Assembly (NCBI GenBank): GCA_012839765.1 | Contig: DUMW01000116.1 | Span: 1 to 36,789, forward strand | DNA from: Bacillota bacterium | GTDB taxonomy: Bacteria; Bacillota; Limnochordia; DUMW01 | Direction: 5' to 3' | Length of the DNA: 36,789 bases | Shown here: positions 1 through 36,789 of the stretch, piece after piece | Layout: every line of letters begins with the position of its first letter | Position numbering within the stretch: the stretch's first letter is position 1 | Notes under the pieces: model-generated | Seen by the model: only the letters and a program-made list of their open reading frames with translations | Databases searched by the model: none | Told to the model about the DNA's origin: nothing | Position numbers and translations under genes: made by a program

Positions 1-8
1 AATCATGG

Positions 9-70
9 AAAGAGTCCTCCTTTTAGCGCTTAGCGCCTTCTTTTCTTGTTTGAGGACTCTTTCTTTTTTT
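9..70 (+). terminator. Intrinsic terminator of an upstream plus-strand gene
   Basis: An 11-bp perfect stem (9-19 with 52-62, AAAGAGTCCTC / GAGGACTCTTT) is followed by CTTTTTTT. The loop holds a second small dyad, AGCGCTTAGCGC. The T-run lies on the plus strand, so it most likely ends a plus-strand transcript from a gene left of the window. Confidence 0.8.
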
Positions 71-173
71 GTCTGGAATATCCTCCCTCTCTTCTTCAAG
101 CGTCCCTACGAAATTTGCGTGGACCCGTAGGGTCCAAGGGCTTTTGGCGTTTGATGAAGCAGCTCCGGGGTAG

Positions 174-209
174 GAAGAAGGCCAGCGGGTTTAGGCTGGC
201 CTCCTTCTT
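174..209 (-). terminator. Hairpin after the radical SAM gene
   Basis: GGCCAGC (180-186) pairs with GCTGGCC (195-201), and the flanking AAGAAGG/CCTTCTT sequences extend the stem with a bulge. It lies directly after the stop of the minus-strand gene that ends at 214. In that direction the hairpin is followed only by a mixed CTTCTTCC tract, so terminator strength is uncertain. Confidence 0.45.
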
Positions 210-213
210 GGAC

Positions 214-1602
214 TCATTGGGCCACTTTGTGAAGGGCAGGGCTTCCTTCTTCTATTCCTTTGCCCTTTCGATTCTCCCAGATTTCGTCTGCCACCACGGC
301 CCATTTCGCCGCCGCATCCAAACACTTACTAGTGAGGACTTCCACCGGCTCTTCGTCTCCTGGTTGGGTGGAGAAGGCCTGGGACTTCTTCACCATCTCT
401 AAAAGCGCATTGGGGTTGTCAAGGAGGGGACAAGGCCGTAGATGGTTTTTGTTGAAAGGATGGCGCTCGCGATACTGTTGGAAAAGGGGTGATTGCAGGG
501 CCTCCAATAGAGTGCAGTCCTTAATGTTCAAATTGGCATAGTGAATGAAGGCACAGGGTTCTACATCGCCCCGGGCATTGATGTGGATATACCGGCGACC
601 GCCCGCAATGCATCCGGCCACGAACTCGCCATCGTTCCAGAAATCCATCAGAAAGATGGGCTTTTCCGCCCTTAATTCGCGCATGCGGCGGTACATCCAG
701 GCCCGCTGCTCAGGAGTGACCAAAAGGTCCAGCTGGGCATCCTTCCCAAGGGGCATATAGGTGAAGTACCATCCGAACATGCAACCTTTGTCGATCATGT
801 GGTTTACGAATTCATCGGAGCCGATGGCTTCGGTGTTCTTGCGGTGGTAGCAAGCGGAAAAGCCAAAGCCCACACCATGCTTCCGCAGGATATCCATGGC
901 TTCCATGACCTTTTGGTAATTCCCTTTGCCGCGTCGCAGATCGTTTTCTTCTTCGTTTCCTTCCACACTGATCGCCAGGAACAGGTTCCCCACTTCGCTC
1001 AGTTCCTTGGCGAACTGCTCATCCACCAAGGTACCGTTGGTGAAGGATAGGAAGATGCATTCTGAGTGCTTTCGGGCTAGGGTGATCAGATCGCCTTTGC
1101 GGATCAGGGGTTCACCGCCAGAGTATAAATAGGTGTAAATGCCTAGCTTCTTACCTTCTTCGATAATCCGATCCAGTGTCGCCAGGTCCATGGAATCCCG
1201 CTGATCGTACTGTCCAGCCCAACAACCGATACATTTCAGATTACATGCCGCGGTGGGATCCATCAGGATGGCCCAGGGGATGTTGATATTATACTTTTCC
1301 TGCATGGCGTAACCCTTGGGGATCCCATACATGCCTGCGTAGACGAAGAAGTTGACGAAGAACTTCTTTCTTACCTGGGGAGCCAATTCCGTGAAGGTCC
1401 GCATGATCAACTGTCGCCAGTTGTTGTCCGGTTCCTCCCATATTTCCCGGATCTGACGGACATATTGTTTGTGTGCATCCAGTTTGGCACAGCGTTCCGA
1501 CCAGTCCAGAAGTCTCGGGATGTTGCTTTCGGGATCCCTATCCAAGTAACCGACAGCCTGCTTAACAGCAAAGTCTGTAGCCAAACGTTTAAACCAGTCC
1601 AT
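214..1602 (-). CDS. Radical SAM protein with SPASM-like C-terminal cysteines
   Basis: 462 residues. The radical SAM cluster motif CxxxCxxC is at Cys120, Cys124 and Cys127 (ACNLKCIGCWAG), followed by the SGGEPL glycine motif and an SVEG strand. The C-terminal part has further cysteines (GCIAGG, EPCAF, RPCPLL) in the manner of SPASM/twitch auxiliary-cluster enzymes. The roughly 110-residue N-terminal extension is not recognised. The start is fixed by AGGAGGGAATAGT just before ATG at 1602. It follows the regulator gene on the same strand, but a terminator separates them. Proteins of this class modify peptides, lipids or cofactors; the substrate here cannot be read from the sequence. Confidence 0.8.
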   Translation of the reverse strand: MDWFKRLATDFAVKQAVGYLDRDPESNIPRLLDWSERCAKLDAHKQYVRQIREIWEEPDNNWRQLIMRTFTELAPQVRKKFFVNFFVYAGMYGIPKGYAMQEKYNINIPWAILMDPTAACNLKCIGCWAGQYDQRDSMDLATLDRIIEEGKKLGIYTYLYSGGEPLIRKGDLITLARKHSECIFLSFTNGTLVDEQFAKELSEVGNLFLAISVEGNEEENDLRRGKGNYQKVMEAMDILRKHGVGFGFSACYHRKNTEAIGSDEFVNHMIDKGCMFGWYFTYMPLGKDAQLDLLVTPEQRAWMYRRMRELRAEKPIFLMDFWNDGEFVAGCIAGGRRYIHINARGDVEPCAFIHYANLNIKDCTLLEALQSPLFQQYRERHPFNKNHLRPCPLLDNPNALLEMVKKSQAFSTQPGDEEPVEVLTSKCLDAAAKWAVVADEIWENRKGKGIEEGSPALHKVAQ

Positions 1603-1683
1603 ACTATTCCCTCCTATTTAGTTTTCTTGTCACTTATAACTTCTTCCCACTCCTTCTGTGGTTACTATGATAATTACGCCACG

Positions 1684-1734
1684 AAAAAAGGCAGGAGACA
1701 GCTTTGCCTCAAATTGCAGCCAGTGTCTCCTGCC
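1684..1734 (-). terminator. Intrinsic terminator overlapping the 3' end of the regulator gene
   Basis: On the minus strand GGCAGGAGACA (1734-1724) pairs with TGTCTCCTGCC (1700-1690), an 11-bp perfect stem followed by TTTTTT. The 5' arm lies inside the last codons of the regulator gene and the stop codon is in the loop. It separates the regulator from the radical SAM gene downstream. Confidence 0.85.
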
Positions 1735-2383
1735 AGAAATCCATAATGAACGCCTTTTCCTTCGCTGATATCTCCTTGGACAGGGTTTCCACCTGATTTA
1801 CGGCGGTACGCAAGTACTCCAAAACCTCTTGGGGTAGCTTGGAGACGGAGGCAAGGCCCATGACGAACCCCAATGCACCGGTCAGTCCTACTTCCGGAGA
1901 TGTGGCCTGCAACCAGTATTGAACACTGCTGGGGGAGAGTATCTTGATTAACACACAGATGATGGCCACTAGGTAAACAAAGGAGAGTTCTCCGGAGTTG
2001 GAAGCCTTGGCATCATGGATGAGACTTTGCAGACACACATGTTGCTTGTGGACCCTTTGCAGCAACCCAAGGAGGCGCTCCTTCGTGCGTTGCACCTCCT
2101 TTTCCGACGGGGTAGTGCTAACGTTCGCCTCTTGGTTGACGGGGATCGCTCCCAGTTTGGACCGCCCTGCTTTTCCTGGCGAATCCTGGACATAGTCCAA
2201 CCGAACTGCACCTATGCTTGCTAGACTACGCACCATGTCATAGGCCGTCCATTTACTGACCTCTAAGGCCTCTGCAAGTTCCGTGTAATGGACTGGGGCT
2301 TGGGTTCGGTCATAGATTTCTTTGATGGCATCCAAGAATTGACGTCTACGTGGTGTCAGCACTTGGACCAGCTTCCCTTCCAT
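1709..2383 (-). CDS. Predicted HTH transcriptional regulator
   Basis: 224 residues from ATG at 2383. The N-terminus (TPRRRQFLDAIKEIYDRT, then YTELAEALEVSKWTAYDMV) reads as a winged helix-turn-helix: a LexA/MarR-like first helix, then a recognition helix around residues 35-55. A basic linker with PGKAGR follows. The C-terminal half includes a hydrophobic helix (LSFVYLVAIICVLIKIL) and a region with LTGALGFVMGLASVSKLP, possibly a membrane-associated or effector domain; I do not recognise that part. The frame stays open to a TTG at 2443, but that TTG is the first base triplet of the promoter -35 box, so the later ATG is preferred although its ribosome binding site is weak. Confidence 0.65.
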   Translation of the reverse strand: MEGKLVQVLTPRRRQFLDAIKEIYDRTQAPVHYTELAEALEVSKWTAYDMVRSLASIGAVRLDYVQDSPGKAGRSKLGAIPVNQEANVSTTPSEKEVQRTKERLLGLLQRVHKQHVCLQSLIHDAKASNSGELSFVYLVAIICVLIKILSPSSVQYWLQATSPEVGLTGALGFVMGLASVSKLPQEVLEYLRTAVNQVETLSKEISAKEKAFIMDFWQETLAAI

Positions 2384-2414
2384 GCCCAAAAAACCCAAAA
2401 ATATCTTTAGCTTC

Positions 2415-2443
2415 AAAATACCATAGGCTCTTTTAGATGTCAA
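2415..2443 (-). promoter_or_regulatory. Sigma-A-type promoter of the HTH regulator
   Basis: On the minus strand TTGACA (2443-2438) is followed by exactly 17 bases and TATTTT (2420-2415). The predicted transcription start is near 2408, about 25 nt before the ATG at 2383. Confidence 0.75.
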
Positions 2444-2694
2444 CCATTGAGATCTATCTCTACGTGTATATGTTGGGATTTCAGAGAGACTTTGGAATAT
2501 CCCTCCCGGAAAACAGCAATTCCTGGCTTGCGAACGGTGTTAGGGTCCTATGGTGGACCGGCACCGCACAAGGTGAAACGACACAGTGTTCTGTACAACT
2601 GGCTCCCGTCTGGCTGAGGACCTATCTCCTCCCAAGAACCAGGGCGAATAAGGAGAATGGGGTATTGTCCCAGACCTAGTATGGGTGAACAGCA
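2444..2694. other. Gene-free stretch between the CCA-adding enzyme and the regulator
   Basis: No open frame here has a ribosome binding site or recognisable protein. The CCA gene ends at 2695 without a clear terminator hairpin; a small dyad GGGTCC/GGACC lies near 2548-2560. I see nothing else. Confidence 0.5.
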
Positions 2695-4056
2695 TTATTG
2701 GTTCCTATCCTCAATTGTTCTTACGTACTGTCGGGCTAGCGCTAATAGAGTCCTGTACTCATTCAGCTTCGGTTCGTCGATGGTCTGTTCTAGTAAATGA
2801 TTGAGTACACGCCCAATCATCGGTCCGGGTTTGAGTCCCAACTCCCTTTGGAGATCATGGCCGCTGATAGCCAGATCCTTTAGGGTAAAGGTCTGACCTT
2901 CTTGGAGTATCTGTTGGATGGCTGCAGCAAGCTGTTGGAAATACTGCTGAGCGGCCACGATATCCCGCGGCTCACTGTCCAGGATATCGGCCCTACGCAA
3001 CTCCAACAGGTCAAGAATGGCTGTGCGCCCCGTGCGGGCAATTAGCTTTCTTAGGGTGCGATCGGTGGCGTTGGGAGGGACCTGAAACATGTGCCACCGC
3101 ACCAGATGCGCCACCTGGGTTACTACTTTCTTGCTGAAGCGAAGTCGGGTGAGGATTTCCCGGGCCATTTCGCTTCCCACATGCTCATGCCCGTAGTAGT
3201 GTGCTCCGTACTCATCATAGGTCAAGGTCTTACTCTTCCCTATATCGTGGAGTAAGGCGGCAAGGCGTAGCACCAAGGTGGGGCGGATCAGTCCAGTTAC
3301 CTTGATGGTGTGTTCCAGTACCGATTGACGAGAGTGACCACCCTTGGGAATCTGGGCGCAGGGAGTCAGTTCAGGAATCAGCTCCCCCAGGACACCCTTT
3401 TCGATCATCAGTTGAAGGGCAGAGGTGGGATCTGGTGCGACCAGAAGGCGGCTCAACTCATCGCCGGTCCGTTCGGCACTAACGCCCCGGAGCCACCGGG
3501 GCTCAACGGCCTTCAATGTCGCCCGATCCGGCTTGAAGTCTAGGGTGGCGATGAATCTGAAGAACCGTAGGACCCGTAGCCCGTCCTCCTGAAAACGTTG
3601 CTTCGGATCACCTACACAGCGGACGATCTTGCGTCGCAGGTCCCTGCGGCCCCCGAAGGGATCGGTATACTGGTCCGTGGCCGGTCGGTAGGCAATGGCA
3701 TTGATGGTGAAGTCCCGGCGGGCTAGGTCCTTGGTCAGATCCCGGCCGAAGATCACCTGATCAGGACGTCTTCCATCGCTGTAAGCTCCGTCTTCCCGCA
3801 TCGTGGTCACTTCCACCGGGTTTCCGTCCACCATTACTGTCACGGTCCCATAGGCGATTCCGAGGGGAAGGGCCGCGGGAAACAAGGACATCACCTCCGC
3901 AGGTAAGGCATCGGTGCAGATATCCCAGTCCGTTGGCTCGATACCCCGCAAAAGATCCCGGATCGCACCTCCGACGATATAGGCCTGGAAGCCGGAGCTT
4001 TCAAGTCTCTGGCAGATATGGAGAACATGGGCTGGTGGCTTGAGAGGTTTGGACAC
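2695..4056 (-). CDS. cca: CCA-adding enzyme / poly(A) polymerase-family tRNA nucleotidyltransferase
   Basis: 453 residues from GTG at 4056. It adds or repairs the 3' CCA end of tRNA. The class II nucleotidyltransferase signature is clear: GG at about residues 29-30 (YIVGGAIRDLLRG) and the metal-binding DWD at 43-45 (TDWDICTDA), then RRDFTINAIAY and the FQEDGLRVLRFFRF template region. An HD-type segment follows (AALLHDIGKSKT, GHEHVGSEM), as in bacterial enzymes with an HD extension. The frame is open to 4248, but GAGGAGGAG at 4061-4069 sits just upstream of GTG 4056, where the family N-terminus begins. Whether it adds all of CCA or only CC or A cannot be told by eye. Confidence 0.9.
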   Translation of the reverse strand: MSKPLKPPAHVLHICQRLESSGFQAYIVGGAIRDLLRGIEPTDWDICTDALPAEVMSLFPAALPLGIAYGTVTVMVDGNPVEVTTMREDGAYSDGRRPDQVIFGRDLTKDLARRDFTINAIAYRPATDQYTDPFGGRRDLRRKIVRCVGDPKQRFQEDGLRVLRFFRFIATLDFKPDRATLKAVEPRWLRGVSAERTGDELSRLLVAPDPTSALQLMIEKGVLGELIPELTPCAQIPKGGHSRQSVLEHTIKVTGLIRPTLVLRLAALLHDIGKSKTLTYDEYGAHYYGHEHVGSEMAREILTRLRFSKKVVTQVAHLVRWHMFQVPPNATDRTLRKLIARTGRTAILDLLELRRADILDSEPRDIVAAQQYFQQLAAAIQQILQEGQTFTLKDLAISGHDLQRELGLKPGPMIGRVLNHLLEQTIDEPKLNEYRTLLALARQYVRTIEDRNQ

Positions 4057-4152
4057 TGTACTCCTCCTCGTGACATTACCTTCTTGTTTTCCTGCGCTGA
4101 TGTCCTCTCCTTCCTTGAACCTGTCCCGATGCGATGACGCTCGGTACTGACT

Positions 4153-4182
4153 ATGATAAGATATGATCAGACCCTTGTACAA
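4153..4182 (-). promoter_or_regulatory. Possible promoter for cca
   Basis: On the minus strand TTGTAC (4182-4177), 18 bases, TATCAT (4158-4153). Transcription would start near 4146, giving a leader of about 90 nt before GTG 4056. It is a moderate match to consensus. Confidence 0.45.
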
Positions 4183-4307
4183 GTCCTGGGCTGGGAAGGT
4201 TTGTCCTAGGGTCTTGATGTTATGCTCACCATTGAGGTCCAATTTCACAGACAGGAGGGTTGGCGAGGTGCAGGTCCCATCTTGGGGTAACTGGCACCTT
4301 CATTGCG

Positions 4308-5168
4308 ATGATCATTGATGCCCATACCCATTGCTTTCCTGATCAACTTGCGGAAAAGGTAATTCCCATGCTGGCGGCCCGGGCTAACATCCCGTACTTC
4401 AGTGATGGTACCTTGGGAGGTCTAATTGCCTCCATGGATCGGGCCGGTGTGGATCTCTCCCTTGTTCAACATATTGCCACAAAACCGCAGCAAGTGCAGA
4501 CCATCAACAACTGGGCTGCTTCGATCCAGTCTGAGCGGATCAAGAGTTTTGGTACGGTGCATCCCGATTACCCCCATTGGGAGCAGGAGATCGAGCGGAT
4601 TGCGGAACTTGGTTTGGTGGGAATCAAGTTCCACCCAGATTATCAAGACTTTGACGTGGATGAGGAGCGTCTATGGCCTATCTATGAAAAGACGGTGGAA
4701 ACCGGGCTGATACTGCTTTTCCATGCTGGTTTGGATGTGGGGTTCGGTGAGCCCGTTCGGTGTCAGCCTAGGGCCTTGGCTAAGATCGTGCGAGCTTTTC
4801 CTGAGGCTACCATCATTGCGGCCCACATGGGCGGCTACGACCGGTGGGAAGAGGCCCGGGTCCACTTGGTGGGACAGAATGTCTATCTGGATACTTCCTA
4901 TTCCTTCGACTATGCTTCCCGGGAGTTTCTGTTGCAGATGATCAAAGAACACGGACCCGATCGGATTGTCTTTGCCACCGATTCCCCCTGGGGTGATCCC
5001 GAGCACGAAATAAAGCAGCTGCGGAGCTTGCCCCTGACCGATGCGGAGCAGAAGCTGATTTTGGGGGAGAATATGCACAGACTACTGCAAAAGCACGGGG
5101 TAGAAGTTGGGGTTTCCACCATGGAAGGGGAAAAGAGATTTAGTCTTGTGGAGGATGAGGACAATTGA
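4308..5168 (+). CDS. Amidohydrolase-2 family metal-dependent hydrolase (TIM barrel)
   Basis: 286 residues. The metal-binding motif DAHTHCFP opens the protein, followed by GIKFHPDYQDF, LFHAGLDVGFGEP, AAHMGGYDRWEEA and the late catalytic-type aspartate in FATDSPWGDPEHE. This is the arrangement of the amidohydrolase-2 group (decarboxylases and hydrolases with one or two metals). ATG 4308 is chosen because it directly precedes the first strand (MIIDAHTH); upstream in-frame codons have no better ribosome binding site. It overlaps the next gene by 4 nt, suggesting translational coupling with the radical SAM protein. Substrate unknown. Confidence 0.85.
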   Translation: MIIDAHTHCFPDQLAEKVIPMLAARANIPYFSDGTLGGLIASMDRAGVDLSLVQHIATKPQQVQTINNWAASIQSERIKSFGTVHPDYPHWEQEIERIAELGLVGIKFHPDYQDFDVDEERLWPIYEKTVETGLILLFHAGLDVGFGEPVRCQPRALAKIVRAFPEATIIAAHMGGYDRWEEARVHLVGQNVYLDTSYSFDYASREFLLQMIKEHGPDRIVFATDSPWGDPEHEIKQLRSLPLTDAEQKLILGENMHRLLQKHGVEVGVSTMEGEKRFSLVEDEDN

Positions 5169-6952
5169 AGATCGTCTTGGTGTCGATCAACGCGAAGTAT
5201 ATCCACTCAGGGTTAGCCATTCGTTATCTGGCCAGCTACTGTGCGGGGGATTTTCCCCACATAGAGCTAAAGGAATTCCACATCAACGAACCGGTGGAGA
5301 CGATCATCGCGGAGATCTATCGCTTGCGGCCCACGGTGGTGGGCTTTTCCTGTTACATTTGGAACATCGAATACGTGTTGAAAGTGGTGGACACCCTAGG
5401 CCAACTGTTGCCGGACCTGGTCGTGATTCTGGGCGGACCGGAGGCCTCCTTTTCAGGTGAGGAGCTTTTGGTCCAACACCCGGCGGTTTCCTATGTGATC
5501 GCCGGGGAAGGGGAGGAAGCCTTCCGGGCCTTGCTGCAGGCACTAACCGCTGGCAAGGAGGATCTAGGTTATATCCCCGGTCTGTATTGGCGCAAGAATG
5601 GAGAAGTTCGGTGTAATGGGGGCTATCAAGAGATTCAGGACCTGGACACGATTCCCTCCCCCTATGTCAAGGAGTTAGATGATCTGGAGCACAAGCTGGT
5701 GTATCTGGAGACCAGTCGAGGTTGTCCCTATCGGTGCAGCTATTGTCTGTCTTCCATCAGTAGACAGGTGCGCTTCTTTTCATTGGACCGGGTGAAGGCG
5801 GATATGAAGCGTTTGATCGATGCAGGGGTTCCCCAGGTGAAGATGATCGATCGCTCCTTTAACTGGCCAAAGGAACGGGCGCGGGAGATCTGGCGTTTTA
5901 TCGCGGAGCATAGCCACCAGACCGCCTTCCATTTTGAAATCCGCCCCGATTTGCTGGAAGAAGAGGATTTGTCCTTTCTTGCCCAGATGCCACCGGGGAT
6001 CCTTCAGTTTGAGATCGGCATCCAATCCACCAATCCCCAGACCATTAAGGCTATCCAGCGGAACATGGTCATTGATAAGGCCCTGGAGGCGATCAGGCGG
6101 TTGGCCCAAGCCGGCAACATTCATCTCCATGTGGATTTGATCGCTGGGCTGCCCTACGAGGACCTGAAAAGCTTTGCCAAGTCCTTTGATGACGTCTTTT
6201 CCACCGGTCCTCAGCGGATCCAGGTGGGCTTTCTAAAGCTTCTTCCGGGCTCCCGGATGCGGCAGGAGGCCGCGACGATGGACTACTTGTATACCCGGTT
6301 TCCCCCGTATGAAATCATGCAGAGTGATGCCATGAGCTATGAAGACCTGCTGATGGTAAAGGATGTGGAGCACTTGGTGGAGCTGTACTATAACTCCAAG
6401 CGCTTTTCCCACAGTTTAGCCCTTGCCAATCACCTGTGGGGCTCAGCCTTTGCCTTTTTCCGGGACTTCGCCCAGTATTGGCGGGAGCGAAGTTACTTTT
6501 CCTACGGACACAAGATGCGCAAGCTGTACGATATCTTTCTCGATTTTTTCCACAGAAAGCAGCCCACTGTGACTGACCTAGCAGTGGAAGTCTTGAAATT
6601 TGATTTCCTGCTCAGCGAAGGCAAGATGGGATTGCCGGCTAGCCTTTCTCCCTATGGTTGCAAAGAGAGTCGGGCCAGATTCCGAGAGCTTTGCGCCTCG
6701 GAGGATTACCTAAAAGCATATTTGCCGGAATTAGTTGGCTATTCCAGCCGAGAAATTAACAAACGTATCCGTATCGAGCGGTTTGAGTACAAAGTCTCCA
6801 CTTTATCCCCAAGGACCCCCTGGGCGTATCCGGAATCTGGTTCGGAGATGATCTGTTTCGACTATGCCCAAAGGCATCCGGTAACGGGATATGCCAAATG
6901 GACTGTGCTGCCCGAGGCAAATTCTTGTTCCCACGGAGGAGATTGGGACTGA
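5165..6952 (+). CDS. B12-binding-type radical SAM protein
   Basis: 595 residues from TTG at 5165, which overlaps the stop of the preceding gene and has GGAGG upstream near 5150. The N-terminal 140 residues resemble a cobalamin-binding Rossmann domain (MKIVLVSINAKYIHSGLA, VVGFSCYIWN, VILGGPEASF, VIAGEGEEAF). The radical SAM core has CxxxCxxC in RGCPYRCSYCLS near residues 184-191, then an Elp3-like HFEIRPDLL and LQFEIGIQS. The last 200 residues match the usual C-terminal extension of this group. Members include methyltransferases and cyclases acting on unreactive carbon; the reaction here is unknown. Confidence 0.85.
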   Translation: MKIVLVSINAKYIHSGLAIRYLASYCAGDFPHIELKEFHINEPVETIIAEIYRLRPTVVGFSCYIWNIEYVLKVVDTLGQLLPDLVVILGGPEASFSGEELLVQHPAVSYVIAGEGEEAFRALLQALTAGKEDLGYIPGLYWRKNGEVRCNGGYQEIQDLDTIPSPYVKELDDLEHKLVYLETSRGCPYRCSYCLSSISRQVRFFSLDRVKADMKRLIDAGVPQVKMIDRSFNWPKERAREIWRFIAEHSHQTAFHFEIRPDLLEEEDLSFLAQMPPGILQFEIGIQSTNPQTIKAIQRNMVIDKALEAIRRLAQAGNIHLHVDLIAGLPYEDLKSFAKSFDDVFSTGPQRIQVGFLKLLPGSRMRQEAATMDYLYTRFPPYEIMQSDAMSYEDLLMVKDVEHLVELYYNSKRFSHSLALANHLWGSAFAFFRDFAQYWRERSYFSYGHKMRKLYDIFLDFFHRKQPTVTDLAVEVLKFDFLLSEGKMGLPASLSPYGCKESRARFRELCASEDYLKAYLPELVGYSSREINKRIRIERFEYKVSTLSPRTPWAYPESGSEMICFDYAQRHPVTGYAKWTVLPEANSCSHGGDWD

Positions 6953-6999
6953 GGAGCGAAGAAAATAGGTTGAATCGAATTACTTCGGAGGGATCATGG

Positions 7000-8031
7000 T
7001 TGGCTAGTAAGCTAAGGTTCGGGCTGATCGGGTGTGGTGTGGTGGCGCCCACCCATGCGAAGGTATTGGCAAAGTGTCAAGATGCGGAACTGGTTGCTGT
7101 TTGTGATATCAACGAGGAACGGGCAAGAAAACTGGCAGCGGACTTCAATGTCCCTGAAGTCTATACAGACTACCAAGAGATGCTGCAAAAGGACTACATC
7201 GATGCGGTGACCATATGTACTCCCCACTATCTGCACGCGCAGATGTGCATCGATGCAGCTGTGGCCCGCAAACATGTGCTGGTAGAGAAGCCGATGGCTA
7301 TCCATCCCGAGGATTGTGATGCGATGATCGCGGCTTGTGAGCGGGCTAAGGTCCGGTTGGGGGTTTGCTTTCAACATCGGTTCAACGAAGCCACCCTGCG
7401 GATTAAAGAAGCCCTAGAGGGAAACCAGCTGGGACGGTTGATCTTTTCTGCGGCGGAGGTGCATTGGTATCGCACCCAGGAGTACTATGACGGGGATGCC
7501 TGGCGGGGTTTTTGGGCCACCGAAGGTGGCGGCGTGTTGATTAACCAAGCGATCCACAGTCTGGACCTGATGTTGCATCTCTTAGGCCCCGTGGAAGGGG
7601 TCGTCGCGGATATTGCCACCTTGAGCCATAAGATCGAAGTGGAAGATACGGCCGCGGTCATGTTACACTTTACCAGCGGGGTCAAGGGGGTCTTTTCGGC
7701 CACCAACTGCGCCTTCCCAGGTTTTGCCCAACGGCTCCAGTTGTACGGTGAGCAGGGCAGCATCGTGGTGGAGGGTACCGCGATTAAAGAGTGGATTGTG
7801 AACAGAGACGGAGAGGTGGTCCGGGTGGATCTGCTCCATTCGGAACCGGAGAAGTACCTGGGCAAACGGTACTATGGTGCCAGCCATGGTCCTTTGATTG
7901 AGGAATTCGTGGAGGCGGTCTTGGCGGACAGGGATCCCTACGTCTCTGGTATCGAAGGAAAGAAGTCTATAGAAGTACTGGCTGCGGTTTACAAATCGGC
8001 CCGCAGCGGTGAGTATATAAGAATTGCTTAG
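7000..8031 (+). CDS. Gfo/Idh/MocA-family oxidoreductase
   Basis: 343 residues from TTG at 7000, preceded by GGAGGG (6987-6992) at 7-nt spacing. An earlier open start inside the previous gene lacks such a site, and the ATG at 6995 is out of frame. The Rossmann fingerprint GLIGCGVVAPTHA is at the N-terminus, then the family lysine motif EKPMAIHPEDC and a GGGVLINQAIHSLDLMLHL segment with the His typical of sugar dehydrogenases in this family. It would oxidise or reduce a sugar or inositol-like substrate with NAD(P). With the isomerase and ribokinase downstream it forms a likely sugar-catabolism unit. Confidence 0.88.
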   Translation: MASKLRFGLIGCGVVAPTHAKVLAKCQDAELVAVCDINEERARKLAADFNVPEVYTDYQEMLQKDYIDAVTICTPHYLHAQMCIDAAVARKHVLVEKPMAIHPEDCDAMIAACERAKVRLGVCFQHRFNEATLRIKEALEGNQLGRLIFSAAEVHWYRTQEYYDGDAWRGFWATEGGGVLINQAIHSLDLMLHLLGPVEGVVADIATLSHKIEVEDTAAVMLHFTSGVKGVFSATNCAFPGFAQRLQLYGEQGSIVVEGTAIKEWIVNRDGEVVRVDLLHSEPEKYLGKRYYGASHGPLIEEFVEAVLADRDPYVSGIEGKKSIEVLAAVYKSARSGEYIRIA

Positions 8032-8047
8032 GAAAGGGGTACATCGT

Positions 8048-8875
8048 ATGGTTACACTCAGTGCCTTTGCTGATGAGATTCATCCAGATTTGACGGTTCA
8101 GATGGATGAACTACAGAAAAACGGTGTTAGGTACATTGAATTACGGGGTGTTTGGGGGAAGAATGTCAAGGACCTCACCAAGGATGAAGTGAAAAGAATC
8201 CAGGAACAATTGAGGGAACGGGGCTTTGGCATCTCATCCATCGGGTCCCCCATTGGTAAAATCGGGATCCGGGATGATTTCGCTCCCCACTTTGACATTT
8301 TCAAAAGAATTGTGGATACAGCTTTGGCCCTTGACAGCAAGTACATCCGGGTTTTCTCCTTCTATATTCCCGAGAATGAAGATCCTAAGTATTTCCGGGA
8401 TGATGTGATGGAGCGCCTGTCCCGGCTGGTGGAGTATGTGGAGGATATCGACGTTACTCTGCTCCATGAGAACGAAAAGGGCATCTACGGTGATACGGGC
8501 GATCGCAACTTGGATATCCTTACCGCCATTGATTCGCCGAAACTGAGAGCGGTCTTTGACCCGGCCAACTATGTGCAATGCAAGCAGCGTCCCTATGAGG
8601 ACTGCTTTGTGAAGGTGAAGGACTATATTGAATACGTGCACATAAAGGATGCCGTTATGGAAACTGGCAAGGTGGTTCCTGCGGGCGCAGGGGATGGAGA
8701 TGTGAAGAAGGCCCTCAGCGAATTGGCCCAGGATGGGTTTGCTGGCTTCCTGTCCCTGGAGCCTCACCTTCAGGCCGCGGGAGCCATGAGTGGCTTTAGC
8801 GGACCGGAGCTGTTTAAGGTAGCCGCGGACGCCCTCAAGTCCATCCTAGAGGAGATCGGTTTGGACTGGAATTAA
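8048..8875 (+). CDS. Sugar phosphate isomerase/epimerase (xylose isomerase-like TIM barrel)
   Basis: 275 residues. ATG 8048 follows AGGAAAGGGG at good spacing. Metal-ligand motifs of the family appear in order: IELRGVWG, TLLHENEKGIYGDT, AVFDPANYVQC, YVHIKDAV and FLSLEPHL, consistent with the Glu/Asp/His/Glu metal site. The gene starts 16 nt after the dehydrogenase stop and is followed after 22 nt by ribokinase. This dehydrogenase plus isomerase pairing is common in clusters degrading inositols, uronates or uncommon sugars, but the substrate is not determined. Confidence 0.85.
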   Translation: MVTLSAFADEIHPDLTVQMDELQKNGVRYIELRGVWGKNVKDLTKDEVKRIQEQLRERGFGISSIGSPIGKIGIRDDFAPHFDIFKRIVDTALALDSKYIRVFSFYIPENEDPKYFRDDVMERLSRLVEYVEDIDVTLLHENEKGIYGDTGDRNLDILTAIDSPKLRAVFDPANYVQCKQRPYEDCFVKVKDYIEYVHIKDAVMETGKVVPAGAGDGDVKKALSELAQDGFAGFLSLEPHLQAAGAMSGFSGPELFKVAADALKSILEEIGLDWN

Positions 8876-8897
8876 GCGAGGATAAGGAGGCCTGGAA

Positions 8898-9815
8898 ATG
8901 GGTGGCCATGTCTTGGTGGTGGGAAGTCTGAATCTGGATTTGGTAGTGTCGGCACCGGAGATTCCCGCGCCAGGGGAAACAGTCTTAGGGAAGGATTTTC
9001 AGACGTTTCCTGGGGGCAAAGGGGCAAATCAGGCGGTGGCGGCGGCAAAGCAGGGCATGGCCACCGTAATGGTAGGCCGGGTTGGCGCCGACGGATTTGG
9101 GGAGCAGCTGTTGAGGAGCCTGCGGACCAGTGGGGTGAATACCCAGTTTGTGTCCATTGACCCGGCAGAACCCACGGGGGTGGCCTTCATTTGTGTGGAC
9201 GAAGCTGGAGAGAATGCCATCGTGGTTGCCCCCGGCGCGAATAATCGGTGTACGGTGGGGGAGTTGCCGGACTCCCTGTGGGAGCAGACTAAAGTACTCC
9301 TTCTCCAGTTGGAGATCCCTTTAACGACGGTGACCGAGGCTGCTCGCCGCGCCCAGGCCCAGCAGGCTTTAGTGATTTTGGATCCGGCGCCTCCCCAAGA
9401 GTTGTCTTTGGAGCTATTGCGCCACGTGGATATCCTTGTTCCCAACAGTAGCGAGGCGGCTGCTTTGACCAAAGTGGCCGAGGTGACCGAGGAGAATGTC
9501 TCTGGGGTGGCGGATCAGCTGTTGAAGTTGGGTCCCAAACAGGTGATTGTTAAACTAGGAAAGGACGGGGCCTATTTCAAGGGGGTATACGGGGAAGGAA
9601 GGATCCATGGTATCCCGGTGGATGCCGTAGATACCACTGCCGCGGGGGATTGTTATGCTGGCGTCTTGGCGGCCCAATTGGCCCAGGGGGCCCCGTTGCC
9701 CGCGGCCGCCCGATATGCCAACGTTGCCGCAGCCCTAGCAGTGACCCGTAAAGGGGCCCAAGACTCCATGCCCACCAGGGCAGAGGTGGAGGAGTTTATG
9801 CAGACACTGGCATAA
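8898..9815 (+). CDS. rbsK: Ribokinase (PfkB family)
   Basis: 305 residues with AAGGAGG before ATG 8898. PfkB signatures are intact: the substrate-site motif GGKGANQAVAAA near residue 38, NSSEAA in the middle, and the anion-hole/catalytic-base motif DTTAAGDCYAG near residue 245, including the catalytic Asp. It phosphorylates ribose or a related sugar at the primary hydroxyl with ATP. Length is normal for ribokinase. It is the last gene of the plus-strand sugar cluster, ending at a bidirectional terminator. No ribose transporter is in the window, so another pentose or deoxy-sugar is possible. Confidence 0.85.
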   Translation: MGGHVLVVGSLNLDLVVSAPEIPAPGETVLGKDFQTFPGGKGANQAVAAAKQGMATVMVGRVGADGFGEQLLRSLRTSGVNTQFVSIDPAEPTGVAFICVDEAGENAIVVAPGANNRCTVGELPDSLWEQTKVLLLQLEIPLTTVTEAARRAQAQQALVILDPAPPQELSLELLRHVDILVPNSSEAAALTKVAEVTEENVSGVADQLLKLGPKQVIVKLGKDGAYFKGVYGEGRIHGIPVDAVDTTAAGDCYAGVLAAQLAQGAPLPAAARYANVAAALAVTRKGAQDSMPTRAEVEEFMQTLA

Positions 9816-9817
9816 AG

Positions 9818-9855
9818 AAAATTGGCCGCCTGCCAATGAGCAGTCGGCCAATTTT
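9818..9855. terminator. Bidirectional terminator between rbsK and the IPMDH-type gene
   Basis: AAAATTGGCCG (9818-9828) pairs with CGGCCAATTTT (9845-9855), 11 bp, with an inner CTGC/GCAG stem. T-rich flanks occur on both strands, and the two flanking genes converge on it. Confidence 0.85.
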
Positions 9856-9864
9856 GTTCGTAGG

Positions 9865-10914
9865 CTAAACGAGGCTGGCCACCAAATCTCCCACTTCGGT
9901 GGTGGTATAGCCCATCTTTCCGGCGGCAAGGCTCTTCAAGTGATCCCGGCAAACGGTGATCACGGCGTTTTCCAGCCCTTGGGCCGCTTCCTCTTCGCCT
10001 AAGGTCTCCAACATCATGCCCACGGCACAGATGGCGGCCAGGGGGTTAATCATGTTCTTTCCGGTATACTTGGGTGCAGAACCACCAATCGGTTCAAACA
10101 TGGATACCCCCTCGGGATTGATGTTACCGCCGGCGGCGATCCCCATACCACCTTGGATCATGGCCCCCAGGTCGGTGATGATATCCCCGAACATGTTGTC
10201 GGTGACGATAACATCAAACCATTCGGGGTTTTTCACCATCCACATGGTGATGGCGTCCACGTGGGCGTAATCCCGTTTGATCTCCGGATACTCTTCACCC
10301 ACCTCATGGAAGGTGCGTTCCCATAGATCAAAGGCATAGGTGAGGACGTTAGTCTTCCCACACAGGGTCAACGTCTTTTTCTTATTGCGCTTCCGGCAGT
10401 ATTCGAAGGCATAGCGGATACACCGCTCCACACCCTTCCGGGTATTTACCGATACTTGAACGGCCACTTCATCGGGGGTGTAACGCTTGGTGAAACCACC
10501 GGTGCCGGTGTAAAGTCCTTCGGTGTTTTCCCGGACCACTACAAAGTCGATATGCTCCGGTCCCTTGTCCTTGAGGGGAGTCTCCACTCCCGGATAAAGC
10601 TTTACCGGACGTAGATTGATATATTGGTCCAACTCAAAGCGCAACTTAAGTAGGATACCTTTTTCCAGAATACCCGGTTTGACGTCGGGATGTCCGATGG
10701 CCCCAAGGAAGATGGCATCGAATTGTCGCAGATCTTCCACCGCGGAATCGGGTAATGTCTCACCGGTCCGGAGATAGCGCTCCCCGCCGAAATCGAAAGT
10801 GGTGGTTTCGTAGGAAAAACCGTATTTGGACGCTAGGGCTTCTAGAACCTTTAAACCTTCGGCGACTACTTCAGGCCCAGTGCCGTCGCCGGGGATGACA
10901 GCAATTTTATGCAT
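9865..10914 (-). CDS. leuB: 3-isopropylmalate dehydrogenase-type beta-decarboxylating dehydrogenase
   Basis: 349 residues from ATG 10914, preceded by AGAGGG. It opens with IAVIPGDGTGPEVV. Substrate and metal motifs are present: LKLRFELDQYINLRPVKL, RENTEGLYTG, DNMFGDIITDLGAM, and the NAD-type GSAP region (EPIGGSAPKYTG). The YLRTGETLP segment and overall pattern resemble the actinobacterial type of LeuB. It has no leuA, leuC or leuD neighbours here, so a role on another 2-hydroxy-3-carboxy acid such as tartrate, homoisocitrate or isocitrate remains possible. It stands alone on its strand, convergent with rbsK. Confidence 0.75.
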   Translation of the reverse strand: MHKIAVIPGDGTGPEVVAEGLKVLEALASKYGFSYETTTFDFGGERYLRTGETLPDSAVEDLRQFDAIFLGAIGHPDVKPGILEKGILLKLRFELDQYINLRPVKLYPGVETPLKDKGPEHIDFVVVRENTEGLYTGTGGFTKRYTPDEVAVQVSVNTRKGVERCIRYAFEYCRKRNKKKTLTLCGKTNVLTYAFDLWERTFHEVGEEYPEIKRDYAHVDAITMWMVKNPEWFDVIVTDNMFGDIITDLGAMIQGGMGIAAGGNINPEGVSMFEPIGGSAPKYTGKNMINPLAAICAVGMMLETLGEEEAAQGLENAVITVCRDHLKSLAAGKMGYTTTEVGDLVASLV

Positions 10915-11093
10915 AATGTATTCCCTCTTTTCGCTATGGTCTTTGCTCTCTGACTTGAGATTCGGCATATCTTACGGGATTCCTGCTTGATCCGGTATCG
11001 CCGGGGTAACTTTGTGCCTATGGTAGCCGCTTTTCTGGGGGGAATAACCCGCTTACCAGTAGCGTAGGATCAGCAGGGGCTCTCTTATCCTTT

Positions 11094-11124
11094 TTGCGTT
11101 GCTGATCCGGGGATATGATATAAT
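11094..11124 (+). promoter_or_regulatory. Extended -10 promoter of the glycosyltransferase gene
   Basis: TATAAT at 11119-11124 is preceded by TGA (extended -10, TGATATAAT). A loose -35 box, TTGCGT (11094-11099), lies 19 bases upstream. The predicted start is near 11131, leaving a leader of about 110 nt. The rest of the 10915-11239 interval shows no gene. Confidence 0.7.
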
Positions 11125-11239
11125 AACCATAGGATAAAGCATCACGTTCCCAAAGTGGCCCTTTAGCCGTTGGTCTTGATGAGGACCCTCATTCATTTTC
11201 GATTCAGCATTTTTCCGGCATGATGAAGGAGTAATGTGT

Positions 11240-12436
11240 ATGCCACTGAATATCGCGGTGTTTAGCGACAGTTACCGGCCCTATGCTAGCGGTGTGGTCC
11301 GGTCCATCGACCTTTTTACAAAGCAGTTAGTGGAACAAGGACATCATGTGTACATCTTTGCACCCCAGTACCGTAGCAAGGGTGGCCAGGAGCTGGAGGA
11401 CACCAAAGAGGGGCCAGCCACCAAGGTTTTCCGATTCTATTCTGTGGCCGCTCCACGGTTGAAGTCTTTCCGGTTACCGGTACCGGTATCTCCCGTGATC
11501 TTTCGGGTGATTAATGCATTGGATATCGATGTGGTGCACAGTCATACTCCCTTTTTGATGGGCAGCCTGGCCGATGGGGTCAGCAAACGGTGTAACATCC
11601 CTTTGGTCTTTACCCATCATACCATGTACCATGAGTACGCCCACTACTGGCCTGGGGCCACTAGTCTTCTACGGAAGATCATCATTAATTGGTTGGCCCA
11701 TTATTGTGAGAAGTGTGATTTAGTAGTTACTCCAACCCAGTCGGTGAAGGATGTCATCATGCCCCTCTACGGACTGACCAAGGAGCCGGTGGTAATCCCT
11801 ACAGGTATTGAACTTGCTCCCTTTGCCAAGGGGGATCGGCGGAAGCTGCGGCAGGAATTCGGGATCGGTCCCGAGGAACTGGTCCTGGTCTACGTGGGGA
11901 GGATCGCCGAGGAGAAGAGTCCCGGCTTTCTATTGGATGTGTTGGTACGACTACGCAAACGCTTTCCGGTGCGTTTGGTTTACGTTGGCGATGGTCCCCT
12001 GCTGAACTACTTGAAATATCGGGCTCAGGAGCTCGGATTAGAGGGGACAGTGTTGTTCACAGGACACAGGTCCTTCGACGAGGTGGTTAACGCTTTCCTG
12101 GGGGGCGACATCTTTGTCTTTCCCTCCCGGACGGAAACCCAGGGCCTTGTGACCTTGGAGGCCATGGCCGCGGGCTTGCCTGTGGTGGGGATCAACGCAC
12201 CGGGCACTAGGGACCTGGTCACCCACAACGTGGAAGGGTTCCTCACCGACTATTCGGTGGAGGAGTTTACCGAGGCCGTCGCTCGACTAATCGCCGATCC
12301 CCAACTACGGGCGGAGTTCTCCCGAAATGCTCTGCGCAAGGCCCAACGGTTAAGTTCCGCACAGACCACCAACATGTTGGTGGACCAGTATCAGCGGCTA
12401 GTCAAGAACAAACAGCTGGTGCATGGGCGAACCTAA
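11240..12436 (+). CDS. Family-4 glycosyltransferase, diacylglycerol glucosyltransferase-like
   Basis: 398 residues. ATG 11240 is 8 nt after AAGGAG (11226-11231); the ATG at 11234 is too close to it. GT-B fold: the N-terminal loop SDSYRPYASGVVRSI, VVHSHTPF, FTHHTMYHEYAHYWPG, then the donor half with VIPTGIEL, VYVGRIAEEKSP and the EX7E motif in TETQGLVTLEAMAAG. The pattern resembles the clostridial/mollicute enzymes that transfer glucose to diacylglycerol or phosphatidylinositol-type lipids, so a membrane glycolipid role is likely but not proven. It is a single gene with its own promoter, convergent with the IclR gene (stop codons adjacent). Confidence 0.82.
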   Translation: MPLNIAVFSDSYRPYASGVVRSIDLFTKQLVEQGHHVYIFAPQYRSKGGQELEDTKEGPATKVFRFYSVAAPRLKSFRLPVPVSPVIFRVINALDIDVVHSHTPFLMGSLADGVSKRCNIPLVFTHHTMYHEYAHYWPGATSLLRKIIINWLAHYCEKCDLVVTPTQSVKDVIMPLYGLTKEPVVIPTGIELAPFAKGDRRKLRQEFGIGPEELVLVYVGRIAEEKSPGFLLDVLVRLRKRFPVRLVYVGDGPLLNYLKYRAQELGLEGTVLFTGHRSFDEVVNAFLGGDIFVFPSRTETQGLVTLEAMAAGLPVVGINAPGTRDLVTHNVEGFLTDYSVEEFTEAVARLIADPQLRAEFSRNALRKAQRLSSAQTTNMLVDQYQRLVKNKQLVHGRT

Positions 12437-13231
12437 TTAGCTTTCCTTCCAACCGAGCCCCCGGGAGATTTGTCGTCCATAGTCCACGAGGGTCTGGGCC
12501 ATGTCGTCGAGTTTTTCCAGGGGAAAGCGTTCCGCTGGTCCGGAGATGCTCATCGAGGCATAGACCTTGCCTGTTTCATCCCGGATGGGGGTGGCGATAC
12601 AGCGGATGCCCCATTCGTGTTCCATGTTGTCCACCGCGTAACCCCGGGCCCTGGTCACTCTTAACTCCTCCATCAAGGCCTGGGGATCAGTGATAGTGTG
12701 CTGGGTATACCGGGCCAAGGGGTGCCGTTTAATGATCTCTTGGATCCTTTCCGGGGGCAGATGGGCGAGGATGGCCTTGCCTACCCCGGTGCAGTGCATG
12801 GAGGCACGCTTGCCTACGGCCAGGCGGTTTACCGACCGATCCGCCGGCTGAATACTTTCGATATACACCACCTGTCCTTCTTCTTCGATGGCTAGATGTA
12901 CCGTTTCTCCGAAAAAGTCCTTCACTTTCTCCATGATGGGCAGTGCTACTTTCCGCAAACCCAGTCCCTCTCTTACCACGTTACTCAAGTAGAGGATATG
13001 CATGCCCAGACGGTATTTCTTCGATTCGGGATCCTGCTCAACAAAACCTTCGGCCATGAAGGTGGAGAGGATGTTGTGTACGGTGCTTTTTTGCAGCTCT
13101 AACATCTGACTGATCTCTGTAACGCCCAGCTCCGGTTGGGCAGTGGTAAAACACTTAAGTATCTGCAGGGCTTTATGTAGGGACTTTACCTTTGTACCTG
13201 GACGAGTTTTCTCCTGTTCCAACATCGGCAT
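12437..13231 (-). CDS. IclR-family transcriptional regulator
   Basis: 264 residues. GGAGG lies 5 nt before ATG 13231. The N-terminal winged HTH (LHKALQILKCF, LGVTEISQMLELQKSTVHNILSTF) is followed by the IclR effector domain (GETVHLAIEEEGQVVYIESI, MHCTGVGKAILAHL, RGYAVDNMEHEWGIRCIATPIRD). IclR proteins respond to small organic acids or sugar acids and often control neighbouring catabolic genes. The nearest candidate targets are the gene itself and the divergent aldolase-family gene at 14135, 0.9 kb away. The gene lies downstream of the c-di-AMP riboswitch on the same strand, but 430 nt separate it from the riboswitch terminator. Confidence 0.9.
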   Translation of the reverse strand: MPMLEQEKTRPGTKVKSLHKALQILKCFTTAQPELGVTEISQMLELQKSTVHNILSTFMAEGFVEQDPESKKYRLGMHILYLSNVVREGLGLRKVALPIMEKVKDFFGETVHLAIEEEGQVVYIESIQPADRSVNRLAVGKRASMHCTGVGKAILAHLPPERIQEIIKRHPLARYTQHTITDPQALMEELRVTRARGYAVDNMEHEWGIRCIATPIRDETGKVYASMSISGPAERFPLEKLDDMAQTLVDYGRQISRGLGWKES

Positions 13232-13252
13232 CAATTCCTCCGGAAAACACTG

Positions 13253-13267
13253 TTCTGCTATGTAGAA
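13253..13267. promoter_or_regulatory. Candidate IclR operator
   Basis: TTCTGC-TAT-GTAGAA is a 15-bp inverted repeat with one mismatched pair, 22 nt upstream of the IclR start. IclR regulators commonly bind such short palindromes. A half site, TTCTAC, recurs near 14073 upstream of the divergent aldolase-family gene. Autoregulation is an inference. Confidence 0.45.
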
Positions 13268-13474
13268 TAGACTTCTGCGTTGGTGGGGATCCTTCCTTCT
13301 TTTTAGAATCTTCCATGGGAGAAACGAGGTGGAAAAAGGACAGGATGAAAAAGGGGGAGGTTGGTGGCAGCGGTGATCGGGAGCCGGTTGAGGTTTGCAG
13401 GGATGTGAACTGAGCCTAGCCGATTTATAATGATGAGAGAAAACTTGAATGAGGACCGTTTGTGGGAAACTCGC

Positions 13475-13579
13475 CCAAACCGCCTCAGGTGTTTAGTGCT
13501 CCCAAAACGGTTTGGTCTAACCAAGGTTGGTACGTCGCCTTGGTGCCAACCACTGATACCACGGTCGTAATATCAGTGG
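13475..13579. other. Hairpin-rich block of unknown role
   Basis: Three stems lie in 105 nt: CCAAACCG/CGGTTTGG (13475-13482 with 13508-13515), GGTTGGTAC/GTGCCAACC (13525-13533 with 13543-13551) and CCACTGATA/TATCAGTGG (13550-13558 with 13571-13579). Open frames here read like random translation. It could be a structured RNA on either strand or the relic of a mobile or regulatory element. Confidence 0.45.
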
Positions 13580-13664
13580 CATGGCCGCCTGATCCCCGCT
13601 GCCGCCAAAATTTATATTCCCTTCGTACGTTCGTTCCCGCAGGACCAACTGCCAGTTTAGTAAC

Positions 13665-13709
13665 AAAAAAAGCGCATGTAAGTCCCTTCGGGAACTTATA
13701 CATCCGCTT
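13665..13709 (-). terminator. Intrinsic terminator of the c-di-AMP riboswitch
   Basis: On the minus strand AAGCG-ATGTA-AAGT-CCC pairs with GGG-ACTT-ACAT-CGCTT around a GAA loop with two single-base bulges, followed by TTTTTTT (13671-13665). It starts at the 3' edge of the aptamer, as expected for an expression platform. Confidence 0.85.
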
Positions 13710-13830
13710 GGAGTACTCCTACGGGGTTAGCTGACGGGCTCGGGCACCCAAGTTGCCCTACCTAGAGAACCTAGGATTCACCCCGAAAAACTGGTTCCCC
13801 CGCTGCCCATTGCTGGGATTCGGAGATATT
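13697..13830 (-). promoter_or_regulatory. c-di-AMP riboswitch (ydaO/yuaA leader)
   Basis: The minus strand carries the conserved blocks of the ydaO-yuaA class in the right order: GCGGGGGAACCA, GGGGTGAATCC, AGGTAGGGCAACT, then GCCCGAGCCCGTCAGCTAACC and CCGTAGG. This class binds cyclic di-AMP and usually controls cell-wall hydrolase, potassium or osmolyte transport genes. A candidate P1 stem pairs 13830-13821 with 13706-13697, the latter also being part of the terminator's 5' arm. No gene follows within 430 nt on the minus strand except the distant IclR regulator. Confidence 0.9.
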
Positions 13831-13858
13831 ATATATGGTTGTGTTGAAACCCGACTTC

Positions 13859-13887
13859 AGTATATCATAAACTCATCCCCAGGTAAA
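13859..13887 (-). promoter_or_regulatory. Promoter of the c-di-AMP riboswitch
   Basis: On the minus strand TTTACC (13887-13882), 17 bases, TATACT (13864-13859) with an extended TGA before the -10. The start would be near 13852. A second TATAAT at 13833-13828 would start inside P1 and is less likely. Confidence 0.6.
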
Positions 13888-14134
13888 CACCCATTTCTTC
13901 CATAGAGTTCTCTGAACCAAATTTATCCCCAAATTTCTTGTCCAATCGTGCGGAAACGCCATTCATCGCCGCGAGACTCCCTAGTTACTTTGACAAATAT
14001 TTATCATGCCCACGGAGGCCAGGCAGGAATAGGGTAGGATGCCGGCGAACTTTTCATATATACGTAACAATGTTCTACAAAAATAAACAGGGATACTAGC
14101 GCCTTGTTTTAATATCTGTAAAGGTGGAAGTGGA

Positions 14135-15064
14135 ATGAGACCAGAAGGAGTAATTGTTCCCCTCATCACACCGGTGGATGAGCAGGGACGATTGGACGAA
14201 ACAGGACTTTGTCGTTTGATTGAACATCTGGTGGGCGGAGGGATCAGCCATGTCTTTCCCGCCGGTACCACCGGCGAGTTCGCCAGATTAAGTGATGCCG
14301 TCCGCCATGAGCTATTTCGGTTAACGGTGAAGTATAGCCGCGGGCGGGCTAAGGTGTATGCCGGAATTTCCGATACCTCTTTGGAGGCGGTCTTGGATCA
14401 TTTGCGGGCCGCGGAAGCGGCCGGGGTTGATGCATGTGTGCTCAGTCTACCCTATTACTACCCCGCCTCGCCTTCTGAGGCGGTGCGCTGGTTTTCAACG
14501 GTGCTGGAGGCTACGGAATTGCCGGTGGTGTTGTATAATATCCCCGGCAATGTGGGTCAGATCCTTGCGCCCGAGGTGGTTGAGCGCCTTGCTGACAAAG
14601 TCGCGGGTCTGAAGGACAGTGGGGGTGATCCGGACCTGATGAAGCGGTATCTTAAGGCCCTGGGGGGCCAAGGACGGACTGCTAGTTTCCTGGCGGGCAG
14701 CGAAGAGGTGCTTACCGAGGCCGTATCCCTGGGGGCCGACGGGGTTGTACCCTCCATGGCCAACGTCTTTCCCCATCTGTGGTCCTTACTTTGGGAGTAC
14801 CGACAGGACCCGGTTTACTTTCCCTCCCTGGCAAAACTGGTGAACCGAGTCAATGAGTTGAACAGTGCCTTTTCTTCACCGATCGGCTCAATCTTGTGGA
14901 AAAAGCGACTTCTGGCTTTACAGGGGATCTGTCTTTCCGAGGCGGTCTTTCCGGCCAACGCCCTCGATCCCAGTTTTGATGAGCGGCTCCAGCATACGAG
15001 ATGGGAAGTGGAACGGGTTATACAGTGGTTTAGGGGTGAAGTGGAGATTAAGGCCGGTGGTTGA
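14135..15064 (+). CDS. Dihydrodipicolinate synthase / N-acetylneuraminate lyase family aldolase
   Basis: 309 residues, ATG 14135 after AAGGTGGAAG. The class I aldolase barrel is complete: GTTGE at 44-48, the catalytic Tyr134 (VVLYNIPG) and the Schiff-base Lys160 (AGLKDSGG), then the AGSEE and GADGVVPSMANV strands. The KDSGG surrounding and the distance from lysine-pathway genes favour a catabolic aldolase or dehydratase (for example of 2-keto-3-deoxy sugar acids) over DapA itself; this is an inference. It is a single gene between the riboswitch region and a convergent terminator. The IclR regulator on the opposite strand is a plausible controller. Confidence 0.85.
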   Translation: MRPEGVIVPLITPVDEQGRLDETGLCRLIEHLVGGGISHVFPAGTTGEFARLSDAVRHELFRLTVKYSRGRAKVYAGISDTSLEAVLDHLRAAEAAGVDACVLSLPYYYPASPSEAVRWFSTVLEATELPVVLYNIPGNVGQILAPEVVERLADKVAGLKDSGGDPDLMKRYLKALGGQGRTASFLAGSEEVLTEAVSLGADGVVPSMANVFPHLWSLLWEYRQDPVYFPSLAKLVNRVNELNSAFSSPIGSILWKKRLLALQGICLSEAVFPANALDPSFDERLQHTRWEVERVIQWFRGEVEIKAGG

Positions 15065-15069
15065 GTAAG

Positions 15070-15118
15070 AAAAGAGCTTCTCCTTTCCCCGAGGGGCGAA
15101 GGGAGAAGCTCTCTTCTT
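15070..15118. terminator. Bidirectional terminator between the aldolase gene and hydF
   Basis: AGAGCTTCTCC with TTTCCCC pairs across a short loop with GGGG-GAAGGGAGAAGCTCT (one bulge). T-rich runs flank it, stronger on the minus strand (TTTTCTT). The neighbouring genes converge on it. Confidence 0.85.
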
Positions 15119-15122
15119 GCGC

Positions 15123-16286
15123 TTACATCACGGGTTCGAGGGCTCTTTCCAAGATGCCACTGAAATAGGCCAATAACACCCCGTAATTGACTACGGGGAT
15201 CCCCGCCTTCTGCAGACGTTTTAACCGCTGCAGCACCGTTTTGCGGGTCACCATACAGCCGCCACAATGGACGGCTAATTTGTAGGGTGAAAGGTCCTCT
15301 GGAAAATCTTGCCCCACCGCCCAGGTGAAATGGAGGGGGCCGTTGACCTTCTTTTGCAGTAGGGCGGGGATCTTCACCCGGCCGATGTCCTCTGTACTGG
15401 GGCGGTGGGTGCAGGCTTCACAGATTAGGATGTGATCGCCGGTCTGGAGCCTTTCGATCTGGGCTGCGCCCTCCACCAGTAGGGGTAAATCCCCCTTGTA
15501 CCGGGCGAACAGGATGGAGAAGGAGGTCAGTGGAATTTGATCTCCCACCCTTTGGGCCACTTCCCTAAAGATGCGAGAGTCGGTGATAACCAGACAAGGA
15601 GAGGCCTTCAATCCCTCCAGGGCTTGGGAAAGCTCGGAATCCTTGACCACGAGGACCTGGCAATGATGGTCCAATAGATCTCTAATGGTCTGGACCTGGG
15701 GGAGGATCAGGCGCCCCTTGGGGGCTTGCTCATCGATCGGCACCACCAAAAGCACCAGATCCCCGGGGCTGACCAGATCTCCCACGATGCTGGACGATTT
15801 TTGCTCCTGGGACAACTTCTCCACTATGGCTTCCTTCAGCTCATCGATGCCTTCTTTCGTCTTACTGCTCACCACTAAGAAATGGTCGGGTATCGACTCG
15901 TTCGTAAGCAAATCCCCTTTGTTCAAGACCTGTAGGTAAGGGATCTGCTCCCTTGCCAAAAGCGCGATGATTTCCTCATTAAGCCTTTGGGGATGGTCTG
16001 TGACCACCACCGCCAGATCAGCATTGGTCAGTGCGGTTTTTGTCCGTTCCTGCCGCTGTTGACCCAGGGGGCTTTGGTCGTTAAACCCTGCGGTGTCCAC
16101 CAGGGCCACCGGTCCGAAGGGGAGAAGTTCCATGGCCTTGTAGACCGGATCTGTGGTGGTTCCCGGTACCGGGGAGACCAGGGAGACTGCCTGGTCTGTA
16201 AGCGCGTTGATCAGACTGGATTTACCCACGTTAGTCGGACCGACGAAGACAATTTGTGGCCGTTCTCCTTTAGGTGTAGTCGCCAT
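15123..16286 (-). CDS. hydF: [FeFe]-hydrogenase maturation GTPase HydF
   Basis: 387 residues. HydF is the scaffold that carries the diiron subcluster and delivers it to apo-HydA. The N-terminal G domain has the P-loop GPTNVGKS at 16-23, a PGTTTDPV switch and DTAGFND. The C-terminal part has the HydF-type iron-sulfur ligands: CTH near residue 290 and CGGC near 341, matching the CxH...CxxC pattern. ATG 16286 follows AAGGGG at 7-nt spacing and starts 11 nt after the hydG stop; the open frame to 16304 would need a TTG. It is last in the regulator-hydE-hydG-hydF operon. No hydrogenase structural gene is in the window. Confidence 0.95.
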   Translation of the reverse strand: MATTPKGERPQIVFVGPTNVGKSSLINALTDQAVSLVSPVPGTTTDPVYKAMELLPFGPVALVDTAGFNDQSPLGQQRQERTKTALTNADLAVVVTDHPQRLNEEIIALLAREQIPYLQVLNKGDLLTNESIPDHFLVVSSKTKEGIDELKEAIVEKLSQEQKSSSIVGDLVSPGDLVLLVVPIDEQAPKGRLILPQVQTIRDLLDHHCQVLVVKDSELSQALEGLKASPCLVITDSRIFREVAQRVGDQIPLTSFSILFARYKGDLPLLVEGAAQIERLQTGDHILICEACTHRPSTEDIGRVKIPALLQKKVNGPLHFTWAVGQDFPEDLSPYKLAVHCGGCMVTRKTVLQRLKRLQKAGIPVVNYGVLLAYFSGILERALEPVM

Positions 16287-16297
16287 CCTATCGCCCC

Positions 16298-17692
16298 TTA
16301 CCAATAGATATCCCTGGTTCCGCTATTGATCCTCGCCAGGGCCTCTTCGATCTTTCGGACTTGGTTGCGGTTGTTAAGCTTATCCAGTTCCCCTTGGATA
16401 AACCGGCTTCCCAGTTCCCTTGTGGCCGGCGAGGCGTAATCGCACAGGTATTCCTGCAAAGTGAAGAGCGCGTTGGGCTGACAGACGTTTTGGATCTCCC
16501 CGGTTTTTGCCAATTCCATGAACCGGTCACCGGTGCGGCCTTGACGGTAACAGGCGGTGCAGAAGCTGGGCAGAAAACCCCGTTTCAACAGATCCTGGAC
16601 CACCTCATCTAAGGTGCGGTGATCTGCCACTTCGAATTGGGCCGAGTCCTCGTGGGCCTTTGCGTAGCCACCCACATCGGTGCGGGAGCCACCACTGATC
16701 TGGGAAACGCCCAGCTCTAAGAGTTCGCCCCGCAGCTGGGGTGTTTCCCGGGTGGAAATGATGATGCCTGTATAGGGCAGGGCTAAGCGGAATAGGGCCA
16801 CGATTTTCTTCAACTCATGATCCGTGACGAGGTGGGGGTAGTTTTCCAGGTTCACCCCCGGTGCCATCCGCAGCCTAGGTACAGAGACGGTGTGGGGTCC
16901 CACGCCAAATTCCTGTTCCAAATGATACGCGTGGAACAAAAGTCCCAATACTTCGTAACGGTAGTCATAAAGGCCGAAGAGGATTCCCAAGCCCACATCA
17001 TCGATTCCCCCCTCCATGGCCCGGTCCATGGCGAACAAATGCCATAGGTAGTCGTGCTTTGGACCCCTGGGATGCACCTTTTCATAGGTGTCCCGATGAT
17101 AGGTTTCCTGGAACAGTACGTAGGTGCCGATCCCTGCTTCTTTCAAAAGACGATATTCCTCCACCGTGGTCGCGGCAATATTCACATTGACCCGCCGGAT
17201 GATGCCTTTGTCCGCTGCGGTATCATAGATGGTGGAGATGGCATCCAAGACATATTCGATAGGGCAGTTTAGCGGATCTTCCCCTGCCTCCAAGGCCAAT
17301 CTCTTGTGGCCCATCTGTTCTAATAAGCGGACTTCCTCGGCGATCTCCTCCATGGTGAGGCTTTTACGGGAGATGGGGTTCTTGCAGCGATACCCACAAT
17401 AGGTGCAGCTGTTTACACAATAATTGCTGATGTATAGGGGTGCGAACAACACGATGCGGCTGCCGTAGATCCGTTGTTTTACCGCCCGGCTAGCTTGGAA
17501 TAGGGCTTCCTCCACCGCCGGGTCAGAGGATTGCAGGATCTGGGCAACCAATTCCAGGGACAAGGCACCTTCCCTTTCCACCGCATGGATTGCGGCCTGC
17601 AGTTCCTGGGGATCCAGAGGATTCTCTCTGGCCTCCTCGAGCAGTCCCCAAATCTTCTCGTCACTGATAAACCCTGTGTTATACTTGGACAT
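16298..17692 (-). CDS. hydG: [FeFe]-hydrogenase maturation radical SAM tyrosine lyase HydG
   Basis: 464 residues from ATG 17692, preceded by AGGAGGG. HydG cleaves tyrosine to p-cresol and supplies CO and cyanide for the H-cluster. The radical SAM motif is Cys92, Cys96, Cys99 (NYCVNSCTYCGYRC). The HydG-specific second cluster site is present near the C-terminus (FCTACYRQGRTGDRFM, then NVC), which binds the dangler iron cluster. The start overlaps the end of hydE by 14 nt, implying translational coupling. Length and motifs are those of a full HydG, not ThiH, which is shorter. Confidence 0.95.
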   Translation of the reverse strand: MSKYNTGFISDEKIWGLLEEARENPLDPQELQAAIHAVEREGALSLELVAQILQSSDPAVEEALFQASRAVKQRIYGSRIVLFAPLYISNYCVNSCTYCGYRCKNPISRKSLTMEEIAEEVRLLEQMGHKRLALEAGEDPLNCPIEYVLDAISTIYDTAADKGIIRRVNVNIAATTVEEYRLLKEAGIGTYVLFQETYHRDTYEKVHPRGPKHDYLWHLFAMDRAMEGGIDDVGLGILFGLYDYRYEVLGLLFHAYHLEQEFGVGPHTVSVPRLRMAPGVNLENYPHLVTDHELKKIVALFRLALPYTGIIISTRETPQLRGELLELGVSQISGGSRTDVGGYAKAHEDSAQFEVADHRTLDEVVQDLLKRGFLPSFCTACYRQGRTGDRFMELAKTGEIQNVCQPNALFTLQEYLCDYASPATRELGSRFIQGELDKLNNRNQVRKIEEALARINSGTRDIYW

Positions 17693-18689
17693 TTGCGTCC
17701 CTCCTGTAATAGTGGCCATGGTCCTGGGCAACAGTGCGGCCGAGTCCGCGGATCATGTCCTCGATTTCTTCGCGGACAGTAAGATGATTTGCCCGGGCGC
17801 CACGGCTTTTGCCCGGGTAAATCTCGTATTTCCTCCGGTAATGCAGGGGCGTGATATTGGGCATGATCACGTTGGCTCCAGCCCGAAGTGCCCTTTCCCT
17901 ACCCTTGGGATCGATGGTGGCCAGGGCCGTGGTGGCCGGCAGGTGAACGTCGGGCAGGACTAACCGGGTAAGGGCAACGGCGTTCAAGGTGATGTCCACG
18001 GAGCCCGGTGGTGTGGCCCCCAAGGGTGTATTGGGGTGGGGAATGAAAACTCCGATGCCTACCATCGCCGGTGCAAATTCTTTCATGAAGAGAATGTCCG
18101 CGGCGATGGTCTCCAGCCCCTGTCCGGGTAGCCCCACCATGATGCCTGTGCCCACCTGGTAGCCCAGTTCCTTCAGGGTATAGAGGGCGCCAATCCGGGA
18201 CCGATAGCTTCCCCGGGGGTGCAGTCGGGCGTAGAGATCTGGGTCGATGGTTTCGTGCTTTAACAAATAGCGATCGGCCCCGGCTTGCCGGAATTGGGCC
18301 AGTTCCTCCTTGGGGCGCTCTCCCAAGGAAAGGGTTACCGCCACGCCCATTTGTTTGATCTCCCGGACGATGGTACAGATTTTGTCCACATCGTACCAAG
18401 GGTCTTCCCCTGACTGGAGGACGATGGTTTTATATCCTGCGGCAGTCCCGATCCGGGCTGCCTGGAGGATCTCTTCTACACTCATTCGGTACCGCAGTAG
18501 CCGGCGATTGTCCCGCCGCAATCCGCAGTAAACGCAGTTTCTTACACAGTAGTTGGAAAACTCGATAATCCCCCGTAGATGGACTGCCTCTCCTAAGGTT
18601 TCTTTGCGGATGCGGTCTGCCTCTGCCCACAGCTTTTCCTGTTCCTGCCCCCGGGCCTGGAGCCTGTCAATGAGGTCCTGTTTGGTCAT
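17679..18689 (-). CDS. hydE: [FeFe]-hydrogenase maturation radical SAM enzyme HydE
   Basis: 336 residues. HydE acts after HydG, converting the Fe(CO)2CN synthon toward the diiron centre. The radical SAM motif is Cys48, Cys52, Cys55 (SNYCVRNCVYCGLRRDN). Other family marks are LQSGEDPWYD, SLGERPKEELAQFRQAGADRYLLKHET and FIPHPNTPLG. No second cluster cysteines are visible in the C-terminus, which is acceptable in this family. ATG 18689 has GAGG 8 nt upstream and lies just after the stop of the TM1266-type gene. Confidence 0.95.
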   Translation of the reverse strand: MTKQDLIDRLQARGQEQEKLWAEADRIRKETLGEAVHLRGIIEFSNYCVRNCVYCGLRRDNRRLLRYRMSVEEILQAARIGTAAGYKTIVLQSGEDPWYDVDKICTIVREIKQMGVAVTLSLGERPKEELAQFRQAGADRYLLKHETIDPDLYARLHPRGSYRSRIGALYTLKELGYQVGTGIMVGLPGQGLETIAADILFMKEFAPAMVGIGVFIPHPNTPLGATPPGSVDITLNAVALTRLVLPDVHLPATTALATIDPKGRERALRAGANVIMPNITPLHYRRKYEIYPGKSRGARANHLTVREEIEDMIRGLGRTVAQDHGHYYRRDANVQV

Positions 18690-18699
18690 GGTTCTTGCC

Positions 18700-18954
18700 T
18701 CAATTCTTTTTGGTAATCAGGCCGGTCTTCACCTTCACACCGGGGATGGTGCCAAGTTTCCCACTGAGGGCACCGATTTCGTCGGTGGAGCCGTCTAAAA
18801 TGAGGGCGATGACCGAGACGCCTTCCTGGCGATAGGGTACCCCCATTCGCCCCACGATGATTTCCCCGTATTCACTCAGTAACCTGTTGACCCGTTCTGC
18901 TGCTTCCTGACGATTCTCAATGACGATACCCAACACACCGATACCTTGTGTCAT
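18700..18954 (-). CDS. TM1266-family iron-only hydrogenase system regulator
   Basis: 84 residues from ATG 18954, with AAGGAGG at ideal spacing; the longer open frame to 19041 runs through the terminator hairpin and is not used. The protein is a small ferredoxin-like/ACT-like fold (IGVLGIVIENRQEAAERVNRLLSEYGEIIVGRMGVP, then VSVIALILDGSTDEIGALSGKLG). The family is found next to hydE/hydG and resembles the NikR C-terminal ligand-binding domain, but lacks a DNA-binding domain. It is the first gene of the maturation operon; its molecular role is not established. Confidence 0.9.
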   Translation of the reverse strand: MTQGIGVLGIVIENRQEAAERVNRLLSEYGEIIVGRMGVPYRQEGVSVIALILDGSTDEIGALSGKLGTIPGVKVKTGLITKKN

Positions 18955-19151
18955 CTTGTTACCTCCTTGGGAAAAATAAAAAAGCGCCTTGACAAGGTCA
19001 GCAATAGACACCTTGCCAAAGCGCAGCGCACGTCGCTCCATCGATGTCGATTGCCCCTCAACTCAGAAAGACCTTGTCTTAGGGATCGTTGTCCTGTTGT
19101 GCCCGCCATCTAGCCGTAGCCCGACGACCGGCAAGTTGTGAAAAGTATCAC
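18955..19151 (-). promoter_or_regulatory. Structured attenuator leader of the hyd maturation operon
   Basis: The RNA from the predicted start (about 19151) to the first gene is roughly 200 nt. It holds a local hairpin AAGAC-AAG-GTCTT inside a CCCT/AGGG stem (about 19087-19054). The nine bases GACAAGGTC (19078-19070) are perfectly complementary to GACCTTGTC (18999-18991) in the terminator's 3' arm, forming a candidate antiterminator. I do not recognise any known riboswitch or T-box consensus. Confidence 0.6.
18972..19024 (-). terminator. Attenuating terminator ahead of the TM1266-type gene
   Basis: A continuous 15-bp stem with two G-U pairs (19024-19010 with 18998-18984) around an 11-nt loop is followed by TTTTTTATTTTT. 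It lies between the promoter and the operon, ending 18 nt before the ATG, so it must regulate rather than end the operon. Confidence 0.85.
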
Positions 19152-19157
19152 GATCAC

Positions 19158-19186
19158 TTTATACCATATTTTTGGAGAAAAAGCAA
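19158..19186 (-). promoter_or_regulatory. Promoter of the hyd maturation operon
   Basis: On the minus strand TTGCTT (19186-19181), exactly 17 bases, TATAAA (19163-19158), with an extended TGG before the -10. Start near 19151. Confidence 0.75.
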
Positions 19187-20010
19187 CCCCCGAAAAAACT
19201 CACGCACCGATCTTACCTACAAATCGTGACATTGTGGCTATCTTCCGATCCTTTCTCAAGGGTGGCTTGCCGGTTGAACGTGTGCGCTGAAGGGATGACC
19301 AACGAGACGGGAGCAGCGGCAATCCATACTTTAAGGGTGTCGTCGTGGTTACTAGGCGCAGAAAACACCCATCGTAGACGTTTGAAAGATGGCGTATATT
19401 TGGGATGCGACACTGGTCACTACTATTGTGAAGTCCGGCACGAATCGTCGGTACACAGCCAGCATCATCCCTTAACAGTCATCGTATACCAATACCGGTT
19501 TGGGTCTTGGAGAAGTTCGACGAATGTTTCAGCCAGAATGTCGTTGAAGGGAGGTCTCTGCGAGGAAACAGTTAGACCGCATGAAAACGATCAAGGGTGG
19601 TGCTTGTCACATACCAGGATGGTTAGTGGTGACATCCGCCGAATCCTGAAAAACTGCAGGCGCTTAAAGGAGTTTTCCACCACGGTGGAGCTGCTTGTTC
19701 TCAAGAAGCTGTCAAAGGTCCCAAAGGACAAAGCGGCCCCTTTGTTCTGGGCTAGTTTCCTTTTTCTCTAACGGTGAAATCAGTTAAAGAAACGGTTTAC
19801 CATCGAAGAAGACTTCACTATGATGGGTCTGGCTTCGGTTGGGAAGCCTGTGGGATCCGGAAGGTGAAAAACTAACGCCGGTTTCTGTTACGGGCTGTAC
19901 AGGTGATGGTACCGGTGGGACTTGTGGGTCTATGCAGGCCCACTGTCGCTAGCTTTGTGGCCAGGAACCGGTAGGGAAGTCAGGCCTTCGTAATAACCCC
20001 AATTGTTCTG
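19187..20010. other. Gene-poor interval between the hyd operon and fprA
   Basis: A 199-codon plus-strand frame (19172-19771) begins inside the hyd promoter, has no ribosome binding site and an amino-acid composition like random translation (many Cys, His, Trp, Ser); I do not call it. Local hairpins exist: GGACAAAG/CTTTGTTC near 19727-19748, GGCTTC/GAAGCC (19831-19848) and GTGGGTC/GGCCCAC (19924-19943). No gene is supported. Confidence 0.5.
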
Positions 20011-20039
20011 TTGACAAGGGACACCATCCAGTCTAAACT
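20011..20039 (+). promoter_or_regulatory. Promoter of the fprA operon
   Basis: TTGACA (20011-20016), 17 bases, TAAACT (20034-20039). The start would fall near 20046, inside the palindromic operator. Confidence 0.65.
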
Positions 20040-20042
20040 ACT

Positions 20043-20061
20043 AGTAATCATTATCATTACT
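20043..20061. promoter_or_regulatory. Fur/PerR-like operator at the fprA transcription start
   Basis: AGTAATCAT-T-ATCATTACT is a 19-bp palindrome with one mismatched pair. It is close to the classical Fur box and related in shape to the PerR box. Lying 4 bases after the -10, it would block transcription when occupied, fitting iron- or peroxide-responsive control of an oxygen-defence operon. Confidence 0.6.
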
Positions 20062-20103
20062 GGTGTTTCTTGGCGGGACACTAACTGCAAAGGAGAGTCA
20101 GAT

Positions 20104-21324
20104 ATGTATACAGGCCCTTATTCAGCAATCAAAGTTAGTGATCACGTCTACTGGGTTGGTGCCATCGATTGGACGGTTAGGGACTTTCACGGATACGCTA
20201 CGGAACGGGGGAGTACATATAACGCTTATCTCATCCTGGGAGATAAGATCACCCTGATCGACACCGTGGAACCAGAGTTTAAGAACCAACTGTTGGCCCG
20301 GATTTCTTCGGTGATCGAGCCGAGCAGGATCGATTATATTATCTCCAATCACTCGGAACCGGATCATGCAGGGGCTCTGGCGGAGGTGGCGGCCCTGGTG
20401 CAGCCGGAGAAGATCTTTGCGTCCAAGATGGGGGTGCGGAACCTGCAGGCCCATTTCCATCAGCCCCTGAATTTAGTACCTGTGGCGACGGGGGACAAGC
20501 TGTCATTGGGGAATCTCACCTTGGAGTTCATCGAGACCCGGATGCTGCACTGGCCTGACAGCATGTTTACCTTCTTGGTGGAGGATGGGGTGTTGTTTTC
20601 CAGTGACGCCTTCGGTATGCATCTGGCCAGCAATGCCCGGTTTGACGATCAGATCGATGATTGGGAATATGAAGCGGTGAAGTACTACGCCAATATCCTG
20701 CTTCCCTATTCGGGACTGGTCCCAGAACTGTTGGATGAAGTGGCCGCCATGAATCTGCCGATCAAAATCATTGCTCCGGCCCATGGTTTCATCTGGCGCA
20801 AGGACCTACAAACCATTCAGTCTCTGTATCGCCGCTGGGCAGAACAGAAGCCCACCAAGAAAGTGGTAGTGGCCTATGATACCATGTGGGGTAGTACCGC
20901 CAAGATGGCCGATGCCATTATGGAAGGTCTTTGGTCCGGTGGTGTCGAACCTAAGGGAATGGATCTGCGGGTAACCCACCGCAGTGATGTGGTGGCGGAG
21001 CTTTTGGAAGCCGGTGGATTGATCATCGGAACATCCACCCTGAATAACGGCCTCCTCCCCAGGGTAGGGGAACTACTTACTTACATCAAGGGTTTGCGTC
21101 CCAGAAACTTACAGACCTTTGTCTTTGGTTCCTATGGCTGGAGTGGAGAAGCGGTAGGTCAAGTGGAAAAGTTATTTGACGAGATGGGCCTGGGTGTCTT
21201 CCGCGAGGGGATTCGGTCCTGGTATGTGCCCAATCAGGAAGTCCTGGAGGCCTGTTTCAACGCTGGTCAGGAATTTGCAGCCCAGCTGCTGGAGACAATT
21301 AGAAGAGAGGAGGGAAATGCATGA
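20104..21324 (+). CDS. fprA: A-type flavoprotein (flavodiiron protein) FprA
   Basis: 406 residues from ATG 20104, after AAGGAG. Flavodiiron proteins reduce O2 to water, or NO to N2O, at a diiron site next to FMN. The metallo-beta-lactamase-like domain has all expected iron ligands: His83, Glu85, Asp87 (NHSEPDHAG), His149, Asp168 and His227. The flavodoxin domain begins near residue 253 ([19 protein letters not shown]) with later FMN loops ([22 protein letters not shown]). The frame is open upstream to 20011, but that part contains the promoter and operator. It overlaps the rubredoxin start by 4 nt and forms a complete electron-transfer unit with the two genes downstream. Confidence 0.95.
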
Positions 21325-21482
21325 CAAAGTACGAATGCACACTCTGCGGGTATATCTATGATCCTGAGGTAGGCGATCCCGATAACGGTGTGGAGCCAGG
21401 CACCGCGTTTGAGGATCTGCCTGAGGATTGGGTGTGTCCCCTGTGTGGGGCGGGAAAGGACGAGTTTGAGCCGGTAGAATGA
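21321..21482 (+). CDS. Rubredoxin
   Basis: 53 residues. ATG 21321 overlaps the fprA stop (ATGA), with GAGGAGGG upstream. The four cysteine ligands are Cys6, Cys9, Cys39 and Cys42 ([10 protein letters not shown] and [12 protein letters not shown]), with the usual aromatic core and EDLPEDW. It carries a single Fe(Cys)4 centre and most likely donates electrons to FprA. Confidence 0.95.
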
Positions 21483-21510
21483 AGGGGGTAGGCGGCGGCA
21501 AGACAGCCGC
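21481..21510 (+). promoter_or_regulatory. Ribosome binding site separated from its start by a hairpin
   Basis: AAGGGGGTAGG (21482-21492) is too far from ATG 21517 for normal use. GCGGC/GCCGC (21495-21499 with 21506-21510) can form a small hairpin that brings it to about 8 nt. No other Shine-Dalgarno sequence is nearby. Confidence 0.4.
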
Positions 21511-21516
21511 GATGCT

Positions 21517-22197
21517 ATGGATATAAAAGCCCTGTGGCAATTGTCCTATGGTCTGTATGTTGTAAGCAGCAAAGGCGATGACGTGATAAACGGGCAGATC
21601 GCGAATACAGGTTTTCAGATCACAGCAGAACCGGTCTGTGTGGCAGTGGCGATAAATAAGCAGAACTATACCCACTCCCTCATCAAGGCCAGTGGGTTGT
21701 TTACCCTGTCCGTCCTTTCCCTAGATACTCCCATGGAGCTGATTGGCAAGTTTGGCTTTCAATCAGGCCGGGACACGGATAAGTTCGCCGGATTGAACTA
21801 TGGATTAAGCCCGGCCGGGGTGCCCTATTTGAAGGATTACACCCTGGGCTGGCTCGGTTTGAAGCTGATCGGTCAACACGATTACTACACCCACACCATC
21901 TTTGTGGGAGAATTGACCGACGCAGAGGTGTTGATGGAGGGCATACCGTTGACCTATGCCCACTATTACGCGGTGAAGGGTGGCACTGCTCCCAAAACGG
22001 CCCCCACATACCGCCAGCCAGAAGAGCGGATTTCCGAGGGAGCCTACCGCTGTACGGTGTGTGGTTACGTTTACAACCCCAAGAATGGGGATCCCGCGGC
22101 CAAGATTCCGCCCGGTACGGCTTTCGCTGACTTACCCGAGGATTGGGTATGTCCTGTTTGTAAGGCTAAGAAGGACAAGTTTGAACCTGTTGGGTAA
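21517..22197 (+). CDS. hrb: High-molecular-weight rubredoxin (flavin reductase-rubredoxin fusion)
   Basis: 226 residues. Residues 1-155 are a flavin reductase-like FMN-binding domain ([57 protein letters not shown]). Residues 172-226 are a complete rubredoxin with [10 protein letters not shown] and [15 protein letters not shown]. The same fusion (Hrb) is known next to fprA in the acetogen Moorella, where it passes electrons from NADH to FprA; the same role is inferred here. It is the third gene of the operon. The start lacks a close ribosome binding site, as noted in the preceding entry. Confidence 0.92.
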
Positions 22198-22203
22198 ACC
22201 TTT

Positions 22204-22230
22204 GGGGGCCCAGGAAAGTGACTGGGCCCT
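22204..22230 (+). terminator. Hairpin after hrb
   Basis: GGGCCCAG (22206-22213) pairs perfectly with CTGGGCCC (22222-22229) around an 8-nt loop, 9 bases after the stop. Only a short mixed T/A tract follows, so it is a weak or Rho-assisted terminator. Confidence 0.5.
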
Positions 22231-22302
22231 ACTTAACATTACATATGAAGCTGGACACTCCGGAATCTTGTTCAGACGTCCTATGCTTCGGCTGCGGACG
22301 CT

Positions 22303-23580
22303 CTAATGGTAAGAATCGTTGTTTTCCTCTTCAAAGGGCAATTCCCCTTCGTAGTTAGGATACTCGATGAGGTGCCCCTCCCAAGTACGGATTAGCACAT
22401 GGTCCTTACCCCAGGATACCACGTAGTTAGGCAAGATCGGTGTCTTGCCGTATCCGCCCGGTGCATTGACGATATAGGTGGGGATGGCCATGCCGCTGGT
22501 ATAACCCCGCAGTTTCTCCATGATCTCGAAGCCTGTTTCCACTTTACAACGAAAATGAGTGGTACCTCGTACGTGTTTGGCATGGAAAATATAATAGGGT
22601 CGAACACGAATCCGCAGTAGTTCATGGCACAGTTTTTTCATGACATGGACATCGTTGTTGACCCCATTCAAGAGCACGGCCTGATTGCCTAGGGGGATTC
22701 CCTGGCGGCTGAGTCGGTCACAAGCCGTAGCTGCTTCTCTGGTGATCTCCTTAGGATGATTAAAATGCGTATTCAAGAAAACTGGATGATATTTTCCGAT
22801 AATCTCGCATAGTTGAGGGGTTATCCGTTGGGGCAGTGTGACCGGTGTCCGGGAACCGAGACGGATGATCTCCACATGTTCGATTCCCCGCAGTTCACCC
22901 AAGAGCCAGTCCAAAGTCTCATCGGACAGCATCAAAGCGTCGCCACCGGTTAACAGGACATCCCTGATCTCCGGGTTGTCCTTGACATACTGTAGTGCCC
23001 GGGCTAAGTCTTCCTTGGTCATGTGGGTGTCCTGTTCTCCGATGAGACGCCGGCGCTGACAATGCCGGCAATACATGGCACACTGGTTGGTTACCTTGAT
23101 GATTAACCGGTCGGGATAACGCCTGGTGACCCCCGGAACCGGTGAAGTGTACTCTTCGGCCATGGGATCCAATTGACCGACGGGTACTTCCTCCAAGGCC
23201 GAGGGGACTGACATCAGCTTGATGGGGTCCCGGGGATCTTCCGGATCGATTAGAGAGGCATAATAAGGAGAGATGCTCCAACGATATTGCTTCCCCACCC
23301 GTTCGATGGCCTCTGCTTCCCCATCGGAAAGCCTGATGATCTCCCTCAAGACCTCAACAGATTTGATGCGGTTTCTCATCTGCCAACGCCAATCCTGCCA
23401 CTGTTCTTCGGTAGCATGCAGGAGTTTCTTGATTCTGGCCTGGTTTTCCCGAATCTGTTCTTCTGCTCGAAAACCAGTGACGATACTCTTTTCCGCCTCC
23501 AGATAGTCGGTGATGCGTTCCCGCAGTTGCTTGGCACGTTCTTGAGCAAGTTCCTGAGAACTCTTGTTTCTTGGGTCCAT
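22303..23580 (-). CDS. eam: Glutamate 2,3-aminomutase (KamA-family radical SAM/PLP enzyme)
   Basis: 425 residues; GGGAGG lies 8 nt before ATG 23580. The radical SAM cysteines are Cys167, Cys171 and Cys174 (CAMYCRHCQRRR). The PLP lysine is Lys379 in APGGYGKTP, and SRTPVTLPQRIT and TGGDALML are family marks. Lysine 2,3-aminomutase uses two aspartates to hold the substrate's distal amino group (in the CDL...HFR and VDAPGG motifs). Here these are Lys335 (HAKHVRGTTHFR) and Asn372 (YIVNAPGG), the replacement reported for glutamate 2,3-aminomutase. The product would be beta-glutamate, a known compatible solute. It is divergent from the racemase operon. Confidence 0.85.
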   Translation of the reverse strand: MDPRNKSSQELAQERAKQLRERITDYLEAEKSIVTGFRAEEQIRENQARIKKLLHATEEQWQDWRWQMRNRIKSVEVLREIIRLSDGEAEAIERVGKQYRWSISPYYASLIDPEDPRDPIKLMSVPSALEEVPVGQLDPMAEEYTSPVPGVTRRYPDRLIIKVTNQCAMYCRHCQRRRLIGEQDTHMTKEDLARALQYVKDNPEIRDVLLTGGDALMLSDETLDWLLGELRGIEHVEIIRLGSRTPVTLPQRITPQLCEIIGKYHPVFLNTHFNHPKEITREAATACDRLSRQGIPLGNQAVLLNGVNNDVHVMKKLCHELLRIRVRPYYIFHAKHVRGTTHFRCKVETGFEIMEKLRGYTSGMAIPTYIVNAPGGYGKTPILPNYVVSWGKDHVLIRTWEGHLIEYPNYEGELPFEEENNDSYH

Positions 23581-23627
23581 TTTTATGACCTCCCTGCGAT
23601 GGAGTGTCCAGCTTTGGAACGGTCCCT

Positions 23628-23656
23628 ATTCTAACACAGAGGGACAAACAGGGCAA
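23628..23656 (-). promoter_or_regulatory. Promoter of the aminomutase gene
   Basis: On the minus strand TTGCCC (23656-23651), 17 bases, TAGAAT (23633-23628). The start would be near 23621, about 40 nt before the ATG. Confidence 0.6.
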
Positions 23657-23785
23657 ATTGGGGTAATCTGTACGGGGAAAGTCAACTTTTCTGCGAACCT
23701 GCTCTTTTCTAATAACCCTTCCGGTAGATCTCTACGGTGCTTGTCAGTAGGCCTTGACAGGGTGCAAGGCCGCACCGGATTGTCC

Positions 23786-23814
23786 TTGACACTGGCAAAT
23801 TCTTGTCGGACAAT
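23786..23814 (+). promoter_or_regulatory. Possible promoter of the racemase operon
   Basis: TTGACA (23786-23791), 17 bases, GACAAT (23809-23814). It is embedded in inverted repeats, CCTTGAC/GTCAAGG and TTGTCC/GGACAA (about 23781-23823), that could be an operator or RNA hairpin. A second TTGACA lies at about 23754. Confidence 0.45.
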
Positions 23815-23854
23815 AGGGTCAAGGAGTGCAGGATTTTGGCCCATAGGTGATAGC

Positions 23855-24850
23855 GTGACGGTGCGTCTTTTGGTGGATGAGTGGAAATTAAGACATAATG
23901 TCTCCCAAATTGCTGCTTTGTGTGCCAAACATGGACTGGAGTTAACGGGGGTTACTAAAGGGTTTGGGAGTCAACCTGAACTTGTTCAAGCCTTCGTTGC
24001 TGGTGGGGCCAAGGTCTTGGCCGATTCACGCCTTGACAACTTGGCCCGATTGAGGGACTGTGGTTTCGAGCTTGCCCTCTTGCGGAGTCCGGCCCTAAGC
24101 GAAGTCCCAAGGGTGGTCGGCACTGTGGATCTGAGCTTCAATACCGAAGTAGTGGTGCTAAAGGCGCTTAATGACCAAGCTCTAAACGAAGGCAAAAGAC
24201 ACCGGGTGATCCTAATGATCGATTTGGGTGAGGGCCGGGAGGGCATCCCTCCCGAGGAGGCATCCTGGGTGGCGGAACAGGTCCTGAAGATGCCCGGCCT
24301 CGGGCTGAGCGGGATTGGGGCCAATTTTACCTGTTTATCTGGCTTACCGCCTACAAAGGCACAGCTGCAGGCCTTAGTGGAGCTTGCCCGGGAGATTCGC
24401 CAGCATACTGGTTTTAACTTCCCGGTGGTCTCTGGGGGTAATTCCAGTTCTTTGAAGCTTTTGGAGGCGGGGCAGATTCCCCCGGGGATTACGGAACTGA
24501 GGATTGGGGAGACGATCCTCACCGGGTGTTACGTGCCCGAGGGAAACCCGGTACCGTATCTTTATCAGGACGTGTTCACCCTCCAGGCCGAGGTGGTGGA
24601 GGTTCGGCCCCGGCGGATCGTGGTGGCCCTCGGCTGGTTGGATGTGGCGGTGGATGGCTTGCGGCCGCGCCAAAGGGGTCTGCAGGTGGTGGGGGCCACC
24701 AGTGATCATCTGGTGCTGGAACCATTGGAAACCACCTCGGTGCAGGTGGGAGATTTCCTTTCCTTTTCCTTGAATTACGAAGCATTGGCCCGGGTTGCCG
24801 GGGCTAGGTGCTCTATCCAGAGGACTGTCGATGCGGAGAAAGAAGAATGA
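23855..24850 (+). CDS. Ornithine/alanine racemase-family PLP enzyme
   Basis: 331 residues from GTG 23855. The fold-type III barrel shows the PLP lysine early (GVTKGFG), then LADSRLDNLARL, LLRSPALSEV, VILMIDLGEGREGI, the GANFTCL strand, SGGNSSSLKLL and ELRIGETILTG. This follows clostridial ornithine racemase closely, including a start 15 residues before the conserved KLRHN asparagine, which is why GTG 23855 is chosen over earlier open-frame codons. The substrate could be ornithine, alanine or another amino acid. The upstream site is AGGTGA at short spacing. It is 14 nt before the beta-CASP gene. Confidence 0.8.
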   Translation: MTVRLLVDEWKLRHNVSQIAALCAKHGLELTGVTKGFGSQPELVQAFVAGGAKVLADSRLDNLARLRDCGFELALLRSPALSEVPRVVGTVDLSFNTEVVVLKALNDQALNEGKRHRVILMIDLGEGREGIPPEEASWVAEQVLKMPGLGLSGIGANFTCLSGLPPTKAQLQALVELAREIRQHTGFNFPVVSGGNSSSLKLLEAGQIPPGITELRIGETILTGCYVPEGNPVPYLYQDVFTLQAEVVEVRPRRIVVALGWLDVAVDGLRPRQRGLQVVGATSDHLVLEPLETTSVQVGDFLSFSLNYEALARVAGARCSIQRTVDAEKEE

Positions 24851-24864
24851 ACGGAGGTACTGGG

Positions 24865-27858
24865 ATGCGGATCGCGATCCTTGGTGGCGGCGATGAGGTG
24901 GGAGCGAGCTGCCTCCATATAGATCTTGGGGAATGCAAAGTCTTGGTGGATGGTGGTGTCCGTCTAGGGGGGGCGGCGGAGTATGGTGCTCCCCAGGATA
25001 GCCTTCCGGATCTGGCCCGGATTAGCGAACTAGGTGGTGTGGATGCGATCTTTCTAACCCATGCCCACTTGGATCACAGTGGTGCATTGCCTTTAGTCCA
25101 TCAGGCTTATCCCCAGGCACCGATCTATTGCACAACTCCCACGGCCCGTCTGATCGCTGTACTGTTGGCCGATGCCTTAAGGATTATGGAGCAGAAGGCA
25201 GAAAGGGAGTTAGAGGTACCCCTATATGACGTGGGCCTGGTGAACAGCATGTTCACCAAGGTCGTTCCCGTGGAGCTTGCTGCCTCGGTGCCCTTGCCGA
25301 ACGGGGCCGGTCAGGTACATTTCTTTCCCGCAGGGCACATTCTGGGGGCCAGCCTTATCGGTATTGAATCCTCCGCAGGAAATGTTCTGGTCAGTGGGGA
25401 TCTTTCCGTAGCGGACCAGCGTACGATTCCAGGGATGACCTATCCTCGGTTTGAGCCGGAGGTGCTCCTTTTGGAGTCCACCTACGGTAACCGGATGCAT
25501 GCCAATCGGACCACTGAAGAAAGGCGCCTGGGTCGCGCCGTAGCCGAGGTGATTTCCGCGGGGGGTAAAGTCCTCATTCCGGCCTTTGCCCTGGGACGGG
25601 CCCAAGAGGTCATCCTGATCCTCCGGGCCATGCAATTGGCAGGCGAGCTTCCCCCGTGTCCAATTTGGGTGGATGGGATGGTCCGCAGTGTCTGTGAGGT
25701 CTACACCGAGTTTCCCCAGTACCTGACTCCGAAGTTGAGGCGGGCCATTGACTCCGGTGCCCATCCCTTCTATCCCCGGGGTGGGTCGGTACAACCGGTG
25801 AGGAACAGTAAAGAGCGGGAACAGATCCTCCACGGTCCGCCCTGTTGTATTGTGGCCAGTTCCGGCATGCTCAGTGGGGGCCCCAGCCAGTATTATGCGG
25901 AGCAGTTGGCGGGCAGTATGGAAAACGCTATTTTTCTCACCGGGTACCAAGATGAGGAAAGTCCCGGAAGGCGTCTTTTGGAGGTGGCGGCTGGTCGGGA
26001 AAGTACCCTGCGTTTGGGCGACAAAGAAGTGGCGGTGCGGTGCCGAATCCAGCAGTTTGGGCTTTCCGCCCACGCAGATGCCGGAGAGTTGGCCAGTCTC
26101 GTCCATCAGCTCAATCCCCCCCATACCATCCTGGTCCATGGGGATGAGCCGGCGCGTAGAGAACTGGGGCAACGGTTGCAGGATACCGCAGTGTATCTGG
26201 TGGAAAACGGAGACGAACTGCAGTTTCGTATACGGAAATCCCGGGGAGGACGCAACCGAGGCTGGGGCGAGGGTGCACCCTTAGATCTGGAACAACTTTG
26301 GTTGAGGATCGTAGAGGAGCGAACTTTGGCTAAACGGCTGTTTTCCCAGTCGGAGCTGGGCCGCCTTTGGTATGGAGATGAGATGACCGAGGGACAGTTG
26401 GCGGAGTTAGAGGTCGCCCTTGGGGAGGATCAACTCTATTTCGTTTCAGATCGCGCTCGACCCTATCTTTACTTTGCCCGGACCAAGGCCCAGGTGGCTA
26501 ATCAGTTGCGGCGGAGACAACTGATGGCAAACGCACCGGAACTGAAGGGTCACTTGCTTTTGATTCGGGATCGGGAGGGCACTGTGGAGTGTGGCATCTG
26601 TTACGAGACTTCATCGGTGGGCTTTTGGGCCTGGCAGGTGGGGGAACAGGGCCAGGAGTTTCCCGCAGAAGCCCTGGTGGCCATCGTGGCACCGTGGGAC
26701 ATTGTAGACCCGAGCGGGAGTGAAGAGAAAAAGCGACTGGCCGAGGTACTACAAAGCAGTGTAGCCACTTACCGACGGTTTACCCCCCGCAAGCTATGGA
26801 CTTTGCTCTTCGAAGCCTTTGGGGAGGAAGAGTTCACCCTGGAAGAGGCCCTGGAAGCCTGCGGACTAGTCCCTGACCTGGCGGAGCGAGTTGCCGTGAC
26901 GAAAAGACTGGTAACTAGTGCCGATTTCGTATATTATAAACAAGTAGTACTTGGTGAAAACCGGTATCGGGTCAAGGCACCGGAGCTAGTGCCCCCGGTG
27001 GATGTGGAGGATGCAGGGCCCTTGGATCCCAATGCGGCCATGTCCTTGGTGGACGAGCTTTTTCCCAAGGAAACGGGCCTGTATAAGCGGGGGGCCCATG
27101 TGGAATCCAGGGTCTTACAGTTATATTTTCACTTTCCCGATGTGGCCCGCCAGCGTTTCGCCGCGCGGTTAGCGGAATTGGAAGAGCTTACGGGTTGGCG
27201 GGTGGAAGTCAACGCCCATGCTCACCAAGGGGCTTTAGTCCAGGTGTTGCACAGCCTGTTACCGGAAGACTGCAAGCTCCTGAAGGGGCCATCCATCTAC
27301 ATCGATGAACGGAAGGTTGTGCTGGAACTGGCCGGTGGGGTGGAAGAGCAGCGGTTGAGGGAGAAATTTAAGGCCCAGACCGGCTTTGAACTGGTGCTAA
27401 TGGAAAGGACTAGCCAGCCTCCGGCAAAACCCCAGGTTCCTTCCGGAAAGCGGTGGGAGATTAATCAGGCGTTCCGGTTCATCAAAGAGCATTTTGCTTG
27501 GCTTGGGGTGGAGATTTACAAACATAGCAAGCGAAACAGTCCCGATGGTACCGAGTTTATTCAATTGTCCTTCATTTCCCCGGAGGTGGGAGAAAGGTAC
27601 CGGGAGGAGATTGAGGAACTTTCGAAGGAACTGGGTTGGCCCATTGAGATTGCCCCGGAGCCTAACCAGCATGCGATCAAAATGGCCGCGATGACCCTGA
27701 TCCCTCCAGAATGGGGGCTGCAGAAAGAACCGAGTTTCTATAAAACCCAAAGGCGGGTGGAGGTGAAGTTGTCATCTCCACCGGACGATGGCCAGTGGGA
27801 AGAAGCCGTGGCCCGGTTTCGGGAGCAAACGGCTTATAACCTAGAATATACAACATAA
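24865..27858 (+). CDS. Beta-CASP metallo-beta-lactamase protein with long C-terminal extension
   Basis: 997 residues; GGAGG 7 nt before ATG 24865. Residues 1-450 are an RNA-processing type metallo-beta-lactamase with beta-CASP insert: THAHLDHSG (65-73), GHILGA near 158, LLESTYGNR near 209, a CASP region with FALGRAQEV and ASSGML, and SAHAD near 403. Such proteins are nucleases of the CPSF/RNase J group. Residues 450-740 are not recognised. Residues about 747-845 and 895-997 are two diverged copies of one module (see finding). It is far longer than usual members (450-550). It sits between a racemase and a uronate-isomerase-like gene with short gaps, an unexpected operon for a nuclease. Confidence 0.8.
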   Translation: MRIAILGGGDEVGASCLHIDLGECKVLVDGGVRLGGAAEYGAPQDSLPDLARISELGGVDAIFLTHAHLDHSGALPLVHQAYPQAPIYCTTPTARLIAVLLADALRIMEQKAERELEVPLYDVGLVNSMFTKVVPVELAASVPLPNGAGQVHFFPAGHILGASLIGIESSAGNVLVSGDLSVADQRTIPGMTYPRFEPEVLLLESTYGNRMHANRTTEERRLGRAVAEVISAGGKVLIPAFALGRAQEVILILRAMQLAGELPPCPIWVDGMVRSVCEVYTEFPQYLTPKLRRAIDSGAHPFYPRGGSVQPVRNSKEREQILHGPPCCIVASSGMLSGGPSQYYAEQLAGSMENAIFLTGYQDEESPGRRLLEVAAGRESTLRLGDKEVAVRCRIQQFGLSAHADAGELASLVHQLNPPHTILVHGDEPARRELGQRLQDTAVYLVENGDELQFRIRKSRGGRNRGWGEGAPLDLEQLWLRIVEERTLAKRLFSQSELGRLWYGDEMTEGQLAELEVALGEDQLYFVSDRARPYLYFARTKAQVANQLRRRQLMANAPELKGHLLLIRDREGTVECGICYETSSVGFWAWQVGEQGQEFPAEALVAIVAPWDIVDPSGSEEKKRLAEVLQSSVATYRRFTPRKLWTLLFEAFGEEEFTLEEALEACGLVPDLAERVAVTKRLVTSADFVYYKQVVLGENRYRVKAPELVPPVDVEDAGPLDPNAAMSLVDELFPKETGLYKRGAHVESRVLQLYFHFPDVARQRFAARLAELEELTGWRVEVNAHAHQGALVQVLHSLLPEDCKLLKGPSIYIDERKVVLELAGGVEEQRLREKFKAQTGFELVLMERTSQPPAKPQVPSGKRWEINQAFRFIKEHFAWLGVEIYKHSKRNSPDGTEFIQLSFISPEVGERYREEIEELSKELGWPIEIAPEPNQHAIKMAAMTLIPPEWGLQKEPSFYKTQRRVEVKLSSPPDDGQWEEAVARFREQTAYNLEYTT

Positions 27859-27874
27859 ACCTTGGGGTGATCCA

Positions 27875-29098
27875 ATGAACAGACAAGAGTTGGCGTCAGT
27901 GGTCAAGGATGCCATGGCTCAGACGAAGATCATCGATATCCACACGCACATCTATCCTGCCAGTTTCCAGGAGTTTTTCCTCTGGGGGATCGATGAGCTT
28001 TTGACCTACCACTACTTGGTCGCGGAAACCATGCGCTGGGTGAACATGCCTTACGAAGAATTCTGGGCTATGGATAAACAGGCTCAGGCCGACTTGGTTT
28101 GGAAGACTCTCTTTGTGGAGAACACTCCCTACAGTGAGGCTTGTCGTGGGGTGCTGACGGTCCTTAAGGCCCTGGGGTTGGACACTGGGGCCAGGGATTT
28201 GGAGGGATATCGGGAGTATTTCCGGTCCCTGGATCCCGCCGAGTATGTGGATCGGGTCTTTGCACTGAGCGGCGTGGAAAGCGTTGTAATGACCAACGAT
28301 CCCTTCAAGGAGAAGAAATATTGGGACAGGGGAGAGGTGGATCCGCGGTTTAAGGGAGCCCTGCGCATTGACAATCTGTTGGTGAATTGGCCACAGGCGG
28401 TGACGGAGCTTTCTAGCTTGGGGTATAGTGTAAGTAATACGCTGGATGTGACCACCTACGCGGAGGTGCGACGGTTCCTGGAGGATTGGATCGAGCGGAT
28501 GTCTGCATTGTATGTGGCTGCTTCCCTTTCCTATGATTTTGTCCTTCCTAGCGAAAGTCCCGGAGCCAAGATCCTAGATCAGTGTATACTTCCGGTGTGT
28601 CGGGACCGGAACCTGCCCTTTGCCCCGATGATCGGTGTGGTGCGGAGGATCAACCCCGCTTTGGGTGATGCGGGCGACGCGGTGCGGAAAGCGGACATTG
28701 GTACCGTGGGCTACCTGTGCTCCCGGTATCCGGAGAACAAGTTCTTGGTTACCCTTCTTTCCCGGGAGAATCAGCACGAGCTGGCGGTACTGGCCCGAAA
28801 GTTCCGCAACCTCATGGTCTTCGGCTGCTGGTGGTTCTTGAATAATCCCAGCCTGGTGGAGGAGATTACCCGGATGCGGATGGAACTTCTGGGGACCAGC
28901 TTCATCCCACAGCACTCCGATGCCCGGGTATTGGACCAGCTGATCTATAAGTGGAACCACTCCAAGGAGATTATTGCCAAGGTATTGGTGGATAAATATA
29001 GTGATTTGCTGGAGACCGGTTGGGTGGTGACAAAAGAGGAAATCCAGCGGGATGTGCAGAAACTCTTTGCAGGCAACTTCCAAGAATTCCTGTCATAA
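27875..29098 (+). CDS. Uronate isomerase-like amidohydrolase
   Basis: 407 residues with GGGGTGATCC before ATG 27875. Opening motif IIDIHTHIYP, then WGIDELLTYHYLVAE, NTPYSEACRGV, VVMTNDPF and RFKGALRIDNLL are typical of the glucuronate/galacturonate isomerase (UxaC) branch of the amidohydrolase fold. Late features are FMVFGCWWFLN and FIPQHSDARVLDQLIYKW. It is shorter than classical UxaC (about 465), so a divergent subfamily or another substrate is possible. It starts 16 nt after the beta-CASP gene and 14 nt before the epimerase, with which it probably forms a sugar-acid pathway. Confidence 0.75.
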   Translation: MNRQELASVVKDAMAQTKIIDIHTHIYPASFQEFFLWGIDELLTYHYLVAETMRWVNMPYEEFWAMDKQAQADLVWKTLFVENTPYSEACRGVLTVLKALGLDTGARDLEGYREYFRSLDPAEYVDRVFALSGVESVVMTNDPFKEKKYWDRGEVDPRFKGALRIDNLLVNWPQAVTELSSLGYSVSNTLDVTTYAEVRRFLEDWIERMSALYVAASLSYDFVLPSESPGAKILDQCILPVCRDRNLPFAPMIGVVRRINPALGDAGDAVRKADIGTVGYLCSRYPENKFLVTLLSRENQHELAVLARKFRNLMVFGCWWFLNNPSLVEEITRMRMELLGTSFIPQHSDARVLDQLIYKWNHSKEIIAKVLVDKYSDLLETGWVVTKEEIQRDVQKLFAGNFQEFLS

Positions 29099-29112
29099 AG
29101 GAGGCATTCCAG

Positions 29113-29853
29113 TTGAGCCAACTATCTGTCGCTTTGCAGCTGTGGTCGTTACGTGAAGACACGCAGAAAGATTTTCTAGGTGTTTTGGAGAAGGTAGCCC
29201 AGCAAGGATACGCGGGTGTAGAATTTGCCGGCTACGGGGGACTTTCCGCTAGCCAACTGAAAAGTGTCCTGGCAAATCTAGGCCTAAAGGCGGTTTCCAG
29301 CCATGTAGGTTACGGACAATTGAAGCAACAGCTAAAAGAGACAATCGATTATGCTTTGGAATTGGGACTGCCCCGGCTTGTTTGCCCCGGCGCTCCTAGA
29401 GATCAGCTGAAAACCTATGAGGACTGGCAAGGGTTCGGGGAATTCTTGACCGAAGTGGCCGAAGAGTGTGCCAAGCATGGCCTTGCCTTTGGATATCACA
29501 ATCATGCTTGGGAATTTGAAAAGGTCAATGACGAGTACATCCTAGACATCATTTTCGCCGCTGCTTCTTCCCAGGTGGAAGCCCAGCTGGACCTGGGTTG
29601 GGTCTTCCGCGGTGGAGAGGATCCTGTGAAGTATCTGCGTAAATATGCCGGCCGTTGTCCTACGGTCCATGTGAAGGATTTCAAAGAAGGCCGTCAGGTG
29701 GAAGTGGGTCATGGTGACCTGGATCTGGCCGGTGTGATCGCCGCCGCCCGGGAGGTTGGCGTGGAGTGGCTGATTGTGGAGACCGAGGAGTATACCATGG
29801 CGCCCATTGATAGTGTTGCCGTGGGTCTGAAGAATATTAAGGCTCTCTTGTAG
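29113..29853 (+). CDS. Sugar phosphate isomerase/epimerase (TIM barrel)
   Basis: 246 residues from TTG 29113, which has AAAGGAGG at 8-nt spacing; the longer open frame overlaps the previous gene and lacks a site. Family features are ALQLWSLREDTQKDF, GYAGVEFAGYGGL, FGYHNHAWEF, AQLDLGWVFRGGEDP, VHVKDF and LIVETEEY, giving the Glu/Asp/His/Glu metal ligands. It is a paralogue in fold, but not close in sequence, to the protein at 8048-8875. It is last in the racemase-to-epimerase operon. Confidence 0.82.
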   Translation: MSQLSVALQLWSLREDTQKDFLGVLEKVAQQGYAGVEFAGYGGLSASQLKSVLANLGLKAVSSHVGYGQLKQQLKETIDYALELGLPRLVCPGAPRDQLKTYEDWQGFGEFLTEVAEECAKHGLAFGYHNHAWEFEKVNDEYILDIIFAAASSQVEAQLDLGWVFRGGEDPVKYLRKYAGRCPTVHVKDFKEGRQVEVGHGDLDLAGVIAAAREVGVEWLIVETEEYTMAPIDSVAVGLKNIKALL

Positions 29854-29876
29854 AGTAGTAGGTGTTTGGACCCTAT

Positions 29877-29911
29877 CCTGTCTGGCTACAGCTGTGGTGT
29901 AGCCAGACAGG
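29877..29911. terminator. Perfect 14-bp palindromic hairpin after the epimerase gene
   Basis: CCTGTCTGGCTACA (29877-29890) pairs without mismatch with TGTAGCCAGACAGG (29898-29911), loop GCTGTGG. There is no T-run on either side. It could end transcription by a non-classical route, stabilise the mRNA end, or serve as an operator for the large regulator gene 37 nt downstream. Confidence 0.5.
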
Positions 29912-29947
29912 AATAACGAGACATTTGTTCTCCTGATAGGTGGTCTC

Positions 29948-32900
29948 ATGCAGCCTTTGACGCGGTACATAAATGACACTGCTATAGACAGGATTCATGA
30001 GTTCATGACTGTAAGTCTGCCCCTTTGCCGGCTGCTGGTCCAGTATCACCAGCGAGGCCAGGTGGTCAAGGGGCTTTGCCCCCAAAGGATCGGACTGGAC
30101 AAAGGTATGCAGACTGCCTATCTACAGCCCTCCACCGACCCTACAGAACACTGGCCCTACATGTCTCCCGAAGAGACGGGAAGACTGAATCGGCCGGTGG
30201 ATCACCGCAGTAATCTCTATTCCCTAGGAGTCATCTTTTTTGAGTTGTTGGTGGGCTCCCCCCCCTTCCAAGCTGGGGATCCCCAGGAGTGGATCCAGGC
30301 TCACCTCTGCCAGGAACCGCCCTTTGTCTGTTCTTTGAATTCCCAAGTACCCATTACCCTCGGGCGCATTATTGCGAAGTTGTTGGCCAAGGCCCCGGAG
30401 GAACGCTACCAGAGTATTAAGGGGTTAGAGGCGGATCTTGTCCGTTGTGTGCGGGGATGGCAGACTATCGGAAAGATTTCTGAGTTTGTCTTGGGCCAAG
30501 GGGATGTTCCTGCCCGGCTGCAGATGGGACATCGGCTTTACGGTCGGAAAAGGGAAAGGGACTTAATCTTGGAAGCCTTTGGGCGGGCGTGCCGGGGAGA
30601 GCGACAATGGGTCATGATCTCCGGTTGTGCCGGAGTGGGGAAGACCGCCTTAATGGATGAGTTGCGGTCTGTGGTGCAGCAAGAACAGGGTTACTTTGTC
30701 ACCGGTCGCTATGAGCAGTATCAGGGGAATGTGCCCTACCGGGGTGTTGTCCGGGTAGTTACCAACTTAATTCGGCATATCCTGGCGGGACCGGCGGAGG
30801 GGATTGCAACCTGCCGGAAACGATTACAGGAGGGCTTGGGGACCTATGGTGGACTGATGACGGAGTTTATCCCGCTGCTTAAGGTACTGACCGGTGGGTT
30901 TCCTCCCTTGCGGAAAATGACTCCCCTGGAGAAGGCCAATCGCTTCTTTCATACCTTTGAGATTCTGGTTCAGTTGTTGACCCAGTTCCTCCAGCCTTTG
31001 GTTGTCTTCCTCGACGATCTACAATGGATGGATAGTGCTTCGGTGCCTTTGATTCGGTCCTTTAAAGAGGCAAGGGGCCGTATCTTGTTTGTAGGGGCTT
31101 ACCGCAGCGAGGAAGTGGACCAGGACCATCCAGTCCACAGGCTGCTACACAGCTTACAAGATGGTGGAATACCCCTCAAACGGCTGGCCCTAGAGTCTTT
31201 GGATCTGGACAATACCGCGGCTTTGGTGGAAGGTATCTTGGGTCAGAACAATCTGGAGGAACTGGTTAACAGTGTTTACCAGCAGACCGCGGGGAACCCC
31301 CTCTATGTAAAACAATTCTTGCAGGATGCCTATGAGGCGGGCGAACTTTATTTTTCACCCCAGGAGTTGTGTTGGAAATACGAAAGGAAGTTAGTTACCC
31401 CGGAAGTGCCAGAGACGGTCACCGAGGTGGTGATCAATCGTCTCAAGCGCCTGCCGCCCAAGACCGTGGGGGCCCTCAAGCGGGCCGCTTCTTTAGGAGT
31501 TCAGTTTTCTTTGTCCCTCCTGGCCCGCTGTCTGGGTCAATCCCTTAGTTACACCCGTAGTCTTCTGCGGCCGGCACTGACCATGGGTATCATTCTTGAG
31601 GATGGGGAGACCGGCGGGGCAGAAGCAGAGGTTTATCGGTTTTTCCATGACCGGGTCCGGGAGGCGGTCTTCTCCTTGTTTGACCCGGGGGAGCGGGCCC
31701 AGGTGGCCTATGAAGTGGGACAGGTTCTCTTGGACGATCTATCCACTGGACAGGACGTCTTCCAGGGTGTGGATCTTCTGAACTTGGCCGAGGGCCTATT
31801 GCAGGACGAAGGGCAACGTTTGCAGGTGGCCCGGCTTAATCTGCGAGCAGCCCGGCAGGCCAAGGCTGCCTTTGCCCTTGGTGCCGCCTTGCAATATCTG
31901 GAGGCGGGGATTCGGCTGCTACCCACCCATTGTTGGGAGCAGTATTATGATTTGACGGCGGGGCTGTATTTGGAATACTATTGGTGCAAGTTCTTGGAGG
32001 AGGGCTTTGCCGCTGCGGAGGTGGTGCTGGACTACCTTTTGGCAAGGGCCAAACCACCGGAGCAAATCGAAGCCTATACCCGCAAAACCATCCTGTGTAC
32101 CGCCTGTCATACCGACGCGGAAGCCATTGAAGCGGGACTGAACGCATTGCGTCTGTTGGGCTTAGATATCCCCTCCTGTCCTACGGAGGAGGATATCCAA
32201 CGGGAACTGCAAAGGGTAAGAAGCCTTCTAACCCCTGATAGGCTAGACGCATTCCGGGAAGCATCCCAACCGGCGGATCCGAGGACTAGACAGATCCTGG
32301 CCCTTGTGGCCCACTTGATTCCCCCGGCTAGCCTATGCAATCCTGCCCTTTTCCGTTATCTTTCGGTGTTCATGGCCGGGTTTTCCTTGGAAGAGGGATA
32401 TACGGAGTATGCTCCCTTTGCCATGGCTTGCTTCGGTGCCTTCCTAAGTGGCGACCCCATGGAATTGCCCCAAGTGGATAGACTGCAGCAGTTGGCACTG
32501 GAACTTGCCCAGAAGGTGGAAGCCTTCGTCCCCCAGTACAGGGTGTACTACACCATTGGTGTTTACATGAACCATTGGCACCGGCATGTGAGTTCAAACC
32601 TGGACTTTCTCCAAAAATGTGCCTCCGAGGCCCAGGAATATGGGGACTTTCTCTTCGTCGGAGCTGCCCTTACGGAAATGCTGCAAGTCCAGTGGTTCTT
32701 GGGCCAATCCCTGGCGATGGTGGAAAAGAGTAACCACGAGGCCTTGGCCCAACTCCGTCGGCTACGGATGCAGGCCCTGGTGGATTTACTGCAAGTGGTG
32801 GAGCAGACCATTAAGAATCTGCGGGGCGAAACCTACGGGCCCTTCACCTTGAACGATGAAAAGTATGATGAGCTATTCCGTATCGTAGGGCTTCTCCAGA

Positions 32901-34180
32901 GCGATTCCAGCATGATCGTACCCTTTTACTATCTGTTGAAAATCCAGACCGCCTATCTCCACGGTGGTTTCCAGGAGGCCTACGGGTTGGCGAGGAAATT
33001 GCCGGGGAATCTGCGGGCGATAGCAGGTAAGTTGCTTTACGCTGAGTATCTTTACTGGTCTTGTCTGGCGGCAGCCCAGGTGGCCCCTCTAAAGGAAGCC
33101 CAGACTGCGTTGGCCCAGGCCCTGGATCTGTTCAAGATTTGGTCCCAAAGCTGTCCGGACAATTTCCTTCACAAGTACTACGTCCTTGCGGCGGAAGAGG
33201 AGCGGTTACAGGGCGATGTCCAACGGGCGTTGAGGTTCTACAATTTAGCCATTGGGTTGGCAGGACATCAGGACTTTTTCCTGGACGGGGCCTTGGCTTG
33301 CGAGTTGGCAGCTCGGTTATACATGAAACTGGGAATGGAGGACAACGCGCGCATCTATTTATTCCGGGCCCATCAATTGTATGGTGGTTTTGGGGCTATC
33401 CGGAAGCAACGGCTGCTTCGGGCCGCTTATCCGCGACTGTTGCAGGAGGTGTACGAAAGCTCCGGAATCCTGCCAGAACCGGCTATGGATGGGGCTACCT
33501 CCTTTGTTGTTCAGCAGGAGGACTTTCTGTACCGTGTTTTCCAGAACTTGACCGTGGAACCACTGGATGTGGTGAATACTTTACTGGAGGTTTTATCGGC
33601 TTCTACGGGGGCCTCCCGGGTGGAGCTTTTGCGAGTTTCGGAGGAAGAGTTGGTCTCCTTGGGAAGCCGGGGTGAGCCGCCGTTGGGGGATCACCGGTTA
33701 CTACCTAGGTCGGTGCTGATGTATGTTGTTCACACGAAAGCGTTGGTAATCCTGGATGATGCCCTAGTGGATCCTGTGTTCAGCCAAGATCCCTATATCC
33801 AAGAACACAGGCCTGGCTCCCTTTGTTGTTATCCCCTCACCAATGATCATCTGGTCTATCTGGAGAATCGTACCGTGAAGGGGGTCTTTGCCTTCAAGCA
33901 GCTGGAATTGATTTGTAAGCTGTGCCAGGCCTTGGCCGCGGGGTTTCTCACCACTAATTCCTCCACCACGCTCCAATCAACCGAAGAACTCTCCCTCACC
34001 TCCCGGGAAGCCCAAATCCTGGAGGCCATGGGTCGGGGTCTTTCTAACCGCGAAATTGGGCAGCTTCTATATCTTTCCGAGGGAACAGTCAAATGGCATA
34101 CTAACCGCCTTTTTCGCAAGCTAGGGGTCAGCAGCCGTACCCAGGCGGTGATGAAGGCAAAGACCCTGGGTTTGGTATAG
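29948..34180 (+). CDS. Giant LuxR-type regulator: kinase C-lobe remnant, AAA+ ATPase, GAF-like domain, HTH
   Basis: 1410 residues; AGGTGG precedes ATG 29948. Residues 30-170 resemble only the C-lobe of a Ser/Thr kinase: a degenerate catalytic loop (HQRGQVVKGLCPQRI), YMSPEETGR in place of APE, and YSLGVIFFELLVGSPPF. The N-lobe with its glycine loop and lysine is absent. Residues 196-480 are a STAND/AAA ATPase with GRKRE, Walker A GCAGVGKT (226-233) and Walker B LVVFLDDLQWMD near 353. A long helical, TPR-like region follows. Residues about 1190-1330 resemble a GAF domain (ILDDALVDPVFSQDPYI, VYLEN). Residues 1347-1405 are a LuxR HTH (LTSREAQILEAMGRGLSNREIG). The input signal is unknown. Bactofilin follows. 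Confidence 0.85.
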   Translation: MQPLTRYINDTAIDRIHEFMTVSLPLCRLLVQYHQRGQVVKGLCPQRIGLDKGMQTAYLQPSTDPTEHWPYMSPEETGRLNRPVDHRSNLYSLGVIFFELLVGSPPFQAGDPQEWIQAHLCQEPPFVCSLNSQVPITLGRIIAKLLAKAPEERYQSIKGLEADLVRCVRGWQTIGKISEFVLGQGDVPARLQMGHRLYGRKRERDLILEAFGRACRGERQWVMISGCAGVGKTALMDELRSVVQQEQGYFVTGRYEQYQGNVPYRGVVRVVTNLIRHILAGPAEGIATCRKRLQEGLGTYGGLMTEFIPLLKVLTGGFPPLRKMTPLEKANRFFHTFEILVQLLTQFLQPLVVFLDDLQWMDSASVPLIRSFKEARGRILFVGAYRSEEVDQDHPVHRLLHSLQDGGIPLKRLALESLDLDNTAALVEGILGQNNLEELVNSVYQQTAGNPLYVKQFLQDAYEAGELYFSPQELCWKYERKLVTPEVPETVTEVVINRLKRLPPKTVGALKRAASLGVQFSLSLLARCLGQSLSYTRSLLRPALTMGIILEDGETGGAEAEVYRFFHDRVREAVFSLFDPGERAQVAYEVGQVLLDDLSTGQDVFQGVDLLNLAEGLLQDEGQRLQVARLNLRAARQAKAAFALGAALQYLEAGIRLLPTHCWEQYYDLTAGLYLEYYWCKFLEEGFAAAEVVLDYLLARAKPPEQIEAYTRKTILCTACHTDAEAIEAGLNALRLLGLDIPSCPTEEDIQRELQRVRSLLTPDRLDAFREASQPADPRTRQILALVAHLIPPASLCNPALFRYLSVFMAGFSLEEGYTEYAPFAMACFGAFLSGDPMELPQVDRLQQLALELAQKVEAFVPQYRVYYTIGVYMNHWHRHVSSNLDFLQKCASEAQEYGDFLFVGAALTEMLQVQWFLGQSLAMVEKSNHEALAQLRRLRMQALVDLLQVVEQTIKNLRGETYGPFTLNDEKYDELFRIVGLLQSDSSMIVPFYYLLKIQTAYLHGGFQEAYGLARKLPGNLRAIAGKLLYAEYLYWSCLAAAQVAPLKEAQTALAQALDLFKIWSQSCPDNFLHKYYVLAAEEERLQGDVQRALRFYNLAIGLAGHQDFFLDGALACELAARLYMKLGMEDNARIYLFRAHQLYGGFGAIRKQRLLRAAYPRLLQEVYESSGILPEPAMDGATSFVVQQEDFLYRVFQNLTVEPLDVVNTLLEVLSASTGASRVELLRVSEEELVSLGSRGEPPLGDHRLLPRSVLMYVVHTKALVILDDALVDPVFSQDPYIQEHRPGSLCCYPLTNDHLVYLENRTVKGVFAFKQLELICKLCQALAAGFLTTNSSTTLQSTEELSLTSREAQILEAMGRGLSNREIGQLLYLSEGTVKWHTNRLFRKLGVSSRTQAVMKAKTLGLV

Positions 34181-34333
34181 TCTGGAAAAACAAACTTTCG
34201 TTGGCTTCCGTTCTAATCTCCGTCGTGTTAGACTAAACTTACCATACCGGCTCCTGGACAGGCACTGTCTTGGTGGGCTGGCGCCATGGAAAATCTAAAT
34301 GCACCCTGAAGACTCGGGTACGGAGGTGTTAAG

Positions 34334-34786
34334 GTGGCATTAAGGTTGTTGACAAGCAGCGCCCAGGAGGTCAGCCAGGAACAGGCCAAGCCCACGACTG
34401 TTTTAGGACCCGATGTCTCCTTGGAAGGAGACATCAATCTCACCGGGGATATCCGGATCGATGGTAACGTCCGGGGGACTATCCACTCTGAGCAGACTGT
34501 GACCATTGGAGAGTCAGCTTTTATACAGGCCGATGTGGTGGCCTGCCGGTGCTATATTTCCGGTAGGTTTGAGGGTAATCTGAAGGTACGGGAGACCTGT
34601 AAGATTACTTCCACAGGTTCGGTGTGCGGCGATATCCAGGTGGGTTCCCTAGTGGTGGAGGAAGGCGGCAAGCTGTCGGGGAGATGCCAAGTGGTGCAAG
34701 AACCAGAAGGGGGCAATAAGGCGCTGCCCGCCGACGCCTTCATTAAGGGAAAACCGGTCGAGAACCGGGAAGTTGGAGTTAGTTAA
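34334..34786 (+). CDS. Bactofilin family protein
   Basis: 150 residues from GTG 34334, just after GGAGGTG. The core (about residues 22-115) has the repeating beta-helix pattern of bactofilins: GPDVSLEGDINLTGDIRIDG, VRGTIHSEQTVTIGES, ADVVACRCYISGRFEGNL, ITSTGSVCGDIQVGSLVVEEGGKLSG. Flanking tails are short and polar, as usual. Bactofilins polymerise into cytoskeletal filaments that position cell-wall enzymes. It follows the LuxR-type regulator by 153 nt on the same strand; no promoter or terminator in that gap is convincing. Confidence 0.9.
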   Translation: MALRLLTSSAQEVSQEQAKPTTVLGPDVSLEGDINLTGDIRIDGNVRGTIHSEQTVTIGESAFIQADVVACRCYISGRFEGNLKVRETCKITSTGSVCGDIQVGSLVVEEGGKLSGRCQVVQEPEGGNKALPADAFIKGKPVENREVGVS

Positions 34787-35175
34787 AGCACAATTCATTA
34801 CTGCAGTTGAATTTTGCTCACCGTTCCTAGTCCGGTGGGAACCCTCTTGGTGGAAACTAGCATACTTTCTAGCCCTATCGTTAGGCGCCGTAGGGTTGCC
34901 TACTTGGTCCTTGCCTCATAGGAGAGTTGCCCGGTGGGCTTTTGTGACTTCTGGGGATGTCTACACAGAAGGGTACAAGTCCCAAGGATCGGGTTCCTCT
35001 GGGTTGTGGTCAAAGGATTCCTTCAGTTTTTGACATCGGCACAGTTCTGTCTTACACGTTAGGCCAGAGTGTTTTTCTGGGGCCAGATTGTTGGTCGGAC
35101 AAGTTTTTCTTGTTTTTCGAGAACCAGTTGATCGTTTCGTCCAGAAAAAAAAGGGATCAGTGAAGTTTTCGTGAA
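34787..35175. other. Gene-free stretch after bactofilin
   Basis: An 86-codon frame (34773-35033) starts inside the bactofilin 3' end without a binding site and looks spurious. A small ACAAG/CTTGT hairpin followed by TTTTT near 35099-35118 could be a weak plus-strand terminator. A TTGACA at about 35029 has no good -10. Nothing else is supported. Confidence 0.4.
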
Positions 35176-35220
35176 AGCAACAAAAACGGCATGGCTACAA
35201 GCCATGCCGTTCTTGTTGCT
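35176..35220. terminator. Terminator of the NCS2 permease gene
   Basis: A 20-bp inverted repeat with one mismatch (35176-35195 with 35201-35220) has a core AACGGCATGGC/GCCATGCCGTT. On the minus strand the core is followed by TTTTTG, 50 nt after the permease stop. It may also act on plus-strand transcripts. Confidence 0.85.
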
Positions 35221-35268
35221 TGTTCAGTATGTCTGCTGAGCCGAAGGGTAAATAGCCCAGCGCGTTTT

Positions 35269-36561
35269 TTAACCCACTCTTCCCAGGGTAACGAAGTGGA
35301 GAATGGCGATGATGCTCAGCACATACATCAGCCAATGTACTTCCTTCGTACGACCGGCAGCCGCTTTGGCAATCACGTAGGCGATGAAGCCGGCAGCGAT
35401 GCCATTGGCGATACTTCCGGTGAAGGCCATGAAGGCCATGATGATGAAGGCCGGGAAGGCTTCGGTGAAATCGTCAAAGTCTACGTCTTTGATGGCACCC
35501 ATCATTAATACGCCCACGATTACCAACGCCGGTGCAGTGGCGGCATTGGGAATGCTCTGGGACAAAGGAGTAAGGAACAAGAAGGCGATGAATAGGATGC
35601 TTACCACAACGGAGGTGAGTCCCGTGCGTCCACCCTCGGCAATTCCCGCACTGCTTTCCACATAGGTGGTAACGGTACTAGTTCCCAGGGCGGCGCCGGC
35701 CATGGTACCGACGGCGTCTACAATCATGGCTTCTTTGACTTTGGGTAACTGGCCCTTCTTATCAAGGAAACCGGCCTTAGCACCGGTGCCAAGGAGAGTT
35801 CCCATGGTATCGAAGACGTCAACAAAAACTAGGGAGAAAATGACGAAGAAACCGGTTTTGATGGCTCCGGCGATGTCCATCTTAAAGAAGATGGGACTCA
35901 AACCAGCGGGTAGGCCGAAAATACCTTGGAATTCGGTCACACCCATGGGAATCCCGATGATGGTGGTAATCAGGATTCCGATTAGGATGGCACCCCGTAC
36001 CCGGAGGGCCATGAGGATGGCGGTAATGGCTAGGCCGATGATGGCCAGCAAGGGCCCCTTCGCGGTGACGTCACCTAGGGTCACCAGAGTTGAAGGATGA
36101 TCAACAACGATACCCGCGTTCCGCAGACCGATCAAGGCGATAAACAGTCCGATGGCCGCGGCCACGCCGCGCTTGACGACCAGTGGTACAGCCTTGTCGA
36201 TGTAGGTGATGGCGTTAGTTACAGCCAAGATTAAGAAGACAATACCGGAGATGAATACTGCACCTAACGCGGCCTGCCACCCATAATTTGCCGCTACCGT
36301 ATAGGCAAAGAAGGCGTTCAGGCCCATCCCACTGGCTAATGCGAAGGGATAGTTGACGTATACCCCCATGAGAAAGGTGGTGATGGCTGCCGCCAGGATG
36401 GTAGCAGTAGTTACTGCCCCTTGGTCCATGCCCGCGTCCGACAGGATCAACGGGTTGACGAAGATAATGTAGGCCATGGTCATGAAAGTGGTAATACCAG
36501 CAATGACTTCAGTTCGGACATTCGTTTGGTGTTCCTTGAGTTTGAAGATCCTCTCTAACAT
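35269..36561 (-). CDS. NCS2-family purine permease (AzgA/PbuG-like)
   Basis: 430 residues from ATG 36561, with AAGGAGG at 6-nt spacing; the longer frame to 36615 has no site. Hallmarks of the AzgA-like branch of NCS2 proton symporters are TEVIAGITTFMTMAYIIFVNP, FALASGMGLNAFFAYTVA, GLFIALIGLRNAGI, the FVDVFDTMGTLLGTG motif and STVTTYVESSAGIAEGGRTGL. About 12-14 hydrophobic segments span the length. It imports adenine, guanine or hypoxanthine. No purine-riboswitch consensus is visible in its 150-nt leader. Confidence 0.9.
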   Translation of the reverse strand: MLERIFKLKEHQTNVRTEVIAGITTFMTMAYIIFVNPLILSDAGMDQGAVTTATILAAAITTFLMGVYVNYPFALASGMGLNAFFAYTVAANYGWQAALGAVFISGIVFLILAVTNAITYIDKAVPLVVKRGVAAAIGLFIALIGLRNAGIVVDHPSTLVTLGDVTAKGPLLAIIGLAITAILMALRVRGAILIGILITTIIGIPMGVTEFQGIFGLPAGLSPIFFKMDIAGAIKTGFFVIFSLVFVDVFDTMGTLLGTGAKAGFLDKKGQLPKVKEAMIVDAVGTMAGAALGTSTVTTYVESSAGIAEGGRTGLTSVVVSILFIAFLFLTPLSQSIPNAATAPALVIVGVLMMGAIKDVDFDDFTEAFPAFIIMAFMAFTGSIANGIAAGFIAYVIAKAAAGRTKEVHWLMYVLSIIAILHFVTLGRVG

Positions 36562-36589
36562 CGTAAACCTCCTTAAATGTAAAGTAGCG

Positions 36590-36721
36590 CGGTCAACTAC
36601 TGCATTAGCCTGCAATACATTAGACGTTTTGCGAAAATATCCTGCATAGTTTTACAAATTACTACTGGGGTTTTGACATAAGCCCAGGGAAAAAAAGAAA
36701 GAACGTGTGCTAAGTTGACCG
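36590..36721. repeat. Distant 9-bp inverted repeat flanking the permease leader
   Basis: CGGTCAACT (36590-36598) and AGTTGACCG (36713-36721) are perfect inverse copies 114 nt apart. One arm lies in the last codons of the gene at the right edge, the other just upstream of the permease start. It may be a long-range RNA stem or two operator sites, or chance. Confidence 0.35.
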
Positions 36722-36789
36722 TTCGATCCCATATCGTTCCAATATTTCATCTGGCGTGCCAAGCTCCTTTGGCAGTAGTCTCACCGTGT
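36710..36789 (-). CDS. 3' end of an unrecognised minus-strand gene (partial)
   Basis: The minus strand is open from the right edge to a TAG at 36712-36710, giving 25 residues that include LLPKELGTPDEILERYGI. The charged, helix-like sequence looks like a genuine protein C-terminus, but it is too short to assign. The other two minus-strand frames have stops here. It lies 149 nt upstream of the permease start. Confidence 0.45.
   Translation of the reverse strand, partial: TVRLLPKELGTPDEILERYGIERST

Follow-up and report, generated by a model that had tools for sequence, protein, structure and literature searches.

A conserved hairpin ahead of the TM1266-hydE-hydG-hydF operon: a probable transcription attenuator of a likely new RNA family

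The window analysed here, a stretch of 36,789 nucleotides from a 2.56-Mb genome of the Limnochordia, carries an operon with the order TM1266-hydE-hydG-hydF on its minus strand, as identified by Pfam and TIGR profile matches.

18700..18954, minus strand: TM1266-family protein of 84 aa, first gene of the operon (PF21699, E 2.2e-33; TIGR03959, E 1.1e-32)
17679..18689, minus strand: hydE (TIGR03956, E 9e-110)
16298..17731, minus strand: hydG open reading frame (TIGR03955, E 4.6e-196), the true start probably lying inside it
15123..16304, minus strand: hydF (TIGR03918, E 1.8e-159)

The start codon of TM1266 is at 18954. An in-frame ATG at 19041 was considered as the start of a leader peptide or of an N-terminal extension, and was rejected on the AGGAGG motif and the homologous starts, which place the start of TM1266 at 18954. 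The 84-aa protein is a NikR-C-like domain (PF21699, besides a weak match to PF08753), and a DNA-binding part is absent. The homologue with a solved structure is 2nzc, with four chains. Members of the TM1266 family have long carried the annotation of putative iron-only hydrogenase regulators, and to our knowledge no target has been assigned to them.

Divergent from the operon, at 20011-22197 on the plus strand, lie genes for a flavodiiron-type protein (ODP beta-lactamase and flavodoxin) and a flavin reductase-rubredoxin fusion, a pair that would fit an oxygen or redox defence near an oxygen-sensitive enzyme system. The window also contains a c-di-AMP riboswitch at 13700-13835 on the minus strand (RF00379, 97 bits, E 4.5e-22); the next larger open reading frame on the same strand encodes an IclR-family regulator (13234-12437), with small ones in between.

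Direct reading of the minus strand gives the operon a leader of about 197 nt, in agreement with the roughly 200 nt noted from the sequence alone. The following features were assigned to it and to its promoter.

19158..19186, minus strand: candidate promoter TTGCTT-17-TATAAA, by direct reading, with 8 of 12 consensus bases
19136..19153, minus strand: Rex-type operator TCGTGATACTTTTCACAA, overlapping the predicted start site of transcription, with one mismatch to TTGTGA-N6-TCACAA
19100..19133, minus strand: 5' leader hairpin, from the minimum-energy fold
19052..19085, minus strand: conserved regulatory hairpin, with CCCU/GGGG outer pairs, AA x GA, GAC/GUU, AA x GA, GG/CU and a loop
19070..19078, minus strand: putative antiterminator strand GACAAGGTC, in the 5' half of the conserved hairpin, complement of 18991-18999
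18972..19024, minus strand: intrinsic terminator with a 15-bp stem and a T-run, by direct reading and within the minimum-energy fold
18991..18999, minus strand: putative antiterminator partner GACCTTGTC, the last loop base and the first 8 bases of the terminator 3' arm

The sequence-only reading had described the promoter as good. Its elements are present, with the -35 TTGCTT at 19186-19181, a 17-nt spacer and the -10 TATAAA at 19163-19158, but the adjective is generous for a candidate that scored under the threshold of a consensus scan. It gains support because the Rex-type operator overlaps it. The genome encodes two proteins with a Rex N-terminal domain, and the near-palindrome at the candidate promoter is of the TTGTGA-N6-TCACAA type that Rex operators show at fermentation and hydrogenase genes under redox control, so that it can be regarded as a probable Rex operator. 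Of 113 related leaders, 22 have a Rex-type site with at most one mismatch, where shuffles yield 0.65. Rex bound at the start site would add NADH/NAD+ control of initiation, upstream of the RNA element and distinct from it. Judged by these sequence features, redox control most simply sits at the promoter and not in the leader RNA.

The terminator consists of a 5' arm (19024-19010), a loop (19009-18999), a 3' arm (18998-18984) and a T-run (18983-18972); two of the 15 pairs in the stem are G-U, and the T-run ends 18 nt ahead of the first gene, as had been noted before. The perfect complementarity between the nine bases 19078-19070 and 18999-18991, also noted before, holds as well. Among 2000 dinucleotide shuffles, a run of at least nine against either terminator arm appears in 18 (p ~0.009) and against the 3' arm alone in seven. 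Taken alone, the complementarity of GACAAGGTC to the terminator is suggestive only.

Folded without constraints, the leader has a minimum-energy structure that includes both the conserved hairpin and the terminator. The hairpin region folds as CCCU-AA-GAC-AA-GG-UCUUU-CU-GA-GUU-GA-GGGG, a fold that is conserved in relatives. The local hairpin AAGAC-AAG-GTCTT, in which the nine bases had earlier been placed, belongs to this larger hairpin but is not the best local fold by minimum energy. The fold with hairpin and terminator has a predicted energy of -67.7 kcal/mol and the antiterminator fold one of -62.7 kcal/mol. The leader is thus predicted to have the two mutually exclusive folds of an attenuator, in line with the earlier proposal, and the pairing recurs in relatives. 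Since these energies put the antiterminator fold at a disadvantage of 5 kcal/mol, the ON state would not be favoured at equilibrium in the window. The 5' leader hairpin lies where many relatives carry an extra CCUGA...AGGG hairpin; in the window it is a hairpin predicted from the minimum-energy fold.

At the level of DNA similarity, the leader gives only chance matches across the class (E 0.003 or worse), the best of which covers the region of the Rex site; the primary sequence is therefore not conserved. To obtain relatives, we collected TM1266 homologues (80 loci and further genomes) and read their upstream regions. Many of these contain two similar short units of the form CCUGAnnnn(R)AGGG. 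Within each leader one loop complements the other, while the loop sequences differ between leaders (UUAC/GUAA, UUGC/GCAA, UGGC/GCCA, GUCC/GGGC, GAAC/GUUU, CUUA/UAAG). The loop-to-loop pairing is better than every permutation, 0/2000 for the full set and 0/5000 for a non-redundant subset. In a hand-picked set of 16 sequences pair counts give 95.6% paired, with 23 double-change cells against 6.7 in shuffles. Among 84 members 96.8% of the cells are paired, with 179 double-change cells against 49 and a covariation of 0.540 against 0.134 (0/500 shuffles); this alignment was fitted to the model, so cleaner evidence comes from the 16 sequences and from the permutation test. All shuffle and permutation tests reported here ignore phylogeny. 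Compensatory changes among homologues, on which the sequence-only reading had let its stems depend, are strong in both sets.

RNAalifold, unaided, folds the element into one nested hairpin with CCU/GGG outer pairs, a GA x RA loop, the X/Y helix, a second GA x RA loop and GG/CC inner pairs. The consensus, found across many Firmicutes, is CCU-GA-XXXX-RA-GG-loop-CC-GA-YYYY-RA-GGG, about 37 nt in length and near-symmetrical, with two GA x RA internal loops around a co-varying middle X/Y helix. A kissing-hairpin topology was dropped in favour of the nested hairpin, which retains the X/Y pairs, has further co-varying pairs inside them and is the one picked by RNAalifold. A MAFFT alignment that combined GCGG-type with GA-type members had one column shifted and was excluded from modelling. 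Intrinsic terminators were found automatically in most of the relatives that carry the core.

To place the window leader, two covariance models were built, R1 from 16 and R2 from 84 relatives, with the window left out of both; their calibration was short and all E-values are rough. When R1 is run over both strands of the window, 19085-19052 ranks first with 16.7 bits and E 0.024, the next match having E 0.59. It is also the top match of R2 in the window, with 21.9 bits and E 3e-4, and it ranks first when R1 is run over the whole 2.56-Mb genome, there with E ~1.6. Under stricter filters the window leader is absent from the multi-genome search results. The middle helix in the window has 3 bp, one of them G-U. 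Given the modest scores and its loss under stricter filters, we regard the window leader as a divergent member, predicted to form the nested hairpin of the family at a low absolute score. The surroundings are those of the family: the hairpin lies upstream of TM1266, followed by hydE, hydG and hydF, and an intrinsic terminator stands between the hairpin and the start codon.

The leader matches no family in Rfam 15, in line with the sequence-only reading, which had assigned it to no known class. The window leader has no match at the gathering threshold, only chance matches up to E 10, and the leader element in the strong relatives has no match either. A literature search for a leader RNA or riboswitch of hydE, hydG or TM1266 returned no relevant paper, one large survey from 2017 lying outside its scope. 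The RNA family is likely, but not certain, to be new, because some published motifs are missing from Rfam.

Our main reading, to which we give a probability of roughly 0.7, is that a new cis-regulatory RNA family, widespread and serving H-cluster assembly genes, includes the leader as a divergent member, and that the leader acts as a transcription attenuator. In the proposed mechanism, the formed hairpin would keep its 5' strand from the terminator and RNA polymerase would stop (OFF). When the hairpin does not form, the 5' strand would be free to pair with the terminator's 3' side, so that transcription would read through into TM1266-hydE-hydG-hydF (ON). Less certainly, a feedback effector, most likely the TM1266 protein, would stabilise the hairpin.

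The relatives give independent support to the idea of a switch between two folds, since their hairpin 5' strands complement their own terminators more than those of other members (0/2000 permutations). Ten members have a hairpin-terminator complement of at least 8 nt, against 1.6 expected. In L154 and L155 CTCCTGACTT in the hairpin 5' strand pairs with AAGTCAGGAG in the terminator region, in L217 CCCTGATAA pairs with TTATCAGGG, and the counterpart in the window is the pairing of GACAAGGTC with GACCTTGTC. A long complement to the terminator is absent in most family members. The competing pair is formed by the hairpin 3' flank and the terminator 5' arm in L104 and L010, and by the first unit and the terminator 5' arm in L060. 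A universal pairing of the core with the terminator 5' arm was also considered and rejected; it shows a weak excess (mean rank 0.385 against 0.5), with strong cases in L060, L076, L104 and L010.

The low score of the window member, the Rex operator over the start site and the less stable antiterminator could also mean that in this genome the hairpin is a decayed relic, and that the operon has only a Rex-regulated promoter and a constitutive leaky terminator. We find this unlikely. The leader still has the antiterminator complement, its minimum-energy fold matches the conserved hairpin exactly, and a terminator without a switch so close to the first gene would permanently cripple the operon.

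The RNA family is widely distributed. R2 matches 104 of 399 genomes of the phylum at E<=0.01, about a quarter, and R1 matches 61. The covariance search proposed with the original observation does find related hairpins before TM1266 and hydE genes. The members were gathered partly through TM1266, while the genome scans with R1 and R2 are unbiased for gene context. R2 gives 113 matches at E<0.001; TM1266 follows the hairpin within 700 nt in 60 of them and immediately precedes it in 8. In the three of these eight that were read, the hairpin precedes hydG and a terminator. In the other contexts inspected, the hairpin is nearly always directly before hydE, hydG, hydF, aspA-hydF or the gene of an ECF S-component. 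L206 and L216 have no hyd-related explanation, and the contexts of L193 and L195 run into a contig end or are too short for annotation. The hairpins of L216 (449-534, 1991-2028) precede an SsuC/TauC-like ABC transporter and not a hyd gene. In L003, a purine riboswitch (RF00167, 52 bits) is located at 874-975 on the minus strand, near the TM1266 leader and on the opposite strand to it.

Small membrane proteins of the ECF transporter S-component family (PF12822) follow the hairpin in six loci (L214, L239, L240, L243, L244, L253). The membrane protein of L254 is similar to these, yet without a Pfam match, and in L256 a homologue just below the cut-off follows TM1266. The repeated association of this gene with the hairpin or with TM1266 suggests an undescribed transport function tied to H-cluster assembly. 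In L245 (G248:C4:78760-78796) what looks by eye like an aspartate ammonia-lyase gene lies under the RNA element and is followed by hydF; L211, again judged by eye, has such a gene beside hydF under the element as well. The enzyme could be a source of ammonia for the azadithiolate bridge. As read from these gene neighbourhoods, the set is a regulon centred on the H-cluster.

Among genomes with HydE, R1 detects the RNA in 60 of 188 that have TM1266 and in 0 of 33 that lack it (Fisher 2e-5; p = 0.03 at the family level), presence of HydE and TM1266 being scored by thresholds and in partly incomplete genomes. With R2, five TM1266-negative genomes give matches (E 5e-4 to 7e-3), roughly as many as chance would produce at that threshold. 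Because HydE genomes without TM1266 also lack the RNA, TM1266 is our leading effector candidate, as a feedback RNA-binding protein; the link is correlative, and we put its chance at a little under one half. Tentatively, TM1266 proteins may be RNA-binding attenuation proteins, NikR-C/ACT-like oligomers that sense a metal or an H-cluster precursor and stop transcription via the hairpins of their own and other hyd leaders.

A direct-ligand riboswitch is nearly as likely. The hairpin would then be the aptamer, and a small molecule or metal ion bound by both GA x RA loops would trigger termination without a protein. Compact, strongly conserved internal loops between co-varying helices and followed by terminators are consistent with this, as are the tandem copies, two or more, in some leaders (L216, L202, L184, L180, L077, L110). 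Biosynthetic enzymes and an ECF S-component would also make a typical riboswitch regulon. However, the element is very small, and a switch that needs only a ligand would not need TM1266, yet at the R1 threshold the RNA is absent from all 33 HydE genomes that lack it. Given this strict co-occurrence, a small ligand is no more likely than an RNA-binding protein. The idea of an undescribed attenuator-type leader for [FeFe]-hydrogenase maturation thus stands, on the lack of an Rfam match and the compensatory changes, while the part of the earlier interpretation that made it a riboswitch for iron, SAM or a redox signal is not established.

The protein could also be another antiterminator, of ANTAR, LicT/SacT or HutP type, that recognises two small stem-loops. 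In ANTAR targets, A1 and G4 mark the hexaloops of two separate stems. The halves of our element can be drawn as CCU-loop-AGG stem-loops, superficially like these dual hexaloops, and should TM1266 prove to be the effector, the leader would have in common with the targets of proteins such as EutV that a protein controls a terminator by way of small tandem RNA elements. But the two loops co-vary together into one nested hairpin, they do not show the A1/G4 pattern, and no gene for ANTAR or another such protein is found in the operon, so that this explanation is very improbable and the element was not assigned to the ANTAR targets.

Compared with known systems, the leader resembles transcription-attenuating riboswitches in its position, conserved structure, terminator, mutually exclusive pairing and coherent downstream genes. 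It differs from them in the lack of an Rfam class, the small size of the aptamer-like part (~37 nt) and the co-occurrence with TM1266. The Guanidine-II (mini-ykkC) riboswitch is likewise pseudo-symmetric, with two similar small tandem halves, but the leader does not match it in Rfam, its halves fold together into a single nested hairpin whose middle helix co-varies, and the genes are others. The NiCo/czcD riboswitch has been reported to respond to Fe2+, according to an entry in the reference list of PMC10043782. Metal-related regulation is conceivable for the leader too, but it has no Rfam match to that class, and size and genes differ.

The literature searched offers no explanation of how bacteria match H-cluster assembly to demand. 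The family described here offers a defined RNA element, a candidate partner in TM1266 and coherent targets that include an ECF S-component. Both possible outcomes, a new ligand for a riboswitch and a new family of RNA-binding proteins, are directly testable, and the hairpin element could be used as a control part in hydrogen-producing strains.
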